The notes beneath the pieces are model-generated. The model was not told the origin of the DNA and made no database searches. It worked only from the letters and a program-made list of their open reading frames with translations. DNA of 64,000 nucleotides from Bacteroides sp. Marseille-P3684 (GTDB taxonomy: Bacteria; Bacteroidota; Bacteroidia; Bacteroidales; Bacteroidaceae): positions 405,564 to 469,563 of the forward strand of contig NZ_LT985808.1 of NCBI RefSeq assembly GCF_900291465.1. Direction: 5' to 3'. Both the position numbers and the translations under genes were made by a program. This document shows, one piece after another, positions 1 through 64,000 of the stretch; within the stretch, counting starts at the first letter, position 1; each line of letters begins with the position of its first letter.

Positions 1-372
1 TACAGAAACTATAGTAGAGAAATGCGCACCTTTCCAAATATCATTGGATAAAGGAATCAGTAAGCATAACGCAGCTAATATTAAACCAACTCCAATAAAC
101 AAGAGTAAAGAATGTGAAAATATACACTTGCAACGAGAAATGCTACCGGAATGACGAGAATAGAAATTCTGAAACGAATCATTCATTGAGTCTCCGATAG
201 CCAAAAATAATAAAAATATGGAATCAATTACTCCTACAGTCGACAAATACAACGGATCTTTGAAAGAAAGCAGTATTGAGTCGGACAAGATTATAACCTC
301 CTCCAACAATTCGCTGAGGATTATTGGAAAGGTATAAAAACATATTGATTTTGAGGTGTATTTATCATTCAT
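1..372 (-). CDS. MATE-like multidrug/metabolite exporter, N-terminal part (runs off the window)
   Basis: An open frame of 124 codons with no stop runs from ATG at 370-372 to the window edge. The translation starts MNDKYTSKSICFYTFPIILS and is strongly hydrophobic, with segments such as VGVIDSIFLLFLAIG and LLLFIGVGLILAALCLLIPL that look like membrane helices. The pattern of an N-terminal P-I-L-S helix followed by a D-S helix resembles the first helices of MATE / Na+-driven exporters; this is a family-level guess because only the N-terminus is visible. The ATG overlaps the stop of the upstream decarboxylase gene by 8 nt (ATGAATGA), so it is the fourth gene of a translationally coupled operon and probably exports or imports the pathway's product. 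Another polytopic family, such as a flippase, remains possible. Confidence 0.55.
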   Translation of the reverse strand, partial: MNDKYTSKSICFYTFPIILSELLEEVIILSDSILLSFKDPLYLSTVGVIDSIFLLFLAIGDSMNDSFQNFYSRHSGSISRCKCIFSHSLLLFIGVGLILAALCLLIPLSNDIWKGAHFSTIVSV

Positions 373-1075
373 ACATAAATAAAGCATCTATACCGGCTTC
401 AATGTGTATATTTTCTTTACAAACGAACTTGCAATTCCACTGTTTAGGGACAACGCATGTAACCATACTACCATACCTGATTGATGCCAGTCTTTGATTT
501 TGCTTTAATGCCTGAATTTGAGAAGTAAATGGTAATATCGTATCAATGTCATAGTCAGCTGTTAATACCATAAACATATTTCCATCCTTTGAAGGATCGT
601 TTATTGAATATAATACTCTCTCATTATACGCAAAACATGAGATGAGTTCCTTTCTAATTGACGAAAATTTATTATTCATTATATCTTTCTCCAGACTTAA
701 CATAGGGCGATTCTCTACAAAAAAAGGTGGAAGCTTCAGCCTTTTGGCAACACCATTTATAGGCATTCTTATAATATGGACATCGTAAAATGTTAAAAAT
801 ATTGACACGACGTCATATGTCCCTTCTGGTATCATTCCATAGGATATTTCCTTCAAAGAAATGTTACCATATTTCCCAAATATACAGTCCTGTGATGAAG
901 TAACAGTTGTAAAGTCAACAATTACACCATCAGATGGGCAAAAGACAATATCATGATTGCTCTTAATTGGACGAAGAGGATCACGAAAACAATACGTTGA
1001 AGACAAATCCTTTATTGACATACCCTTGGTTAAGCGTTTTTGATCGCGCAACCAACTTCTTACAGATTGTGACAT
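365..1075 (-). CDS. Phosphatidylserine-decarboxylase-family enzyme (soluble, pyruvoyl type)
   Basis: The 236-aa protein carries the signatures of the PSD family in order: CPSDG (residues 46-50, matching SPADG), FLTFYDVHIIR (93-103, matching the iFls..DvHv.R motif), NER (151-153) and RYGSMV (200-205). The presumed Asp49/His100/Ser203 self-cleavage triad is complete, so it should process itself to a pyruvoyl enzyme. No transmembrane anchor is seen, unlike many membrane PSDs. The family also contains amino-acid decarboxylases such as fungal PsiD, so a soluble PSD-like protein in a metabolic cluster may decarboxylate a small amino acid rather than a lipid (inference). Its ATG shares one base with the stop of the upstream pentein gene (TAATG), and its stop overlaps the exporter start. 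Base composition is much AT-richer than the rest of the window. Confidence 0.8.
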   Translation of the reverse strand: MSQSVRSWLRDQKRLTKGMSIKDLSSTYCFRDPLRPIKSNHDIVFCPSDGVIVDFTTVTSSQDCIFGKYGNISLKEISYGMIPEGTYDVVSIFLTFYDVHIIRMPINGVAKRLKLPPFFVENRPMLSLEKDIMNNKFSSIRKELISCFAYNERVLYSINDPSKDGNMFMVLTADYDIDTILPFTSQIQALKQNQRLASIRYGSMVTCVVPKQWNCKFVCKENIHIEAGIDALFMYE

Positions 1076-1983
1076 TATAATAATTCTTTAGTAAATGAGT
1101 GGTGATTTATGTGAAGCACAGTACACGAAAGAAGTCCTCCACCTTTCAAGTATTCTTCCATATTAAAGTAACATACCTCCATGCCATTTTGACCTGCAAT
1201 ATCTTCAAGCCTAATATTCTTGGATTTCTCCAGACGGTAATCTTCAGACCGTTTTGATAAAAAATCTATGTCGGAAGCATTCAAAATGTAATTATTGACT
1301 CTAACGCTATTGCACAGCCCGGTATGGGCTTGTTCTATTGAAATAGGTATCAACTCGGCTACATTTTCTAGTTGCTTGATTTCTTGCTTTGTAAAGGCTT
1401 CCGTAGCTACAATTATACTCTCCCTGGTGAGAGGGAAAATAGTACAGTCTAGATGATAGTTATATGGATCTGTCAATTCAAGCGGAATAATATTCATGTC
1501 GAACTCAGAAGCCATCCAGTCATAGCTTTCCTTTTCAGACCTTATTCCATATCCTCCAATGTAGATATTGTCCCTGAGATATTTCAACTCCGCTTCACCT
1601 TCAAACAAATAAGGGCAAGGGATAACCTTAAATCCCATTTGTTCAAAGAACTTGCTTGCAACTATCTCTTCTCCACGCCTATTGGGCACTCTGAAATTCG
1701 AAGCAATGTAGGTTTCCTCCTCAAGATGTTCAAGCACTATTCCGTTATTTGCAACAAAAACCAAATCTTGTAGTCTGCAATCGTAAGGTGTGGGCAGAAG
1801 ATAAACAAAACCCTGACTTGAAAGGAATGAGTATACTTCCCATATCTCTCTAATAGCTTTTTCTTTGTTAACAACAATGTCTTTCGCTGTGTACTCTTCC
1901 ATCCAAATATTATTTCTAACATTTGTTGAATAACAAGTTGGTATGTTCATAAGGAACAATGGCATGTTAATATCTTTAATCAT
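1075..1983 (-). CDS. Pentein-fold amidinotransferase / dimethylarginine-hydrolase-like enzyme
   Basis: The 302-aa protein matches the guanidine-group-modifying pentein superfamily (DDAH, arginine deiminase, amidinotransferases). Visible motifs are DLVFVANNG (73-81), FEGEAE (128-133), YHLDC with His177 and Asp179, and a C-terminal GGGLLSCTVLHIN holding the predicted nucleophile Cys287. The His/Cys pair and acidic residues needed for covalent amidine chemistry are therefore present. Whether it hydrolyses an arginine-like substrate or transfers an amidino group cannot be told from sequence. It starts inside the acylase stop (ATGA overlap at 1980-1983) and ends in the decarboxylase start, so all are made from one mRNA. 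A guanidino amino acid as a pathway intermediate would fit both this enzyme and the downstream decarboxylase (inference). Confidence 0.75.
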   Translation of the reverse strand: MIKDINMPLFLMNIPTCYSTNVRNNIWMEEYTAKDIVVNKEKAIREIWEVYSFLSSQGFVYLLPTPYDCRLQDLVFVANNGIVLEHLEEETYIASNFRVPNRRGEEIVASKFFEQMGFKVIPCPYLFEGEAELKYLRDNIYIGGYGIRSEKESYDWMASEFDMNIIPLELTDPYNYHLDCTIFPLTRESIIVATEAFTKQEIKQLENVAELIPISIEQAHTGLCNSVRVNNYILNASDIDFLSKRSEDYRLEKSKNIRLEDIAGQNGMEVCYFNMEEYLKGGGLLSCTVLHINHHSFTKELL

Positions 1984-3935
1984 AGTTCGTAAAAGTTATA
2001 GTTGTTTTGGTAGTAATCAATTGTTTTCAGTCTTTTATATCCTCCTTCAATGAACATTCTCATTTGATTAGTGTAATTAGGGCTTTTCATGTTACTGGAT
2101 GCCCCATATGGGTGACATGTTAAAGAAATGCGATTTCTTAAATCAACAATCATTCTAAAGGCACTAGCTTCTTCTGCATATAATTTCCCTTTCTCAAAAT
2201 AAGGTCGAACCGTATTTATTGAGTCTGGGACTCCTCCTATAGGCAATGAGACTTCGCCCCTTCTCAAAAATTGAATATTCTCTAATTTTTGTCCTTTATA
2301 GTATCTTTTCTTTACCCAACTCAAACAATCCACTATTTCTTGGACTGTAGCAATTTTTATAATGTCTGGATTTTTGGAACATACATAATATTTTTCTTTA
2401 TACTTATAAAAAAATAAGGCAAAAATAGCTGCTGCTTCTGATTGTGGGCAAGCATTGCCATCCCAATCCCTTAATAAACCAAGGAGAGGAGCAATAGACT
2501 TATAACTGTTTAACTCAGGTTGATACAATGCAGACAAATCAACATTTCTGATTATAGGAAGAGAGATTTTGTAATCGAAAAGAATCGACTTCAAATCATC
2601 TATGGAGAACAATTCTGTAGCATTCAAAATATCCTTTATCCGATTGGATCGGGAATTCTCATGTTGATAAACTAATCCTTTAATCTTTCCTATAGGGCGA
2701 TGAGTGTCTGTTACATTTAAGGGAGATTGATTAGCCGAGACTATGTATCCACAAGCAGGATTCTTTTCTACGACAAGATTATCTTTATAGTATTGTGCAG
2801 ACAATTCTTCTCGCAAATGACAGACATCTAATACATCTTTATAATGCAATGATTCATCCTCTCTAACTTTCTCATGAGAGTTATGAACATAGAGTAAATT
2901 ATTGTCCTTATCTATACATACAAGGTCCAAATAGGTATATCGAGATTGTCTTAAAAGATTTAATGCTTCGCTATTCGATTTGCACACATTAAGCTTATGC
3001 ACCATCTCAGCACCAAACTGTTTGCCTAGCATATCTATTAAAATGAGATAAAATGTACCTTTGATTTCAATTATATTACCAAATTCGGATTCATAGAAGT
3101 TCTTTATGATAGGTATTGGTATTTTACCGTATAATTTGATATAATTTTTATATGTGCATCTTTTCAATAGGATTTCTTTCCCATCATAAAGAAAAGATTT
3201 TACCCGTCCGAACCTCTTTTGAACATCTATTTTATAGATGGTATACATTTCAGGATAGCTAGCTGTTGAACCCCATGCGATCTGAAAGTTCGTTCCCATA
3301 AATATTGAGAATGAACATGGCAATATAAATCCGTGGTACTCAATGTTTTCACTATCTTCTATGCTCAAATGAACTTCATAATAAGAAAATATGCCCTCAA
3401 GCATTTGATGTGGGCTGACTGCAATTAAAGAACTTTTGCTTGCGCTTTTGTTCGCCCCTATTGCTATCGCATTTGATCCCTCTTTATGAGGTAATCTACG
3501 GCTTTGTTTTTTATTTAAATAAGAATACGGTTTGTCTATTTGAATGCCTATCACCTCCATTAGATGCTGAACCTGAAGCAGATCAACAGAATTAACAGGA
3601 AATATGGAAGGATCCAAGACATTTTCTTCGTGTTCTTTGGCATACTGGTTTATTCCACTACAATATGAATCTGCAAGAGACTTGTATTCATCAGAAATAG
3701 TTGGAAGCAAGTCGAGTGTTTTACCTTGGATATCGAAAAAGAATGAAAGAAAATCAAGATATGGGCCATCCCAATCATCGAAGTGTCCAGATTTAAACTT
3801 TATGGCTAAAAACCACAATTGTAGAGTATGAAAATCATCTTCACTATGAACGTACGCTATAGCTTTGGCTGCATCAAAACTTGTTTTAGCCATTATATGC
3901 GGTGTTCCATAATCATCTCGATATATTTTTGCCAT
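1980..3935 (-). CDS. Penicillin-acylase-family (S45, Ntn) amidohydrolase without signal peptide
   Basis: The 651-aa protein opens with IYRDDYGTPHI, the N-terminal signature of S45 acylases. The segment KEGSNAIAIG (151-160) contains the Gly-Ser autocleavage site, making Ser154 the predicted N-terminal nucleophile of the beta subunit. It is followed by SPHQM (nDPH-like), a G-x-N..IAWGST region, and a C-terminal HPYGASSNMKSPNYTNQ block like the family's GQSGNPxSPHY. There is no signal peptide, whereas typical penicillin and homoserine-lactone acylases are exported, so this one probably acts in the cytoplasm, either trimming an N-acyl group or forming an amide. It is the first gene of the four-gene operon and overlaps the next by 4 nt. 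Family is clear; substrate is unknown. Confidence 0.8.
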   Translation of the reverse strand: MAKIYRDDYGTPHIMAKTSFDAAKAIAYVHSEDDFHTLQLWFLAIKFKSGHFDDWDGPYLDFLSFFFDIQGKTLDLLPTISDEYKSLADSYCSGINQYAKEHEENVLDPSIFPVNSVDLLQVQHLMEVIGIQIDKPYSYLNKKQSRRLPHKEGSNAIAIGANKSASKSSLIAVSPHQMLEGIFSYYEVHLSIEDSENIEYHGFILPCSFSIFMGTNFQIAWGSTASYPEMYTIYKIDVQKRFGRVKSFLYDGKEILLKRCTYKNYIKLYGKIPIPIIKNFYESEFGNIIEIKGTFYLILIDMLGKQFGAEMVHKLNVCKSNSEALNLLRQSRYTYLDLVCIDKDNNLLYVHNSHEKVREDESLHYKDVLDVCHLREELSAQYYKDNLVVEKNPACGYIVSANQSPLNVTDTHRPIGKIKGLVYQHENSRSNRIKDILNATELFSIDDLKSILFDYKISLPIIRNVDLSALYQPELNSYKSIAPLLGLLRDWDGNACPQSEAAAIFALFFYKYKEKYYVCSKNPDIIKIATVQEIVDCLSWVKKRYYKGQKLENIQFLRRGEVSLPIGGVPDSINTVRPYFEKGKLYAEEASAFRMIVDLRNRISLTCHPYGASSNMKSPNYTNQMRMFIEGGYKRLKTIDYYQNNYNFYEL

Positions 3936-4020
3936 AATTTCCTGATTTTATCATTTAACTATGGAATACCTTAATTTATATTAATATAATCTAACGTATG
4001 ACGGATTCCATAAACAAGTG

Positions 4021-4028
4021 CAAAATTA
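4021..4028 (-). promoter_or_regulatory. Possible -7 box for the acylase operon
   Basis: The minus strand reads TAATTTTG here, matching the Bacteroidetes -7 consensus TAnnTTTG, about 85 bp before the acylase start. No good -33 TTTG is seen at the usual distance, so this is tentative. Confidence 0.3.
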
Positions 4029-4100
4029 CAAAATTATTTTGTATGGGACGATTGCTTTAAACATTTCATTTCTATTGACTTATACATTTCACCTATATTA

Positions 4101-4744
4101 TTAGTAATTCTTCCTCCAATACACATACACATCCCGTATCGAAATCTTATGATTAAGATATGCCCGACTGATTTCAGTCGGAAGTGTATAAGCAGGATAG
4201 TCTGCGACCTTGAAATGCCAGTAAATGCCTCGGTTGTCGGGATAAATCCGGCAATTATGCCGCTCACAGAAAAGACGTTCACCTTCGGCTGTATAAAGGT
4301 AATAGTTGGTAGCCGCTTTTTGTAATTCCGTATTCTTCTCTTGCAGCTCACGTACTTTGGCAGCAAGTTGCTCTCGCTGTTTCTGCTCGGATTCGTAAGC
4401 AGACAAATCCATTTCACGCCATGTGCCAGTCTTGAAATATTCGTTGGTCCGGTTGATGTATTCTCGAATGGCATCCATTACAAAAGGTAAGCCGTGGATG
4501 TTAGCCAGCCGTGCAATCTGATTGAGGTTGACTTGTATCTTATAGCTGATAAACCCATATAATAGGTTCGTATTAACTCATAATGATATTTGGCATACTT
4601 TGTATCTATGGCATGTGAAGCGTTGAAACAGATCGGTTCATGATGGGCTATTCGGTTACGAAATTCACGGATGGCAGTCAGTTGTTTGTAGATTTCTGTT
4701 TGCTTTAAACCATGCGCCTTGCTGGAGAAAGTACCTGCAAACAT
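4101..4744 (-). pseudogene. Broken Abi-like (abortive infection family) gene
   Basis: Two short frames lie end to end. The upstream one (4478-4744) contains LTAIREFRNRIAHHEPICF, the hallmark RNRIAHHEP segment of Abi-like (AbiD/AbiF, PF07751-type) proteins. It then shifts frame near 4545-4480: read in the other frame, the DNA gives NQIARLANIHGLPFV directly in phase with the downstream frame (4101-4478), which has a heptad-like stretch KQREQLAAKVRELQEKNTEL and an aromatic tail. In-frame stops (TGATGA) sit just before the first ATG and the usual N-terminal part is absent. A frameshifted and N-terminally truncated remnant is the simplest reading. It lies between the acquired operon and core-like DNA, which fits a decayed defence gene in a mobile segment. 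Confidence 0.65.
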
Positions 4745-5036
4745 TCATCATATTCCATTTGATATCAGTCTAAAAACGAGATTTATCTTGCAAATATAAA
4801 AGACAATGACTATATTTGCAAGCGTAAGACCCTGTTGTCCCTGCTGAATAAGCAAACTTCAGGGTTATTGTTTTTTATATCCTGTTCCATTCGGAGACTT
4901 CTGCTGTTCCAAGCATTACTACAAGAAATCTGTCTGTAAGCATCTGACACACCTTTTCTCTCCCAAGCGTGTGTGTCCCATACGTTTAGACAGCATACGA
5001 CAACGCCTCGGTTGGAAGATTCTATTTTGCATCGCT
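4745..5036. other. Intergenic gap, nothing firm seen
   Basis: About 290 bases between the Abi remnant and the fucosidase. A loose inverted repeat (CCCTG...CAGGG) near 4845-4872 is followed by a T-rich stretch, which could terminate plus-strand transcripts. No open reading frame of note and no recognisable RNA gene were found. Base composition changes from AT-rich to GC-rich across this gap. Confidence 0.4.
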
Positions 5037-7223
5037 CTAAAACACATCCAGCTCAGCCATACTCAGGGTCCTGCTTCCTCCTTCTGTGGACGTAATGACA
5101 ATCCTGAGATACCTTCCTTCCACTTTCTCCTTGAAGTAATGGAAACGCCGGGTAGGGTCGTTCACCAGATTGCCGAACGTGAAATCATCGGCCTTGCTCC
5201 ACTGCTTGCCGTCCGAACTGACCTCAACGGTTCCGCCGGTTATCATCCCCTCTTTGTGCTCCTGCTGCGGAGTATAGGCAAAACCACTGATAGGCCGCTG
5301 TCTTCCCAAATCCAGGCAGAACGTTACCGGGAGACTGACCTGCCCGACCATCCAGTACGTAGCCGGTTGCTCATCGAAAGCTGCTTTTAGCGGATGTTGC
5401 GCGTCTTCGGGAACGGAAGCCGATGCCTTCCAGCCCCTTTTGAGCAGTCCGAACCGTTCCTCGCAGACCGGACCACGCTCTTCACCCTCAAAGGCTGCCG
5501 CCTTCAACAGGGCATTTTCCACAAATACGGGTCCCGTATAGACCGGCGATGTGGAGTCCGGTACACTGCCGTCCGTCGTGTAATGAATCCGGACGCCTTC
5601 GGGCAACTCCCCGGCGATGTGCACCCCACCGTCCACCTCTCTCCACATCCGGAGTTCCGGCAGACGCTGACGGTAGTAGTGAGCCGACACACGACTGATT
5701 ACAGGAGAAAGCCTGGATGAGGTAATCCTAACTCGCAGCTTTCCGGTCGTCACTTCAGGGAAGCGCAGGATGCGTTTATAGCCGATATTGGTGCCGCGAG
5801 CTATCTCTTTCCATTGTCCGTCCATCCAGGCGTCAAGGGCATGCTGTTCCACCCGTTCACTGCCTGTGCGCACCGCCTCCTGCAACACGAGGCGGTTCAG
5901 TGTTATCGGTTCGGGAACGGTAATGACAAATTCTTTCACAGCCCCATCCAGCAACAGACCGGTGTCCTCATTCCCGTCCAGCACTTCTCCCGGTCCGTCT
6001 GCACCCTGCAATAAATCCAGACCATACGTCTCACGTATACGGCTGCCGACCTTCCTCAACACGGAGACATCGGCTGACGAAAACCTGCCTTCGCGGTTAG
6101 GCGGAATGTTCAACAGAAAAATCGAGTTGCCTCCTACCGCCCGCTCATACATGTCAAACACGTCGTCCGCCGTCCTGACACGCTGATGGACATCATCTCG
6201 GTAGAACCACCCATCACGAATCGATGTGTTGACTTCCGCCGGCTGATAGTGCAGATAGTAAGGTCTTTCTCTCGACAGCAGCACGTGCCGTGTCCCCAAA
6301 TCACCGTGCAAGTCGCGGAACTCTTCCTGGGATGCAGGGTCCTCATCGTATGCCCCGATCACATTCCATTCGCTTTCACGCGTACGTCCGGCTTCATTGC
6401 CGCACCACCGCACGTCTTCCCTTCCGAAAATAGTCGCTTCGGGTGCCAACGTCCTAATCAGCTCACGCCATGCCTTATAGTTGTATTTCTGCCCTCCTTT
6501 CCGCCTGGGGTGAGCGCCATCAAACCAGACCTCATGCACAGGACCGTACTCCGTAAGCAACTCGAACAGCTGATTCAGGAAATACTCGTTGTAATCGTCC
6601 ACCACAAACCTGAACCGCGTCTGATTCCTGAAAGGTCGGCCGGGTACTTCTCTGGGGATTGTACGCAGGGTCGGGGTACTCCCGTTCCCATACAGTCCGT
6701 CCGGGCTCTCTATCTGGAAAAGGTCTGCCGGAGACAAGTATATGCCCAACTTCAATCCGAATTTCCGGCAAGAAGCCGACAGCTCCTTCAGCACATCACC
6801 CTTTCCGTCCCGATACCCGGTAGCCATGATTCCATGACTGGTATAACGGCTTTGCCACAACACGAACCCGTCATGGTGCTTCACGGTAAGAATGACCATC
6901 TTCATGCCCGCCGCTTTCATTGCCTCACACCACTGGTCCGTGTCTAGCTCCTTCAGGTCAAAGGTCTCGGGACTCTCCTTCCCCGTTCCCCATTCCATCC
7001 GGGTAAACGTATTCGGGCCGAAATGGACGAACGCAATGAATTCATTGTTCAAAGCTTCCCACTGATTGGTTGTGGGCACGACATGCGCAGCTTTGGCCAT
7101 GACCTCATCGTCCGTGTCCGTAGCCTCGACCCGGATTGAGTTACACACCTCCCTATCTTTCTCCTTTTGAGCATACAAAGTGACAGACAGCAACATGAAT
7201 GCCACTAGAATCTTTTTTCTCAT
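5037..7223 (-). CDS. GH29 alpha-L-fucosidase with C-terminal carbohydrate-binding modules
   Basis: The 728-aa secreted enzyme releases alpha-linked fucose from glycans. After a signal peptide (MRKKILVAFMLLSVTLYAQ) the GH29 barrel spans roughly residues 40-395, with HFGPNTF, KHHDGFVLWQSRYT and EVWFDGAHP; the Asp of WFDG is the expected nucleophile. A CHB_HEX_C-like domain follows (about 520-580, IHYTTDGSVPDSTSPVY), then an F5/8-type-C (CBM32-like) module to the C-terminus. A longer frame begins 15 codons upstream, but a -7 box at 7244-7251 would put the transcript start inside that extension, so ATG 7221-7223 is preferred. It stands alone on the minus strand, after a hairpin that separates it from the lipoprotein genes. 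The acid/base Glu could not be fixed by eye. Confidence 0.9.
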   Translation of the reverse strand: MRKKILVAFMLLSVTLYAQKEKDREVCNSIRVEATDTDDEVMAKAAHVVPTTNQWEALNNEFIAFVHFGPNTFTRMEWGTGKESPETFDLKELDTDQWCEAMKAAGMKMVILTVKHHDGFVLWQSRYTSHGIMATGYRDGKGDVLKELSASCRKFGLKLGIYLSPADLFQIESPDGLYGNGSTPTLRTIPREVPGRPFRNQTRFRFVVDDYNEYFLNQLFELLTEYGPVHEVWFDGAHPRRKGGQKYNYKAWRELIRTLAPEATIFGREDVRWCGNEAGRTRESEWNVIGAYDEDPASQEEFRDLHGDLGTRHVLLSRERPYYLHYQPAEVNTSIRDGWFYRDDVHQRVRTADDVFDMYERAVGGNSIFLLNIPPNREGRFSSADVSVLRKVGSRIRETYGLDLLQGADGPGEVLDGNEDTGLLLDGAVKEFVITVPEPITLNRLVLQEAVRTGSERVEQHALDAWMDGQWKEIARGTNIGYKRILRFPEVTTGKLRVRITSSRLSPVISRVSAHYYRQRLPELRMWREVDGGVHIAGELPEGVRIHYTTDGSVPDSTSPVYTGPVFVENALLKAAAFEGEERGPVCEERFGLLKRGWKASASVPEDAQHPLKAAFDEQPATYWMVGQVSLPVTFCLDLGRQRPISGFAYTPQQEHKEGMITGGTVEVSSDGKQWSKADDFTFGNLVNDPTRRFHYFKEKVEGRYLRIVITSTEGGSRTLSMAELDVF

Positions 7224-7243
7224 CCTGTTCGTTTTATATGTGC

Positions 7244-7251
7244 CAAAGGTA
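7244..7251 (-). promoter_or_regulatory. -7 promoter box of the fucosidase gene
   Basis: The minus strand reads TACCTTTG, a perfect match to TAnnTTTG, about 20 bp before the chosen ATG. A TTTG lies upstream but at 24 bp, longer than the usual 19-21. Confidence 0.5.
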
Positions 7252-7304
7252 ACACTATTATCTCGCATGCAGAATCAAATCAACTCCCAAAAAACGTGAC
7301 CTTA

Positions 7305-7355
7305 CGAAAATGAGCGAGAAAGGTTGTCATCTTCTACCTTCCTCGCTCATTTTCG
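7305..7355. terminator. Strong hairpin between lipoprotein gene and fucosidase
   Basis: A 14-bp perfect inverted repeat (CGAAAATGAGCGAG at 7305-7318 with CTCGCTCATTTTCG at 7342-7355) is extended inward by AAGG/CCTT. It lies 20 bp after the stop of the first lipoprotein gene on the minus strand, so it likely ends that transcript. No clear U tract follows. Confidence 0.5.
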
Positions 7356-7374
7356 CCTGTATCAAGCCGATGGG

Positions 7375-8019
7375 CTAATACAATCTGAAGTCAATATCTA
7401 TTGTCATTGTGTTGGGAGCATCATCGTATGTCAATGTTCCTCTAAGATTTCCTTCAATACCCGGCCATCTGTGTCCGACATATTCGACATCTATGTCTTT
7501 CATGCGGCCGTTGTTTGCCCACGGGACCTGTGCTTTTTGTTTAGCTTCCTCTGTCACTGTGAACATCTTCCACATGGCATAAACCGGATATCGCTGTGTC
7601 GGATGGTAAACCTTGGTCACCTTCTTATTCAGGTCTTCCACCGTAACATAGCATGTATTGTAAGTTTTAATCTTACCCTTATCGTCGGGAGAGTAAATGA
7701 CAGTGTTGGTCAGCTCGACATCATCGATATGCAGAAAAAGTGTAACGATGGAATCTTTCGTTTCCAGCAGCTTTACCTCCCAGTCAAACTTCGCAGGAGT
7801 ATCACTCTGATCATTACTGATGAAATCATACATGGATTTGTCGATAAGCCTATGTTCATTTACGTCATTCATGAACACATCTTCACCATTCACCTTTCCC
7901 TTAACATAACTTTGATGATAGATGGGCTCTTCCGGTTCATTATCATCTGAACAGGAGGTTAGCGAAAAGAAGGATATAGCAGTCCATACAAGTGCATATC
8001 CGAATCTTGATAGTTTCAT
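7375..8019 (-). CDS. Lipoprotein paralogue 1, function unknown
   Basis: The 214-aa protein has a lipoprotein signal ending in a lipobox (FFSLTSC, Cys about residue 23) and an acidic SDDNEPEEP linker, so it is probably tethered to the outer membrane and possibly surface-exposed. The body shares YHQSYVKGKVNGE, FDWEVKLLETKDSIVTLFLHIDD, a Y-H-P-T block and WPGIEG..G.L with the next two genes. No enzymatic motif was recognised. A longer frame exists upstream, but the methionine directly before the signal peptide matches the starts of the paralogues and lies downstream of the promoter at 8116-8147. That promoter is preceded by a pair of 21-bp-spaced direct repeats shared with paralogue 3, so this gene is likely switched by the neighbouring LytTR regulator (inference). 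Confidence 0.8.
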   Translation of the reverse strand: MKLSRFGYALVWTAISFFSLTSCSDDNEPEEPIYHQSYVKGKVNGEDVFMNDVNEHRLIDKSMYDFISNDQSDTPAKFDWEVKLLETKDSIVTLFLHIDDVELTNTVIYSPDDKGKIKTYNTCYVTVEDLNKKVTKVYHPTQRYPVYAMWKMFTVTEEAKQKAQVPWANNGRMKDIDVEYVGHRWPGIEGNLRGTLTYDDAPNTMTIDIDFRLY

Positions 8020-8115
8020 AGTAGCATTATTAAATATGAATTTACGTTCTATTTGACTGCCGCTAAGAATGTACAATCTTTGATGAAGCGCCACATCCTT
8101 CCGACGATTTCGACA

Positions 8116-8147
8116 CAAATATAACAGAGCCTCACATACATAGCAAA
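8116..8147 (-). promoter_or_regulatory. Complete Bacteroidetes promoter for lipoprotein paralogue 1
   Basis: On the minus strand, TTTG (8144-8147), a 20-bp spacer and TATATTTG (8116-8123) give a textbook -33/-7 promoter. The same arrangement is repeated before paralogue 3. Confidence 0.75.
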
Positions 8148-8155
8148 AATAAATA

Positions 8156-8189
8156 ATCGAAGCGGACAAATTCGGCATCGAAGCGGACA
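8156..8189 (-). promoter_or_regulatory. Direct-repeat operator, probable LytTR site (copy 1)
   Basis: The 13-mer TGTCCGCTTCGAT occurs twice (8156-8168 and 8177-8189) with a period of exactly 21 bp, ending 8 bp upstream of the -33 box. Two direct repeats on one face of the helix, next to the promoter, is the usual geometry of LytTR-family binding sites; a LytTR regulator gene lies 1.5 kb away. Confidence 0.65.
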
Positions 8190-8216
8190 TCGGACTACCT
8201 GCATCAAGCCAATGGG

Positions 8217-8819
8217 CTAATACAATCTGAAATCAATGTCTATTTTCATTATACCGGGAACGGTATCATCGCATGTCAGTATACCGTTAACCCTTCCTTC
8301 AATACCCGGCCATCTGTGTCCGACATAATCTATATCTACCCCGCTATCAGCTGTCACCATAAACGTTTCCCACTTGGCAAAAACCGGAGAGGAATGGGTC
8401 GGATGGTAAACCTTGGTCACTTGTTTATTCAAGTCAGTCACCGCAACATAGCATGTATTGGGAGTCTTGATCAGCTCTTTATCATTGGGAGAGTAAATGG
8501 CACAATTGATCCTATCGACATCATCGATGTGCAAATGGAGGGTTACAATGGAATCCTTCGTCTCCATCAGCTTTACCTGCCAGTCGAACTCCACAGGAAT
8601 ATCACTTTGGCTATTACTTCTAAATTCATACATGGACTTTTCGCTCAGTATGCTAGAGTTCAAGTCATTCATGGCGATGTTCTCATCATTGACCTTCCCC
8701 TTTACATAACTTTGATGATATGCAGTCACTTTCGGTTCATCATCGTCTGAACAGGATGCTATCATAAGGAGGGAGATAGCCATCCATAAAAGTGCATATC
8801 CGAATCTTAATAATTTCAT
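8217..8819 (-). CDS. Lipoprotein paralogue 2, function unknown
   Basis: The 200-aa protein is clearly a duplicate of its neighbours: same signal peptide and lipobox (LLMIASC), SDDDEP linker, YHQSYVKGKVNDE, FDWQVKLMETKDSIVTLHLHI and VGHRWPGIEG motifs, ending in DIDFRLY as in paralogue 1. It is shorter in the loop before VGHRWPG. No full promoter is visible in the 88 bp to paralogue 3, so it is probably transcribed with that gene. Its 3' flank (ATCAAGCCAATGGGCTAATA region) is nearly identical to that of paralogue 1, which shows a tandem duplication that included flanking DNA. Function unknown. Confidence 0.8.
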   Translation of the reverse strand: MKLLRFGYALLWMAISLLMIASCSDDDEPKVTAYHQSYVKGKVNDENIAMNDLNSSILSEKSMYEFRSNSQSDIPVEFDWQVKLMETKDSIVTLHLHIDDVDRINCAIYSPNDKELIKTPNTCYVAVTDLNKQVTKVYHPTHSSPVFAKWETFMVTADSGVDIDYVGHRWPGIEGRVNGILTCDDTVPGIMKIDIDFRLY

Positions 8820-8907
8820 AATATCAGTCTGATTATCAAATAAGCGAATTCAGTAATATCACACTCAGTCAGAGCTTCCCGACCATACGTCAGATAGAAG
8901 CACGCCA

Positions 8908-9537
8908 CTAATATAGCTTGAACTGGAGTTTCAGGGTGAGAGGACTTCCTTCATAATTGTCTCTGAAGAGCATTCCGTCCAGACTTCCCTCAATTCCCGG
9001 CCATTCGACTGTTCTATACGTCAAGACAACATTATCTTGCCGTTTCACCTTCGTATCCGTGCTTACCTTGAATGACTTCCACTCTACCTGCACTGGAGAT
9101 TTGCCTGTCAGATGATACATGTCAGTCTTGCCGTCTTTAAGATGCTTCACTTCCACATAGCAAGTGCTTGACGACACGATTCCATCTTTATTGTCATTGA
9201 GAGAATATATCAGCTCATTATTCTTCCTCAGATTATCTATATGCAAATACAGGGTTACAATCGAATCTTGAGAATCAAGCAACTTTACCTGCCAGTCAAA
9301 CTCTGTAGTCATGTTACCTTGGCTATTGGTCGTGAAGTCATACATGGACTTGTCAATCATTATATTGGCATTCAAGTCATTCATAAAGACCTCTTCACCA
9401 TTCACCTGTCCCTGTACATAACTTTGATGATACACGGGCTCTTCCGGTTCATCTTGATCATCATCTGAACAGGATGTCAGCGAAAGGCAGGATATAGCAA
9501 CCCACACAAGCGCACATCCAAGTCTTGATACTTTCAT
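8908..9537 (-). CDS. Lipoprotein paralogue 3, function unknown
   Basis: The 209-aa member of the tandem trio has a lipobox (CLSLTSC), an SDDDQDEPEEP linker, YHQSYVQGQVNGE, FDWQVKLLDSQDSIVTLYLHI and VEWPGIEGSLDG; it is the most diverged of the three at the C-terminus (LTLKLQFKLY). The ATG is directly before the signal peptide. It has its own promoter (9579-9610) with the same direct-repeat operator as paralogue 1 and lies next to the LytTR regulator gene, 150 bp downstream of that gene's end on the same strand. Extracytoplasmic, role unknown; no homologous domain was named with confidence. Confidence 0.8.
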   Translation of the reverse strand: MKVSRLGCALVWVAISCLSLTSCSDDDQDEPEEPVYHQSYVQGQVNGEEVFMNDLNANIMIDKSMYDFTTNSQGNMTTEFDWQVKLLDSQDSIVTLYLHIDNLRKNNELIYSLNDNKDGIVSSSTCYVEVKHLKDGKTDMYHLTGKSPVQVEWKSFKVSTDTKVKRQDNVVLTYRTVEWPGIEGSLDGMLFRDNYEGSPLTLKLQFKLY

Positions 9538-9578
9538 AGTAGCGATTACTTAAATAGTTACGTTCTTTTTAATCGACG

Positions 9579-9610
9579 CAAATATAACAGAGCCTCACAC
9601 GCATAGCAAA
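9579..9610 (-). promoter_or_regulatory. Complete Bacteroidetes promoter for lipoprotein paralogues 3 and 2
   Basis: Minus strand: TTTG (9607-9610), 20-bp spacer, TATATTTG (9579-9586). Nearly the same DNA, including the spacer, as the promoter at 8116-8147. Confidence 0.75.
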
Positions 9611-9618
9611 AATAAATA

Positions 9619-9652
9619 ATCGAAGCGGACAAATTTGGCATCGAAGCGGACA
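9619..9652 (-). promoter_or_regulatory. Direct-repeat operator, probable LytTR site (copy 2)
   Basis: TGTCCGCTTCGAT occurs at 9619-9631 and 9640-9652, period 21 bp, at the same distance from the -33 box as in copy 1. The intervening bases differ slightly between the copies while the repeats are identical. Confidence 0.65.
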
Positions 9653-9686
9653 TCAGCAAGCAAAAGGACCTTTCACACAGACAGTC

Positions 9687-10439
9687 CTACCGCCCGAGCC
9701 AACGTTTCAGGCTGCCATAGCGTTCCTTGCTGACCGGAATCACCACCTTGGGATAGAACGTCAGGTGGACAAACGTCTTGCGTGTGGCGTCCGTCGTCAG
9801 ACTGTCGACGGCGGATAGGTGCACGATGTCCTGTCTGTTGGCACGGAAGAACGTGACCGGGTCCAGTTCCTCCTCCAGCTCTGCCAGGCTCAACCCCGTC
9901 TCATAGTTCGTCTGCTGACGCGTATACACCCTGACGCATTTTGCCTCCATGCGGATGTAGCAGATGTCGTCGGTGCTGACCACCACCTGACGGTCCTTGT
10001 ACGTACAGACGACACGGTGGCGGTGTGTCCGGTCGCCCAGGTCTGAGAAGTCCGACAGAGGGACGGGCAACACATGTGCCAGGTTGTGAAACTTGTCAAG
10101 CGCCGCCTTCAGCTCCGCCTCCTCGACGGGTTTGAGCAGGTAGTCGATGCTGTTGTACCTGAATGCCCGGAGCGCATATTCGTCATACCCCGTGGTGAAG
10201 ATGACAGGCACCACCACCCGGCTGCGGTCAAAGGCTTCAAACACCGTCCCGTCGCTCAGCCGGACGTCGGCAATGATGAGGTCGGGCAACACTCCGAGGT
10301 CGGCAAAATAGTCCCTGACCTCACAGACGGAAGTCAGCGGTCCCTCGATGTCCGCCGTCTCCTCCTGCCGACGGAGCAGCTTGGAGAGTCGCCGGAAGTT
10401 GTAAAGCTCGTCTTCAATGATCAGTATCTTCATAGGCAT
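9687..10439 (-). CDS. LytTR-family response regulator
   Basis: The 250-aa regulator has an N-terminal receiver domain (ILIIEDE, phosphoacceptor Asp58 in LIIADVRLSDG, Thr/Gly switch FTTGYDEYAL, Lys103 in YLLKP) and a C-terminal LytTR DNA-binding domain (about 145-248: VSTDDICYIRMEAKCVRVYT...FFRANRQDIVHL...VVIPVSKERYGSLKRWL). It should be phosphorylated by the kinase encoded just upstream; the two genes overlap by 26 nt (or 20 nt if Met3 is used). The adjoining lipoprotein promoters carry 21-bp-spaced direct repeats of the kind this domain binds, which makes those genes its likely targets (inference). Confidence 0.9.
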   Translation of the reverse strand: MPMKILIIEDELYNFRRLSKLLRRQEETADIEGPLTSVCEVRDYFADLGVLPDLIIADVRLSDGTVFEAFDRSRVVVPVIFTTGYDEYALRAFRYNSIDYLLKPVEEAELKAALDKFHNLAHVLPVPLSDFSDLGDRTHRHRVVCTYKDRQVVVSTDDICYIRMEAKCVRVYTRQQTNYETGLSLAELEEELDPVTFFRANRQDIVHLSAVDSLTTDATRKTFVHLTFYPKVVIPVSKERYGSLKRWLGR

Positions 10440-11496
10440 GGGTTGGGTATAGGATAGGTATTCTCACGATGTATTTTCCGCCGTCCGTCCGGGTCTCCAC
10501 CCGGTCTGCCCCGAGCACCCGGTAACGTTCGCGGACGTTCTGTTGTCCGATGCCTGCCGACGGCAGATGCCCGTCCGCCATCGGGCGGTAGTCGTTCTCC
10601 ACCACATAGAAGTCATCCTCCCTGCGGATGCGGATGTGCAGGGGCTGTGCGTCCGACCGCCGGTTGTGCTTGACGGCATTCTCCACCAGCAGCTGCAGCA
10701 CGCCGCGCACGATCAGCGTCTCACCCTCCATTACCTCCGCGTCGGTCTGCAGACGGACGGACGGTCCGAAACGTATCGCAATCAGAGCCATGTAGCGGTC
10801 CAGGTTCTCCAGTTCCTCCCGGATGGTCACGCAGTAGCGGTCCGGACGCTGGAGGATGTGGCGGTAGATGCCGGCAAGGTCTGCCAGGAAGGCCTCTGCC
10901 TTCTCCGGTTCCGTCCCTACCAGCCCGATGGCGATGTTGAGGCTGTTGAACAGGAAGTGCGGGTCGGTCTGACTCTGCAGGGCGAGCATCCGTGTCTCGG
11001 CTTCCACCTGCTGTTGCCGTTCCCTCCGGGCGGTGGCTATCTTGAGCTCGCGGACGTAGCGTATCACCAGCTGGAGTGCCAGCAGCAGGGTCGACACCAT
11101 GGAGAGCACCATGTCGTTGAGCAGATGGTCGCGCAGGCTCCATTTCTCACTGTCCATCAATCCGTACACCCCAATCTCCACCCAGGTGATGGGGACGGCG
11201 ACCGCCATGTTGAGCAGGAAGAGGATGGAGAGCAGCAGGGACAGCGTCATCCTGCGACTTGCAAAGAGTATCCGGTGGTGGATTTCAAAACGGATGAGGA
11301 GGAAGCAGAAGAAGGTCTGCGTCGCACAAACGGCGAAGTCGGTGAGATATTCAATCGCGGAAGGGAGGATGACGGGTCTGTCGGCAGTGCTGTCAAAGAG
11401 CATCCACATGACCTCGTAGAACATCCACAGAAGGAGCGACACGCGCAGCCACTTCTTCACAAACGGTCGTTGTATGGTCGGTTGTATGGTTACCAC
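10414..11496 (-). CDS. LytS-type membrane sensor histidine kinase
   Basis: The 360-aa kinase has about four transmembrane helices in the first 145 residues (for example LLLWMFYEVMWMLF and LLLSILFLLNMAVAVPI), a short coiled-coil linker (about 148-170), then a His_kinase domain with DPHFLFNSLN (phospho-His180) and a HATPase region (VLQLLVENAVKHN, GIGQQNVRERY). It lacks an obvious extracellular sensor domain, so the signal is likely sensed by or within the membrane. The start is GTG: no nearby ATG exists, and a -7 box at 11522-11529 would give a leader of about 20 nt. It pairs with the LytTR regulator that follows in overlap. Confidence 0.9.
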   Translation of the reverse strand: MVTIQPTIQRPFVKKWLRVSLLLWMFYEVMWMLFDSTADRPVILPSAIEYLTDFAVCATQTFFCFLLIRFEIHHRILFASRRMTLSLLLSILFLLNMAVAVPITWVEIGVYGLMDSEKWSLRDHLLNDMVLSMVSTLLLALQLVIRYVRELKIATARRERQQQVEAETRMLALQSQTDPHFLFNSLNIAIGLVGTEPEKAEAFLADLAGIYRHILQRPDRYCVTIREELENLDRYMALIAIRFGPSVRLQTDAEVMEGETLIVRGVLQLLVENAVKHNRRSDAQPLHIRIRREDDFYVVENDYRPMADGHLPSAGIGQQNVRERYRVLGADRVETRTDGGKYIVRIPILYPTHAYEDTDH

Positions 11497-11521
11497 GGCA
11501 AGAGATATGAAACTAACACGG

Positions 11522-11529
11522 CAAATATA
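11522..11529 (-). promoter_or_regulatory. -7 box of the kinase/regulator operon
   Basis: The minus strand reads TATATTTG 26 bp before the GTG start. No clear -33 element; the lipoprotein direct repeat is absent here, so no autoregulation by that site is apparent. Confidence 0.45.
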
Positions 11530-11659
11530 AGCATAATATGTGAGTCGGGGAATGATGGGGAGGAAGAATAAAGAGGGAACGTCGGGAGCGAAATACTCCT
11601 ATATAATGCCGTAACGCTTTTTAGTAGCGTTGTCAAAGATATCTGTTTCTTGAGAGTGT

Positions 11660-11905
11660 GAAATCTTGAGGTGCAAAAATTCCACCTCAAGTTGGGGAGG
11701 ACGCCGATACAATCCCTACGCTTTCACGGAACAGGGTATATACATGCTAATGACGGTTCTAAAAGGAGATTTGGCCACCAAGCAAAGTAAAGCCTTAATT
11801 CGCATCTTCAAACAAATGAAAGACTACATTGTGGACAATCAGCCTTTGTTGGGGCAAAGGGAGTATTTGCAACTTCATCCTCGAAAGATGGCGGCAATAA
11901 GGTAA
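11660..11905 (+). pseudogene. ORF6N-domain (phage antirepressor-like) gene remnant
   Basis: The frame reads WGGRRYNPYAFTEQGIYMLMTVL followed by KQMKDYIVDNQPLLGQREYLQL, which is the C-terminal half of the ORF6N domain and linker found in phage-type antirepressors in Bacteroidales. The N-terminal half (with the ROC/DVDLA part of the domain) is missing and the frame ends soon after the linker, so this is a fragment. It sits in an AT-rich stretch with no other gene, consistent with debris from a mobile element. Confidence 0.6.
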
Positions 11906-12334
11906 CAACGATTACAGCGGTCACGGATGGCGAAATATATCATCCAATTATAAATCAACTTATTCAAAACCCAGAATTGACACTGAGGTGAATTCAAACC
12001 GAAAACGATCATTTATAACGGTTTTCGACACGAACCCGGGAAAATCTAAATTTGAGACGGGGTTATGCATACTTCCAAGTCACTACTGTCCACTTTTTTA
12101 TTTATACTGGCAGCAAATTCTTTACGCCCGGCATGAGGATGAGCATCTATCTATTCGACATTTCACATCCCGACACATTGCTATAAAAATCCCCCAATCT
12201 GCTGACACAATTTCTCAAAACAGTATTTTCAGCTAACGCGTACTTTTGAGAAATGGACCCTTCCAGCGAGTAAATGCTAAACCCGATTAACACAAATCGC
12301 CTATTTCACCCGCATATTTTGCATTTATAAACAC

Positions 12335-12439
12335 AAAACAGCTGTTTTTCATGCGCGAAACAATATTGTTTCGCATGTCAAACACTTGTGTTTGGCTCGT
12401 CAAACAATATTGTTTGGCGGGTGAAACAATATTGTTTCA
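12335..12439. repeat. Array of five palindromes with about 22-bp period
   Basis: Five perfect or near-perfect palindromes follow one another: AAAACAGCTGTTTT (12335-12348), GCGAAACAATATTGTTTCGC (12355-12374), CAAACACTTGTGTTTG (12379-12394, centre TT unpaired), CAAACAATATTGTTTG (12401-12416) and TGAAACAATATTGTTTCA (12422-12439). Their centres are 23, 22, 22 and 22 bp apart. All share AAACA...TGTTT arms. Such phasing places each site on about the same face of the DNA, as in arrays bound by a cooperating dimeric protein. Confidence 0.8.
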
Positions 12440-12611
12440 TCATTCGATGTAAAGAAAAGAGAAACTCAAAGAATAAATTCTGACATCTGCTCTCTAAAAG
12501 AAGCGGAAGGGCAACCATTTTACAACTATCACAAGACGCACCATCTTCTCCTGCATACATTCATTCCGTCAGTCATCAGACAGACAATCCAGCAGCACGA
12601 AACCACATCCA

Positions 12612-12655
12612 TACAAACAGCGACAAAATGTATTTTGCGAATCGCCCGAGAAGCC
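12612..12655 (-). repeat. Family-B dispersed repeat, fragment
   Basis: Read on the minus strand, CTTCTCGGGCGATTCGCAAAATACA and the bases after it match the second half of the repeats at 55051-55141 and 62843-62933. The first half is not recognisable here. Confidence 0.5.
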
Positions 12656-12749
12656 CCGTTTTACTCACCGCCCCGTATTTTGGTGCAAGCAAGGGCACTG
12701 TGGAGCGATTCGTTTGACACTTTGACAAAATGACAAAAGAGAATTTTCC

Positions 12750-13571
12750 CTATTCCACCGCAATCACCTCCAGATCATCAGGGACGACGATGCGTCCGTG
12801 GAAGTTGCGTGCAGCCTCTCCGGTGTAGTCCTCACGGCGGGTGGAGAGGTGGCGGTCCTCGGTATGATAGAGCAACAAATTGCGGACGTGCAGGGAGGCG
12901 GCAAGCTCACCGGCTTCAAGTGCCGTACTGTGATGCTTCTCGTAGGGCTTGAAGATTTCACGGTCGCGGTAGAGGCAGAAGGCTTCGCACAACAGCCAGT
13001 CGGCTCCCTCCACACAGGGGCGGTTGGCAGCATTGAACGGCTCGTCACCCAGACAGGCCAGACGGATGCCGCCGGGAAGCCAGGCACAGAAACCGAACTG
13101 TTTCTCCTTGGCTGACCGGATGTCAAAACACTGCAGGTCGATGCCTGCTGCACGGAAACGGTCCCGGTCCTCCAGTTCGTGGAAAAGGATGGCAGACCCG
13201 ATGAATGCCTGGAGCTTGGCAGGGAGTGTCAGCCAGCAAATCTGTTCCAGCACTCCGAGTGCACGGGCGTGACTGTAGAGGGTGAACGTACCGGCATACG
13301 TGCCGCTCTTCATGCGCTGTGCCACCATGCGGACCATCCAGACGGCACCCAGGATGTGGTCCGTATGGGCATGGGTGATGAACATGTCGTGAATGTCGGA
13401 CAAGGCGAGTCCGGCTTTTTCCAGCTGCGAAAGGATGCCGTTGCCTCCTCCCCCGTCCACCAGCAAAAGCCCTTCGGCTGTCCGCAACACAAAACAGGTG
13501 TTATAGCAACGGGTGGCTGTGGCATAGCCTGTCCCCAGCATGATGAGTTGATTGTCGGTCGGTGTGCACAT
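12750..13571 (-). CDS. MBL-fold (RNase Z-like) metallo-hydrolase
   Basis: The 273-aa protein has the metallo-beta-lactamase fold signature THAHTDHILG (zinc ligands), a preceding LLVDGGGGNG strand, DEPFN and LLCEAFCLY segments, and late KHHSTALEAGELAA and LLLYHTEDRH, the pattern of RNase Z / ElaC-like hydrolases including a C-terminal His motif. It may be a tRNA 3'-processing-type nuclease or another phosphodiesterase; the family is broad. A frame 33 codons longer exists, but a full promoter (13594-13626) overlaps it, so Met at 13569-13571 is chosen. It diverges from the pectin esterase gene. No signal peptide, so cytoplasmic. Confidence 0.8.
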   Translation of the reverse strand: MCTPTDNQLIMLGTGYATATRCYNTCFVLRTAEGLLLVDGGGGNGILSQLEKAGLALSDIHDMFITHAHTDHILGAVWMVRMVAQRMKSGTYAGTFTLYSHARALGVLEQICWLTLPAKLQAFIGSAILFHELEDRDRFRAAGIDLQCFDIRSAKEKQFGFCAWLPGGIRLACLGDEPFNAANRPCVEGADWLLCEAFCLYRDREIFKPYEKHHSTALEAGELAASLHVRNLLLYHTEDRHLSTRREDYTGEAARNFHGRIVVPDDLEVIAVE

Positions 13572-13593
13572 AGTCTGTCTGCTTTTTTGGGTA

Positions 13594-13626
13594 CAAAGGT
13601 ACACTTCCCGGGCAGAATGGTCCAAA
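13594..13626 (-). promoter_or_regulatory. Promoter of the MBL hydrolase gene
   Basis: Minus strand: TTTG (13623-13626), 21-bp spacer, TACCTTTG (13594-13601). It fixes the translation start downstream at 13571. Confidence 0.65.
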
Positions 13627-13788
13627 AAAGTTGCCGACGGAAGCGAAATTCTTCCGCACGCGTGCCACATTCTGCCGCAAAAACGTTTCCTTTGTAGGAG
13701 CGTTACGTCCGCCTTTTATCTGGAAATTTTCTATCGTACGCTCGCCCCGTCTGCAGCACGTGGCGAAACAACAACAAACATAATAGCT

Positions 13789-15306
13789 ATGAAAACACCT
13801 TGCATGCTGACGCTGGCGGGAGCCTTGATCCTGGGTTCCTGCAGCACGGACAAAGAGACCGGCGGGATGCTGTTCCCCGCCGACGGTGCGACCGGAGTCA
13901 ACCCCGACACGCACCTGGTACTGACCTTCCACGACACTCCCGCAGTGGGCGACTCGGGAATGATACGTGTCTTCAACGCCCGTACGGGAGAACCGGTAGA
14001 CAGTCTGGACCTGAGCATCCCTGCCGGACCGACGGAACCGCGCACCTACGGACCGGAGTGTGACTACACGAAGGTGCCCTACGACTACACGCGCACCACC
14101 ATGCCCACCAACCGCGACACACGTCCCGGCACTCCGTCGGGGACAGCCGAACCGACGCCGCCCGACTATCAGCTGAACATCATCGGCGGATTTACCGACG
14201 CATTCCACTTCTACCCCATCATCGTACGCGACTCGGTGGCAACCATCTACCTGCACAACAACATGCTGGAGTACGGACAGACCTACCGCGTGGAGATTGA
14301 CCCGGGCGTGCTGACACTCGCCGACGGCAGCTTCCGGGGCATCGACGGATGGACCTTCACCACCAAGGCGGAAGCGCCGACACAGACCGATACGCTTGTG
14401 GTCGATGCCACGGGACGGGGAGACTTCAACACCGTGCAGGGCGCACTCGACTACCTGCCCGACTTTGCCGAACGGACGACAGTCATCCTCGTGCGTCCGG
14501 GTGACTACGAGGAACTGGTATACGTGCGCAACAAGTCGCACGTCAAAATCAAAGGGTCGGGCATGGACTGCACCCGCGTGCATTATGCCAACAACGAGGT
14601 GTTCAATCCCCACCCGCTCACCGTGAAGACCAACGAATGGCCGGGCACCTTCCCCTCCCGGCGTGCAGCCTTCGCACTGGACAACTGCCGCGACATCGAG
14701 GTGGAGGACATCACCATCGCCACGGACCTGCACGGACAGGCGGAAGGACTGCTCATCAACGGTGAGCGCATCGCCTTGCGCCGCGTGCACATCATCGGCT
14801 CGGGCGACGCCTTGCAGGCGAACGGGACCATCTATATGGAAGAATGCGAACTGGACGGCGGAGGCGACACCATCCTCGGACGGGGCAGCCTCTTCGCCTA
14901 CCGCAGCAACTTCCGCAACGATGGCGGACCCTTCACTTGGGTGCGCAACACCAAGGGACATCACGGCGACATCTTCGTGGAGTGCACGTTCTCGACGAAC
15001 AACGGACGTCTGGCGGACTATGGCCGCACCAAGTCCAACCACGGCACTGCCTACCCGGATGCCGAGGTAGTGCTCATCGACTGCCGGGTGAAGAACATCC
15101 GTCCGGAGGGCTGGTCGTCCATCGGTGAACCGACGGCACGCATGCTGGAGTACAACACACGCGACCTGGAGACCGGACGTCCGGTGGATACCTCACGCCG
15201 CCACCGCTACTCGCGTCAGCTGGATGCCGTGAAGGATGCCGAGCTCATCAAGAACTACCGCACACCCGCCTACGTGCTGGACGGATGGACGCCGACCAGG
15301 AATTGA
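13789..15306 (+). CDS. Secreted pectin methylesterase (CE8-like) lipoprotein
   Basis: The 505-aa protein starts with a lipoprotein signal (LTLAGALILGSCSTD). An Ig-like N-terminal region (about 35-190) is followed by a right-handed beta-helix esterase domain beginning at DTLVVDATGRGDFNTVQGALDYLP (the GDF.TVQ.A signature). Further motifs are GTFPSRRAAFAL, SGDALQANGTIYMEEC, GGGDTILGRGSLF (replacing canonical GxVDFIFG but keeping the Asp) and GRLADYGRTKSNHG. It should remove methyl esters from homogalacturonan at the cell surface. The CE8 catalytic residues are arranged as in divergent Bacteroidetes members, also seen in the PL10-CE8 fusion nearby. A much longer upstream extension of the frame lacks a signal peptide and is ignored. 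The GH3-like gene follows after 134 bp. Confidence 0.85.
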   Translation: MKTPCMLTLAGALILGSCSTDKETGGMLFPADGATGVNPDTHLVLTFHDTPAVGDSGMIRVFNARTGEPVDSLDLSIPAGPTEPRTYGPECDYTKVPYDYTRTTMPTNRDTRPGTPSGTAEPTPPDYQLNIIGGFTDAFHFYPIIVRDSVATIYLHNNMLEYGQTYRVEIDPGVLTLADGSFRGIDGWTFTTKAEAPTQTDTLVVDATGRGDFNTVQGALDYLPDFAERTTVILVRPGDYEELVYVRNKSHVKIKGSGMDCTRVHYANNEVFNPHPLTVKTNEWPGTFPSRRAAFALDNCRDIEVEDITIATDLHGQAEGLLINGERIALRRVHIIGSGDALQANGTIYMEECELDGGGDTILGRGSLFAYRSNFRNDGGPFTWVRNTKGHHGDIFVECTFSTNNGRLADYGRTKSNHGTAYPDAEVVLIDCRVKNIRPEGWSSIGEPTARMLEYNTRDLETGRPVDTSRRHRYSRQLDAVKDAELIKNYRTPAYVLDGWTPTRN

Positions 15307-15440
15307 CCGGGGCAGGAACACTGCCACATCGCCGGGTAATTGCCGGCTGCCCGTTGGCAATTGTCAATTTATTTACGTACTTTGCAGCACCGTTTAACCG
15401 GAGGCGGCGTGACGCCGTCTCCACTTTTCCTTTTTAGTCT

Positions 15441-16748
15441 ATGAAACACAAACTGATCACCCTCGGCTTCCTGTCGTTGCTGGCAGGACTCGCCCCCGTG
15501 CAGGCACAGGAGTCTGCACCCTTCCGTTCACCCTTCCCTTCCGCCCTCAACGTGGCACATACCTGGAACCGGAGCCTGACCAAGAAGGCGGGACTGGTCG
15601 TCGGCAAGCAACTGGCTGCTGAAGGGGTCCGCGAAGTGGCACTGCCCGACCTGACCCTCGTGGGACCCTCGTCGGACACACCCCTGCTCAACACCTACGG
15701 CGAAAGTCCCTATCTCACTGCCGAAACAGGCGTGGAGATGACCAAGGGGCTACAGACCGACGGACAACTGAAGGCGTTCATCCGCATCGAAGAGAAAGAG
15801 AAGAAAGCATCCTACGTGCGCCCCTGGCAACGGGTGCTCGACGAAGCACATGCCGCCGGCATCGCCACACCGGCACAGATAGCGGCTTCGGACACGGACG
15901 GCAAAGACCTGGGACCCTGCTCCGACGAATTCCGCAAGACCGCCTTGCAGGTGGCGCATGAATCGCTCACGCTGCTGAAAAATGCAGGAAACATCCTGCC
16001 GCTCGACACGGCGTGGGTGAAGTGTGTGGGGGTCACGGGCGACGACGGACTGGTGGCGGACATGATGCCCGTCCTGCAACAGGGACTGCCCTGTGCCGTC
16101 AGTACGGACACGCGGACGGCAGACCTGATTATTGTCTTTGAGGACGACGACATCGACAGCGGACGCATGGGCAGTCTGCTGCTGACGGGGAAACCTGTCG
16201 TCGTGGTGCTGCTCAACAGCCGTCCGATTGCCTTGGGCAAGGCGCTCGACGCCAGTGCCATCCTCGAAGCCTGGCATCCGGGACGCGAAGGCATGCAGGC
16301 CATCGCCGACGTACTCACGGGAGCTTACAACCCGGGTGGCAAGCTGACGGTCGCCTTCCCCGACTTCGCCTTCGGACACGGACTGAGCTATGCCGACTTC
16401 CGCTACACCGGACTGCGCATCGAGCCTGCCTCCATCGGTCCGGACGGCAGTGTGACCGTCCGCTTCAACGTGACCAATACCGGTACACGTCCCGGAGCCG
16501 AGGTCGTGCAGGTCTACCTGGAGGATGAGGAGAGTTCCGTCCCGCTGCAATGTCCCAAGCTGGAGGCGTGCAAACGCACGAACGTCAATCCCGGACAGAC
16601 CAAGGAAGTGAAGTTCACCATCCGTCAGCGGAACATGGTGCTGCTCGACCACTCGGGGCAGTGGACGGTCGAACCGGGCTTCTTCACCGTCCGCGTGGGT
16701 GGAGGCAGTGACGACATCCGTCTGCAGGGACGCTTCGAAGTGAAATGA
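15441..16748 (+). CDS. Reduced GH3-like protein, probably lacking catalytic residues
   Basis: The 435-aa secreted protein (signal MKHKLITLGFLSLLAGLAPVQA) resembles family 3 glycoside hydrolases in parts: NTYGESPYLTAETG, KTALQVAHESLTLLKNAGNILPL, LEAWHPGREGMQAIADVLTGAYNPGGKLTVAFP, FGHGLSYADFRY, and a C-terminal fibronectin-III-like domain (about 335-435). Family members are usually 700-800 aa; here most of the N-terminal barrel is missing, and the KHF and SDW segments carrying substrate-binding and nucleophile residues are not found. The GESPYL block runs directly into an acidic/basic helix. It may be a binding protein or a decaying enzyme. Together with the preceding esterase it forms a plus-strand pair. 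Confidence 0.75.
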   Translation: MKHKLITLGFLSLLAGLAPVQAQESAPFRSPFPSALNVAHTWNRSLTKKAGLVVGKQLAAEGVREVALPDLTLVGPSSDTPLLNTYGESPYLTAETGVEMTKGLQTDGQLKAFIRIEEKEKKASYVRPWQRVLDEAHAAGIATPAQIAASDTDGKDLGPCSDEFRKTALQVAHESLTLLKNAGNILPLDTAWVKCVGVTGDDGLVADMMPVLQQGLPCAVSTDTRTADLIIVFEDDDIDSGRMGSLLLTGKPVVVVLLNSRPIALGKALDASAILEAWHPGREGMQAIADVLTGAYNPGGKLTVAFPDFAFGHGLSYADFRYTGLRIEPASIGPDGSVTVRFNVTNTGTRPGAEVVQVYLEDEESSVPLQCPKLEACKRTNVNPGQTKEVKFTIRQRNMVLLDHSGQWTVEPGFFTVRVGGGSDDIRLQGRFEVK

Positions 16749-16752
16749 CAGA

Positions 16753-16802
16753 CTGACGGGCGGGCCGGAGAAGGAAGATGCTTCCACCGGTCCGCCCGTC
16801 AG
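16753..16802. terminator. Bidirectional terminator between GH3-like gene and ppx
   Basis: A long inverted repeat (CTGACGGGCGG with CCGCCCGTCAG, extended inward by a near-match) lies between two convergent genes, 5 bp after the GH3-like stop and 27 bp before the ppx stop. Confidence 0.65.
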
Positions 16803-16828
16803 CTCAATGGAGAAAGGGAACGGGAGCG

Positions 16829-17788
16829 CTACGGACGCGCCTGCATCAGCGCACGCTCACGCTCCAGCTTGTGGTTCTCGTAGATTTCGTCGATGATGCC
16901 GTCCGACAGTCCGATGACGGGGACATAGATGTACGCCGCCGAGACGATGCCGGCAATGAGCAGGAAGATGTTGCCTGCCGGCACGATGACATCGGCGCGG
17001 TCGGGCTTGAGAGCGTACTTCGCCATGCGTTCCTCCACCGGGAGGGCACGGAGCGCCTCGTGGAGTGCCTGAAGCGTGACGACCGACATGCGTTGCACGC
17101 GCTTGTCCTTCTTCTCTGCCAGCCGGTAGAGCTTGTTGATGTTCCCGCCCGAGCCGACAATGTTGATATCGCTGTACGACTGTGCCAGGGCGGCGAGGTC
17201 GGTCTTCAGGCGGGTCCATTCGCTCTCCGCCACCGCCTCATTGAGGATGCGTACGGTACCGATGTTGTAGGAACGGCTGCACACCAGCTGGCCCTCGGAG
17301 AGGAGGTTGATCTCGGTGCTGCCGCCGCCTACGTCTACATACATATAGTTGCCCTTGCGGTCGCCCATGTAGGTCAGGTGGTTGTTGTAGATGATGCGTG
17401 CTTCCTCCTGTCCGTCGATGATTTCCACGCGGATGCCCGTCTTCCTGGCAATGCGCCGGATGATGGACGAGCCGTTTCTGGCGTCACGCATGGCGGATGT
17501 GGCGCAGGCACGGTATTCCTCCACATCATAGACTTTCATCAGCTGACGGAACGCCTTCATCACGCGCACCATGTCCTTCTCCTTCCGCTCGGAAATGACT
17601 CCGCGGGCAAACACGTCGAAGCCCAGGCGGAGCGGTACGCGCACCATGAGTTCCTTGCTCATCTCGGGGGCATCTGGCCCCTCCTCCACATGCTTGATGA
17701 GCAGTCGCACGGCATTCGAACCGATGTCGATTGCCGCGTAGTTGGTCCCGCAGGCGGGGACTGTCTCAGAGGTTATCGTATGCTTCAT
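16829..17788 (-). CDS. ppx: Ppx/GppA-family exopolyphosphatase
   Basis: The 319-aa protein has the ASKHA phosphatase fold signatures AAIDIGSNAVRLLI (20-33), ATSAMRDARN, IDGQEEARIIY, YVDVGGGSTEINL and IVGSGGNINKL. These match single-domain Ppx/GppA proteins that remove terminal phosphate from polyphosphate or pppGpp. Its ATG overlaps the stop of ppk1 by 4 nt, so polyphosphate synthesis and breakdown are encoded together. About 300 residues is typical of the short form lacking the C-terminal HD-like domain. Confidence 0.9.
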   Translation of the reverse strand: MKHTITSETVPACGTNYAAIDIGSNAVRLLIKHVEEGPDAPEMSKELMVRVPLRLGFDVFARGVISERKEKDMVRVMKAFRQLMKVYDVEEYRACATSAMRDARNGSSIIRRIARKTGIRVEIIDGQEEARIIYNNHLTYMGDRKGNYMYVDVGGGSTEINLLSEGQLVCSRSYNIGTVRILNEAVAESEWTRLKTDLAALAQSYSDINIVGSGGNINKLYRLAEKKDKRVQRMSVVTLQALHEALRALPVEERMAKYALKPDRADVIVPAGNIFLLIAGIVSAAYIYVPVIGLSDGIIDEIYENHKLERERALMQARP

Positions 17789-19857
17789 TCTTCTGTTGCT
17801 TGTTCTTCGTTCAGGTAATATTCATACAAGGCTTCCTGCGAGCGGAAGGGTTGTCCGCCCTCGTCAGGCTGCTTGAACAGGTTCTTCCCTTCGCCGTCGA
17901 CGATGCGCGCCTGGAGCGTGTCGCGCAACCCGAAGTCGACGATGCGTTTCATCTCTTCCTTCACCTCCGGGTCATAGACCGGTGTGACCACCTCCACACG
18001 GTTGTCGAGGTTGCGCGGCATCCAGTCAGCGGACCCGATAAACACCCGTTCCTCGCCCCCGGCAGCAAACACGAAGATGCGCGAATGCTCCAGATAGCGG
18101 TCAATGATGCCCGCGATGCGGATGTGGTCGCTTACCCCGGGAATGCCCGGCACAAGAGAACAGTTGCCACGTACGAGCAGGTCGATGTCAACCCCTGCGC
18201 ACGACGCCTCGTAGAGCTTCTCCACCATGACGGGGTCGGTAATGTGGTTAATCTTTATCTTTATGTAGGCGGGCTTGCCGCTCTTCCGGTTCTTGATTTC
18301 GTTGTTTATGAGCGCGACGAAGCGGTTCTTCATCTCGTTGGGCGACACGAGCAGCTCCTTGAAACGTACGGGCGTGTAGGGACGCTCGATGAAGCCGAAG
18401 ACACTGTCGACATCCTTCACCAGGCGGCGCGATGCCGTCATGAGCATGCAGTCGGTGTATGTACGTGCGTTGCCTTCATGGAAGTTGCCCGTACTGATGC
18501 AGGCGATGTCCGCCCCGTGCTTCATCCCGATGTGGACAATCTTCGAGTGCACCTTCAGTCCTTCCACGCCGAAGATGACCTTGATGCCCGCCTCCTGCAT
18601 GCGCTTCGACCAGTTGATGTTCGAAGCCTCGTCGAAACGTGCCAGCAACTCGATGACCACGGTCACCTTCTTGCCGTTACGGGCTGCCCCGATGAGGGCG
18701 CGCACCACCTTCGACTCTCGTGCCAGGCGATAAAGCGTAATCTTGATGCTCTCCACCTCCTTGCTCACGGCTGCCTCCTGAAGGATGCGGATGAAGGAGT
18801 CGAAGTTGTGATAGGGGACGTGGATGAAGCGGTCCTTCTGCCGGATGCGGTCGAGCAGGCTCGCAGGACCGTCCAGTTCCCGCTTCAGGATGGGGGTCCA
18901 TGTAGGGTAGCGCAGGTCGGCACGGCCGCAGTCGGGGAAGCGCATGAAGTCCTTGTGGTTCTGGTAGCGTCCGCTTGCCAGCACGGTGTCCAGGCTGTCC
19001 AGGTCGAGCTTGCGGAGGACGCGCTTGAGCAGGTCCTTCGGGATGCGTGCGTCGTAGAGGACGCGGAGGGGCTCGCCGCGCTTGCGGCTCTTCACGCCCT
19101 TTGAAATCTTCTGGAGGATGCCCGTGCGCAGGTCGTTGTCTATCTCCATCTCGGCATCGCGGGTGAACTTGAACGTGTACGCCTCGAAGGAGGTGAAGCC
19201 CAGTCCCTCAAAGACGAGCGGCAGGCAGCAGCGCACCACATCGTCGAGATACATCAGGTAGCTGCGCCCCTCATGGTCGGGCAGGCGGACGAAGCGCCCG
19301 CAGGGACCCACGGGGACCTCCAGGAAGGCATAGTCGGCAACGGGCTTCGGTTCCGTGCGCGAGACCTTCACGGCGAGATAGATGTTCTCGTCGTTCTCAT
19401 AGTCGAGCCACTTGATGGCGGAGAACCACACGGGCACGATGAAGCCGCTGAGCCGTTCGCGGAAATAGCTGCGGATGAAGTCCAGCTGTCCGGGCGTCAC
19501 CTCGGTGTCGTCGACGAGACAGATGTTCTCGCGCCTCAGCTCCTCGGTGACCTGCTCCACCGCCTGGGCATAGGCCTTGGCATAATGGGCGTTGAGCTTG
19601 CCTATCTGCTTGATAATCTTCTTTGCATGTTCGCTCTCACGGACGGCTGCACGGTCAGCGCACTCGGCGATGCGGCTCTGGCTCGCCATGCGTACTCGGA
19701 AGAACTCGTCGAGGTTGTTCGAGTAGATGCCCAGGAACGAGAGCCGCTCCAACAGTGGGACATGGGGACGGGTGGCTTCCTGCAAGATTCGTTCGTTGAA
19801 ATACATCCAGCTGATGTCTCTCTCCAGGTAGGGAGAGCCTTTCTTCTTCTGTGCCAT
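17785..19857 (-). CDS. ppk1: Polyphosphate kinase 1
   Basis: The 690-aa enzyme polymerises ATP gamma-phosphate into polyphosphate. It shows the N-terminal YLERDISWMYFNERILQEA, the helical region SNNLDEFFRVRMAS, and the two phospholipase-D-like halves with RFDEASNINWSKRM, VEGLKVHSKIVHIG (the conserved active-site His region), STGNFHEGNARTYTDCML and a second VRGNCSLVPGIPGVS...IFVFAAGGEERVFIGSADWM. Start at ATG 19855-19857, directly before the conserved N-terminus; a longer upstream frame has no family similarity. Operon with ppx (ATGA overlap). Confidence 0.93.
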   Translation of the reverse strand: MAQKKKGSPYLERDISWMYFNERILQEATRPHVPLLERLSFLGIYSNNLDEFFRVRMASQSRIAECADRAAVRESEHAKKIIKQIGKLNAHYAKAYAQAVEQVTEELRRENICLVDDTEVTPGQLDFIRSYFRERLSGFIVPVWFSAIKWLDYENDENIYLAVKVSRTEPKPVADYAFLEVPVGPCGRFVRLPDHEGRSYLMYLDDVVRCCLPLVFEGLGFTSFEAYTFKFTRDAEMEIDNDLRTGILQKISKGVKSRKRGEPLRVLYDARIPKDLLKRVLRKLDLDSLDTVLASGRYQNHKDFMRFPDCGRADLRYPTWTPILKRELDGPASLLDRIRQKDRFIHVPYHNFDSFIRILQEAAVSKEVESIKITLYRLARESKVVRALIGAARNGKKVTVVIELLARFDEASNINWSKRMQEAGIKVIFGVEGLKVHSKIVHIGMKHGADIACISTGNFHEGNARTYTDCMLMTASRRLVKDVDSVFGFIERPYTPVRFKELLVSPNEMKNRFVALINNEIKNRKSGKPAYIKIKINHITDPVMVEKLYEASCAGVDIDLLVRGNCSLVPGIPGVSDHIRIAGIIDRYLEHSRIFVFAAGGEERVFIGSADWMPRNLDNRVEVVTPVYDPEVKEEMKRIVDFGLRDTLQARIVDGEGKNLFKQPDEGGQPFRSQEALYEYYLNEEQATEE

Positions 19858-19958
19858 AAGTGATTGGTTTGTGTGGAGCAAAGAAACGAAACTTATGTTA
19901 CAATACGATTGCAGAAAGGAGAATATTTGACAGAAAATGGGCTGCGACGTACGTACCG

Positions 19959-22097
19959 TCAGTAGATGGAGTACGCGAGCACGTCCCACAACTCACGGAT
20001 GCGGCGTTCGGGGTCCCAGCGTCCGCCAAAGGTCCATTGTGCCGTGATGCCATAGAAGGCAGGGGCGCCCGGTGCCTTGTCGAGGTTGTCGTCGAGCCAG
20101 CCGCTCTGCCCGCCCTCACGGGTACAGTTGGCATAGTAGGTGCGCTGTCCCCAGGGGCAGGGGTCGAGCACCTTGTCGGTATAGGCATAGCCGATGTTGC
20201 TGTCCAGCACGTTCTTCGTCAGGCGGCAGTTGACGAGGACGAACTGTGCGTCGTGGTGATAGCGCCCCAACGGCGTGGGCGAGAGGGCGTCGAAGGTGGA
20301 GTTCGTGATGACCAGCTTCTTGCTGCGGTCGCCGCGTCCGTCGTGCCAAATCATGGCGCGGCTGTCGCCCACGAACCGGCAGCGCGTGGCGTAGCACCAG
20401 CCGCGCGGACAGAGGAAGTCGACCCCGGGGCAGCGCAGGTAGAGGTCGGCGTGGTAGTACATCCCCTCGCCTCCCCGCGCCCAGAGCGAAAGGGCGTCGT
20501 TGCCGTCCGCCCAGACATTGCAGTTGATGACGATGGTGCGCGTGGCGCGTCCGAAGATGGCCATCTGATGGGTCGTGGTGCGCTCCACGGTCGTCCCGTA
20601 GTTGTTGTAGACCGTCAGTCCGCTGATGACACAGTCGTCCGCCCCCTCCTGGAGGACGATGACCCCGTTGCCGACGGGCTTCCCGTGATACTCGGTGACG
20701 GTGCGCGTCTTCGCCGTCTCGGCTAGGATGATGCGGGTGCTGTCGCGGTCCTCACCGACGAGGACGATGTTCGGACGGTCGATGATGACCTTCTGCCGGT
20801 ACGTCCCCTTCGTCAGCAGTATCTTGTAGGGGCGGTCGGGATGTGCGGGTGCCTGCTCGATGGCTGCCTGGATGCTCTCTCCCGGACGGACGACGGCATC
20901 AAACGCCCGGAGGTCCGGCTCGGGACGACGGTACAGCTCGATGGTGCCGTTCACGTTCGCTCCCGGGGTGGTCAGGCTGACGGGCACCTTGTGTGCCGGG
21001 TCGTGGCGGTCCGCCCAGGCATCGTAGAGCGGATAGAGCTCCGACGGACGGTCGTTGTACCAGCTGTAGCCGTTGCGCCGCTCCTCGCCCAGCTCTTCGA
21101 GGTGACGGCGGGGGATGCCGTCGCGGTCGCACACGAAGGGTTCGCAGCGTTCGAGGTCATAGAAGCGTGCCCAGAGCGGACCGGCGGTGCTGTCGGCCAG
21201 CAGACGGGTGCCTCCCCAGCGAGTCCCGTCCCAGCGGCGCTCGATGCGCAGCCCCGTCAGCTTGTAGGTGTCGAACCACCGCATGGCGGCATGGACGGCA
21301 CGCTTCACCCGTTCGTCGGGGTCGGGCAAGGACATGAGCAGGCGGACGATGGCGGCACTCTCCTGCGAGCAGTAGGAGGGCAGCTCAAAGGCGCGTGCGG
21401 AGGTGGGCAGCAGGGTCTTCTCGTCGTGCTGCTGGCACCAGACGGTGAGACGTCCGTCAGCGGTCCGAATCTGTGTGTCCAGGATGCAGCCGATGCCGCG
21501 GTGGAACGACGAGTCGATGCGCGCCCGCAGGGACCCGTCGACGAGGTCGCCGTCATAGGGCGCGTCGGCACGGAGGATGTGTTGCCAGAGTGTGAGCAGG
21601 TTGACGATGGCATCGTCGTTGTAGGTGATGTGGAACTGGTAGCCGCGCGTCAGGGGCCAGAACTGCGGCCATCCGCCACCGGGATACTGCCCGGAGAGCA
21701 GGTAGCCGACGCCCCGGCGGAATGCGTCGCGGCAACGGGTGTCGCCCGTCTGCCGGTAAAGCCGGGCAAGGAAGTCCATCTGGGTCGTCGTGGCGTTGTT
21801 GTCGATGGTGGAGTCGTCGCGCCGACTGCGGTCAGCCTCCACCCGGGCGCGTTCTTCGTCGGTCAGACGGCGTGCCATGTCGATGTTCTTGGGCCAGCCG
21901 CCCGTGACACGTTGGAAGAGCAGGACCTGCTCGCCGATGAGACGGGCGGTGTCGGTCCGGAAGAAAGCCGCATCGGTGCGGCGGAGCGGATTGGGCGTCC
22001 GTTGGCGTTGTGCCGTTGCCGGGAGAAGCAGGCAGCCCATCAGGGAGAAGGCGGCAAGGAAACGGATGCCTCGCCGCAAGTCAGGATGTTTTTTCAT
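19959..22097 (-). CDS. PL10 pectate lyase - CE8 pectin methylesterase fusion
   Basis: The 712-aa secreted, two-domain pectinase starts with a signal peptide (FLAAFSLMGCLLLPATA). Residues about 35-390 are a PL10 lyase: FQRVTGGWPKNIDM, IDNNATTTQMDFLA, GGGWPQFWPLTRGYQFHITYND and ELPSYCSQESAAIVR. Residues about 400-712 are a CE8-like beta-helix: GESIQAAIEQAP, GNGVIVLQEGADDCVISGLTVYN, ADGNDALSLWARGGEGMYY, GVDFLCPRGWCYATRC and LGRYHHDAQFVLVNC. One polypeptide can thus de-esterify and cleave homogalacturonan. It is followed after 100 bp by ppk1 on the same strand, and its upstream gap holds a family-A repeat. Confidence 0.88.
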   Translation of the reverse strand: MKKHPDLRRGIRFLAAFSLMGCLLLPATAQRQRTPNPLRRTDAAFFRTDTARLIGEQVLLFQRVTGGWPKNIDMARRLTDEERARVEADRSRRDDSTIDNNATTTQMDFLARLYRQTGDTRCRDAFRRGVGYLLSGQYPGGGWPQFWPLTRGYQFHITYNDDAIVNLLTLWQHILRADAPYDGDLVDGSLRARIDSSFHRGIGCILDTQIRTADGRLTVWCQQHDEKTLLPTSARAFELPSYCSQESAAIVRLLMSLPDPDERVKRAVHAAMRWFDTYKLTGLRIERRWDGTRWGGTRLLADSTAGPLWARFYDLERCEPFVCDRDGIPRRHLEELGEERRNGYSWYNDRPSELYPLYDAWADRHDPAHKVPVSLTTPGANVNGTIELYRRPEPDLRAFDAVVRPGESIQAAIEQAPAHPDRPYKILLTKGTYRQKVIIDRPNIVLVGEDRDSTRIILAETAKTRTVTEYHGKPVGNGVIVLQEGADDCVISGLTVYNNYGTTVERTTTHQMAIFGRATRTIVINCNVWADGNDALSLWARGGEGMYYHADLYLRCPGVDFLCPRGWCYATRCRFVGDSRAMIWHDGRGDRSKKLVITNSTFDALSPTPLGRYHHDAQFVLVNCRLTKNVLDSNIGYAYTDKVLDPCPWGQRTYYANCTREGGQSGWLDDNLDKAPGAPAFYGITAQWTFGGRWDPERRIRELWDVLAYSIY

Positions 22098-22290
22098 AGC
22101 TGTGAGCGATTACAGGTTTCTACTGCATACAGAGCTTGCGTCTGTTGCCGGTGTAAAGGTACTGCTTTCTGGCGGACGGACGGATGGACCGGGGCTGTTT
22201 TTTTCACCCGACGCCATCCTTATGCCCCACGTGCCGTCCGGCGGGACGTGTCCGTCGGCGGGGCACCCCCTATGCCGGGAGAGGGATTGC

Positions 22291-22415
22291 GAATTTTGTT
22301 TACAACACCCTACCGATAGGTCGCTACCGTCGTACGGACGTGTCCGTAGCGCGGTGCGGACGCGTCCGTACGAGCGTGGCGACGCGTCCGTACGACGGTA
22401 CGGACCCATTCGCAG
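22291..22415 (+). repeat. Family-A 125-bp palindrome-rich repeat, copy 1
   Basis: This 125-bp block matches 34952-35076 at about 115 positions, with no gaps. It begins GAATTTTGTTTACA and is built from repeated CCGTACG / GGACGCGTCC units that form nested hairpins, including the palindrome GGACGCGTCC twice. It lies upstream of the ECF sigma gene. Confidence 0.8.
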
Positions 22416-22484
22416 CATAGTGCTGACGGACAAGCAGTTACGTTTTTCAATAAAAATAGACAAATTTCTATTTGTCGCGACGTT

Positions 22485-22516
22485 TTTGGGAAGAATGGAA
22501 TAAATTCGTACTTTTG
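22485..22516 (+). promoter_or_regulatory. Promoter of the ECF sigma gene
   Basis: TTTG (22485-22488), 20-bp spacer, TACTTTTG (22509-22516): a perfect housekeeping-type promoter 42 bp before the ATG. Confidence 0.7.
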
Positions 22517-22557
22517 GGAACTCAATTGTAAACATTTGTATCATTTCCGTTTACCCC

Positions 22558-23067
22558 ATGTTATCTCCCGCTGACAGAGAAAAAGCCGTCGAACTCTTCA
22601 ACCGGCACTTCAACCACCTGGTGCTGTTTGTCAACCAATATACACACTCCATCCCCACTGCCGAAGACCTCGTGCAGGACATGTTCGTACGGCTGTTGGA
22701 GAAGGGGCAGTTGCTCGACAGTCCGCCTGCCTACCTCTTTGTCTGCGCCCGCAACGCCGCACGCAACTACCTGCGCGACCGGCACGAGCATGTGGAGCTG
22801 GCCGAGGCGCAGGCTGCCGCGTCCGCAGACCCCGGTATCGAGGAGACCCTGACCTACTTCGAACGCCTGCAGGAGATACACGATGCCGTCAGCGAGCTGC
22901 CGCCGCGCTGCAACGAGGTCCTCCGCAAAATCTACTACGAGAACAAGCACTACGACGAGGTGGCGGCGGAGATGGGGCTCTCGGTCAACACCGTCAAGAC
23001 GCACGTCTACCTCGCCATCAAGGCACTGAAGAAGAACTTCACGCTCTACCTCCTGCTCTTCGTCTAG
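22558..23067 (+). CDS. ECF-type RNA polymerase sigma factor
   Basis: The 169-aa protein has sigma region 2 (AVELFNRHFNHLVLFVNQYT, AEDLVQDMFVRLLEKG, YLFVCARNAARNYLRD) and region 4 (ELPPRCNEVLRKIYYENKHYDEVAAEMGLSVNTVKTHVYLAIKAL). It resembles the sigma factors paired with FecR anti-sigma factors in Bacteroidetes trans-envelope signalling. No FecR gene is next to it; the only one in the window (32054-33223) heads the convergent operon whose last gene ends 88 bp away, so the two probably work together (inference). It has its own housekeeping promoter. Confidence 0.9.
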   Translation: MLSPADREKAVELFNRHFNHLVLFVNQYTHSIPTAEDLVQDMFVRLLEKGQLLDSPPAYLFVCARNAARNYLRDRHEHVELAEAQAAASADPGIEETLTYFERLQEIHDAVSELPPRCNEVLRKIYYENKHYDEVAAEMGLSVNTVKTHVYLAIKALKKNFTLYLLLFV

Positions 23068-23096
23068 GCGGACGTCCGTCCGTGGAGCGGAAACAG

Positions 23097-23148
23097 AAAC
23101 ATCGCCTTGCAGGGTCCCTCCGGGGGACACACGCTGCAAGGCGATGTT
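23097..23148. terminator. Bidirectional terminator between sigma factor and thioredoxin genes
   Basis: A 16-bp perfect inverted repeat (AAACATCGCCTTGCAG at 23097-23112 with its complement at 23133-23148), flanked by A and T runs, sits between convergent genes. Confidence 0.85.
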
Positions 23149-23154
23149 TTCAGT

Positions 23155-24627
23155 TTACTTCTCTGCCGTCACCTGTTCCGCCATCCGGATGAGCTCCTGT
23201 GGCGAGCGGGCGCCGGTGAGGGTGTGGAGCAGGTTGCCGTCGGCATCGAGGACGAGCAGCGTGGGGTAGACCTTCACGCCGTACTTCTTTGCCAGCTCGA
23301 TGCCCTCGCCCTTCTCCATGTCACACTTGAAGGAGACGAAGCGGGGGTTGAACGCATCGCCCACATCCTTGCGCGGGAAGACCACGCTCGCCATCATGCG
23401 GCACGGTCCGCACCAGGACGTGAAGCAATCCATGAACACCAGTTTTCCCTCGCGCTTGGCGCGTGCCAGAACTTCGCTGAAGGGTCCGTGGTCAAAGTCG
23501 ATGCCCTCCCCCTTCTCCAGCAGGGTAGCAAACGAGGCGAGGCTCTTGCCCGCTGACGTATTGCCTTCGCGCACCGCTGCCTCCTTCAGGTAGGCGACCA
23601 GTGACGCCTTGTCCTCCGCGTTCATGTCGGAGAAGTCGAGGCTCAGCTCCAGGTTGGCGCGGTAAATGAGCAGGCGGTGTCCGTAGGTCTGCAGGTAGTC
23701 CAGCAAGCCCCGGTAATCCTTTGCCCCGCGCAGCTTGGCAATGTCGTAGAACGTCCGGCTGACACAGGTGTCGGACAGTTGCGCCTCGTCCATCACCCGA
23801 CGGAGGGAGTCGAGTCCCGCCTCGTCGAAGGTGACACTGCCCATGGCGTACTGCATGACCTCGCGGCAGACGAGCGACTCCAGGAAGTTGTCGATGGTGC
23901 GGGCACCGATGCTGTCGTCAAAGAGCTGCTTGTGGGCGACGAGGTAACGGTAGTTGTCACAGTTGCGGTCGGGGATGGCAAGGCGTGCCAGCATCCAGTT
24001 GTCCTTCTTCGCCAGGTCGGCGGGCCGGAGCAGCTTCAGGTACTCCTGACCGACGACCGTGAAGAGCGAATCCTCGTCCGCCAGGCGGAGTGCCTTCACG
24101 TAGTGGTAGAGGCTGCTGCGCGAGTGGTCGCCGGCGGCATAGCGGCGTGCCGTCCCGCTCAACGAAGTGCTGTCGGACAGTGCCATCTCCACCTGGTTGC
24201 GGAAGTCGGGGAGTTTCGAGCCGCCGACGATGCGGTGGATGACGTTGCCGTCGGCATCGAGCACGAGGTAGTGGGCATAGGTCCGTACCCGGTACTTGAG
24301 GGCGAGTTCGTTGCCCTTGGCCGTGGTCATGTCCATCCAGAGATTGACGAAAGTCTTGTTCATGAAGTCGCAGAACGCCTGGTCACTAAAGACATACTTG
24401 TTCATGCCGTGGCAGGGCACTGCCCAGTCGACAAAGCAGTTGAAGAAGACCGGCTTGTTCTGCTCGCGCGCCAGGCGGAGCGCCTCGTCGAAGTCGTAAA
24501 CATAGTTCATCTTCACATCGGCTTTCACCTGGTCGCCATAGACGCTCTTGCCCGTCTGTGCGTGTCCGGCAGCCATCCCCAGGCAGAGCAGGAGCAGGCA
24601 TCCGGCGATTCGTTTCAATGTTTTCAT
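23155..24627 (-). CDS. Periplasmic protein with two thioredoxin-like domains
   Basis: The 490-aa exported protein (signal MKTLKRIAGCLLLLCLGMAAGHA) has two thioredoxin-fold domains joined by a helical middle. The C-terminal one (about 385-490) has a normal active site, FTSWCGPCRMM, plus YPTLLVLDADGN. The N-terminal one (about 35-150) reads VDWAVPCHGMN, so the first catalytic Cys of CxxC is replaced and it is probably not a full redox centre. The start is the Met before the signal peptide; the frame is open 29 codons further up but would overlap the preceding gene. It is the last gene of the SusCD operon, where such proteins are common partners; its client is unknown. Confidence 0.8.
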   Translation of the reverse strand: MKTLKRIAGCLLLLCLGMAAGHAQTGKSVYGDQVKADVKMNYVYDFDEALRLAREQNKPVFFNCFVDWAVPCHGMNKYVFSDQAFCDFMNKTFVNLWMDMTTAKGNELALKYRVRTYAHYLVLDADGNVIHRIVGGSKLPDFRNQVEMALSDSTSLSGTARRYAAGDHSRSSLYHYVKALRLADEDSLFTVVGQEYLKLLRPADLAKKDNWMLARLAIPDRNCDNYRYLVAHKQLFDDSIGARTIDNFLESLVCREVMQYAMGSVTFDEAGLDSLRRVMDEAQLSDTCVSRTFYDIAKLRGAKDYRGLLDYLQTYGHRLLIYRANLELSLDFSDMNAEDKASLVAYLKEAAVREGNTSAGKSLASFATLLEKGEGIDFDHGPFSEVLARAKREGKLVFMDCFTSWCGPCRMMASVVFPRKDVGDAFNPRFVSFKCDMEKGEGIELAKKYGVKVYPTLLVLDADGNLLHTLTGARSPQELIRMAEQVTAEK

Positions 24628-24703
24628 ACGAAGGTTTCCTTTCTTTAAAAGATTTGTTAAGCAGTTTTTATGTCGGAATAAGCATCGGTGTGCGGCAGGA
24701 GCC

Positions 24704-25684
24704 TCAGCGGGCATCCTTCACGCAGCGCACACTGTACAGCACGGGGCGGAAGACATTGTCCAGCCGTGTCGTTCCGCGCCAGATGCCTGACGAGTAGATG
24801 GCCACCATGCGGATGACTCCCTCTGAGACCAGGGCGGCACTCGAGCCGTTCAGGCCCTCGACCATGCGCTCCTCGTCGCACCAGAAATATCCGCACCGTG
24901 ACTCGTTGATGTAGTCCATCGTGTTCGCCGACGACTCGTAGGCGTCGCATCCGGCAAAGAGGGCTTCGAAGCCGCTCTCCCCGCCCGCCTTGAGATAGTC
25001 TCCGGCGGACGTCCCGCGCCATGCGTTCATCTTCTCGCGCTCGCCTTCCGCCATGCCCAGCACGGCCTCCAGCTTCAGCCAGTCTTCGTCGGTCGGCAGA
25101 CGCCAGCCTTCAGGCACGGCAGCCCGTGCGCCGTCGAGGGAGTAGAGGAAGCCGTAGCGTTCGGAGTAGCCTCCGTTCTCCTCCTCGGCAGCCAGCATCG
25201 CCTGCCGGGGACGCTCCTGTGCCAGCTTCACTTCCAGCTCGGCATAGAACTCGGCACTCGCGTTCCGGATGCCGTTCACGGCAATGCTCTCGGGAAGACC
25301 GATTTCGACGTAGCCGATGTACATGTCGATGGTCGACCGGGCGGACTCGTCGAGCCGGTCGGTCCAGTCGGCGAGCAGCTTCCGCGCCACTTCGCCCCAG
25401 ATGTTGCCGGGCAGATCGGCGGAAGCCCCGTCATAGATGTCCTGCCCGTAGGTGTAGCATCCGTCCTCGGCACCCATGGGGAGGAAGTAGGCAAGGTTCT
25501 CTGCCATCCATATCTGGTCGCCAATGCGGACGCACTTGTAGACATGTCCGTCGCGGGCGTCGGTGAAGTCGTCGGCAGCCCCGACCTGCGACAGGTCGAT
25601 GGGGTCCGCCGTTACTGTGTCCTCGCTGCAGGCCGCGCACACGACAAGGAGCAACAGGCCTGCCAGTTTATGTAGTTTCATCAT
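24704..25684 (-). CDS. FISUMP-domain lipoprotein of the SusCD operon
   Basis: The 326-aa lipoprotein (lipobox LLVVCAAC) contains DARDGHVYKCVRIGDQIWMAENLAY and, late, GFLYSLDGARAAVPEGWRLPTDEDW...LYSVRCVKD, the ends of the Fib_succ_major (FISUMP) domain. A long helical insertion separates the two halves. Such domains occur on surface lipoproteins that accompany SusCD transporters and may bind cell-wall material or cargo. It lies between the upstream metallopeptidase-like lipoprotein (38 bp gap) and the thioredoxin-like gene (76 bp gap), all on the same strand. Function not established. Confidence 0.8.
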   Translation of the reverse strand: MMKLHKLAGLLLLVVCAACSEDTVTADPIDLSQVGAADDFTDARDGHVYKCVRIGDQIWMAENLAYFLPMGAEDGCYTYGQDIYDGASADLPGNIWGEVARKLLADWTDRLDESARSTIDMYIGYVEIGLPESIAVNGIRNASAEFYAELEVKLAQERPRQAMLAAEEENGGYSERYGFLYSLDGARAAVPEGWRLPTDEDWLKLEAVLGMAEGEREKMNAWRGTSAGDYLKAGGESGFEALFAGCDAYESSANTMDYINESRCGYFWCDEERMVEGLNGSSAALVSEGVIRMVAIYSSGIWRGTTRLDNVFRPVLYSVRCVKDAR

Positions 25685-25722
25685 AATCCTAATCCTTTAC
25701 TTGTTTGGTTACACATCAGCCA

Positions 25723-26766
25723 TCAGATGGCGACACCCAGCTCGCCCTCGATGTATTCGACCAGCATGTTGTACTTCTCCATCACCAGTTCGCTGCCCCC
25801 GTAACGGTTGACGAACTCCTCCTTGCCGATGGCGAGCAAGGTGTCAATGTAGTAGCCCAGGTCAGTGGAGACATCCTCGGGCGACTGTGTCTTCGACGAA
25901 CGCGAGTAGCCGCTGATGAAGCCGAATCGTCCGATGTCGGCAATCAGCTCGGCACGCACCTCCTCGTAGGCTTCCATCGTAGCGAAGATGCCTATGGACA
26001 TGATGCGGTCGATGGTCGTCTGGGTGAAGCAGTTGTTCACGTCGAGCTGGTAGTACCCGTCGTAGGCGGTGAGCCAGCGGCAGGTGCAGCCCAGTCCGTC
26101 GTTCGCTCCGTTGGTCACCCACGGACGGCCATAGTAGTTCTCGGTACTGGAGACGGAGCCGAAGCGTGCCACGAGGTTGGCATCCTGCTGCACACGGCTC
26201 TTCACCATGCTGCGCAGGATGGTCGTGCTGAGCGAGTCCATCTGTTCGGCAGCATAGTCCTCGACTCCTGCCACGACCAGCGTACGGAAGTTCGTCAGGT
26301 AGTCGGGCCTTTCGTAGGTCTCCTGCGAGAGGTTCCACACGGTCACCTGACTGGTGAGGAACATGCAGAAGGGACGCATCGCGCCGGTCGCCTTGCTCAA
26401 GAACTGGTCGACGAAGTCCAGGGCACGGTTCTGCTCCTCGGGGGTCGTCAGGTAGTCGAACTCGTACTTGATGGAGCCGTAGGACTGGGAGGAGAACTCC
26501 CAGTTAAGGTCGATTGTCTCGTAACGGTAAATGGGGTCGCCCGCAAAGTCATCGCCCACATAGGAGCTGGACACCGTGTCGTTGAAGAAGACCGACACGC
26601 CGTAGTCGCGGAACAACTCGTAGCGACGGTGCTGGATGGGGTCGTCGCTGTCCTCGATGGCATAAGGAGAGGAGAAGTCGATGCGGTTCTCCAGCTTCTC
26701 GCTGTCATCGCAAGCGGCCGTCAGCAGCGTGGCGGCAGCCAGTAATATAAGGGTCAAGTGTTTCAT
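25723..26766 (-). CDS. SusCD-associated lipoprotein, putative-metallopeptidase-like family
   Basis: The 347-aa lipoprotein (MKHLTLILLAAATLLTAAC) resembles the Bacteroidetes lipoproteins annotated as putative zinc-binding metallopeptidases that follow SusD genes (pattern YELFRDYGVSVFFND...). No HExxH motif was found, so peptidase activity is doubtful. A GTG three codons earlier is possible, but the ATG is preferred as it directly precedes the signal peptide. The order SusC, SusD, this lipoprotein and further lipoproteins recalls peptide-importing SusCD loci in Bacteroides such as BT2261-BT2264, where extra surface lipoproteins ride on the transporter; equivalence is inference. Confidence 0.65.
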   Translation of the reverse strand: MKHLTLILLAAATLLTAACDDSEKLENRIDFSSPYAIEDSDDPIQHRRYELFRDYGVSVFFNDTVSSSYVGDDFAGDPIYRYETIDLNWEFSSQSYGSIKYEFDYLTTPEEQNRALDFVDQFLSKATGAMRPFCMFLTSQVTVWNLSQETYERPDYLTNFRTLVVAGVEDYAAEQMDSLSTTILRSMVKSRVQQDANLVARFGSVSSTENYYGRPWVTNGANDGLGCTCRWLTAYDGYYQLDVNNCFTQTTIDRIMSIGIFATMEAYEEVRAELIADIGRFGFISGYSRSSKTQSPEDVSTDLGYYIDTLLAIGKEEFVNRYGGSELVMEKYNMLVEYIEGELGVAI

Positions 26767-26793
26767 AAGTCTCACGCTAATGTTGGTTGGGGG

Positions 26794-28371
26794 TTATTCG
26801 GTAGGGGTGGACGAGCTGTCGAGCGGCGGACGGTCCTCCCGCGGATTGTTCTCCATCGGCACCTTGTCAAACTCCAGGACGCTCGTCGGCAGGGAGAAGG
26901 TGTAGGCAGGGTCGTCGGGCAACAGCCGGAAGTACTCCGTATAGAGGTAGGGCGTGTTGTCGCCGATGGCATTGAACACGTGGAGAATCGACCGCTTGTA
27001 GGGATACTTCTCACACACGGCGTAGCGGCGCAGGTCGAACCACCGGTGTCCCTCGAAGCAAAGCTCCTTGCGGCGCTCGGTGCGTATCTCGTTCACCAGC
27101 TCCTCGCCCGAACAGGAGACGTCGGCATAGCCGTCGATGCGGTTGGCACGGAGTGCGTTGAGTGCCTCCAGCGCCTCGGCATCCTTGCCGCTCATGGCGC
27201 AGGCTTCCGCCTTGTTGAGGTACGCTTCCGCCATACGGAGGGTAAACACGTCCGACACGCGCGAACGCAGGGTGCCTCGCTGGTACTTGTAAGCCAGCGA
27301 AATGCTGTCGTTCGACGAGATGCCGAAGAAGCAGTCGCCCCGGCGGTCGTTCTCATCATAGAGGTCGCGCAGCTCGCGGGTGACGCAGAAGTCTCCCGCC
27401 ATCCCGGTGAATATGCCCGTCGGGGCGAGGTTGTTGGAGCCCTGCGAGAATATCAGTTCGGGGTTCGTGTTGGTCAGGAAGGGCGCCGTGCTGCTCAGCG
27501 CCGACAACGGCGCGAGGCGGACATAGTCGCTCTCCATCACAGCCTCTGCCTTCAGCTCTGCCTGGGCGTAGTCCTGCATGTAGAGGTAGACGCGGCTCAG
27601 CAACAGCTCGACGGCGTCCAACGACGCACGGTAGAGGCGGTGGTCGGCCTTCTGCGGGCTCTGGGTCAGGTAGTCCTCGGCAATCAGCAGGTCGGCGACA
27701 ATCTGGTCATAGACCTCCTTCACCGTGGCGCGCTGAAACTGGGTAGGCTTGTCCTTGTCGTGCTCCACGTACGGGGTAAGCTTCAGGGGCACGCAGAGCT
27801 TCTCGGCGGCAGTGGCAGGCGCATAGGCGTCGCCGTAGAGATTGGCGAGGACGAAGTAGAACCATCCGCGCAGGAAGTGTGCCTCGCCCTGTACCCGCAG
27901 GTATGCCGCCTGGTCGTCCTCCGTCTCATGGGGGAGCTGGGTGATTTCGTCGAGGATGACGTTCACGTAGTTGATGCGCGCATAGAGGTCGCTCCACGTA
28001 GCCACGTCGGATGCCACGCTCGTACTGTTATAGTTCGTGCCGACGTCCAGCTGCCAAGCAAAGTAACCGTAAATGGAGGAGAGGCAGTTGCGCCATCCGT
28101 TGACATTGGACGTGTTGTCTCCGTTGGGATCGCCCAGGCCGGTGTTCACGTCATCGTCGAGGATGTTGAAGAAGCCGCAGGAACGCATGCCCGACGGTCC
28201 GACACCGATTTCCTGGCTCGGTATGTACACACTGCCCAGGAGCACCTCGTCGAGGTCGGTCACCGTGCTGGGTATGACCATGTCTTGTGAGTAGGCTTCG
28301 AGGAAGTCGCTGCACGAGGTGCTGCCCAGTGCCAGCAGCACACCCGGTATGAATTGGTATAGTTTCTTCAT
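26794..28371 (-). CDS. SusD-family surface nutrient-binding lipoprotein (locus 1)
   Basis: The 525-aa lipoprotein (MKKLYQFIPGVLLALGSTSC) shows SusD hallmarks: SDFLEAYSQD near the N-terminus, TPR-like helices (AYLRVQGEAHFLRGWFYFVLANLYGD, LLLSRVYLYMQDYAQAELKAE), FTLRMAEAYLNKAEA and the C-terminal LCFEGHRWFDLRRY. It forms the lid over the SusC barrel and captures ligand outside the cell. It follows SusC after 11 bp and is followed by a lipoprotein 27 bp on, in one operon. Ligand unknown; no glycoside hydrolase lies in the operon, so a peptide is a reasonable alternative to a glycan. Confidence 0.92.
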   Translation of the reverse strand: MKKLYQFIPGVLLALGSTSCSDFLEAYSQDMVIPSTVTDLDEVLLGSVYIPSQEIGVGPSGMRSCGFFNILDDDVNTGLGDPNGDNTSNVNGWRNCLSSIYGYFAWQLDVGTNYNSTSVASDVATWSDLYARINYVNVILDEITQLPHETEDDQAAYLRVQGEAHFLRGWFYFVLANLYGDAYAPATAAEKLCVPLKLTPYVEHDKDKPTQFQRATVKEVYDQIVADLLIAEDYLTQSPQKADHRLYRASLDAVELLLSRVYLYMQDYAQAELKAEAVMESDYVRLAPLSALSSTAPFLTNTNPELIFSQGSNNLAPTGIFTGMAGDFCVTRELRDLYDENDRRGDCFFGISSNDSISLAYKYQRGTLRSRVSDVFTLRMAEAYLNKAEACAMSGKDAEALEALNALRANRIDGYADVSCSGEELVNEIRTERRKELCFEGHRWFDLRRYAVCEKYPYKRSILHVFNAIGDNTPYLYTEYFRLLPDDPAYTFSLPTSVLEFDKVPMENNPREDRPPLDSSSTPTE

Positions 28372-28382
28372 TGTCGAATCGT

Positions 28383-31300
28383 TTAAAATGAAACATTCAG
28401 TCCAAAGGTGTAAGCGGGACGGACGGAAAGGTTGACGCCCTCAAAGCTCGTTTGCGTGGGGTCCTGTCCATCGAGCTTGCTCGACGCGATGGTGAACACG
28501 TTCGTCACGTTGAAGCTTAGACGGAGCGACTTCAGGAACGTGCCCGTCAGCTGCTGGGGCGTGAAGTTGTACGAGAGCGTCAGGTTGCTCAGACGCAGGT
28601 AGTCTCCCGGCACGACACGCAGGTTGGAGTAGTCGTACATGTCCCACAGACTGTAGGCGAACGTCGGCACCTTGCTCTGCGAAGCCGACACGCCGCTTGA
28701 CCAGTGTGAGAAATAAGCAGTATAGGACGGGTCACCCGGACTGATGAGGGCGGGGATGTCGGTGTACTTCTCATCGCCCGGCTTCTGCCAGCGGTTGATG
28801 AACTCCTTGCGCACGTTCTTGTCGGACGACACGCCGCGGATGACCGGACTGTAGAGCTTGAACAGGCGCATCTTCGAGCCGATGCGGTAGTTGAAGTTCG
28901 TGTTCAGCGAGAGTTGCTTCCACGTCAGGGTGGCATAGAGCGAGCCGGTGAAGTCCGGGTCACGGTTGCCGCTCTCCACCATCACCATGGGCACAACCTC
29001 GGCGAGCGTCTTGCCGGCGAGCAGGTGCTGACGATCTTCGTAGTCGTCGAACATGGGCACACCGTTGTTGGGGTTCAGCCCGAGGTACTCGTAGGAGTAG
29101 AAGGTACCGATGGGTCTGCCGTCCATGATGGCCGTACCGTTGAGATAGTTCTCCAGGGTGTACGTCTCACTGGTGTTGGTTTGCACCGTGTTGCTGGCAT
29201 AGGAGTAATTCGTCGAGAGATAGAGCTTCCAGTCTCGTGTGCGTATGGGATAACCCGAGAGGGAGAAGGAGAAGCCCTTGTTCTTGATGTCGCCGTTGTT
29301 CATCCGGTAGCTTGACACACCGTTGACGAGCGCCACGTTGACGCTGGCGAAGGCATCGGTGGTATACTTGTACCAAAAGTCGGAAGAAAGGAGCAGACGC
29401 CCGTCAAAGAGGTTCAAGTCCACGCCCACATTATACTGGTCGGTCTGCTCCCAGCGCAGGTTCGGGTTAGGGAGGCTGGCTACGGTCGAGACGTTCTCGC
29501 CGTAGAACGCGTCCATCGTGCCTTGCTGGATGAGCAGGTTGGGCGTCTCGCCATCGAGCATGTTACCGGTCTTTCCGTAGGAGAGACGCATGCTCAGTTC
29601 GCCCAGCCGGTCGGCCTTGGGAAAGAGCGTCTCCTTGATGTTCCACCGTCCCGACACGGACCACACGGGGAGGAACTTCTCGTTGCTCCGGCTGCCGAAC
29701 TTGTTCGAGGCGTCGAAACGTCCGCTCAGGCTGACCGTGAAGTAGTCGGCATACGAATAGGCGGCGGTGAGGTAACCGCTCAACTGATTGGTCTTTCCGG
29801 CAGTGAGCGAGCGGTGACCGGCGGCCAGCCAGTTCTTGTAGTAGGGGAAGTCATCGAGCGACTCGCTGTCCATCGTGACATACTTCATGCCGCGGTCCTT
29901 GTAGTAACCGCGGGTCTGGTCGGAGATACCGTCGGTACGGACCATGTTAACCTCGTAACCCGCCGTGGAGGTCAGGAGGTGCTGGCTGTCGCTACCGAAC
30001 GACCAGTGGAGGTTCGCCTGCAGACGGCCCGTGAAGCTCTCGTTGATGGTGTTCGTCGTATTGTAGACGCCGCCGTAAGGCAGCTCGCAGACGCCGGTCT
30101 CGCCTGGGATGGGCATCTCGTCCGCCTCCCCGTTCTTCAGGATGGCGACGTAGTTGGTCTTCTCACCGAACCAAGTGGTCTGGAGGGTCGAGCTGCGCGA
30201 GTAGGAGGCGGCGGCAGTCAAGTCGAGGAGGTCCTTCACCTTGTACGTCAGGTCGGCACTTGCCATGAAGGTGTTGCCCGAGTAGTCGTCCGAGGTGTTG
30301 TTCATCTCGTTGATGATGTTGTAGTTGTACTGGTTATAAGTCTTCTGCGAATCGCCCACCGAGTAACCGTGCGTCTGGTAGTAGTAGAGCGAGCCGTCGT
30401 CGTTGTATGCCGGCAGGGCGCGGGTGGTGTTGTAGGCGTAGTCCAGCACGGAGACAGCCGACGGAAGGTGGTTCTTCTTCTGGATGTTACCGTTGAGGCG
30501 AATGTTCGCCATCAGGTTGCGGGTAATGTTCGTCATGACGTTCATCGAGGCCGTATAGCGGTCGACAAACTCCGTCTTGATGACACCGGTCTCGCTCGTG
30601 TAGCCCAACGACGCATAGTAGCGTGTCGACTCGCTACCGCCCGAGATGCTCAGGGTGTGTTGCTGCGTCCAGGCATCCTGGGTGAGCAGCTTGAACCAGT
30701 CCGTGTTCGTCGTCTCATAGCGGGAGCACTCGGCGAGGAACTCATCGTAGGAAAGCTGCCCCGTCTGGTAGCGGTAGTAGGCGCCTTCGTATCCCACCAT
30801 CGGCATGCCCGAGGGGAAGACGTAGTGCAGGTCTGTCAGGTCCTTGCCGAACTGCATGCGCTCCTGCGAGTTCATCAGGTTGATGTTGCTGTCCGAGTAG
30901 CGCGGACGACGGGTCAGCTTGGTGTTGTTGGCATAAGTGATTGTGGGCGGTCCGGGGCGACCCTTCTTCGTGGTGACGACGATGACGCCGTTCGACGCAC
31001 GTGTACCATAGAGCGCCGTGGCGGACGCATCCTTCAGGACGTCGATACGCTCGATGTCCTGCGGGTTGATGCCCGCGATGGCATTGCCCACATAGTTGAT
31101 GTAGTCCGGGTCATTGAGCTGCTCGGTGCTCACGTCGACCGGGTCCTGAAGGACAAATCCGTCGAGCACCCACAACGGCTCGCGGTTGCCCACAAGGGTC
31201 GATGTTCCACGCACACGCAGACGGGCGGTCGCTCCCACCTCACCCGAGTTCTGGGTGAACATGAGGTCGGGGATACGCCCTTCCAATGCCTGGTCAATGG

Positions 31301-32012
31301 TGGTCATGTTCGGCTCCAGGATGTCGTCCATCATCACCGAGGTGACGGAGCCCGTCAGGTTACCACGGCTCTGGTCGTAATAACCTATCTTCACGATCTC
31401 GTTCAGCTTCTGGGTGTCCTCCTGAAGCACGATGCGCAGGGGCTTCCCCGTGTCGTCGACCGTCTGCTCCTCGAATCCGATGAAGCGTACCGTCAGGCTG
31501 ATCTTCCCGCTGCCCGACACGCGCAAGTTAAACCGGCCATCGATGTCAGTGATGCCGCGTGCCGCCTCCTTCTTGCTGCCTGCCCGGACGAGGATGCTCA
31601 CGCCCGCAAGCGGCTCTCCGGACGCATCAACCACCGTACCCGTCACGCGGCGTTCCTGCTGCGGGAGGGACTGGATGACGACGGTCTGTCCGTGGACGGT
31701 AAACGTGAACCCATACGGCTCCAGACACTTCCGCAGCGCCTCTTCCAGCGAGACGTCGCGCACGGTGAGCGACACACCGTCGATGTCCGAAATCTCGTCG
31801 ACATTGTACGAGATGCCGTAATCGCTCTGCTGCATGATTGCCGCGATGGCTTCCTGCAGGGAGACCTTCTTCAGACGGACCGTCACCTTACGGTCGAGCG
31901 TCCCGCCGTAGACAGCCGGACAGAGACAGAGGAACAACAACCCCACACCGAGGGGGCGCCACAGGCGGAGCCTCCCCGCCTCTCTCCGGAGAACCAATGA
32001 TTGTTTTTTCAT
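28383..32012 (-). CDS. SusC-family TonB-dependent transporter with STN signalling domain (locus 1)
   Basis: The 1209-aa outer-membrane importer contains, after a signal region, an STN domain (about 45-112: LQEAIAAIMQQSDYGISYNVDE, SLEEALRKCLEPYGFTF) that relays ligand occupancy to FecR, a CarboxypepD_reg-like domain (VTGTVVDASGEPLAGVSILV), a plug (LEGRIPDLMFTQNSGEVG, NPQDIERIDVLKDASATALYG, RASNGVIVVTTKKG) and a 22-strand barrel ending in FGLNVSF. Preceded by FecR at 41 bp and followed by SusD at 11 bp. The STN domain fits regulation through the sigma/anti-sigma pair at the two ends of this locus. Confidence 0.93.
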   Translation of the reverse strand: MKKQSLVLRREAGRLRLWRPLGVGLLFLCLCPAVYGGTLDRKVTVRLKKVSLQEAIAAIMQQSDYGISYNVDEISDIDGVSLTVRDVSLEEALRKCLEPYGFTFTVHGQTVVIQSLPQQERRVTGTVVDASGEPLAGVSILVRAGSKKEAARGITDIDGRFNLRVSGSGKISLTVRFIGFEEQTVDDTGKPLRIVLQEDTQKLNEIVKIGYYDQSRGNLTGSVTSVMMDDILEPNMTTIDQALEGRIPDLMFTQNSGEVGATARLRVRGTSTLVGNREPLWVLDGFVLQDPVDVSTEQLNDPDYINYVGNAIAGINPQDIERIDVLKDASATALYGTRASNGVIVVTTKKGRPGPPTITYANNTKLTRRPRYSDSNINLMNSQERMQFGKDLTDLHYVFPSGMPMVGYEGAYYRYQTGQLSYDEFLAECSRYETTNTDWFKLLTQDAWTQQHTLSISGGSESTRYYASLGYTSETGVIKTEFVDRYTASMNVMTNITRNLMANIRLNGNIQKKNHLPSAVSVLDYAYNTTRALPAYNDDGSLYYYQTHGYSVGDSQKTYNQYNYNIINEMNNTSDDYSGNTFMASADLTYKVKDLLDLTAAASYSRSSTLQTTWFGEKTNYVAILKNGEADEMPIPGETGVCELPYGGVYNTTNTINESFTGRLQANLHWSFGSDSQHLLTSTAGYEVNMVRTDGISDQTRGYYKDRGMKYVTMDSESLDDFPYYKNWLAAGHRSLTAGKTNQLSGYLTAAYSYADYFTVSLSGRFDASNKFGSRSNEKFLPVWSVSGRWNIKETLFPKADRLGELSMRLSYGKTGNMLDGETPNLLIQQGTMDAFYGENVSTVASLPNPNLRWEQTDQYNVGVDLNLFDGRLLLSSDFWYKYTTDAFASVNVALVNGVSSYRMNNGDIKNKGFSFSLSGYPIRTRDWKLYLSTNYSYASNTVQTNTSETYTLENYLNGTAIMDGRPIGTFYSYEYLGLNPNNGVPMFDDYEDRQHLLAGKTLAEVVPMVMVESGNRDPDFTGSLYATLTWKQLSLNTNFNYRIGSKMRLFKLYSPVIRGVSSDKNVRKEFINRWQKPGDEKYTDIPALISPGDPSYTAYFSHWSSGVSASQSKVPTFAYSLWDMYDYSNLRVVPGDYLRLSNLTLSYNFTPQQLTGTFLKSLRLSFNVTNVFTIASSKLDGQDPTQTSFEGVNLSVRPAYTFGLNVSF

Positions 32013-32053
32013 AAGCTAACTGTTTTTAAGTTCTCAACTCTATATGAATGGAT

Positions 32054-33223
32054 TTATTCATGCAAACGGATGTAGATGTCGCGCCCGTCGACGCGATAGT
32101 CTATCTTCTGCGTGTAACGCAGCAGGTCGAGCACCTCCTCCACGTGTTCGCAGCGGTGCGTGCGAGCATAGAAGCGGAAGGTCGACGCCTTGTAATTATC
32201 AAAGTAGATGTTCACGTCGTACTTGCGCTCCAGGTCGGCGGCTATGAACATCAGCATCTCATTCTTGAAGAAGAAGCGGTAGTCCTGCCAACAGGTCACC
32301 TCCGCGGCATCCACCCCGCGTTCGTGCTCCCTGAGTCCGGCATAGTCATACGCCACATAGTCACCCGGCACAAGGCGGTGCACCCGTCCGTCGCGCCCCA
32401 CGACATCGAGCCGTCCCTCTTCGAGCATCACCCGTGCCCGGGCGTCGCGGGCGTATGCCTTGACATTGAACTTCGTGCCGTAGACACGTGTCTCCACGTT
32501 GGATGCCTTCACGATGAACGGACGGACGGAGTCGGTCTGCACGTCGAAGTAAGCCTCCCCGTCGAGCCAGACCGTGCGCGACGTGCTGTCGGGGTGGAAA
32601 GCGATGGGATAGCGCAGGCGTGAAGCCGCATTGAGCTTTATCCGCGTGCCGTCCGTCAGCTCCACTTCACACATGCGTCCGCGGGGCACCACCACCTCGT
32701 GATAGAGCAGGCTGTCGGCAATGACCGTATCCTTCAGGACCGACTCTCCCGCCGTGTAGGCTATCCTGTCATCCTCCATGCGGATGCGTACGCCCAGAAT
32801 CTCCAGATGCTCCGTGCGTCCGCCGAGCTTGTATTCCAGCGAGGGGGTCACCGTGAGCGATGCAGGAGCATAGTCGGCAGCTATGTATCCGCTGACGAGA
32901 CCGCTCCCCTGCCCCATCCACCACCAGGCGCAGCCCAGCACGAGCAGCACCGAGGCGGCAGCAGCCCACACACGCCGACGCACGTTCGTCCTTCGGCCGC
33001 CCTTCTCCGCCGCCCGAAGGAAGCGGTTCAGATTCGCCTCGCGCCTCTCTTCGAGGTAACGCAGACGGATGAGGTCACGTTGCAGTTCGTCAGAGTCCGC
33101 CCACCGGCGCAACAGACGTTCGTGCCCGTCGCGCTCCAGCCACTGGCGGAAGGCGGCACGCTCGGCTTCGCTCCATTGCGCTTCGTCCGGTGAGAAAAAG
33201 GGTTTGTCGGTACGTTGTTCCAT
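32054..33223 (-). CDS. FecR-family anti-sigma factor
   Basis: The 389-aa membrane protein has an N-terminal cytoplasmic sigma-binding part (to about residue 80), one transmembrane helix (VWAAAASVLLVLGCAWWWM, about 84-102), a periplasmic FecR domain (VVPRGRMCEVELTDGTRIKLNAASRLRYP; GEAYFDVQTDSVRPFIVKASNVETRVYGTKFNV) and a C-terminal STN-contacting region. It holds an ECF sigma factor inactive until the SusC signals. The sigma gene is not adjacent, as would be usual, but lies 10 kb away beyond the far end of the operon. No TAnnTTTG box was seen before the gene. Confidence 0.9.
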   Translation of the reverse strand: MEQRTDKPFFSPDEAQWSEAERAAFRQWLERDGHERLLRRWADSDELQRDLIRLRYLEERREANLNRFLRAAEKGGRRTNVRRRVWAAAASVLLVLGCAWWWMGQGSGLVSGYIAADYAPASLTVTPSLEYKLGGRTEHLEILGVRIRMEDDRIAYTAGESVLKDTVIADSLLYHEVVVPRGRMCEVELTDGTRIKLNAASRLRYPIAFHPDSTSRTVWLDGEAYFDVQTDSVRPFIVKASNVETRVYGTKFNVKAYARDARARVMLEEGRLDVVGRDGRVHRLVPGDYVAYDYAGLREHERGVDAAEVTCWQDYRFFFKNEMLMFIAADLERKYDVNIYFDNYKASTFRFYARTHRCEHVEEVLDLLRYTQKIDYRVDGRDIYIRLHE

Positions 33224-33471
33224 GAGGATTCGTCTTTGGCTTTATTCAGGTTTCTTTACCGTACAACACAAAAAAGGACAGGATTCATGAATCGCAGGGG
33301 TGAATTATAACATTCTTTCACATTCAAGCATCCGTTTATCGACAAGGGCGGTCCCTGTCACCCCGACATTCCCCTACAAGGCAGCCGCCTTAATAATAAT
33401 AGGCGTAGACTTGCACAACCCGATTTTCTTGCTGAACTTAGCCGACGGAAACACACAAACACGAGTAACTT

Positions 33472-34878
33472 ATGGAACTGAAAAAACTCCTCTGCTGCAT
33501 CCTCCTCACCGTGGGATGCACCCTCCCGGGGTATGCACAAGACCAACCCTGGACACGCTATGCCGACGTGGAAGCCGGCATCGAACAACCCTCCTTCCCT
33601 GAACGCAACTTCCTCATCACGGACTTCGGAGCACGGCCGGACGACTCGCTCGCACTCTGCCACGAAGCCATCGACCGTGCCATCCTCGCCTGCTCGCTCG
33701 CCGGAGGAGGACACGTCGTCGTACCCCAGGGGACGTTCTACACGGGACCCATTACTCTCAAGAGCAACGTCGACCTGCACCTGGAGAAGGGTGCCTGCCT
33801 GAAGTTCTCGACCGACAAGGCGCTCTACACTCCCACCGTCCTCACGCGCTGGGAGGGCGTGGACTGCTACAACCTGCGTCCGCTCATCTATGCCCGCGGG
33901 GAGACCAACCTCGCCATCACCGGACAGGGCACCATCGACGGACAGGCGGACAACGACAGCTGGTGGCACATGTGTGGCAACGCTGAACGCTTCGGCTGGC
34001 GCGAAGGGATGATCAGCGCCGCCCGGGGCGGACGCGAACGCCTGCTGGGCTTCGGCGAGACACAGACGCCCGTTGCCCTGCGGCAGATGACGCTGGAGGA
34101 CGGGCTGCGTCCGCAACTCATCAACCTCTGCCACTGCACGCGTGTGCTCATCGAGGGCGTCAGCCTGCGCAACTCGCCCTTCTGGGTCATCCACCCGCTC
34201 TTCTGCGAGGACCTCACCGTGCGCGGCGTCGACATCTTCAGCCACGGACCGAACAGCGACGGCTGCGACCCCGAGTCGTGCAACGACGTGCTCATCGAGG
34301 ACTGCCGTTTCGACACGGGCGACGACTGCATCGCCATCAAGAGCGGGCGCAACATGGACGGACGGCGCTGGGACACGCCCAGCAGCAACATCATCGTCCG
34401 CCGCTGTGAGATGAAGGACGGCCACGGGGGCGTGGTCATCGGAAGCGAGATTTCCGGCGGATGCCGCAACGTCTATGTCGAGGATTGCCGCATGGACAGC
34501 CCGAACCTGGACCGCGTCATCCGCATCAAGACGAACAACTGCCGCGGCGGTGTCGTCGACGGGGTCTACGTACGCCGGGTGGACGTCGGGCAGTGTCGCG
34601 AGGCGGTGCTGAAAATCAACCTGCTCTACGAGAGCGGCGAGGACTGCGACCGCAGCTATCCGCCCTATGTGCGCAACGTCATGCTCGACCACGTGACAAG
34701 TGGCAAGAGCCAGTACGGGGTACTCATCACGGGCTATGACGACCGCATGAACATCGAGAACGTGAGCGTGACCAACAGCTCGTTCGACGGGGTGGAACGG
34801 AAGCCGCTGAGCATCCAGGGAGCAAAGGGGCTGCACTTCGACAACTTCCGCATCAACGGAAAGGCGGTCGACAACTGA
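33472..34878 (+). CDS. GH28 polygalacturonase
   Basis: The 468-aa secreted enzyme (signal MELKKLLCCILLTVGCTLPGYA) hydrolyses alpha-1,4 galacturonan or rhamnogalacturonan. All GH28 motifs are visible: GPNSDGCDPES (NTDG-like, catalytic Asp), DTGDDCIAIKSG (two catalytic Asp), KDGHGGVVIGSE (His) and RVIRIKTN (RIK, substrate carboxylate binding). Length fits exo- or rhamno-type Bacteroidetes members. It diverges from the FecR gene and complements the pectin esterase and PL10-CE8 genes as part of dispersed pectin-degrading capacity. Confidence 0.92.
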   Translation: MELKKLLCCILLTVGCTLPGYAQDQPWTRYADVEAGIEQPSFPERNFLITDFGARPDDSLALCHEAIDRAILACSLAGGGHVVVPQGTFYTGPITLKSNVDLHLEKGACLKFSTDKALYTPTVLTRWEGVDCYNLRPLIYARGETNLAITGQGTIDGQADNDSWWHMCGNAERFGWREGMISAARGGRERLLGFGETQTPVALRQMTLEDGLRPQLINLCHCTRVLIEGVSLRNSPFWVIHPLFCEDLTVRGVDIFSHGPNSDGCDPESCNDVLIEDCRFDTGDDCIAIKSGRNMDGRRWDTPSSNIIVRRCEMKDGHGGVVIGSEISGGCRNVYVEDCRMDSPNLDRVIRIKTNNCRGGVVDGVYVRRVDVGQCREAVLKINLLYESGEDCDRSYPPYVRNVMLDHVTSGKSQYGVLITGYDDRMNIENVSVTNSSFDGVERKPLSIQGAKGLHFDNFRINGKAVDN

Positions 34879-34951
34879 CGACGCTCCCGCACTGCCGGAC
34901 GTGCCTCCGTCTTTTTCCCAAGGACACGGAAGATGCAACAGAAGGCATTGA

Positions 34952-35076
34952 GAATTTTGTTTACAGTGCACTACCGACAGGTCGCTACCGTCGTACGGAC
35001 CTGTCCGCAGCGTGGTGCGGACGCGTCCGTACGAGCGTGGCGACGCGTCCGTACGACGGTACCGACCCATCCGCAG
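34952..35076 (+). repeat. Family-A 125-bp palindrome-rich repeat, copy 2
   Basis: Same length and orientation as copy 1 (22291-22415), differing at about ten positions and without gaps. Conserved limits are GAATTTTGTTTACA at the left and GACCCATCCGCAG at the right. Confidence 0.8.
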
Positions 35077-35195
35077 TAACCAACTGGCTTACAGCGGATT
35101 GAGAAAATACATAAATCTTTACAATTCAACATGCGTGTGAACGCAAGTGTGAACGCAAACGGGTGTTTTTGCTTGCACAGGGAGTGAAGGCGGTC

Positions 35196-35203
35196 TATCT
35201 TTG
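35196..35203 (+). promoter_or_regulatory. -7 box of the HU-like gene
   Basis: TATCTTTG, matching TAnnTTTG, 99 bp before the ATG; a weak TTGC sits at the -33 distance. The leader would be about 90 nt. Confidence 0.5.
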
Positions 35204-35302
35204 CAATGTGATTCAACGACGGAGGCACGGCCCCGGGGAGCTGAAGCAACGGGAATCGCACAACAATCAACCAAAGTCTAACTAATTTAAATCTTAAACA
35301 CC

Positions 35303-35803
35303 ATGACAGTACTTTACAAAGCCATCCAATCGAACATCGAGAGCAAGAACAAGAAGCGCCTTTACCATCCGCGTGTGGTCACCGTCGGTCGCGTGAAGAC
35401 CGAAGGGCTGGCAAAAGAGGTTGCCGAGTTGTCGGCACTCAGCCCCGGCGACGTGATGAGCACCATCGCCAACCTCGTCACCGTCATCACGCGCCACCTG
35501 CGCGACTCGCACAGCGTGACCCTCGACGGGCTGGGCACGTTCTACCTGACGCTGACTTCCGTCGGCAAGGGCGTGGAGAAGGAGGAAGACGTGTCGCCGG
35601 AACAGGCGCAGCTGATGCTCCGCTTCATGCCTGCCCGCAAGCGGAATCCGAACGGCACCACCGCCACCCGCGCCATGCTGACGGAGTACACCTTCCGCCG
35701 GGCCGACAGCCTGCTGACGGAGGACGGCAAGGGCGGCATCGTGCCCGACCCGGAGTCTCCTGCCGACAGCGGTGAGGGAGGCGACACGGACGAAGGAGTT
35801 TGA
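35303..35803 (+). CDS. HU-related DNA-binding protein
   Basis: The 166-aa basic protein is related to the HU/IHF fold: VVTVGRVKTEGLAKEVAELSALSPGDVMSTIANLVTVITRHLRDSHSVTLDGLGTFYLTL. It belongs to the longer Bacteroidetes HU-like group with an N-terminal extension and an acidic disordered tail (SPADSGEGGDTDEGV). It probably binds DNA without strong sequence preference. It stands alone between its own promoter and a strong terminator. The DNA-bending beta arms are shorter than in true HU, so its role may be specialised. Confidence 0.85.
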   Translation: MTVLYKAIQSNIESKNKKRLYHPRVVTVGRVKTEGLAKEVAELSALSPGDVMSTIANLVTVITRHLRDSHSVTLDGLGTFYLTLTSVGKGVEKEEDVSPEQAQLMLRFMPARKRNPNGTTATRAMLTEYTFRRADSLLTEDGKGGIVPDPESPADSGEGGDTDEGV

Positions 35804-35839
35804 GCCATCCGCCCGGCGGTCTGACCGGGTGACACCTCG

Positions 35840-35877
35840 GGGAGCGTTCCTGCACAAGGGACGCTCCCTTTTTGTTT
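35840..35877 (+). terminator. Rho-independent terminator of the HU-like gene
   Basis: An 11-bp stem GGGAGCGTTCC / GGGACGCTCCC (one G-T pair) with a 7-base loop is followed by TTTTTGTTTT. Confidence 0.9.
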
Positions 35878-35895
35878 TCCGCGACCGGCGGACGC

Positions 35896-35940
35896 GAAAA
35901 AAGCCGGCGCAGCCCCAACGCCATGGGACCTGCCGGCTTC
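35896..35940 (-). terminator. Terminator of the second susCD operon
   Basis: On the minus strand, GAAGCCGGC and GCCGGCTT pair across the loop and are followed by a run of six T, 52 bp after the SusD stop. Confidence 0.75.
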
Positions 35941-35991
35941 AGAAGCGGATCTTCAGGAATGTTTCAATGTATACGTATGAGTGTCCGATTT

Positions 35992-37692
35992 TTACCATTT
36001 ATGCTCGGGCGAAGTCGCGGTCGGAGCAACCGGAATGGGGTTCGGCTCGATGTTACTGTAGTTCGTCTGCGTCTGCGGGAAGCAGAGCGTCATCCAGTCG
36101 GGGTAGTTCGTGCCCTCGACCTTATTGTAGACGTCGGCGTTCCAGCGGTACAGCTCGATGTGGTTGGAGCCTGCATAGCTGCGGATGACCTGCTTGTCGA
36201 GCCGCTTGATGTCATAGAAAGCGAAGCCCTCGCCCCACAGCTCGACGCGGCGCTGCCACCAGACTTCGTTCTGGAACGGCTTGGCATACGTGCTGCCGTA
36301 GGTCTCGGCGCTGTGCTTGCCGTAGACGTACTGCGGGTCGCGCGTCTGGGCGAAGGCGGTGAGCAGCGCGATGCCGCGTGCCTCGTCCTGCATGCCGGCA
36401 GCCTCAGCCTCGATGAGCTTCATCTCCTCCACGCGCATCAGGGGGACGGCGACGGTGAACGCCTTGTACTGGTTGGCGTGCTCGCCGCCCTTCGGACGGA
36501 ACTTCAGCTCCAGACCGCCCACCGTGCCCGACGTGGTGGCTTCGGCGGTCGTCAGGATGCCTTCGGGGTCGTCGGTGTAGGCTTCCAGCTTCCTGAGGGC
36601 GCCCAGGGTGTCGCCGGCTGCCTTCTCAAAGCTCTCGGCGATGGCGAAGTCGATGAAGCCCTTCTTGCGGAAGTCGGTGGCAGGGATGGTCTCGAAGAGG
36701 TGACGGTCGATGCGCTTGGGCTGGCCGTAGTTGGCGGCATAGCCGCACTCTGACGGCGACACCTCGATAATCATCTGCGAGCCCCACGAGCCGTCGGCGT
36801 CGTTCTGGAGAATGTTGTCGTCGTTGTCCTTGAACGTGAGGGCGAACATCCATGCGCCGTTGGGTGTGTTGAAGCCGTCGGTGTGCGAGTTGAACACGTC
36901 CTCCGTCATCACGGTGTAGCCCTGCTGCGCCTTCCTGGCATAGTCCTCGGCCTCCTTCCACTTCTCCATCGTCAGGTAGGCACGCGCCTTCAGTCCGTAG
37001 ACCACGGAGAGGTCGGGTGTGTAGACGTTGGGACGCTTGTAGTCGGCGAGGTACTGCTCCGCCTTGTCAAGGTCTTCCAGGATTTTCCCCCACATCTGCT
37101 CGTTGGTCAGACGGGGTGTCGTCGGCAGCTCGGACAGCTGGGTGTCGTTGCTGACCCAGGGGACTGTCTGCGCGTTCGGGTCCTTGGCGTAGGACTTGGG
37201 CGCATACATCCGGGCGAGGTCCATGTAGAACATGGCACGCATGGCGTGGGCGATGCCGGCTCCGGAGCGGCGTTCAGCGGACGGCTCGTCGCCTGCCATC
37301 TCCAGCACGATGTTGCACGACTTGACCCACATGAAGTAGTAGGTCCAGGGCACCTGTGCCAGGGCGTACGACGGGCCCAGGCTGGTGCCGCATCCGTATT
37401 GGGTCACATACCAGTCCTGCTCTTCGAGGGTGATGTCCTGCCCCATGACGTCGCGCGAGAGGAAGAAGGAGGGATAACCGTAATCAATGGGCCACTGGGA
37501 TGCCGGCCTGTAGGCAAAAGAGCCTGCCAGCGAGTTGGTGATGGCGGCCACGAAGTTGTCATAGGAGCCTTCCGCCTCGTTCGCCTGGTCGAAGCTCGCC
37601 TTTCCGCCCTGGGGAACGATTTCCTTGATACATCCTGACAGGAGTACCGCTGCGGCGGCAGTGATGGAGAATATCTTTGCTATCTGTTTCAT
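35992..37692 (-). CDS. SusD-family lipoprotein (locus 2)
   Basis: The 566-aa lipoprotein (lipobox AVLLSGC) has SusD helices: MRAMFYMDLARMYAPKSY, DLSVVYGLKARAYLTMEKWKEAEDYARKA, MRVEEMKLIEAEAAG, and the C-terminal WWQRRVELWGEGFAFYDIKRLDK. It is longer than average and belongs to the subgroup ending with a P-N-P-N-x-P tail (IEPNPIPVAP). It follows SusC2 by 20 bp. No enzyme gene accompanies the pair, so the ligand cannot be inferred; expression would follow the invertible promoter upstream of SusC2. Confidence 0.92.
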   Translation of the reverse strand: MKQIAKIFSITAAAAVLLSGCIKEIVPQGGKASFDQANEAEGSYDNFVAAITNSLAGSFAYRPASQWPIDYGYPSFFLSRDVMGQDITLEEQDWYVTQYGCGTSLGPSYALAQVPWTYYFMWVKSCNIVLEMAGDEPSAERRSGAGIAHAMRAMFYMDLARMYAPKSYAKDPNAQTVPWVSNDTQLSELPTTPRLTNEQMWGKILEDLDKAEQYLADYKRPNVYTPDLSVVYGLKARAYLTMEKWKEAEDYARKAQQGYTVMTEDVFNSHTDGFNTPNGAWMFALTFKDNDDNILQNDADGSWGSQMIIEVSPSECGYAANYGQPKRIDRHLFETIPATDFRKKGFIDFAIAESFEKAAGDTLGALRKLEAYTDDPEGILTTAEATTSGTVGGLELKFRPKGGEHANQYKAFTVAVPLMRVEEMKLIEAEAAGMQDEARGIALLTAFAQTRDPQYVYGKHSAETYGSTYAKPFQNEVWWQRRVELWGEGFAFYDIKRLDKQVIRSYAGSNHIELYRWNADVYNKVEGTNYPDWMTLCFPQTQTNYSNIEPNPIPVAPTATSPEHKW

Positions 37693-37712
37693 GCTTTGTA
37701 CGTGTTTGAAGG

Positions 37713-40700
37713 TTAGAACGACAGTTGGATGCCACCCATGATGGTGCGCATGGGGGAATAGACGGTGAGTGCCTCGGTCTCGTCGTAGGCATAGCGCGGG
37801 TCAAGACCTTTGCGTGCCGACCAGAAGTAGAGGTTCTCGCCCGTGGCGTAGATGCGGAGCTTGTTCAGTCCCAGGCGGGCAACAACGCGTTGCGGCAGGG
37901 TGTAGCCCACGGAGAACGACTGGAAGTTGAGGTAGCGCGCGCTGGTCAGCCAGCGGTCGGAGTCTCCTCCCGTGTACTTGTCGCCGTAGTAGAGGCGCGG
38001 CAGTCCGGTCGTCTTGTTCTCGGGTGTCCAGGAGCGGAGCACGTCCTTGTGGAAGGCACGCCCGGCATCGCTCGCGGACGCGGTGTTCGACATCAGTTCC
38101 TGGTAAGCCGAGTCATAAATCTTGCCGCCGAGCTGGTAGTCGAACGAGAGCGAGAGGTCGAAGCCGTAGGCGGTGAGCTGTGTGCCGAATCCGCCGTAAG
38201 CGACCGGCATGCTGCGTCCCTGCGCATAGCGGGTGGCACTGTTGATGTCGGTGGTCGTCTCGTCCCGGTTGGTTCCCGGACGGTTGGTCACACCGGCACC
38301 CAGCTGGGAGTCGACGTAGTAGAGCGCCTCGCCCTTCTCGTTCACTCCGGCATACTCGGGAAGGAACTTGTTGTAGATGGGACCGCCCTCGACATACCAC
38401 AAGCCCTGTTCGATGAAGCCGCCGGTCAGCGCGGTCTTCGAGGCAGGGAGGCGGAGAATCTTGTCCTTGTTGTGTGCGATATTGAACGACAGGCTCCAGT
38501 CGACGTCCTTCGTGCGGACGGGAGAGCCGACAAGGCTCAGCTCGACACCTGAGTTGCGGATGTCACCGGCGTTGCCGTAGTAGCCGCGCGACCCAGCCGC
38601 CTCGGGGACGGAGAGCCAGAAGAGCAGGTCGGTCGTGGTCTTGTTGTAGTAGTCGAGGCTGCCGCTCAGGCGTCCGCTGAAGAGGGAGAACTCCAGACCG
38701 ATGTTGAGGTTCGTGGCGGTCTCCCAGGTAATCTCGGGATTACCGATGCGCCAGAACGTGGCTGACATCTGTGAGTCGGAGGCGGCAACGAGGTTGTACA
38801 TGTCGGTGAAGGCAAATTCTCTCATCGCCATCGTCCTTTCACCGATGTTGTCGTTGCCCTGCTGGCCGATGGAGAACTTCAGCTTCAGCTCGTCTACCCA
38901 GGGGGCGTGGAAGAATGCCTCCTTGTTAATCAGCCAGGCTGCACCCACCGACCAGAAGTCGCCCCAGCGCCGGTCCTTGGCAAAGCGTGAGGACGCATCG
39001 CGGCGGTAAGATGCCGAGGCGAAGTAACGGTCGTCGTAGTTGTACTGTACGCTTCCGAAGTAGCCTTCGACGTTGTACTCTTCCGTGTAGGAGGAGGCGT
39101 CCGCCTTCTTGGCTGCGGCATCGAGCTCGGGGATTGCCTCGGAGAAGAGTCCCATGCCGTAGGCGGAGAGCCAGGTGGTCTTGCGGTCGTAGTATTCGTG
39201 ACCGAGCAGGGCGTTCACGTTGTGCTTGCCGAAGCGGTCGAAGTAGGTGAGCGTCTGCACATGATTCTGCTCGATGATTTCCTTCGCCTTCTTCTCAATT
39301 TGTCCGTTGACCGAAACCTTGGGACCGTAGAGTCCGCTCTGCAGCTCCGAGTCCTTCCGGTTGCTCCAGTCGAGGGTGCTGGTCGCGTTGAACTTCAGGA
39401 AGTCGGTCAGGGTGACGTCCGCCATGAAGGTGCCGTTCAGCTTGTTGAGCCGTTTCTTGTAGTCGTTGTAACGGTTTGCGCCCAGGGGGTTTCCCGGCGA
39501 GAGGAAGGGACGCGACAGTCCCGGATAGTTGGTGGCTGCCACGCCGTAGTCATACTGCGGGTTGCCGTGGCTGTCGGTGCGCACCTGCGGATTGCCGTCC
39601 GCGTCGAGCACCCGGACGTAGATGGGGTAGATGGGCGCGATGAGCGACGTGTAGTACATCAGGTTGGTGTTGTTCCACGCGGTGGCGCTGAGGTTCGGGT
39701 TCGACCGGGTGGTCGAGTTGGTATAGCCCACGTTGGCGGTGAGCTTGAGCCACGACTTCGCCTGGTAGTCCGCCTTGAAGCGGGCGGCAAGACGCTTGTA
39801 GCCCGAAAATTCGATCATGCCGTCCTCGTCGAGGTAGTTCATGTTCGCATAGAAGGAGCCTTTGTCCATCGCTCCCGATGCGCTGACGTTGTACTCCTGA
39901 CGGAAGGCGGTGTGGTAGGCAGCGTCGCGCCAGTTGTCGTTCGTCAGGTAGTAGGTCTCTCCGTTCGCCTGATAGGAACGGCCCAGCGTGGCGTGCGGGT
40001 TCAGCTTGCCGTCGGCGCCGATGAGCAGCTCTCCGTCGGGCACGGTGTAGATGTTGTAGCCCAAGTGGTTGAGCACGTACTTGTTCGCCTTCTGGTTTGC
40101 CTCTGCCGGAGTAGACCCACGGTCGGTGAAGTAGCCGTAGTACTGTCCGTAGAAGGTCTCGTAGTAGAGCCCCGGGTCGGAGATGGTCTCATAGTCCTGC
40201 ACCGAGCGGGTGTTGGCACCCCACTTCATGTCGACATTGATTTGGGCGACCTTGTTCTTGCCGGTCTTTGTCGTGACGATGATGACACCGGAGGCACCGC
40301 GCGCACCGTAGAGGGCAGCGGAAGCCGCATCCTTGAGGACGGTCACCGACTCGATGTCCTCCTGCGGGATGTTGTTCAGCGAGGCGCTGTAGGGTGCCCC
40401 GTCGACGATGATGAGGGGCTTGGTCTCCGAGTAGAGCGAGGAGACGCCGCGGATCTGGAGCTTGGTGTCTTCCGACCCGCCCGGCGTGCCCATGCCGCCG
40501 CGCAGCTGGAGTCCCGGCGTACTGCCCACGAGGGCATTGGTCACGTCGGTCGTCACGTGCTTCGACAGTTCTTCCGAACCGAGCACGGCTGCCGACCCGG
40601 TGAACGACGACTTCTTCTGTGTACCGAAAGCGACGACCATCACTTCATCAAGCTGCTTGGTGTCTGCCTTCAGTTCCACACGGATGAGTCCCTGACGGAT

Positions 40701-40955
40701 GGCGACCTCTTGCGTCTGCATGCCGATGAAGGACACTAACAAGGTTTTGGCTGAATGGGGCACGTTTGCCACTGTGAACTTGCCATCGATATTGGTGACG
40801 GCACCCAGTCGTGTGCCTTTGACCAATACGGACGCTCCCACTACCGGCTGACCATCGTCCGCGGAAACCACTGTTCCCGTCACTGTGGTCTGAGCCAAAG
40901 CTACGCCTACGCTGAGGAACACGCAGACGAGCCACAGAAAGAATCTTCTCTTCAT
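37713..40955 (-). CDS. SusC-family TonB-dependent transporter (locus 2)
   Basis: The 1080-aa outer-membrane importer has a signal peptide (MKRRFFLWLVCVFLSVGVALA), a CarboxypepD_reg-like domain (about 22-100, VTGTVVSADDGQPVVGASVLVKGT), a TonB-box-like/plug region (ELKADTKQLDEVMVVAFGTQ, IPQEDIESVTVLKDAASAALYGARGASGVIIVTTK) and a barrel ending MGGIQLSF. Unlike locus 1 it has no STN domain, so it is not tied to FecR signalling. ATG at 40953-40955 is preceded by a good ribosome site (AAAGGAGAG); a 19-codon upstream extension is ignored. Upstream lies a 147-bp segment bounded by inverted 17-19-bp sites with its only promoter pointing away from the gene. Confidence 0.92.
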   Translation of the reverse strand: MKRRFFLWLVCVFLSVGVALAQTTVTGTVVSADDGQPVVGASVLVKGTRLGAVTNIDGKFTVANVPHSAKTLLVSFIGMQTQEVAIRQGLIRVELKADTKQLDEVMVVAFGTQKKSSFTGSAAVLGSEELSKHVTTDVTNALVGSTPGLQLRGGMGTPGGSEDTKLQIRGVSSLYSETKPLIIVDGAPYSASLNNIPQEDIESVTVLKDAASAALYGARGASGVIIVTTKTGKNKVAQINVDMKWGANTRSVQDYETISDPGLYYETFYGQYYGYFTDRGSTPAEANQKANKYVLNHLGYNIYTVPDGELLIGADGKLNPHATLGRSYQANGETYYLTNDNWRDAAYHTAFRQEYNVSASGAMDKGSFYANMNYLDEDGMIEFSGYKRLAARFKADYQAKSWLKLTANVGYTNSTTRSNPNLSATAWNNTNLMYYTSLIAPIYPIYVRVLDADGNPQVRTDSHGNPQYDYGVAATNYPGLSRPFLSPGNPLGANRYNDYKKRLNKLNGTFMADVTLTDFLKFNATSTLDWSNRKDSELQSGLYGPKVSVNGQIEKKAKEIIEQNHVQTLTYFDRFGKHNVNALLGHEYYDRKTTWLSAYGMGLFSEAIPELDAAAKKADASSYTEEYNVEGYFGSVQYNYDDRYFASASYRRDASSRFAKDRRWGDFWSVGAAWLINKEAFFHAPWVDELKLKFSIGQQGNDNIGERTMAMREFAFTDMYNLVAASDSQMSATFWRIGNPEITWETATNLNIGLEFSLFSGRLSGSLDYYNKTTTDLLFWLSVPEAAGSRGYYGNAGDIRNSGVELSLVGSPVRTKDVDWSLSFNIAHNKDKILRLPASKTALTGGFIEQGLWYVEGGPIYNKFLPEYAGVNEKGEALYYVDSQLGAGVTNRPGTNRDETTTDINSATRYAQGRSMPVAYGGFGTQLTAYGFDLSLSFDYQLGGKIYDSAYQELMSNTASASDAGRAFHKDVLRSWTPENKTTGLPRLYYGDKYTGGDSDRWLTSARYLNFQSFSVGYTLPQRVVARLGLNKLRIYATGENLYFWSARKGLDPRYAYDETEALTVYSPMRTIMGGIQLSF

Positions 40956-41009
40956 ATAATCTCTCCTTTGCTTTGGTGAAACTGTAATATTATAAGGTCT
41001 CTCTATATG

Positions 41010-41028
41010 CATCTCTACGTAAGAGATG
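41010..41028 (+). repeat. Left inverted site of putative invertible promoter
   Basis: CATCTCTACGTAAGAGATG: two 7-bp inverted arms (CATCTCT / AGAGATG) around an asymmetric 5-bp core ACGTA, the layout of a site-specific recombinase crossover site. Seventeen bases (41012-41028) recur exactly in reverse at 41176-41192. Confidence 0.75.
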
Positions 41029-41132
41029 AATTTGATAACAATAACAGTGGTTTAGGTTTCGAATCGTAGAAGAAAAGGGGGTTGATACTTCATAAATTTC
41101 AGGATTGTGCTCTAAATTCTTTAGGCTTATTA

Positions 41133-41163
41133 CTTGCTTTTCTGATATTATTGCATACTTTTG
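41133..41163 (+). promoter_or_regulatory. Promoter inside the putative invertible segment (currently facing away from susC2)
   Basis: CTTG (41133-41136), 19-bp spacer, TACTTTTG (41156-41163). The -7 box fits TAnnTTTG perfectly and lies 12 bp from the right inverted site. No plus-strand gene follows; inversion would aim it at susC2. Confidence 0.6.
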
Positions 41164-41175
41164 CAACCATTAGTG

Positions 41176-41194
41176 CATCTCTTACGTAGAGAGG
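41176..41194 (-). repeat. Right inverted site of putative invertible promoter
   Basis: CATCTCTTACGTAGAGAGG: reverse complement of the left site over 17 bases, with core TACGT (the reverse of ACGTA). Confidence 0.75.
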
Positions 41195-41343
41195 GACACC
41201 CGTTGCATAAGCTTTCTCCCTTATATACAAGTTCCTTTGTACCAAACAGATTAACATCCTTTTGCGTCCGTTGCAGGGACATGCCCGGACGTCATATTGT
41301 ATAAATATGCAGTTTCAGACGGATGCGCGACGTCCGGATACAT

Positions 41344-41371
41344 AAAAGGGCGGCCGCGTGGGTCGCCCTTA
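41344..41371 (-). terminator. Terminator of nadB
   Basis: Minus strand: AAGGGCG ... CGCCCTTTT hairpin with a T run, 24 bp after the nadB stop. Confidence 0.75.
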
Positions 41372-41394
41372 TACTATTCCGTAGAAGGCTATGC

Positions 41395-42978
41395 TCAATG
41401 CTCCGTGTTGGCAGGATGCGGATAGTCGAGCGTGAAGTGCAGTCCCCGGCTTTCCTTCCTCTCCATCGCCTGACGGGTGATGAGGTAGCCCACATTGATC
41501 ATGTTGCGTAGTTCACACAGCTCGCGCGATGCCTTGCTGTGCTTGAAGAGGCGTTCGGTCTCCTCATAGAGGATGTCGAGGCGGTTCCATGCCCGTGTCA
41601 GGCGGACGTTGCTGCGCACGATGCCTACGTATGCCTCCATAATCTGGTTCACCTCTTTGGCGCTCTGCGTGATGAGGACTCGTTCCTCGGTCGAGATAGT
41701 GCCCTCATCGTTCCACTCGGGCACGTCCTCGTTGAAGTCGTAACGGTCGACGACTTCGAGCGAATGGCGGGCAGCCGCGTCGGCATAGACCACCGCCTCG
41801 ATGAGTGAGTTCGACGCCAGGCGATTGCCTCCGTGCAGCCCCGTGCATGAGCATTCGCCCAGGGCGTACAGGCGACGGATGCTCGACTGTCCGTCAAGGT
41901 CGACCACGATGCCTCCGCAGAGGTAGTGCGCCGCCGGAGCCACGGGGATGTAGTCGCGCGTAATGTCGATGCCCAGGCTCAGACACTTCTGATAGATGTT
42001 GGGGAAGTGTCGCTTGGTCTCTTCGGGGTCTTTGTGCGTCACGTCGAGGTAGACGTGGTCCTCGCCTCGCTGCTTCATCTCGTTGTCGATGGCACGTGCC
42101 ACGATGTCGCGCGGGGCAAGCGAGAGGCGTTCGTCGTACTTCTGCATGAACTCCTTCCCGTCCAGCGTGCGGAGTACGCCGCCGTAGCCGCGCATTGCCT
42201 CGGTAATGAGGAAGCAGGGACGGTCGCCCGGATGAAAGAGCGCGGTGGGGTGGAACTGGATGAATTCCATATTCTTCACAGCTCCCTTGGCACGGTAGAC
42301 CATGGCGATGCCGTCGCCCGTCGCCACGAGCGGGTTCGTGGTGTTACGGTAGACCGCCTCGCAGCCTCCCGTCGCCATGACGGTGATGCGCGACAGGAAG
42401 GTATCGACACGCCCCGTGTCCTCATTGAGCACATAGGCGCCGAAGCAACGTATGCCCGGCGTATAGCGCGTGACGATGATGCCCAGGTGATGTTGCGTAA
42501 TGATTTCCACCGCGAAGTGGTGGTTGAAGATGTGTATGTTCGGCTGACGCTTGATGGCTTCGATCAGGCTGGTCTGTATCTCAGCGCCAGTGTTGTCCTT
42601 GTGGTGGAGGATGCGGAACTCCGAGTGTCCGCCTTCGCGATGCAGGTCAAAGCCACCGTCCTCGTTCCGGTCGAAGTCGACGCCCCAGCGGATAAGCTCC
42701 TTGATTTGCGACGGGGCGCGGCGCACCACCATCTCTACGGCAGCGCGGTCGTTGATCCAGTCGCCCGCCACCAGGGTATCGTGTATATGCTTTTCAAAGT
42801 TGTCCACTTGGAGATTGGTGACAGAGGCAATCCCCCCTTGTGCAAAATACGTATTGGCCTCTTCCAGCTCCGTCTTGCAGATAATGGCGACGGACTTGCC
42901 CTGTTCGGCCACTTTGAGGGCAAAGCTCATGCCTGCGATGCCCGAACCGATAACTAGGTAATCGTATTGATGAATCAT
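41395..42978 (-). CDS. nadB: L-aspartate oxidase
   Basis: The 527-aa flavoenzyme oxidises aspartate to iminoaspartate, the first step of NAD synthesis. Motifs: N-terminal YLVIGSGIAGMSFALKVAEQG (FAD), ANTYFAQGGIASV, DTLVAGDWINDRAAVEMVV, HREGGHSEFRILHHKDNTG, PTALFHPGDR, AAHYLCGGIVVDLDGQSSI and LYALGECSCTGLHGGNRLASNSLIEAVVYA. The Met chosen is the fifth codon after an alternative ATG at 42993; a -7 box at 43004-43011 leaves almost no leader for the earlier one. No nadA/nadC is adjacent. It is a single-gene unit with its own terminator. Confidence 0.93.
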   Translation of the reverse strand: MIHQYDYLVIGSGIAGMSFALKVAEQGKSVAIICKTELEEANTYFAQGGIASVTNLQVDNFEKHIHDTLVAGDWINDRAAVEMVVRRAPSQIKELIRWGVDFDRNEDGGFDLHREGGHSEFRILHHKDNTGAEIQTSLIEAIKRQPNIHIFNHHFAVEIITQHHLGIIVTRYTPGIRCFGAYVLNEDTGRVDTFLSRITVMATGGCEAVYRNTTNPLVATGDGIAMVYRAKGAVKNMEFIQFHPTALFHPGDRPCFLITEAMRGYGGVLRTLDGKEFMQKYDERLSLAPRDIVARAIDNEMKQRGEDHVYLDVTHKDPEETKRHFPNIYQKCLSLGIDITRDYIPVAPAAHYLCGGIVVDLDGQSSIRRLYALGECSCTGLHGGNRLASNSLIEAVVYADAAARHSLEVVDRYDFNEDVPEWNDEGTISTEERVLITQSAKEVNQIMEAYVGIVRSNVRLTRAWNRLDILYEETERLFKHSKASRELCELRNMINVGYLITRQAMERKESRGLHFTLDYPHPANTEH

Positions 42979-43003
42979 GGCAGTTTGTTGCATTTATTGG
43001 GTG

Positions 43004-43011
43004 CAAAGCTA
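43004..43011 (-). promoter_or_regulatory. -7 box of nadB
   Basis: Minus strand TAGCTTTG, matching TAnnTTTG; no clear -33 element. Confidence 0.5.
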
Positions 43012-43097
43012 CAAAAAAGCACATTTACCCGGTGCTGGGCTTCTTGTTTTTCTTCACTATTTTGTAACTTGCGCGTCCTAAACCAACCGTTACCACC

Positions 43098-43496
43098 ATG
43101 GACAAGATATTTCACGCCCGCATCCACTTCTCGATGTACCTCTTCCTGGTGCTGCTTACCGCAGGCACCTGTCTCTCGTTCTGGCACCACATGGGCGTCT
43201 GTGCCGCCATCACCCTGGTCCTGCTCGTAGTCGTCGTGGAGCGCATCATCCACACCACGTACACCCTGACGGGCGACGGACGGCTCATCGTGAGTTACGG
43301 ACGCTTCTCCCGTCCGCGTGTCATTCCGCTGGAGAGCCTGCGGCGCATCGAACGTTGCCGACGCATGCGCATCGCCGGCAAGAGCCTGTACTCCTACCTG
43401 CTGCTGGTCTACGGCGAGGAGAAGCATGTGGCAGTGATGCCGGTGAAGGAGGAAGAGTTCATCGCGGAAGTGACGCGCCGGAGAAAGGCTCAGTAG
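43098..43496 (+). CDS. Small membrane protein with bacterial PH-like domain
   Basis: The 132-aa protein has two adjacent transmembrane helices (about 12-48: MYLFLVLLTAGTCLSFW, AAITLVLLVVVVERII) followed by a cytoplasmic PH-like domain: YTLTGDGRLIVSYGRFSRPRVIPLESLRRIERCRR...SYLLLVYGEEKHVAVMPVKEEEFIAEVTRR. This matches the short bPH family (bPH_4-like) of unknown role, often regarded as membrane stress or lipid related. It is convergent with the PCMD lipoprotein gene and the two coding regions overlap by 7 nt at their 3' ends. Confidence 0.75.
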   Translation: MDKIFHARIHFSMYLFLVLLTAGTCLSFWHHMGVCAAITLVLLVVVVERIIHTTYTLTGDGRLIVSYGRFSRPRVIPLESLRRIERCRRMRIAGKSLYSYLLLVYGEEKHVAVMPVKEEEFIAEVTRRRKAQ

Positions 43497-44446
43497 ACCA
43501 GCTTCACGTTGTCCACCCACAGGGAGTTCCCGGGCGAACCGATGTACGCACCGCCGTGGCTCGAAGCGAACTGGAGTACAAGGTGAGTGGGCGTCTCGTC
43601 GGGGGCAGCCCATCCCACTTCCTGGATGCGGACGCTCTTCCCGTGGCTATTGACCGTGTTGTACTCGTAGGCGTTGAGCTTCATCCATTCGGCACGGTAG
43701 GCGGGGTTGTGCGTGATGTCGCCGTAGAGGATGTTGTAGGTAGCGGCGTTGTGCCAGTCGGTGCTTTGGCTGTACTGGATGGCAAAGGTGCCCACACGCT
43801 TGGCGTAGACATTGCCCTCGGCGTCCTCCCAGCGTTTCTGTAGCAGGCAGACGACGGCAGCATGGTCCTTGCCGGCAACCTTGCCCGTGCGGCTGAATCC
43901 CGTGGCACGGATGCGCTGCGGTGCGTCCGCAATGCGCACCTTGTAGTCGAACCGGAGCGCTGTGGGCCGCTTGCTAAAGGGGATGCCCATGAGGAGCAGC
44001 CCGTTGGGGTTCTTGGTACTCTTGATGGGTTCGTGGACCTCGCCCAGGAAGAGCGAGCCGGCAGCCAGGACGGTGATGTCCACCAGACCGAACACCTTCA
44101 CACTCTCCATGTGGGTATCCAGACGGGCACAGTAACCGTTACCACGTGCCTCGGGGAAGACCGATGAGTTGGTCTTGACGATGCCGACGACCTTGGCCAT
44201 GACGTTCGATGTCGCCCAAGGGGAACCGCCGGTCGGCTTGTAGGGCACTTCGCCCTTGATGGTGCTCGTAGGTCCTACGGCATAGATATTCTTCAACTCG
44301 CCACCGATGATGGCGGACTCTTTGATTTCGCGCTTGACCCATTGGTCCATGTTGCCGAAGGGAAGCGGCTCTTCCCGTTGCTGTGCCCGGACGAGTGTCG
44401 AACTGCCCAGGAGGGCAACCAGCGCAAGAGTTGGGATGATTCGCAT
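43490..44446 (-). CDS. PCMD-family secreted protein (putative carbohydrate-binding)
   Basis: The 318-aa exported protein (signal MRIIPTLALVALLGSSTLVRA) resembles the Bacteroidetes PCMD family (putative carbohydrate metabolism domain): FGNMDQWVKREIKESAIIGG, WATSNVMAKVVGIVKTN, PFSKRPTALRFDYKV, and a jelly-roll end with FASSHGGAYIGSPGNSLWVDNVKLVY. No catalytic motif is known for the family. It is the last gene of the sulfonation operon, 121 bp after the sulfotransferase, and the gap holds a 21-bp perfect hairpin. Whether it shares the operon's function or is separately expressed is uncertain. Confidence 0.7.
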   Translation of the reverse strand: MRIIPTLALVALLGSSTLVRAQQREEPLPFGNMDQWVKREIKESAIIGGELKNIYAVGPTSTIKGEVPYKPTGGSPWATSNVMAKVVGIVKTNSSVFPEARGNGYCARLDTHMESVKVFGLVDITVLAAGSLFLGEVHEPIKSTKNPNGLLLMGIPFSKRPTALRFDYKVRIADAPQRIRATGFSRTGKVAGKDHAAVVCLLQKRWEDAEGNVYAKRVGTFAIQYSQSTDWHNAATYNILYGDITHNPAYRAEWMKLNAYEYNTVNSHGKSVRIQEVGWAAPDETPTHLVLQFASSHGGAYIGSPGNSLWVDNVKLVY

Positions 44447-44474
44447 GTGCATTCTTTCGTTTGTCTAGTTGTAG

Positions 44475-44495
44475 GGACGCACGGTCCGTGCGTCC
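44475..44495. repeat. REP-like palindrome in the sulfotransferase-PCMD gap
   Basis: GGACGCACGG-T-CCGTGCGTCC: a 10-bp perfect inverted repeat around a single base, preceded by TTGTAG. Sequences of this style (GTAGGGACGCACGGTCCGTGCGTCC) are scattered repeats in many bacterial genomes; here it may also act as an attenuator or mRNA-stabilising hairpin. Confidence 0.65.
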
Positions 44496-44567
44496 GGTCT
44501 GTCAATCAGTAAACAGGTCTGCTCCTCAGGTCCTCCCGTCGGGGAAGGGCCCGGGAGAAGCCGTGGG

Positions 44568-45674
44568 TTATAGCTCGTACTTCCAGTCCTCCAGGGCGAA
44601 GCCCCAATGTTCCTGCACGAGGCGGACGGTCCGTTCGTCGTACGCATACTTGTTCTTCTTGTAGCCTTTCTTCTTGCCTACGTAGCGGGCGATGTCGTCG
44701 CGTGCCTCCTCCCATCCGGGGAGCGACAGGCGGCGGTAGATGTCTTCGGTCATACCGTAGGCGTCGGTCTCGTAATCCTCGAAGCGGACCTCCACGAGGT
44801 TGCCTGCGGGGATGCACGCCTTGTCCGCCTCATACTTGTGATAGAGCTTGGCGTAAATGTCGAGGATGTTTGCCTCCAGTTCGGCAGGAGTGATGTCCTG
44901 CAGCTTCAGCGGCTGGATGGTGTTGGTGAAGAAGCTTCGCGTCGATTCGAACACGGTGTAGGGGTTGCGCATGAGGTAGATGAACTTGGCATTGGGGAAC
45001 ATCTTCACCAGCTCGCGTACACGTCCCGTATGGGGCGGGTTCTTGCTGAGGAACTGCGACCCGCCGGTGTTCCACAGAGAAATCTTGATGAGCTTCGTGA
45101 AGGTTTCCTCGAATACTCGCAGTTCCTCGGGCGTGACCTTGTCAAAGAGGAGGTAGCGGTCGGCATACTCCTCCATGTGACGGGGCAGGAACCAGAAGTT
45201 ATAATAGGTGTAGGGCATCATGTTCGCCAGGGCGAACTCCTCCTCCTGCGGCAGGTCGACGGCAAGCTCCATGTTGTCCGTCGGACGCTTGTCGGGCATG
45301 AGCCAGCTCATGTTCTTCTTGAAGAAAGGCTGCCCCCACATCATCAGGTGCGGGAAGACGGTCTGATAGGTCGTGTTGTAGCCAAAGTGCTTGTCGCAGG
45401 AGAAGACGTTGTGCATGAAGGTCGTCCCACTGCGCCAGTGACCGAGGATAAATACCGGGTCATGCTCCAGCGGGCGGTCCGCCAACAGCTTCGCGTAGCG
45501 CCGGTCCTGGATGGATGCGAGTGGCGAAAGCAACCGGCACACGGCTTTCGTCAGTCTGTACTTGCCCCGGTATGCAGGGTCTATGGTGCGTCCGCGGGTG
45601 ATGTCGCCGAAGGTCTTCCAGTCGGCGCCCACGAGCGTATTGATAGGTAGTTTGTTAAATTCCAGTAAGCCCAT
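44568..45674 (-). CDS. PAPS-dependent sulfotransferase
   Basis: The 368-aa cytosolic-looking enzyme has the PAPS 5'-phosphosulfate loop FILGHWRSGTTFMHNVF (about 74-90) and the 3'-phosphate motif FIYLMRNPYTVFESTRSFF (about 233-251), so it transfers sulfate from PAPS to an acceptor. It lies 33 bp after cysN in an operon that makes PAPS. The set matches the Bacteroides cluster in which a sulfotransferase (BT0416 in B. thetaiotaomicron) sulfonates cholesterol and other steroids beside cysD/N/C genes; equivalence of substrate here is inference. There is no signal peptide or membrane helix. Confidence 0.88.
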   Translation of the reverse strand: MGLLEFNKLPINTLVGADWKTFGDITRGRTIDPAYRGKYRLTKAVCRLLSPLASIQDRRYAKLLADRPLEHDPVFILGHWRSGTTFMHNVFSCDKHFGYNTTYQTVFPHLMMWGQPFFKKNMSWLMPDKRPTDNMELAVDLPQEEEFALANMMPYTYYNFWFLPRHMEEYADRYLLFDKVTPEELRVFEETFTKLIKISLWNTGGSQFLSKNPPHTGRVRELVKMFPNAKFIYLMRNPYTVFESTRSFFTNTIQPLKLQDITPAELEANILDIYAKLYHKYEADKACIPAGNLVEVRFEDYETDAYGMTEDIYRRLSLPGWEEARDDIARYVGKKKGYKKNKYAYDERTVRLVQEHWGFALEDWKYEL

Positions 45675-45707
45675 AGTGAATGAACGATGAAAGGTGAAAC
45701 ATGAAGG

Positions 45708-47183
45708 CTAGCTCCGCACAACCTTGATGCCGATGCCCTGTCGCTCCAGCTCCTTGACAGCGCGGGCGATGGCTTCGTCATGTTCGGGACCGATGCCGAG
45801 ACGGGTCAGGTCGAGCACAGGCAGCTCCTCGGTGGTGTGCATGTCCTTGTCCTCGACGCGGTCGATAATCATGCCCACGGCACTGGTGTTGTTCGTGATG
45901 GGGTCGATGAGGATGAACGAACCGGTCGCCTTGTTCTTCACGTAAGGGTCGAAGAACAGCTCCTTCGACGTGGTGAGCACGACGCGGGCAATCTGGTTCA
46001 GCTCCATCGGCAGCGTGTCGGCGGTCAGCCGTCCGTTTTCCAGTGAGAGCTGCTCCATCGTGTTCACGTCGACCTTGTACTTGATGCTGTCAACGCGGCA
46101 GCGGCTGGTGTTCGTCGTCTGCTTGAGGAAGAACGACTTGTCGGTGTCCATGCGTTCCTCATCCATCCAGACGAGCATCGCCTCGAAGTTGCGTCCCACG
46201 AGGGGGAGGTTGTCGGGGTGAACAAGCATCTCGCCGCGCGACACGTCGATTTCGTCTTCGAGCGTCAGCGTGACACACTGTGGCGGGAAGGCGTAATCCA
46301 GCTCGCCGTCATAGGTCACGATGCTCTTCACGCGCGACGTCTTGCCTGAAGGCAATGCCACCACGGGGTCGCCCTTGCGCACCACGCCCGATGCCACCTT
46401 GGCACAGAAGCCGCGGAAGTCGAGGTTCGGACGGAGCACGTACTGCACGGGGTAACGGAAGTCCGTCAGGTTATGGTCGTTGGCAATGTGCACCGTTTCG
46501 AGGAACTCCAGCAGCGACGGTCCTTCGTACCAGGGCGTACGGTCGGAGTGCTCCACGACGTTGTCGCCGTCGAGTGCCGAGAGGGGGATGCACTGCACGT
46601 CGGGAATGCCCAGCGGGTCGATGAAGTCATGATAGTCCGCCACGATGCGGTCGAACACCTCCTTTGAGAAGCCGACCAGGTCCATCTTGTTCACCGCCAG
46701 TACGACATGCTTGATGCCGAGCAGTGAGACCAGGTAGGAGTGGCGACGTGTCTGCGTGATGACTCCCGTGCGTGCGTCGACAAGGATGACGGCAAGGTTG
46801 GCCGTCGAGCCGCCGGTAATCATGTTGCGCGTGTACTGTTCATGCCCCGGCGTGTCGGCAATGATGAATTTCCGCTTGTTGGTCGAGAAGTAGCGGTATG
46901 CCACGTCGATGGTGATGCCCTGCTCGCGCTCTGCCTTCAGTCCGTCGAGCAGCAGGGCGTAGTCTATGTGGTCGCCGGCATTGCCCATGCGCTTGCTGTC
47001 CCGCTCCAGCGCGTCGAGCTGGTCTTCGTAGATTTTCTTGCTGTCAAACAGCAGCCGGCCTATCAGGGTCGACTTGCCGTCATCGACCGAGCCTGCGGTG
47101 AGAAAACGGAGAAGGTCCTTCTCCTCGTCCCGCCGCAAGAACTCTTCAATTGACAATTTATTGTTGTTCTGTTCTGTATCCAT
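45708..47183 (-). CDS. cysN: Sulfate adenylyltransferase subunit 1 (GTPase)
   Basis: The 491-aa EF-Tu-like GTPase drives APS formation by CysD. G motifs: [27 protein letters not shown] and NKMDLVGFS, followed by beta-barrel domains (ending [11 protein letters not shown]). There is no C-terminal APS kinase domain, which is supplied by the separate cysC. It follows cysD after 68 bp and precedes the sulfotransferase by 33 bp. Confidence 0.93.
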
Positions 47184-47251
47184 AGCTTTGATGTTGTTTT
47201 AGACGGATGCCCGTGGAAAGCCACGCAGGCGGATGCCCGGGCACCCCGCTG

Positions 47252-48166
47252 TCAGAAGTATCCCTCGCGTTTCTTTTCCTCCATGCTCGCCTCCTGGTCG
47301 AAGTCGATGACACGGGTGGTGCGTTCGCTCTTGGTGGTGGTCATCATCTCCTCCACGATTTTCTCGATGGTGTCCGCCTCGCTCTCGATGGCGCCGGTGA
47401 GCGGCCAGCAACCGAGGGTGCGGAAACGTATCTTCTTGTACTCGATCTTGTCGCGGTACTTCTCCGGCAGCCGGTCGTCATCGGGCATGATGAGCTGCCC
47501 GTCGATGTTCACCACCGGACGCACCTTGGCGAAGTAGAGGGGCACAATGGGAATCTGCTCCAGGCGGATGTACTGCCAGATGTCCAGCTCGGTCCAGTTG
47601 CTCAGGGGGAACACACGGATGCTCTCTCCCTTGCGGATGCGGGCGTTGTAGATGTCCCACAACTCGGGACGCTGGTTCTTCGGGTCCCACTGGTGGAACT
47701 GGTTGCGGAAGGAGAAGATGCGCTCCTTGGCACGCGACTTCTCCTCGTCGCGGCGTGCACCGCCGAAAGCGGCGTCGAACTTGTACTTATCGAGGGCATG
47801 GAGCAGCGCCTGGGTCTTCATCAGGTCGGTATGTACCTTGCTGCCGTGGGTGAACGGGCCCACCCCGGCGCGGAAGGCTTCCATGTTGCTCTCCACGATG
47901 AGGTTCCAGCCATACTTCCGCGCGTACTCATCGCGGAACTGTATCATCTCCTTGAACTTCCACTTCGAGTCGATGTGCATCAACGGGAAGGGGACTTTGC
48001 CCGGCGCAAAGGCTTTCTCCGCCAGGCGCACCATGACAGACGAATCCTTGCCAATGCTGTAGAGCATCACGGGATTCTCGAACTCTGCCGCCACCTCACG
48101 GATGATGTGGATGGACTCGGCTTCGAGTTCCTTCAGGTGACTGAGTTTGTAGGTCTCTTTTTCCAT
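47252..48166 (-). CDS. cysD: Sulfate adenylyltransferase subunit 2
   Basis: The 304-aa PP-loop enzyme makes APS from ATP and sulfate. Motifs: [24 protein letters not shown] (PP-loop), [31 protein letters not shown] and [18 protein letters not shown]. The ATG at 48164-48166 directly precedes the conserved [18 protein letters not shown]; an upstream in-frame extension has no similarity. Partner of CysN. Confidence 0.93.
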
Positions 48167-48316
48167 AGAATCAAACTTCTTTGCCTCGGACCGGCAGTCG
48201 TCGGCAATTGATATTTTTAGCGGACGGATGCTTCCTGCACGCCTTCTTCCGCCGTCCGGATGCACAGGGCACGGTGCCGGCAGCGGCGTGGGGAGGACAG
48301 GCGGAAGCCCCCGTCA

Positions 48317-48895
48317 TCAGACATTGATCAGTTTCAGGATGCGGTCCACCGACTCTTCGACGGTGAGCTGCGAGGTGTCGAGGCTCAGCGCCGGATGCTC
48401 GGGGACCTCGAAGGGGGCGGAGATGCCCGTGAAGTCGCGGATTTCGCCGCGGCGTGCCTTGGCATAGAGTCCCTTCACGTCGCGCCGTTCGCACTCCTCC
48501 AGCGGGGTGCTGACGTAGACCTCATAGAAGTCCTGCTCGCCGATGATGCGTGCTGCCATGCGGCGCAGCTCGTTCGTCGGGCTGATGAAGGCTGCCAGGG
48601 TGATGATGCCGGTGTCAACAAAGAGCTTGCCGACCTCGGCGATGCGGCGGATGTTCTCGACCCGGTCTTCAGGCGAGAAGCCGAGGTTGCTGTTGATGCC
48701 CGAGCGGATGTTGTCGCCGTCGAGGATGCGGCAGAGCAGGCGGCGGCGCTGCAGCTCACGTTCCAGGGCGATGGCGATGGTGCTCTTGCCCGAACCGCTC
48801 AGTCCGGTGAACCAGATCATCATGCCCCGCTGCCCGAGCAGCTGTTCCTTGTCGGCGCGGGTGAGCATACGGTCGAATATGGGGTAAATGTTCAT
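48317..48895 (-). CDS. cysC: Adenylylsulfate kinase
   Basis: The 192-aa kinase phosphorylates APS to PAPS. Motifs: IWFTGLSGSGKSTIAIALE (Walker A), LDGDNIRSGINSNLGFSPEDR, FISPTNELRRMA, FYEVYVSTPLEECERRDVKGLYAKARRG. It sits between the permease (60 bp) and cysD (150 bp). The presence of a dedicated APS kinase without adjacent PAPS reductase supports PAPS being used for sulfonation. Confidence 0.93.
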   Translation of the reverse strand: MNIYPIFDRMLTRADKEQLLGQRGMMIWFTGLSGSGKSTIAIALERELQRRRLLCRILDGDNIRSGINSNLGFSPEDRVENIRRIAEVGKLFVDTGIITLAAFISPTNELRRMAARIIGEQDFYEVYVSTPLEECERRDVKGLYAKARRGEIRDFTGISAPFEVPEHPALSLDTSQLTVEESVDRILKLINV

Positions 48896-48955
48896 GTCGG
48901 TTTATCTGTTTTTGAGTTTCTAGTCTGTTCAGTCCATGTCCCGGCGGACGGAGGC

Positions 48956-50515
48956 TCAGAAGGGCCATATCAGCGGGATGAGCCCCACGGAGACGACCAT
49001 CACGATGAAGTCCAGCGGCAGACCTATCTTCACGAAGTCGGTGAACTTGTAGTTACCGGCGCCCTGCACGATGAGGTTCGTCTGATAGCCGATGGGGGTG
49101 GCGAATCCTGCCGAGGCGGCAATGCAGATGGCAATGAAGAACGGCATCGGGTCCGCCCCGAACTTCGTCGCGGTCTCCAGTGCCAGCGGGAACGCCAGCG
49201 CGGCAGCGGCATTGTTGGTCACCAGCTCGGTGATGAGCAGCGTCACCAGGTAGAGCAACGCCAGCGCACCCCAGGCGCCCAGCGACCCGGCTACGTCCTG
49301 GATGAAGGTGGCGATGAGTGCCGCCAGTCCCGATTCTTCCATCGCCGAGCTGATGGCAAAGGCGCAGGCGATGGTGATGAGGATGTCCCAGCTGATGTAC
49401 TTGGTATACTTCTTCGGCGGGAATATCTTCAGCCACGCCATCGCCACAGCCGTGACGGAGGCGAAAAAGAACATGTCCATCTTCACACCCGGGAAGTGTT
49501 CCTGCATGTAGGGCAGCTCGCCCACGGTCGCCCCCACAATCATGAGGATGAGCAGCGTGAAGGCGGTCCACTTCTTCCATGCCGGGACCGGTGTGGAGGG
49601 GATTTCCTGTCCGTTGGTCATCATCAGGAAGACCGACGAGTCGCCCCACGTCCGTGTGAAGGCACTGTCCGCCAGCAGGACCAGCGTATCGCCCTCCTGG
49701 AGACGGACCTCTCCCAGGTTCTCGGTGAGCACCTGACCGTTCTGCCGGATCTCCTTCACCTCGGCACCGTAGCGGCGCTTGAAGTCGAAGTTCTTCAGCT
49801 TCCGCTTCAGCCCCGGAAAGCGCGACGCCAGCACGACCTCGACCACGTGCTGCCCGTTGTCCTCGGCGACCTCAGCCTCCTCGTCCTCGAAGTTGTCGGG
49901 ACGGTCGGCGGGCAACAGCCGTTTCGACACGAACAGAATGTAGAGCAGCCCCACCACCGTAATGGGGATGCCGATGTAGGCAAGGTCGAACATCTTCAGC
50001 CCCTCGAAGCCGCGGTCGAGCATCATGCCGTGCACGACCAGGTTGGTCGATGTCCCGATGAGGGTGCAGAGACCACCCAGGATGGTGGCGTACGACAGCG
50101 GGATGAGGAACTTCGTGCACGACAGTCCCACACGCTTCGCCCAATGCTTCAGGATGGGCGCGAAGATGACCACCACGGGGGTGTTGTTCAGGAACGCCGA
50201 AAAGGCGCTCACCACGGGCAGGATGCGCAGCTGTGCCCGGGCGACCGACGTCCCCCGGGAGGGGAGCAGCTTCTTCACCACCGCGCTCAGTGCACCGCTC
50301 TGTCGGATGCCTTCGCTCACGAGGAAGAGCAGCGCCACGGTAATCATGCCGCGGTTGCTGAATCCTGCCACCATCTGGCTGGGCGAGATGATGCCTGCCG
50401 CCATGAATACCACGACGACGCTCAGCAGCACGATTCCGGGACGCATCTTGTCCAGTATCAGTGCCACGAGCATGCAGACCAGCCCCAGCAATACGAATAG
50501 AATCTCGAAATTCAT
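48956..50515 (-). CDS. SLC13/DASS-type anion permease, probable sulfate importer
   Basis: The 519-aa polytopic protein has the two-repeat transporter layout: first half with VSAFSAFLNNTPVVVIFAPIL and LGGLCTLIGTSTNLVVHGM, a cytoplasmic TrkA-C-like insert (about 205-295, ENLGEVRLQEGDTLVLLADS), and second half with VTNNAAAALAFPLA and ATPIGYQTNLIVQGAGNY. Conserved SNT-like motifs (NTP, GTSTN, TNNA, GYQTN) match the SLC13 family of sulfate/dicarboxylate carriers. Its position between cysQ and cysC makes sulfate the likely substrate. Confidence 0.85.
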   Translation of the reverse strand: MNFEILFVLLGLVCMLVALILDKMRPGIVLLSVVVVFMAAGIISPSQMVAGFSNRGMITVALLFLVSEGIRQSGALSAVVKKLLPSRGTSVARAQLRILPVVSAFSAFLNNTPVVVIFAPILKHWAKRVGLSCTKFLIPLSYATILGGLCTLIGTSTNLVVHGMMLDRGFEGLKMFDLAYIGIPITVVGLLYILFVSKRLLPADRPDNFEDEEAEVAEDNGQHVVEVVLASRFPGLKRKLKNFDFKRRYGAEVKEIRQNGQVLTENLGEVRLQEGDTLVLLADSAFTRTWGDSSVFLMMTNGQEIPSTPVPAWKKWTAFTLLILMIVGATVGELPYMQEHFPGVKMDMFFFASVTAVAMAWLKIFPPKKYTKYISWDILITIACAFAISSAMEESGLAALIATFIQDVAGSLGAWGALALLYLVTLLITELVTNNAAAALAFPLALETATKFGADPMPFFIAICIAASAGFATPIGYQTNLIVQGAGNYKFTDFVKIGLPLDFIVMVVSVGLIPLIWPF

Positions 50516-50549
50516 AGCTTATCTTGTCTGAATAATCCGAACTCCCCGG

Positions 50550-51371
50550 TCAACGTGTCGTCCGGCCGTTCCGGGAAACGATGAACCAGGGGTTGAGCAG
50601 GTCCTCCTTGTTATAGCGCACGGGCTCCTTCGTCTCCCACTGCCAGACCTCTCCTCCGGCGGCACGGACGATGGCATGCCCCGCCGCCGTGTCCCACTCC
50701 ATGGTGGGTGCGAAGCGCGGATAGACGTCCGCCTTGCCCTCGGCGACCAGGCAGAGCTTGAGCGAGCTGCCGATGCTGACCAGTTCCAGGTCGGGACGGG
50801 TGCTGCGCAAGGAGTCGATGTAGGCGGTCGTCTCGGCATTCGCGTGCGACGACGATGCCACCACGACGTAGCGCGGGTGCAACTCCGAATAGGGCAGCCG
50901 CAGCGAACGCCCGCGCAGGGTGTCGAGGTCGCGGATGCCTTCGAGCGAGGCGATGTCGGGCATCTTGTACGCTCCGTTCGCCTGGTCGGCAAAGTAGAGT
51001 TCACGGCGCGTAGGGACGTAGATGACTCCCGCGACAGGCACCCCGTCGGTCACCAGCGCAATGTTCACGGTGAACTCGCCGTTACGCTTGATGAACTCCT
51101 TCGTGCCGTCCAGCGGGTCCACGATCCACAAGGTGTGCCAGGCGCTCCGCTCGCTGTAGGGGATGTCGCGCCCCTCTTCACTCAGGACGGGATAAGGGGT
51201 GGATGCCAGTGCCGCCGCGATGACGTCGTGCGAGCGTCGGTCGGCGATGGTCAACGGGGAATTGTCCGCCTTACGTTCCACGTGGAAATCGGCGTTCGGG
51301 TCTTCGTAGATGGCGAGAATCTCCCTTCCCGCCTTCAAGGCTGCCTCAATGGCTGTATAAAGTAGTTCCAT
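50550..51371 (-). CDS. cysQ: 3'(2'),5'-bisphosphate nucleotidase
   Basis: The 273-aa inositol-monophosphatase-like enzyme removes the 3'-phosphate from PAP, the by-product of sulfonation. Motifs: metal site LSEEGRDI, IVDPLDGTKEFIKRNGEFTVNIALV and the C-terminal EWDTAAGHAIVRAAGG. It sits second in the operon, fitting recycling of the sulfotransferase product. Confidence 0.93.
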   Translation of the reverse strand: MELLYTAIEAALKAGREILAIYEDPNADFHVERKADNSPLTIADRRSHDVIAAALASTPYPVLSEEGRDIPYSERSAWHTLWIVDPLDGTKEFIKRNGEFTVNIALVTDGVPVAGVIYVPTRRELYFADQANGAYKMPDIASLEGIRDLDTLRGRSLRLPYSELHPRYVVVASSSHANAETTAYIDSLRSTRPDLELVSIGSSLKLCLVAEGKADVYPRFAPTMEWDTAAGHAIVRAAGGEVWQWETKEPVRYNKEDLLNPWFIVSRNGRTTR

Positions 51372-51428
51372 ACTCAGTTGTCTTTCGTTGTATCGTTGTC
51401 GGGCGTCCGTCCGCCGGTGTCGGCAGGC

Positions 51429-52643
51429 TCAGAACGCCTCGGTCATGTTCAGGTAAAACAGGTTCTGGCGGTTGACCATGTCGCGCCCGAAGTCCAGGCG
51501 CAGGTTCATGCGCGGCTGAATCTCGATGCGCAGACCCACACCGAGGTTGGGCAACACGCCTTCGACCCTCGTCGGGCGCGGGCCCATGAAGCCTGCCCCA
51601 CCCCACACGGCGTAGCCCACGTGGTGGAGCATGCGTTTCACCCAGGTCGTCCGGTCGGTGTTAATCATCTGACGCCATTCGGCAAGTGCCAGATGGGCGC
51701 TCTTGTCGCGAAACTGCCCCATGTAGTATCCTCGCAGGTCGAAGGGAGTGCCCGTGAGGGCGTACTTCAGCAGCGGGACGGTGCCGAAGACATTGTTTGA
51801 CTGCACGGTCCACGTCAGCACCCGGCGCTCGCCCATCGGGCGGTACTGCCGGTAGTCGAGCTTCAGCTGATAGAAGTTGTTGTCGCTTCCGAAGGCGCGT
51901 GTGTACGCCATGCCGCGCACGTCGAGGTACAGCCCCCTATAGGCATTCGAGGGCACGTCCCGCGTGTCATAGGACACCACGAAGCCCAGACCGGAGCTGA
52001 GCTTGTGGTAGCTGCCCGGCTTGCCCCCGTCCGCCACGTAGGAGGCGTCGGCGACCATCCCGGCGGCTGCACTGCTGATGTCGTCGTAGTTGACATCGAA
52101 CTGCGGACCGACGAAGAAGTCGCTCTCTCCCACCCGGAAGAGGAACTGCGGGTTGAGCTGGAAGCCGCTGTAGGAGTATTCGGTGGTAGCTTCACCGCGC
52201 TCCGTACGCTTGTTCGTCACGTATCCCACGCCGTAGTAGTTCTCCACCGTGTTCTTCCAGCTGAAGGTGCCGAAGATGCGGAAGCGGTCTCCGCGGAAGA
52301 AGAGCTGCGGACGGACCATGAGGTTCACTCCGCTCCCCTTGAACATGTATGCCATCGTCAGGGGGACGACCGACCGTTGCAGGAGCGTGTCGGCAGGGTC
52401 CGTGCGGAAGGTCATCAGTGCCGTGGCGCCAAGCACCACCCCGAAGTCCGGCGTGTAGCCGGGACCGCCCATGATGTTGTAGTGCAGGTTGCGCTTTGCC
52501 ACACGCTGACGCCTCAGGGCGCGTGCCTCCTTGCGCGAAAGTCCCTCACCGGCGCTGTCGGCAGGCAGGGGGGCGTCCGTCTGTGCAAACGTCGGCAACA
52601 GGCAGCCCAGGCAGAAACAGATACTCAGCAGTCGCTTGTTCAT
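51429..52643 (-). CDS. Omp85-like outer-membrane beta-barrel protein without POTRA domains
   Basis: The 404-aa exported protein (signal MNKRLLSICFCLGCLLPTFA) is mostly beta barrel and resembles the surface-antigen (bacterial surface antigen, Omp85 C-terminal) domain: NIMGGPGYTPDFGVVLGATA, GLGFVVSYDTRDVPSNAYRGLYLDV, LGVGLRIEIQPRMNLRLDFGRD, ending with an aromatic residue (MTEAF). There is too little sequence for POTRA domains. It is the first gene of the sulfonation operon, so it may move substrate or product across the outer membrane (inference). The Met nearest the signal peptide is used, 30 bp after the promoter. Confidence 0.75.
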   Translation of the reverse strand: MNKRLLSICFCLGCLLPTFAQTDAPLPADSAGEGLSRKEARALRRQRVAKRNLHYNIMGGPGYTPDFGVVLGATALMTFRTDPADTLLQRSVVPLTMAYMFKGSGVNLMVRPQLFFRGDRFRIFGTFSWKNTVENYYGVGYVTNKRTERGEATTEYSYSGFQLNPQFLFRVGESDFFVGPQFDVNYDDISSAAAGMVADASYVADGGKPGSYHKLSSGLGFVVSYDTRDVPSNAYRGLYLDVRGMAYTRAFGSDNNFYQLKLDYRQYRPMGERRVLTWTVQSNNVFGTVPLLKYALTGTPFDLRGYYMGQFRDKSAHLALAEWRQMINTDRTTWVKRMLHHVGYAVWGGAGFMGPRPTRVEGVLPNLGVGLRIEIQPRMNLRLDFGRDMVNRQNLFYLNMTEAF

Positions 52644-52673
52644 AAACTCGTCATTGTGTGTGTGTTTGAGGGG

Positions 52674-52681
52674 CAAAAGTA
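52674..52681 (-). promoter_or_regulatory. -7 box of the sulfonation operon
   Basis: Minus strand TACTTTTG, matching TAnnTTTG, 30 bp before the barrel protein ATG; the -33 element is weak. It probably drives the eight same-strand genes down to 43490. Confidence 0.5.
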
Positions 52682-52902
52682 GTTGCTTTCTGTTAAAGAA
52701 ACTAATAACGAATGGTTATATAGCTTTAAAATATCAAAACTGAAAGCTGCGATTGAGTTTTCAGCACCCAATTTCCGCATCCGCGAGTGTACGCCAATCC
52801 GCTTTTATGTGTATTTTTGCGAACGGACGGAACCGTCCGTATACCCCGCCGGAAGGGGCTCAAAAGGCGCCTTTGTAACCATCTGTGTATCAAGGCTTCC
52901 GT

Positions 52903-52968
52903 AAGCACCTGTCGGTACGTTCGTACGGACGCGTCGCCACGAGCGTACGGACGCGTCCGTACGAAGCT
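52903..52968 (-). repeat. Family-A repeat, partial reverse copy
   Basis: Read on the minus strand, the block GGACGCGTCCGTACG...TGGCGACGCGTCCGTACGA...GTACCGAC matches the right half of the 125-bp family-A element; the left half (GAATTTTGTTTACA end) is missing. Confidence 0.65.
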
Positions 52969-53218
52969 TCCCACCTGCGGAAGGAGAAAAACGGACGTGC
53001 CGGGACGCGGAAAAGGACAAAGTTTGTAGTGTTTTTTCTCAAACGGAAGTCGGACGCCACCCCCGCTCCTCCCGCCGGCTGAAGCAGACACAACGCCTCT
53101 TCGGCTGAACAACCGAGACACCGTCTGCACAACGGCAGGATGCGGACGACGGAAAGCCGGACGCGCAGCGTGCACTATATAATAAGGTGAGAATTCATCA
53201 TCAAGACATATCAGGACT

Positions 53219-54151
53219 ATGAAACGAAAAGTGATTGGAATCGGAGAAACGATTCTCGACATATTGTTCCGCGACGGACAGCCCACGGCGGCGGTGCCGG
53301 GCGGCTCGGTGTTCAACGGCATCATCTCGCTGGGGCGCATGGGGGTCCCCGTGGACTTCATCAGTGAGACGGGCAACGACCGTGTGGGGCGCACGATTCT
53401 CGACTTCATGCGTGCCAACGGCGTGGAGACGTCGCACGTCAACGTGTTCCCCGAGGGCAAGTCGCCCCTGTCGCTCGCCTTCCTCGACGAGCACAACGAC
53501 GCGGACTACCTCTTCTACAAGGACTATCCGTCACAGCGGCTCGACGTCGTCTTCCCGGAGATAGCCCCGGACGACATCGTGATGTTCGGCTCCTACTTCG
53601 CGCTCAACCCCGTGCTGCGTCCGAAGGTGCTGGAGTTCCTGACGTACGCCCGGGAGCACGGCGCACTGCTCTACTACGACGTCAACTTCCGCTCGACCCA
53701 CGCCTCCGACGCCATCAAGCTGACGTCGACCATCCTGGAGAACTTCGAGCTGGCAGACATCGTCCGTGGGTCGACAGACGACTTCCGCCACATGTTCGGC
53801 ATCACGGACGCGGACCGCATCTACACGGACAAGGTGAAGTTCTACTGCCCGCGGCTCATCTGCACCTCCGGTCCGGAAGCCGTGACACTGCACAGCGAGC
53901 AGGTCAACAAGACCTACCCCGTGCCTCCCGTCGAGACGGTGAGCACCGTGGGCGCAGGCGACAACTTCAATGCCGGCATCGTCTACGGCCTGCTGAGCGA
54001 GGGCATCCGGCGCGATGATCTGCCCCGCCTGACCGAGTCAGACTGGGATGCCGTCATCCGCAGCGGCATGGACTTCTCTGCCGAGGCGTGCCGCAACCTG
54101 GGCAACTCCGTCTCCCTGGATTTTGCAAAACAATTGACAATTGACAAGTGA
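53219..54151 (+). CDS. PfkB-family sugar kinase
   Basis: The 310-aa kinase has the ribokinase fold: IGETILDILFRDG, PGGSVFNGIISLGRMGVPVDFISETGNDRVG (substrate-binding N-terminal part), and the C-terminal ATP/catalytic signature TVGAGDNFNAGIVYGLL with the base Asp. It resembles fructokinase-like members but the sugar is uncertain. The last residues (KQLTIDK) are encoded by the left terminal repeat of the element at 54131-54301, so the C-terminus appears reshaped by that element. Confidence 0.85.
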   Translation: MKRKVIGIGETILDILFRDGQPTAAVPGGSVFNGIISLGRMGVPVDFISETGNDRVGRTILDFMRANGVETSHVNVFPEGKSPLSLAFLDEHNDADYLFYKDYPSQRLDVVFPEIAPDDIVMFGSYFALNPVLRPKVLEFLTYAREHGALLYYDVNFRSTHASDAIKLTSTILENFELADIVRGSTDDFRHMFGITDADRIYTDKVKFYCPRLICTSGPEAVTLHSEQVNKTYPVPPVETVSTVGAGDNFNAGIVYGLLSEGIRRDDLPRLTESDWDAVIRSGMDFSAEACRNLGNSVSLDFAKQLTIDK

Positions 54152-54301
54152 CAATTGACAATTACCGTCCGGCGTTGGACGAAGAGGAGACCGACTCAGC
54201 TGTAGCTTAAGTCCCTCTAAAAATTACCGCCTTGTGGGACTCATGCCCAACAAGGCGGTAACTATTAATTGTCAATTGTCCATTGTCAATTGTCAATTAA
54301 A
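54131..54301. repeat. 171-bp element with 33-bp inverted ends built from TTGACAA units
   Basis: The left end (AATTGACAATTGACAAGTGACAATTGACAATTA, in short ATTGACA units, 54132-54164) and the right end (54268-54300) are inverted copies differing at two bases. Inside is a 12-bp perfect hairpin TTACCGCCTTGT / ACAAGGCGGTAA (54224-54261). It lies between convergent genes and could act as a two-way terminator; the long ends are MITE-like. Confidence 0.65.
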
Positions 54302-54313
54302 ACGATTGTCAAT

Positions 54314-54841
54314 TTACTTCCTGCCCCCTCCGAAGACATAGCCTACGGACAGGCCGAAGTTGTTGTACCCCTCCATGCAGGCACGCGAGTACGCCGTCAC
54401 CCGCCAGTGGCGGATCAGCTCGACGCCTGCCCGCGCCGTGAAGAGGAAGCGTGTACCCTCGTCGCCGTAGGACCCCTGCATCTCCTTGCAGCCGGCTACG
54501 CCGAGACCCATCCCCACAAAGGGAGAGACAGACTTGCCGCGCATGAAGTTGTAGTCGCCCAAGAGCGAGAACGAGGTTATCCGGCAGGCGAGGTCGCCCT
54601 CAGCCGGATGGCGCACGGTGCTGCCCATATAGAACTCAGCACCGAAGTCGATGGGGAGGAAGCTCACGTTGTAACGTCCTTCGAGGGCGAAGGCAGGACC
54701 CAGACGCCGGTGTCCGGCGTAACTCTCCAGTCCGTAGGTGGTACCCACAGAGAGTTCCACCTCAAAAGGCTTGACTTTTTGTCCCCAAGCCTCAGTCATC
54801 AGTCCCAGCAGGGCGATGACGATAAACAAAGATTTCTTCAT
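54314..54841 (-). CDS. Small outer-membrane beta-barrel protein
   Basis: The 175-aa exported protein (signal MKKSLFIVIALLGLMTEAWG) consists of alternating amphipathic strands (VELSVGTTYGLESY, LGPAFALEGRYNVSFLPIDFGAEFYMG, SFSLLGDYNFM, VSPFVGMGLGVAG, FLFTARAGVELIRHWRVTAYSRA, FGLSVGYVFGGG), the pattern of 8-strand OmpA/OmpW-like barrels. Role unknown. Stand-alone gene. Confidence 0.75.
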   Translation of the reverse strand: MKKSLFIVIALLGLMTEAWGQKVKPFEVELSVGTTYGLESYAGHRRLGPAFALEGRYNVSFLPIDFGAEFYMGSTVRHPAEGDLACRITSFSLLGDYNFMRGKSVSPFVGMGLGVAGCKEMQGSYGDEGTRFLFTARAGVELIRHWRVTAYSRACMEGYNNFGLSVGYVFGGGRK

Positions 54842-55050
54842 ACGATTATAGATTGATAGGTTAAACCCGAAGCGGTCCGTCGGACGTCCCGAACCCTCTT
54901 TCGCTTCGAGGGCCTGTGCTCCGGGTCGAAGTCAGTCATTCACACGCAGACAAAGATACACATCCGTCCAAGGAATCCCATCCACCGGTCCAATCGTTAG
55001 GAAAGATTAGCAAACCCGTCCGCCCCCTTAACAAACCTCGTCGATTTTTT

Positions 55051-55141
55051 AGAAGCTAAAGGCGCTGAGAATTCAAAAATCGCGTCCCGATGGACGGATG
55101 GTCGGGAAAAAACGCATTCTCAGGCGATTCGCGAAATACAC
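55051..55141 (+). repeat. Family-B dispersed repeat, copy 1
   Basis: Starts AGAAGCTAAAGGCGC and ends TTCTCAGGCGATTCGCGAAATACA; these blocks recur in the same order and spacing at 62843-62933 and, in part and reversed, at 12612-12655. Confidence 0.55.
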
Positions 55142-55429
55142 TTTGTCAGCATACAGGCGCATCCATAGCACATATGTAATCCCTATACGGTTTCATCTTG
55201 TCACAATCGGACCGTACAATGGCTGAATCGGTTTACATTTTAATAGTTGTCAGTCGGGCGCCTCCGGCACGGTTCCAGCGAAACGGGGCGGCTGACGGAC
55301 GGAAAGTCCCTGCCATCCCCACGTGACAACCGGAAGCCGGAGCATCCGTCAAATGTTAACCCATGCAAAACCGCCTGCCTGCCCCCACATTTATCTCCAT
55401 GGGACCGACGGTCCTAAAACTTAAAAAGT

Positions 55430-55437
55430 TATCTTTG
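55430..55437 (+). promoter_or_regulatory. -7 box before the 154-aa membrane protein gene
   Basis: TATCTTTG, matching TAnnTTTG, 38 bp before the ATG; no TTTG at -33. Confidence 0.45.
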
Positions 55438-55475
55438 TGGCAGACTGCTTCTTTAACCACTAAACACCACCACTC

Positions 55476-55940
55476 ATGAACGTACACTTCAAGCGTGGGT
55501 TCGTAGCCATGTTGCTATGGAACCTGTTTCTCCTGCTCCTTGTCGGCATCAACAGTCTCTGCACCGGCAAAGGACTCAGCTTCCACCTGTTTGGCGACGA
55601 AATCGGAAACACCGCGTATTTCTTCCTCGCCCTCTGGTCGCTCGTATGGTTCTTCGTCGGGCACCACGGCAGCAGGGAGTACACGGCGCAGAAAGCCGTC
55701 TTTGCCGCACAATACCCCGACGTGGATGAGCACCTGCTGACGCTCGCCTTCCGGAAGGCGTACTTCGCCCGGTACTTCAAGTACATCTACCGCGTACTCG
55801 CCGTGATGATTTTCTTCTACGGCGCCGCCTACTGGGAGCACTTCACGACACGCACCGGGGTCTACATCACCTGCTTCATGCTGGTGTCCCTCGTCTGCTA
55901 TCACTACCATCGGAAGTGGCAGGTCGAGGAGATGAACTGA
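55476..55940 (+). CDS. Membrane protein of unknown function
   Basis: The 154-aa protein has four predicted transmembrane helices (about 8-27, 45-63, 103-120, 125-142), including MLLWNLFLLLLVGINSL and AYFFLALWSLVWFFVGHH, and a cytoplasmic loop between helices 2 and 3 with charged residues. No known domain was recognised. It has its own promoter box and terminator, so it is a single-gene unit. Confidence 0.65.
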   Translation: MNVHFKRGFVAMLLWNLFLLLLVGINSLCTGKGLSFHLFGDEIGNTAYFFLALWSLVWFFVGHHGSREYTAQKAVFAAQYPDVDEHLLTLAFRKAYFARYFKYIYRVLAVMIFFYGAAYWEHFTTRTGVYITCFMLVSLVCYHYHRKWQVEEMN

Positions 55941-55964
55941 ACGTTGCGGGAGAGAAAGAACTGA

Positions 55965-56001
55965 ACACGGTCTGTATGCCGACGGGGCATGCAGACCGTG
56001 T
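55965..56001 (+). terminator. Terminator after the 154-aa membrane protein gene
   Basis: A long hairpin pairs ACACGGTCTG with CAGACCGTGT plus inner ATGCC/GGCAT, followed by TCTGTTT; 24 bp after the stop. Confidence 0.8.
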
Positions 56002-56076
56002 CTGTTTCCGGAGGGGCGCCTCCTTATTTATCTATAAAACCGCGGGAGCAACAAAACGGAAAAAGGAAAATTTCCC

Positions 56077-56084
56077 TAACTTTG
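56077..56084 (+). promoter_or_regulatory. -7 box of mnmG
   Basis: TAACTTTG, matching TAnnTTTG, about 140 bp before the ATG; no clear -33 element. Confidence 0.45.
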
Positions 56085-56226
56085 CAGGCTGTGGATGAAG
56101 AAAGTCTCTTGATACTCCAACAGCAACCAAACGAAACAAACCCACGAGGGGCGTGACCGCATACTGCCGACGGCACTGACCCGCAGACCCGACGGCACAC
56201 CCCTTCCCTAACCATTTTTGAACAGT

Positions 56227-58098
56227 ATGGAATTAAACTACGACGTGGTCGTCATCGGCGCAGGACACGCCGGATGTGAGGCGGCAGCCGCTGCTGCCAA
56301 CCTCGGTGCGCGTGTCTGCATGGTGACGATGGACATGAACAAGGTAGCCCAGATGAGTTGCAACCCCGCCGTGGGTGGCATCGCCAAAGGACAAATCGTC
56401 CGCGAAGTCGACGCCCTAGGCGGATACATGGGACTGGTGACCGACCGCACCGCCATCCAGTTCCGCATGTTGAACCGGTCGAAAGGCCCCGCCATGTGGA
56501 GTCCCCGCGCACAGTGCGACCGGGGAAAATACATCTGGGCATGGCGCGAGGTGCTCGACCGTGTGGACAACGTGCACATCTGGCAGGACACCGTCACCGA
56601 GCTGCTGGTGGACAACGGCGAAGTGACCGGCGTGCGCACCCAGCTCGACGTGACCATCCGTGCCAAGGCTGTCGTGCTCACGGCAGGCACGTTCCTCAAC
56701 GGGCTGATGCACTTCGGACGGGTGAAGCTGCCCGGCGGACGTGTCTCGGAACCCGCCTCGCTCCTGCTCACCGAGTCCATCGCCCGGCACGGCATCCGCT
56801 ACGCCCGCATGAAGACCGGTACGCCGGTGCGCATCGACGGACGCAGCGTGGACTTCAGTCTCATGGATACGCAGGACGGCGAGAACGACTTCCACAGCTT
56901 CTCCTTCATCAGCGAACCGCGCAAACTCAGACAACTGCAGTGCTGGACGTGCTACACCAATCCCGCGGTGCACGACGTGCTGCGCAACGGACTCCCCGAC
57001 TCCCCGCTCTACAACGGACAAATCCAGAGCATCGGCCCGCGCTACTGTCCGAGCATTGAGACAAAGATTGTGACCTTCCCCGACAAGGAGCAGCACCAGC
57101 TCTTCCTCGAGCCCGAGGGCGAGAACACCGAGGAGCTTTACCTCAACGGCTTCTCCTCGTCCCTCCCCATCGACATCCAGGTGGAAGCGCTCAAACACAT
57201 CCCCGCCTTCCGCAACCTGGTCATCTACCGCCCCGGCTACGCCATCGAGTACGACTTCTTCGACCCGACCCAACTCAAGCATACGCTGGAGTCGAAGGTG
57301 GTGAAGAACCTCTTCTTCGCCGGACAAGTGAACGGCACCACGGGCTATGAGGAAGCCGCCGGTCAAGGACTCGTCGCCGGCATCAACGCCGCCATCAACT
57401 GCGGCGGAGGCGAACCGTTCGTGCTCCACCGTGACGAGGCATACATCGGCGTGCTCATCGACGACCTGGTGACGAAGGGAGTCGACGAACCCTACCGGAT
57501 GTTTACTTCGCGTGCAGAGTACCGCATCCTGCTCCGTCAGGACGACGCCGACATGCGTCTCACGGAGCGTGCCTACCAGCTGGGGCTCGCCACCCGCGAA
57601 CGCTACGACCGCCTCTGCCGGAAGCGTGAAGACATCGGGCGCATCCTGAAGTTCACCGAGACCTACTCCATCAAGGCGGACCTCATCAACCCCGCCTTGG
57701 AGAGCTTGGGAACGACGCCCCTGCGCCACGGTTGCAAGCTGGTCGACCTCATCAACCGACCCCAGATTACGCTGGAGAACATCTCCGCCCACATCCCTGC
57801 CTTCAAGCGTTGCCTCGACAGTGTGACAGAGCGGCGCGACGAGACCATCGAAGCCGCAGAGGTGCGCATCAAGTACCAGGGCTACATCGACAGGGAGCGG
57901 ATGATTGCCGAGAAGATGCAGCGACTGGAGAGCATCAAAATCCGCGGCAAGTTCGACTACGCCTCGCTCCAGTCCCTCTCCACGGAGGCACGTCAGAAGC
58001 TCCAGCGCATCGACCCCGAGACCCTTGCCCAGGCAGGACGTATCCCCGGCATCTCACCCAGCGACATCAACGTCCTGCTCGTCCTGATGGGACGGTGA
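56227..58098 (+). CDS. mnmG: tRNA uridine-5-carboxymethylaminomethyl modification enzyme MnmG
   Basis: The 623-aa FAD protein acts with MnmE on the wobble uridine of several tRNAs. Motifs: YDVVVIGAGHAGCEAAAAAANLGA, MSCNPAVGGIAKGQIVREVDALGG, FRMLNRSKGPAMWSPRAQ, AGTFLNGLMHFG, GRVSEPASLLLTES, PRYCPSIETKIVTFPDKEQHQLFLEPEG, and QVNGTTGYEEAAGQGLVAGINAA. Full length. The ATG at 56227 begins directly before the FAD motif; an earlier TTG in frame is less likely. Confidence 0.96.
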   Translation: MELNYDVVVIGAGHAGCEAAAAAANLGARVCMVTMDMNKVAQMSCNPAVGGIAKGQIVREVDALGGYMGLVTDRTAIQFRMLNRSKGPAMWSPRAQCDRGKYIWAWREVLDRVDNVHIWQDTVTELLVDNGEVTGVRTQLDVTIRAKAVVLTAGTFLNGLMHFGRVKLPGGRVSEPASLLLTESIARHGIRYARMKTGTPVRIDGRSVDFSLMDTQDGENDFHSFSFISEPRKLRQLQCWTCYTNPAVHDVLRNGLPDSPLYNGQIQSIGPRYCPSIETKIVTFPDKEQHQLFLEPEGENTEELYLNGFSSSLPIDIQVEALKHIPAFRNLVIYRPGYAIEYDFFDPTQLKHTLESKVVKNLFFAGQVNGTTGYEEAAGQGLVAGINAAINCGGGEPFVLHRDEAYIGVLIDDLVTKGVDEPYRMFTSRAEYRILLRQDDADMRLTERAYQLGLATRERYDRLCRKREDIGRILKFTETYSIKADLINPALESLGTTPLRHGCKLVDLINRPQITLENISAHIPAFKRCLDSVTERRDETIEAAEVRIKYQGYIDRERMIAEKMQRLESIKIRGKFDYASLQSLSTEARQKLQRIDPETLAQAGRIPGISPSDINVLLVLMGR

Positions 58099-58156
58099 GA
58101 GTCGCCGCGTTCCACGTGAAACAATCAGTATAACTAAATTCAACAATAAGCTTATT

Positions 58157-58681
58157 ATGAGCAAAGAAACACTAAAGAACAGTTTAAGAACTGTAAGAGA
58201 CTTTCCCATACCCGGCATCCTGTTCTGGGACGTGACCACCCTCTTCAAGGACGCCGCTTGCCTGCGTGAGCTGGAGGACGTGCTCTACGAAATGTACAAG
58301 GACAAGGGCATTACCAAGATTGTGGGTATCGAGTCGCGCGGATTCATCATGGGAGCCGCCCTCGCCGTCCGGCTGGGAGCCGGATTCGTCATGGCACGCA
58401 AGCCGGGCAAACTGCCTGCCGAAGTTCTCGAGGAACACTACGACAAGGAGTACGGCAAGGACACCATCCAAATCCATAAGGACGCCATCACCGAGGATGA
58501 CGTGGTCCTCCTCCACGACGACCTGCTCGCCACGGGAGGAACCATGTGCGCCACGCACCGCCTCGTGAAACGCTTCCACCCGAAGCAGATTTACGTCAAC
58601 TTCGTCATCGAGCTGACGTCCCTCCACGGACGCGACAACTTCCCCGAAGGCGTCAACCTCGAAACCGTCCTGCAAGTGTAA
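58157..58681 (+). CDS. apt: Adenine phosphoribosyltransferase
   Basis: The 174-aa enzyme salvages adenine to AMP using PRPP. Motifs: DFPIPGILFWDVTTLFKD, GIESRGFIMGAALAVRLGAGF, ARKPGKLPAEV and the PRPP loop VVLLHDDLLATGGTMCA. Length is normal. It follows mnmG by 58 bp and precedes uvrC by 121 bp. Confidence 0.95.
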   Translation: MSKETLKNSLRTVRDFPIPGILFWDVTTLFKDAACLRELEDVLYEMYKDKGITKIVGIESRGFIMGAALAVRLGAGFVMARKPGKLPAEVLEEHYDKEYGKDTIQIHKDAITEDDVVLLHDDLLATGGTMCATHRLVKRFHPKQIYVNFVIELTSLHGRDNFPEGVNLETVLQV

Positions 58682-58802
58682 GGACAGGGGACGGCAGGTG
58701 CCGGACGTCCATCCGGTCCCGGCACACCGCCTGCCCTGTCTCCGGACGGGAAAGCATCCCTCCTCCACATCCATTCACAACGAACCAGACAAGCACGCAT
58801 TC

Positions 58803-60650
58803 ATGGCTGAACACAGCAACTTCAACGACTACCTGAGGGGCATCGTACAGAACCTGCCCGACAGTCCGGGCATCTACCAGTATCTGAACAAAGAGGGAGT
58901 CATCATCTACGTAGGAAAGGCGAAGAACCTCAAGCGACGGGTCTACTCCTACTTCAGCAAGGAGCACGAACCGGGCAAGACGCGCGTACTCGTCAGCAAG
59001 ATTGCCGACATCCGCTACATCGTCGTCAAGACAGAGGAAGATGCGCTCCTGCTCGAGAACAACCTTATCAAGAAGTACAAGCCCCGCTACAACGTCCTGC
59101 TCAAGGACGACAAGACCTATCCGTCCATTTGCGTCACGAACGAATACTTCCCCCGCGTCATCCGAACACGGAAGATCGTGCGCAACGGCTCCACGTACTT
59201 CGGTCCCTACAGCCACATCCCCACCATGAACGCGCTGCTGGATCTCATCAAGCGGCTCTATCCGCTACGCACGTGCCATCTCGCACTGACCCCCGAGAAT
59301 GTCGCAGCGGGAAAGTTCCAGGTGTGCCTCGAATACCACATCAAGAACTGCAAGGCACCGTGCATCGGCCTGCAGTCACACGAGGAATACATGGCGAACA
59401 TCGCGCAGGTGAAGGAGATTCTCAAGGGAAACACCCGGGAGATAGCCGCTGCGCTCATGGACGAGATGCAGGCGCTCGCCGCCGAATTGCGTTTTGAGGA
59501 CGCGCAACGGGTGAAGGAGAAGTACGAGCTTATCGAGGCGTACCGCTCCCGCAGCGAGGTGGTGAGCGCGGTGCTGCACAACATCGACGTCTTCTCCATC
59601 GCCGAAGACGGGGACTCCGCCTACATCAACTACCTGCACATCACGAACGGCTGCGTCAACCAGGCGTTCACCTTCGAGTACAAACGGCGCATGGACGAAA
59701 CGAAGGAAGACCTGCTCGCCATGGGCATCGTCGAGATGCGCGAGCGTTACAAGAGCCGTTCGCGCGAAATCATCGTGCCGTTTGAGCTGGACCTGGAGCT
59801 CGCCGGGGTCACGTTCACCATCCCGCAACGGGGCGACAAGAAGACACTGCTGGACCTCTCGCTGCTCAATGTGAAACAGTACAAGGTCGACCGTCTCAAG
59901 CAGGCGGAGAAGCTGAACCCGGAGCAGAAGAGCGTCCGCCTCATGCGCGAAATCCAGGAACAGCTGCACCTGCCGAAGCTGCCGATGCTAATCGAGAGTT
60001 TCGACAACTCGAACATTAGCGGAACCGACGCCGTGGCTGCCTGCGTGGTGTTCAGGAAAGCCAAGCCGTCGAAAGCGGACTACCGCAAGTACAACATCAA
60101 AACCGTCGTCGGACCGGACGACTATGCGTCGATGCAGGAAGTGGTCCGCCGACGCTACAGCCGCGCCGTGGAGGAAGGAACGCCCCTGCCCGACCTCATC
60201 ATCACCGATGGCGGAAAGGGACAGATGGAGGTCGTCCGCCAGGTCATCGAGGATGAGTTGCACCTCTCCATCCCCATCGCCGGACTCGCCAAGGACAACC
60301 GTCACCGCACGTCGGAACTGCTCTACGGCTTCCCACCCGTCACCATCGGCGTGAAGCAAGGCACTCCCCTCTTCCATCTGCTCGAACGCATCCAGGACGA
60401 GGTGCACCGCTTCGCCATCACCTTCCACCGCGACAAGCGCAGCAAGCGTCAGGTGGCATCCGCCCTCGACACGGTCAAGGGCATCGGGGAAAAGCGGAAG
60501 ACAGCCCTGCTGAAAGCCTTCAAGAGCGTCGCACGCATCCGGAAGGCGTCGGTGGAGGAACTGGCAGCCGTCGTCGGCGAAAAGGCCGCACAGAGCCTGA
60601 AACAAGCCCTGACGGAGGACGCGACGGGACAGTCCGAAGCAACCGATTGA
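58803..60650 (+). CDS. uvrC: Excinuclease ABC subunit C
   Basis: The 615-aa nuclease makes both incisions in nucleotide excision repair. It has a GIY-YIG domain (PGIYQYLNKEGVIIYVGKAKNLKRRVYSYF), Cys-containing linker, UVR domain (AAELRFEDAQRVKEKYELIEAY), RNase-H-like C-terminal nuclease (IESFDNSNISGTDAVAACVVF, IITDGGKGQM) and a helix-hairpin-helix tail (VKGIGEKRKTALLKAFKSVARIRKASVEEL). ATG at 58803; an upstream in-frame extension is not conserved-looking. Confidence 0.96.
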   Translation: MAEHSNFNDYLRGIVQNLPDSPGIYQYLNKEGVIIYVGKAKNLKRRVYSYFSKEHEPGKTRVLVSKIADIRYIVVKTEEDALLLENNLIKKYKPRYNVLLKDDKTYPSICVTNEYFPRVIRTRKIVRNGSTYFGPYSHIPTMNALLDLIKRLYPLRTCHLALTPENVAAGKFQVCLEYHIKNCKAPCIGLQSHEEYMANIAQVKEILKGNTREIAAALMDEMQALAAELRFEDAQRVKEKYELIEAYRSRSEVVSAVLHNIDVFSIAEDGDSAYINYLHITNGCVNQAFTFEYKRRMDETKEDLLAMGIVEMRERYKSRSREIIVPFELDLELAGVTFTIPQRGDKKTLLDLSLLNVKQYKVDRLKQAEKLNPEQKSVRLMREIQEQLHLPKLPMLIESFDNSNISGTDAVAACVVFRKAKPSKADYRKYNIKTVVGPDDYASMQEVVRRRYSRAVEEGTPLPDLIITDGGKGQMEVVRQVIEDELHLSIPIAGLAKDNRHRTSELLYGFPPVTIGVKQGTPLFHLLERIQDEVHRFAITFHRDKRSKRQVASALDTVKGIGEKRKTALLKAFKSVARIRKASVEELAAVVGEKAAQSLKQALTEDATGQSEATD

Positions 60651-60706
60651 CCACAGCCGACGCATCATTCCGCCGCCATTTGATACGCCGTATGACAAAC
60701 TATCCG

Positions 60707-60714
60707 TATCTTTG
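60707..60714 (+). promoter_or_regulatory. -7 box of dtd
   Basis: TATCTTTG, 17 bp before the ATG at 60732. It argues against the in-frame GTG at 60714, which would lie within the box. Confidence 0.5.
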
Positions 60715-60731
60715 TGACAAAAAACAGACTT

Positions 60732-61184
60732 ATGCGAATCGTTATACAACGCGTACGCCATGCCTCGGTCACCATTGACGGCGTACTGAAATCATCCATC
60801 GGGGGCGGCATGCTCGTCCTCGTGGGCATCGAGGAAGCCGACACACAGGAGGACATCGACTGGCTCTGCAAGAAGACGGTCAACCTGCGCATCTTCGACG
60901 ATGCTGACGGCGTGATGAACCGCAGCATCCTGGATGCCGGAGGGGATATCCTCGTGGTAAGCCAGTTCACCCTCCACGCATCGACCCGGAAGGGCAACCG
61001 CCCCTCCTACATCCGTGCTGCCAGACCGGAAGTGTCCATCCCGCTCTATGAAGCTTTCTGCCGGACGCTCTCTGCTGACCTGGGCAAGGCGGTGCAGACG
61101 GGGACTTTCGGTGCGGACATGAAGGTGGAACTGCTCAACGACGGCCCCGTGACCATACTCATCGACTCAAAGAACAAGGAGTGA
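60732..61184 (+). CDS. dtd: D-aminoacyl-tRNA deacylase
   Basis: The 150-aa protein removes D-amino acids (and glycine from tRNA-Ala) from mischarged tRNAs. Motifs: MRIVIQRVRHASVTIDG, the Gly-Ser-equivalent region LVVSQFTLHASTRKGNRPSY and the cross-subunit GxP-like VQTGTFGADMKVELLNDGPVT. Normal length. It starts a run with the MazG-like gene (29 bp gap) and deoC. Confidence 0.94.
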   Translation: MRIVIQRVRHASVTIDGVLKSSIGGGMLVLVGIEEADTQEDIDWLCKKTVNLRIFDDADGVMNRSILDAGGDILVVSQFTLHASTRKGNRPSYIRAARPEVSIPLYEAFCRTLSADLGKAVQTGTFGADMKVELLNDGPVTILIDSKNKE

Positions 61185-61213
61185 ACGGAACTCCCACCCA
61201 ATCCATACAGACT

Positions 61214-61534
61214 ATGACAATCGAAGAAGCTCAACAGACAGTAGACCGCTGGATACACACCTACGGGGTGCGTTACTTCAGCGAGCTTACCAACATGGCA
61301 GTGCTCACCGAGGAAGTGGGCGAACTTGCCCGGGTCATGGCACGCCGCTACGGCGACCAGTCGTTCAAGCCGGGCGAGAAAGACAACCTTGCCGACGAGA
61401 TGGCGGACGTGCTGTGGGTACTGCTCTGCCTCGCCAACCAGACGGGCACAGACCTCACCGAAGCTTTCCGCCGCAACCTGGAGAAGAAGACGGCACGGGA
61501 CAAGGAACGACACAAGAATAATCCTAAACTATAA
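61214..61534 (+). CDS. MazG-like nucleotide pyrophosphohydrolase
   Basis: The 106-aa all-alpha NTP-PPase has TNMAVLTEEVGELARVMARRYGDQSF and NLADEMADVLWVLLCLANQTG, giving the ExxE...ExxD magnesium-binding pattern (EEVGE and DEMAD). Such small members hydrolyse (d)NTPs to monophosphates; the exact substrate is unknown. Met at 61214 is preferred over an upstream in-frame Met because it directly begins the conserved helix. deoC starts 5 bp after its stop. Confidence 0.85.
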   Translation: MTIEEAQQTVDRWIHTYGVRYFSELTNMAVLTEEVGELARVMARRYGDQSFKPGEKDNLADEMADVLWVLLCLANQTGTDLTEAFRRNLEKKTARDKERHKNNPKL

Positions 61535-61538
61535 GAGC

Positions 61539-62594
61539 ATGATGAAAGAGAACCACGAACATGAATGTCACTGCGGGCACCACCATCACGACGATGAGGG
61601 CTGCCACTGCGAACAAGAGTACGGGCACGACTGCTGCCACGATGACGAATGTGACTGCGAGGCTTGCGAGGACACGCCGGCAGACGACGAAGACCGCGAA
61701 CACCTCCATCAGCCCAGCAAGTACGACGCTGCCCTGGCGAAGTATGAGACGCATCTCGACGATGATGCCGTAACGCAGGCCGTTGACGCCATCATCGAGA
61801 GCAAGGTGGCGGACAACGACAACGAGGAAGTGAAGAAACTGCTCTTCTCGTGCCTCGACCTCACCTCGCTGCGTACGGCGGACAACGACGAGAGCATCCT
61901 CCGCCTGGTGGAACGGGTCAATGCGTTCGACGACGCGCATCCGGACCTGCCTCACGTCGCCGCCATCTGCACCTACCCCAACTTCAGTCACCTCGTCAGC
62001 CAGTCGCTCGAAGCGGAAGGGGTCGAAGTGGCTGCCGTGTCGGGCGGATTCCCGTCAGCCCAGACCTTCACCGAGGTGAAAGTGGCAGAGACAGCCATGG
62101 CACTGCACGAAGGGGCGACCGAGATTGACATCGTGATGCCGGTGGGGAAGTTCCTCGACGGTAACTACGAAGACCTCTGCGACGAAATCGAGGAGCTGAA
62201 GGACATCTGCGGGGACAAGCCGCTCAAGGTCATCCTGGAGACTTCGTTGCTCCGCTCTGCCTCGAACATCAAGCGGGCGTCTATCCTGGCAATGTATTGC
62301 GGGGCGGACTTCATCAAGACCTCCACGGGCAAGGACTGCTCGGTAGCGACTCCCGAGGCTGCCTACGTGATGTGCCAGGCTATCCGGGAGTACCACACGC
62401 AGACAGGAAGGATGGTGGGCTTCAAGGCTGCCGGAGGCATACGCTCGGTACACGACGCCCTGGTCTACTACTCCATCGTACGCGAACTGCTGGGCAAGGA
62501 ATGGCTCACGCCGCGCTACTTCCGCATCGGGGCGAGCTCCCTTGCCAACGCACTCCTCTCCGACCTGTTGGGCGAAGAGACCAAGGCGTTCTGA
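61539..62594 (+). CDS. deoC: Deoxyribose-phosphate aldolase with Cys/His-rich N-terminal extension
   Basis: The 351-aa protein contains a complete DeoC barrel (about residues 80-345): SCLDLTSLRTADNDES, VAAICTYPNFSHLV, SGGFPSAQTFTEVKVAETAMALHEGATEIDIVMPVG, and the catalytic lysines in ADFIKTSTGKDCSVATPEA (Schiff base) and MVGFKAAGGIRS. It cleaves deoxyribose-5-phosphate to glyceraldehyde-3-phosphate and acetaldehyde. The first roughly 50 residues are unusual: very rich in His, Cys, Asp and Glu (HECHCGHHHHDDEGCHC, CCHDDECDCEACED), suggesting metal binding. The start is one of two adjacent ATGs (61539 or 61542). It ends the plus-strand run. Confidence 0.93.
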   Translation: MMKENHEHECHCGHHHHDDEGCHCEQEYGHDCCHDDECDCEACEDTPADDEDREHLHQPSKYDAALAKYETHLDDDAVTQAVDAIIESKVADNDNEEVKKLLFSCLDLTSLRTADNDESILRLVERVNAFDDAHPDLPHVAAICTYPNFSHLVSQSLEAEGVEVAAVSGGFPSAQTFTEVKVAETAMALHEGATEIDIVMPVGKFLDGNYEDLCDEIEELKDICGDKPLKVILETSLLRSASNIKRASILAMYCGADFIKTSTGKDCSVATPEAAYVMCQAIREYHTQTGRMVGFKAAGGIRSVHDALVYYSIVRELLGKEWLTPRYFRIGASSLANALLSDLLGEETKAF

Positions 62595-62842
62595 GGCGAC
62601 GGCTTCCTGCATCAACGGCGCGGGAGGATGCCTGGGGCAACAGAGGGTTGTCCGGAGCATGCTTCCGCGCCGCTCTGTTTATACCCCGACAGTCACGGGA
62701 CCGTGCAAGACGCTCTCCTCCCTCACAACGGGAGACGGACACTGGGACGAATGCCTTCCGCCACATCCGCTATAAATTCGCAACAATCCTTAAAGAACGT
62801 TTCCTCCTATTGCAAAAACCATTTTAACACTTCCGAAATTTC

Positions 62843-62933
62843 AGAAGCTAAAGGCGCCAAAAAGGCAAAAATACTGACCGAGGATACAGGCGATGGGAAA
62901 GAACGGCATTTTCAGCGCATTCATAAAATACAT
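62843..62933 (+). repeat. Family-B dispersed repeat, copy 2
   Basis: Begins AGAAGCTAAAGGCGC like copy 1 and keeps the later blocks GGGAAAGAACGGCATT and AAATACA at matching spacing, with more divergence between them. Confidence 0.55.
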
Positions 62934-62974
62934 ATTAACACATACACAGACTTTCTCTTACCTTAGAGAAACAG

Positions 62975-63017
62975 AATACGCCTGTACTCCATCCATTCGT
63001 AAGGGCACAGGCGTATT
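62975..63017. terminator. Hairpin between convergent deoC and GH115 genes
   Basis: An 11-bp perfect stem AATACGCCTGT / ACAGGCGTATT (62975-62985 with 63007-63017), followed on the plus strand by TTGTT. Probably terminates one or both convergent transcripts. Confidence 0.65.
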
Positions 63018-63139
63018 TTGTTAGCAATATAACACTTCGGAATTGAGCACGTATCCGCACAAACTAGAGAAAAGATGCACACTTCGGGGATGGTTTGTGC
63101 ATCCGCCCGTCCGAACGACGGACCGGAAGTTCCGGAAGC

Positions 63140-64000
63140 CTAGCGGACATTGTGACGGACGGAAGGCGCACCGAAGTAACTCGGGTGACGGTTGTCGGGA
63201 TTGACCACGATGCGCTCGAGCACCACCTCCGGGTCGGTCATGAAGACCTTGAGCATATGAAGTCCGGCAGAGCGGACGGGCAACTTCACGGTGAGCCAGC
63301 GCAGGTTGTCGAACACTTCGTTGCGGCGGAGTTGTCCGGCGCCGGTCAGTCGGATGCTCGTATCCTGACGGGGGAGCGGCTTCAGGTTCGGCGACTTCGC
63401 CAAGTTGGCAGGCGTGTATTCGGCAAATTCGTCCTTGAAGCCCTGACGGGCATCAAGCGTCAGCGGAGCCTCGTCGTCGAGGGAGATGGCAAGGCGCAGG
63501 CCGCGCTCAGGGTTGACATCCTGCGTGGGGAGGATACCGATGCAGAGCGATACGCTGTCGGCGTCAGTCAGCAGCACCCGGTATTCGAGACGGGGAGCCT
63601 CGGATGGCTGCGCACTCAGGGCTGTAACGGGCTGGATGCCCATGCAGCCTTCGTCGCGTCCCAGGTCGGGGAGCAAGGTCCAGGCGGCTGCCTTCCCGGG
63701 AACGTTCCGGTTGAAGGCAATGGCAGGGATGGAGAACTCGCTGCCGCTGACGTTACCGAAGTAGGGTTCGTCGGTACGGGGCGCCTCGCCCTTGACGGCA
63801 CGTACGGCGACGGGGACGCGCGTGTCACCGCTGACAATGGTCACCTGCCCTTCGTGGATACCGGCTTCGAGGGCACCCCAGTCGATGCTGACCTGCAGAC
63901 GGGCTTCGTCCGTCAGCGTGCCGGCTGAACGGCTGACACGGAGCCACGGAGCAGAAGGGGTGACGGCATAGTCGAGGCTTCCCGTCCCACGGTTGAACAG
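63140..64000 (-). CDS. GH115 alpha-glucuronidase, C-terminal part (runs off the window)
   Basis: The frame is open from the window edge (reading LFNRGTGSLDYAVTPSAPWL onward) to the stop at 63140, 286 codons. It matches the C-terminal Ig-like domains of GH115 xylan alpha-1,2-glucuronidases: VSIDWGALEAGIHEGQV, PYFGNVSGSEFSIPA, NLRWLTVKLPVRSAGLHMLKVFMTDPEVVLERIVVNPDN, and HPSYFGAPSV at the end. The catalytic part lies outside the window, so activity cannot be judged. Removes (methyl)glucuronic acid from glucuronoxylan if complete. Confidence 0.78.
   Translation of the reverse strand: MFNRGTGSLDYAVTPSAPWLRVSRSAGTLTDEARLQVSIDWGALEAGIHEGQVTIVSGDTRVPVAVRAVKGEAPRTDEPYFGNVSGSEFSIPAIAFNRNVPGKAAAWTLLPDLGRDEGCMGIQPVTALSAQPSEAPRLEYRVLLTDADSVSLCIGILPTQDVNPERGLRLAISLDDEAPLTLDARQGFKDEFAEYTPANLAKSPNLKPLPRQDTSIRLTGAGQLRRNEVFDNLRWLTVKLPVRSAGLHMLKVFMTDPEVVLERIVVNPDNRHPSYFGAPSVRHNVR

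Follow-up and report, generated by a model that had tools for sequence, protein, structure and literature searches.

The window analyzed here is a stretch of 64,000 nucleotides (C1:405564-469563; 57% GC) from a genome of 3.71 Mb, for which relatives and repeat matches indicate Bacteroidales. A first-pass annotation of it described five palindromes whose centres lay 23, 22, 22 and 22 bp apart, with no nearby gene to regulate, and proposed a binding array for a dimeric protein, for example a partition, replication or nucleoid site left by a mobile element, or a live operator cluster.

Structure of the array

The array (12336 to 12437) consists of five 22-bp modules, with units at 12336, 12358, 12380, 12402 and 12424. 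The unit is a 14-bp dyad, AAACA-N4-TGTTT, followed by an 8-bp linker, and the start-to-start step is exactly 22 bp for all five units. Perfect palindromes of 14, 20, 16 and 18 bp lie within the array. The array is thus real. The single spacing of 23 bp is due to the first unit (AAACAGCTGTTTTT), a degenerate one in which the perfect palindrome lies off-centre; the middle unit (AAACACTTGTGTTT) has the non-palindromic centre TT.

Genome-wide occurrence and classes

A two-unit pattern search of the whole genome returned 292 matches, compared with 2 for the reversed control, and the window array and its relatives are far above chance. Single units scattered at random, which would have made the array a chance cluster of a common repeat, were not what was observed; across the genome, the units form arrays phased at 22 bp. 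The genome contains at least 120 of them, ∼80 belonging to the class of the window array (class 1; at least 82 distinct arrays with array model R2) and ∼40 to a second class (class 2), whose unit has the form GTACGGAC..GTCCGTAC. These numbers do not support a one-off relic. Class 1 splits into sub-types with a fixed unit order and the consensus Y-S-AAACANNNNTGTTT-S-R. A third palindrome, AAGTATNATACTT (class 3), occurs in phase with class 1; thus, a composite array at 589.4 kb is made up of class-1, class-3 and class-1 modules, all in phase. Confinement of the arrays to half of the chromosome was considered and rejected, since sampling and array model R2 showed that they spread over the whole of it. 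Searches of plasmids, phages and viral contigs gave no match, and a phage or plasmid origin was rejected on this ground.

Three class-2 arrays are present in the window, at 22309 to 22418 (22-bp step; GTACGGACGTGTCCG / GTGCGGACGCGTCCGTAC / GGCGACGCGTCCGTAC ..), 34992 to 35079 (four units) and 52900 to 52965 (two good units and a poor one). An HU-HIG DNA-binding gene (PF18291; 35303 to 35602) is located downstream of the second, its start ∼220 bp past the array. Similarly, an array of Parabacteroides massiliensis (L127) adjoins an HU-like gene.

The 22-bp step

Across a contiguous 464-kb stretch of the same genome, 20 class-1 and 51 class-2 unit pairs were found at 22 bp, whereas 0 to 1 pairs were found at 19, 20, 21, 23, 24 or 25 bp. 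A sequence-blind lag scan of DNA from this genome gave 36 hits at lag 22 versus 0 to 3 at neighbouring lags. The same scan yielded 10 at lag 22 in 240 kb of a congener (G003) and 8, one of them a (GT)n run, in 400 kb of G019, a complete genome from another genus of the same family. In all three, 22 bp was the sole clearly raised lag, and 200 kb of Escherichia coli DNA yielded 0 arrays at 22 bp. The units found in G003 (e.g., TTGCAATTTACGTAAGTTTCCA, AGTCTGAAGTCAGACCTTTGTT and CGGAAAGGA-type) and in G019 (e.g., AATCAATCTAAGTTGATTTAGT and AGGTCGAACGATCGTTTGACCT) differ from those of the window genome, and the G019 arrays, detected by the sequence-blind scan, escape a scan for palindromes only. 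Dyad symmetry was significant for the arrays of the window genome but weak in G019, and it did not reach significance in G003, in whose main class the units are not palindromic. The 22-bp step is thus more general than the palindrome.

Conservation of the unit dyads

Class-1 dyads were 95% paired, compared with 34 to 51% for slid partners. The claim that arm complementarity is kept although the sequence changes proved correct for the inner pair (A-T in ATAT, C-G in CTTG/CAAG), with 18 double changes versus 5.3 in shuffles, but not for the outer bases, which in 145 class-1 units were complementary at a frequency of 0.41 versus 0.53 expected. The linkers of class-1 arrays showed no covariation and were less complementary than shuffled ones. 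Judging from these substitutions, the unit dyads are under selection, and the combination of paired dyads with non-complementary linkers and outer flanks is a better match for discrete dimer sites on double-stranded DNA than for a single long hairpin.

The element surrounding the arrays

A conserved unit of ∼560 bp surrounds most of the class-1 arrays tested; its left box spans roughly -200 to -75 and is followed by the array and then by the right box, which spans roughly +225 to +340. In the window, the left box lies at 12169 to 12276 (..CAGCTAACGCGTATTTTTGAAAAATCG..) and the right box at 12618 to 12732 (TGTATTTTGCGAATCGCCCGAGAAGG.. TTCGTTTGACATTTTGACA; model R1). With model R1, at least 91 right-box copies were found in the genome, many of them with a left box at a fixed distance. 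Some right-box copies hold a class-2 array instead, usually three CGTACGGACGCGTCCGCACCAC-type units on the 22-bp step. Class-2 arrays also exist without any box, including the three in the window, and box-less arrays carry the same units as boxed ones. The genes flanking the elements are unrelated between copies. The element in the window adjoins an ORF6N-domain fragment (11666 to 11902; PF10543, final third of the domain); no link between this relic and the array was seen at this locus. In several class-2 elements (L090, L094 and L096), a DnaA-box-like word, TTATTCACA, lies between the left box and the array, and repeats in the form of TAGGGGCGACCGGTC inverted pairs and CAATTGACAATTG runs abut boxed class-2 elements (e.g., L089, L095 and L096).

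The element ends share only TGTCA/TGACA motifs nearby, and no inverted termini or target duplications were found there. The single filled/empty comparison is at 1874 kb, where both flanks align to G003, which is without the ∼530-bp element; the sequences are too diverged for a target site duplication (TSD) to show. The orthologous G003 interval carries a 22-bp array of its own (GGGCGGAAAGGAGGCCGCCC..). Two other roles were rejected for the boxes. One frame of the right box is stop-poor, but with neither synonymous excess nor Pfam match it does not behave as a peptide gene, and a structured RNA was rejected because box alignments gave no consensus fold. In many copies, the minus-strand frame of the right box (e.g., window positions 12618 to 12732; SKCQTN..FLAPKYELV..GLLGRFAKYTL) has almost no stops.

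Placement on the chromosome

The arrays are intergenic, although two of those in G003 overlap mechanical ORFs, and divergent, tandem and convergent gene contexts are represented as in the background, with no promoter preference. A window array independent of any neighbouring promoter is therefore a supported reading. Between 405 and 869 kb, 31 arrays in 464 kb are 15.0 kb apart with a coefficient of variation (CV) of 0.45, an evenness equalled by 0 of 20,000 random intergenic placements (P<1e-4). Even spacing was also observed at 1.33-1.91 and 2.7-3.7 Mb (CV 0.45 to 0.64) and, more weakly, in G003 (P 0.03 and 0.05). Class-1/3 arrays occupy gaps between class-2 arrays (P 0.005). Class 2 is restricted to 10-1363 kb of the 3706 kb (label permutation, P 6e-13), and class 1 is almost missing from 590-909 kb among the matches listed.

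The lowest array density, 8 in 400 kb, was found at 2.1-2.5 Mb. In this stretch GC skew flips from + to -, and the flanking rRNA operons are oriented towards it from both sides, so that it is probably the terminus, which would place class 2 on the origin side and make its region look origin-proximal. Since the only ParB gene and dnaA (C1:2934289 and 2947344) lie at 2.93-2.95 Mb, within 13 kb of each other and far from the side that skew and rRNA strand suggest, this placement of the origin is tentative. A DnaA-box cluster marking an origin in the 405-869 kb segment was rejected, as none was found there.

Arrays in related genomes

A pattern search of 14 congeners detected neither class-1 nor class-2 patterns; right-box relatives were limited to one in G003 and a second, weak one in G002. 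Such absence of both the element and the array sequences would be odd for a housekeeping system. Conservation of array position between species is only suggestive: clear single cases of a match to a G003 array occur at 1874 kb by both flanks and at 3484, 3194 and 2110 kb by one flank, but position was conserved at 3 of 12 array-adjacent gene ends versus 3 of 47 others (P 0.09), a systematic test over ∼60 gene ends being not significant (P 0.09 to 0.31).

In a scan of 84,980 species for AAACA..TGTTT arrays with a 22-bp step, every match belonged to Bacteroidota. Multicopy arrays were found in Parabacteroides massiliensis (35 pairs) and Reichenbachiella agariperforans (17 pairs), and fewer pairs in Parabacteroides sp. 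PF5-6 and a Bacteroidales MAG. The Reichenbachiella arrays (L132, L134, L174 and L182) have conserved flanks of their own, GATGAAAGGAC.. and AAAAAAGGAGG.., and represent another boxed form.

Possible nature of the arrays

We tentatively favour the view that the arrays are phased sites to which self-associating dimeric proteins bind and thereby mark and organize the chromosome, some arrays being spread by MITE-like carriers, and regard it as plausible, though short of probable. Each 22-bp module would be the binding site of a dimeric DNA-binding protein. Since 22 bp corresponds to two helical turns, adjacent dimers would lie on one face of the DNA, in contact with each other, and an array could seed a short nucleoprotein patch. 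Classes 1, 2 and 3 would correspond to several specificities, presumably bound by paralogous proteins. The near-even intergenic arrays would then act as chromosome-organizing sites, serving as domain boundaries or as points of bridging or occlusion, and class 2 would mark one apparently origin-proximal region. Between species, the site sequence would turn over fast while the 22-bp geometry stays, and the ∼560-bp element may spread or capture some arrays. In favour of this view are the exclusive 22-bp step and its recurrence with other units in relatives, covariation within dyads but not between linkers, the even spacing, the confinement of class 2, the placement of classes 1/3 in its gaps, the low density near the presumed terminus, the box-less arrays with the same units, the composite array and the lack of promoter preference. 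Against it are the absence of the element and its array sequences from congeners, the non-palindromic main class of G003, the only suggestive conservation of position, a spacing that target immunity could also produce, and the location of dnaA and ParB. The first-pass annotation's idea of a dimer-site array, possibly nucleoid-related and element-borne, is supported as a reading.

The strongest rival, a serious possibility that we nevertheless consider doubtful, is a family of BrickBuilt-like MITEs, in which the boxes would be the ends, the array an internal minisatellite or transposase-binding region, the spacing a result of target immunity and the regional bias a result of origin-biased insertion via gene dosage. 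BrickBuilt itself consists of a leader, tandem 23-nt repeats and a tail, and is intergenic and species restricted (PMC4596501). The numerous right-box copies with a left box at a fixed distance agree with this proposal, as does the element missing from the orthologous G003 interval, and transposition target immunity could produce even spacing; the near absence of the element from congeners, a lineage restriction, is also explained. However, it leaves unexplained that box-less arrays keep the same spacing and that the classes avoid each other. Selection on the unit dyads, unrelated sequences on one exact period, also in other genera, the lack of matches in plasmids, phages and viral contigs, and the failure to find inverted termini or target duplications (with one filled/empty comparison, too diverged for a TSD) also argue against it.

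The other two explanations fare worse. Transcribed hairpin arrays working as RNA (termination, mRNA stability or sRNA) would agree with the strong fold of the window array (z -7.4 and -5.7), but an extended fold is expected from palindromic units alone, and RNA needs no exact 22-bp phasing. The poorly complementary linkers, Rfam matches that were sub-threshold only, the boxes without a consensus fold and the independence from gene orientation make this role improbable. Operators of a global transcription factor would likewise be palindromic, dimer-type and multisite, yet the flanking genes are unrelated, gene contexts are as in the background and even spacing is left unexplained, so that we consider them very unlikely. 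A local operator cluster is not supported, given at least 120 arrays in background gene-orientation context.

In general, the data suggest either an undescribed mode of chromosome marking or organization or an unusual mobile repeat family. Under the favoured reading, the arrays would be direct targets for the open question of how Bacteroidota chromosomes are organized; we are not aware of any described counterpart of MatP, SlmA or Noc in this phylum. If they are mobile, they constitute a repeat family with near-regular spacing in which site sequences turn over and the 22-bp geometry is kept. A wider version, which we think rather unlikely, is that Bacteroidota, or several lineages of it, share a chromosome-organizing system of even arrays with a universal 22-bp step, which fast-evolving paralogous dimeric proteins would read; geometry, not sequence, would be conserved between species, and different specificities would mark different regions of the chromosome. 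Whichever reading holds, scanning for a 22-bp lag without regard to sequence is inexpensive and can be applied to every Bacteroidota genome.

Comparison with known systems

CRISPR was rejected as an identity for the arrays, which consist of 14-bp palindromes plus 8-bp linkers with varying units and not of near-identical repeats with unrelated spacers. The literature searched on 22-bp arrays or nucleoid organizers in Bacteroidota offered nothing closer than BrickBuilt, a MITE/minisatellite of Porphyromonas gingivalis with a 23-nt step, some copies of which are without leader and tail (Klein 2015, PMC4596501). Like BrickBuilt, the boxed elements have an intergenic leader, a tandem short repeat and a tail, and are dispersed and species restricted within Bacteroidales; several arrays, for their part, are without boxes. 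Unlike BrickBuilt, the arrays have a step of exactly 22 bp, on which at least three unrelated palindromes are placed, their spacing is even, and the position of class 2 is regional. Terminal inverted repeats and TSDs were not found here, with one filled/empty comparison too diverged to show a TSD. REP/BIME sequences, associated with RAYT transposases, are 20-40-bp hairpins with GTAG or CGTC tags (PMC2817692, PMC3733652). The arrays resemble them as clustered, high-copy intergenic palindromes, but are 14-20-bp dyads with a fixed 22-bp step and several specificities.

The iterons of plasmid R6K form a 22-bp same-face array of Rep-binding sites. The arrays share this step, but at least 120 copies are chromosomal and a linked rep gene was not seen. 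A reading as parS arrays was rejected, since the genome, although it has a ParB gene, contains 0 sites within 1 mismatch of canonical parS (TGTTTCACGTGAAACA). MatP/matS, Noc/NBS, SlmA/SBS and ParB/parS rely on many dispersed palindromic single sites, biased relative to the origin or the terminus. The arrays are similarly dispersed, with a similar density (tens of kb), and may likewise be biased, with class 2 at 10-1363 kb and few arrays at 2.1-2.5 Mb, the presumed origin lying away from dnaA and ParB. Unlike the single sites of those systems, however, they are phased arrays.

Follow-up and report, generated by a model that had tools for sequence, protein, structure and literature searches.

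A putative phase-variable invertible promoter, sequenced in the OFF orientation, ahead of a SusCD operon in Bacteroides sp. Marseille-P3684

The susC2 locus

The window (the whole 64-kb stretch of DNA analysed here) contains on its − strand susC2 (37713–40955), which encodes a SusC/RagA TonB-linked outer-membrane transporter according to TIGR04056 (762 bits), Pfam and the RagA and SusC structures, and susD2 (35992–37692, − strand; PF14322 and PF07980), which encodes a SusD-like lipoprotein and is the second gene of the candidate switched operon. The listed susC2 ORF opens at an ATG at 41012, inside the left recombination site described below, but the start is likely at 40955 instead, as suggested by a purine-rich AAGGAGAG ahead of it and a signal-peptide-like beginning of the protein. 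Downstream of the pair, a 570-aa ORF at 33358–35070 (− strand) has no Pfam, NCBIfam or PDB sequence match and is perhaps the third gene of the switched operon. On the other side lies nadB (41395–42993, − strand; L-aspartate oxidase, NF006567 above cut-off), whose 3′ end converges on the element. A weak terminator-like hairpin 3′ of nadB (41343–41373, − strand; z −1.4), missed by the terminator scan, is only suggestive of a point at which the nadB transcript may end, insulating susC2 from read-through.

Between the two genes are two 19-bp sites in inverted orientation. The left site (41010–41028, + strand) reads CATCTCT-ACGTA-AGAGATG with its core at 41017–41021, and the right site (41176–41194, + strand) reads CATCTCT-TACGT-AGAGAGG with its core at 41183–41187. 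Positions 41012–41028 and 41176–41192 are perfect inverted copies over 17 bp and are spaced by a 147-bp interior (41029–41175), so that the whole element measures 185 bp from site to site (41010–41194). Each site is nearly palindromic in itself around an asymmetric 5-bp core, and the outer arm of the right site is degenerate (AGAGAGG). The initial annotation had described two such sites, inverted over 17 bases around a 5-bp asymmetric core, and its positions and sequences are correct. Among perfect inverted repeats with a loop of 40–600 bp in the 64-kb window, the 17-bp pair is the longest; in 40 first-order Markov sequences of equal length the longest such repeat was 14 bp, and none of the 40 reached 17 bp. 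A chance origin of the repeat is thus excluded.

The interior carries a Bacteroidota-type promoter, recognised by its match to the consensus, at 41133–41163 (+ strand), with a −33 element CTTG (41133–41136) and a −7 element TACTTTTG (41156–41163) separated by a 19-nt spacer. The interval from susC2 to nadB has a single TAnnTTTG box, TACTTTTG, which lies 12 nt from the right site and is directed away from susC2 (OFF); none in this interval faces susC2. Since the 3′ end of nadB faces the element, the promoter as now oriented has no + strand gene to drive. Inverting the interior in silico moves the −7 box to 41048–41041 on the − strand, facing susC2. Our re-scan therefore reproduced both the single outward promoter 12 bp from the right site and the OFF orientation that had been claimed, the promoter pointing toward susC2 only after the in-silico inversion. 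A sigma70-like match facing susC2 (41017–40989) was rejected; it does not rise above chance level, and Bacteroidota are not expected to use this type. The locus hence has the arrangement of a Bacteroidales invertible promoter: one promoter lies between short inverted repeats, to which we assign the role of recombination sites from the sister elements described below, and it sits at one end of a segment whose inversion would switch a downstream surface gene.

A family of sister elements

We scanned GTDB genomes for two ATCTCT-N5-AGAGA sites 140–170 bp apart, leaving the core unconstrained, and obtained at least 124 distinct pairs among the matches listed, a count that includes the window and a second element of the same genome; the arms of the left susC2 site are common to all of these pairs. 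The listed records are nearly all Bacteroidales, with a few MAGs labelled Clostridium; one Sumerlaeia match among them fails the core test. The class is nearly absent from viral contigs, which gave 0, 0 and 1 matches for three spacing ranges.

Although the search used the arms only, the two cores are exactly reverse-complementary in 120 of the 124 pairs among the matches listed. These 120 pairs are in part near-copies and so not all independent, and their cores span at least 40 sequences. An outward TAnnTTTG box lies 9–15 nt inside one site in 106 of the 120 listed pairs and at both ends in none, whereas shuffled interiors gave a mean of 1.4 outward boxes and a maximum of 5. The core rule bears on the reading of the repeats as operators, foldback structures or a chance palindrome, in which the promoter would serve an antisense or small RNA. 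The near-palindromic form of each site is indeed what operators look like. Yet operators need no rule by which an asymmetric, locus-specific core is matched by its reverse complement in 120 of 124 listed pairs, the Markov sequences exclude chance, and the arms recur elsewhere in the genome and at more than 100 other places, so the repeat is not merely a local palindrome. Together with the flipped segments seen directly in sister elements (below), this makes the operator reading highly improbable.

Among the matches listed, the genes that face the elements include 24 UpxY antiterminators and 8 SusC genes (window included). The elements listed ahead of UpxY genes are 3 ON, 19 OFF and 2 unclear, and those ahead of SusC genes 2 ON, 5 OFF and 1 unclear; in L174, for example, the promoter faces a SusC gene. 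One element (L159, 5872–6066) lies between two divergent SusC genes, where an inversion would select one of the two transporters instead of switching between ON and OFF.

Inverted orientations in relatives

We compared orientation for all elements with alignable flanks, and found 80 flank comparisons collinear and two pairs inverted. The first pair comprises two loci of one Muribaculum MAG (L153 and L167), whose left flanks are 97.6% identical over 800 bp and end in the same left site; past this common site the interiors run in opposite directions. In the second, two loci of one Bacteroidaceae MAG (L142 and L191), both flanks are collinear and the interior is reversed between the sites. The breakpoints fall in the sites in both inverted pairs, with the caveat that these are paralogous loci in MAG assemblies. 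In other genomes, then, segments equivalent to the 147-bp interior are seen in opposite orientations between collinear flanks, and relatives include elements in the ON as well as the OFF orientation. A further candidate flip (L097/L100) proved collinear and was rejected, and the near-identical pMMCAT plasmids revealed no flip, 7 of 7 being in one orientation.

At the susC2 locus itself, a DNA search of 14 congeners found no ortholog of 40700–41394, and a SusC2 protein search of congeners found none of the same locus. Within the genus, SusC2 is closest to a homolog in L261 (43%), which lacks repeats and has an ordinary TAGTTTTG box about 60 nt ahead of it; it is therefore uninformative on flipping.

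Taken together, the core rule in 120 of 124 listed pairs, the conserved promoter geometry and the flipped sister segments bear out the initial annotation in its reading of the locus as an invertible promoter. The susC2 copy would flip as well; this step, the enzyme responsible and the effect on transcription are inferred.

A second element in the same genome

The initial annotation had proposed a search for the susC2-type site elsewhere in the genome. We ran it over the 3.7-Mb genome and found one other inverted pair, at contig 1: 2,768,308–2,768,503, with the sites CATCTCT-TATGA-AGAGATG and CATCTCT-TCATA-AGAGAAG 158 bp apart; the arms are as at susC2 and the core is different. A TATATTTG box lies 12 nt inside the right site, and this promoter too is directed away from the downstream gene (OFF). 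That gene is UpxY-antiterminator-like (NF033644, 72 bits against a curated cut-off of 100) and belongs to a polysaccharide (capsule/EPS) locus; beyond it are flippase-like and acyltransferase-like ORFs, named by reading their sequences.

A candidate recombinase encoded in trans

Eight Phage_integrase (tyrosine recombinase) matches and one Resolvase match are present in the genome. The single PF00239 match is a 646-aa large serine recombinase, and no small Mpi-type serine invertase was found in the genome. One of the tyrosine recombinases, a 402-aa protein with Arm-DNA-bind_5, SAM-like and Phage_integrase domains, is encoded by an orphan gene at contig 1: 1,044,596–1,045,804 that adjoins neither element. 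The gene is separated from the susC2 element by about 0.6 Mb and from the capsule element by 1.7 Mb, and its product would therefore act in trans on both.

We used seven of the genome's tyrosine recombinases as queries against ORFs in the neighbourhood of the elements. Of the first 80 GTDB loci, about two dozen yielded a relative of the 402-aa protein and only one a relative of any of the other six; where a relative of the 402-aa protein is present, its ORF mostly ends within a few hundred bases of the element. In a phylogenetic tree the 402-aa protein falls into a clade (support 100/97) with 31 of 32 element-adjacent recombinases, although the tree set was partly collected via the sites, which favours this result. 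Residues R252, K278, Y347, R350, H373 and Y382 of the catalytic region are invariant or nearly so in the clade. The closest plasmid homolog (57% identical) is directly followed by two pairs with TCTCT-N5-AGAGATG arms.

For homologs retrieved by their protein sequence alone, the picture was more varied: many lack an xTCTCTn5AGAGAx pair within 1.5 kb or show another repeat. Under loose scoring, four (L230, L232, L237 and L250) have the class or one of its forms, and four others (L236, L238, L241 and L249) a visible variant repeat, indicating that site specificity drifts within the clade.

By its place in this clade, the 402-aa protein is a candidate for the cognate tyrosine recombinase expected in the genome of a Tsr-type promoter, and it is the probable enzyme for flipping the susC2 element. 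With nine recombinase matches in the genome, another enzyme could act instead, whether XerC/XerD, an integrase-like tyrosine recombinase or the large serine recombinase. The other types tested do not, however, lie beside elements of this site class in the first 80 loci, bar one case, and the serine enzyme, at 646 aa, is not a small Mpi-type invertase, so we regard action by another recombinase as unlikely. Rather less likely still is an element that is an invertible promoter by origin and is now locked OFF, with no recombinase in the strain acting on it. The lack of an adjacent recombinase, the degenerate outer arm of the right site and the OFF state of the second element would all fit a locked element, and a defective local recombinase is known at an invertible promoter in P. 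vulgatus (PMC13114119). Against this, the two sites keep a perfect 17-bp match across inner arms and core, relatives' sites also show outer-arm degeneracy, and the genome encodes an intact recombinase of the matching clade. The initial annotation had found no recombinase gene in the window and expected one elsewhere, and this fits a matching-clade enzyme about 0.6 Mb away with none adjacent.

Comparison with known systems

It is established that Bacteroidales carry invertible regions at SusC and capsule genes (PMC10939037, PMC8375218). In B. fragilis, Tsr19 inverts two promoters, one for an EPS and a distant one for outer-membrane proteins; the polysaccharide promoter is mostly OFF in culture (PMC4747536). 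The arrangement that we propose for the present genome is like that of Tsr19 (PMC4747536), with one tyrosine recombinase acting on two distant promoters, one for polysaccharide and one for an outer-membrane protein. Unlike the 402-aa gene, which adjoins neither element, the Tsr19 gene adjoins one of its promoters, and we liken the two systems by arrangement and not by orthology of repeat or protein.

Tyrosine-invertase capsule promoters have been described in B. thetaiotaomicron, B. xylanisolvens and P. distasonis (PMC12118408), and they have in common with the present class a promoter enclosed by short inverted repeats that are internally palindromic, a UpxY/NusG-type first gene and a neighbouring tyrosine integrase. 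Their repeats (GTTACTTCTTAGGTAACGGA, CCGTTACCTAAGAAGTAAC and GCTACTYRGNRAGTAGC) differ from ATCTCT-N5-AGAGAT. The Mpi serine invertase acts on capsule promoters with the repeats GTTCGTTTAA / ARACGTTCGTN (PMC8375218) and is likewise a global invertase over several segments of similar size (183–186 bp in B. intestinalis). The Mpi repeat is different from the present one, however: the sites here, CATCTCT-N5-AGAGATG, are not related to ARACGTTCGTN or GTTCGTTTAA, and the only PF00239 match, at 646 aa, is not a small serine invertase like that of the Mpi system. Bacteroidales mobile elements, including the plasmid pMMCAT, carry invertible promoters that have local invertases and drive resistance or glycan genes (PMC8748976). 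pMMCAT resembles the present class in that a 49%-identical recombinase lies beside two inverted-repeat pairs and a UpxY gene, and differs in its TTTCTC/GAGAAA-like arms and in the local position of its recombinase. A text search for the arm sequence gave no relevant literature match, and the class may already stand in PhaseFinder tables.

By its sequence, the susC2 element is very probably a real invertible promoter of a known kind, in the OFF orientation.

Proposed switch and its implications

We consider it very likely that 41010–41194 is a phase-variable, single-outlet invertible promoter in the OFF state, with the 402-aa recombinase as the probable enzyme acting in trans. The tyrosine recombinase would bind the CATCTCT/AGAGATG arms, and strand exchange within the locus-specific 5-bp core would invert the 147-bp interior. 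As sequenced, the single promoter points into the 3′ end of nadB, with susC2–susD2 OFF; in the other state transcription would start about 80 nt upstream of the susC2 ATG (ON). The same 402-aa protein would act in trans on both the susC2 element and the capsule/EPS element.

Such a specific switch would decide whether one among many SusCD importers is displayed. The analysis names a probable switching enzyme, and it finds the site class ahead of a capsule-type locus in this genome as well as in many gut Bacteroidales. Now that the arms and the core rule are defined, sequence is enough to find further elements of the class and to assign them to a recombinase clade, and coupled switching of nutrient uptake and capsule becomes testable.

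More broadly, and with slightly less than even confidence in the whole, we suggest that ATCTCT-N5-AGAGAT may be a widespread Bacteroidales site class whose arms are read by one tyrosine invertase clade, whose varying 5-bp core prevents cross-recombination and whose element lengths are set by helical phase, and that here one orphan invertase acting in trans may couple the ON/OFF states of a SusCD importer and a capsule/EPS locus.

Element lengths and neighbouring genes

Site-to-site lengths of the elements cluster at about 183, 193–195 and 204–205 bp, with none at 198–201 bp. The period is about 10.5–11 bp (Rayleigh p ~1e-13, 92 dereplicated entries, L108–L226), for a search range of about 176–206 bp and with relatedness only roughly removed, and it suggests helical phasing of the synapse. 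The susC2 element, at 185 bp, is slightly off the length peak.

Phocaeicola massiliensis and P. faecalis contain many near-identical elements with the common core TAGTA/TACTA (L108, L110, L158, L176, L177, L207 and L219), each of which precedes a 165-aa protein without assigned function (MDYLFLHRDKRTFTSERQ...); in P. vulgatus, a gene similar to that of the 165-aa protein lies behind its two elements. Genes of one recurring type (LSRYSFSGHESFQCK... and MTLNEYIDCL...) adjoin or enclose the elements L182, L217 and L148; they resemble components of another system, possibly one for defence or restriction.

Other perfect inverted repeats in the window, at 54132/54283, 12357/12423 and 22325/22385, are AT-repeat or hairpin structures without the geometry of the susC2 element. 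The region 54130–54298, between two genes, holds a 33–38-bp inverted repeat of AATTGACA units around about 100 bp and is probably a repetitive intergenic element outside the class studied here, and 12336–12437 is a short stretch with repeated AAACAATATTGTTT palindromes.
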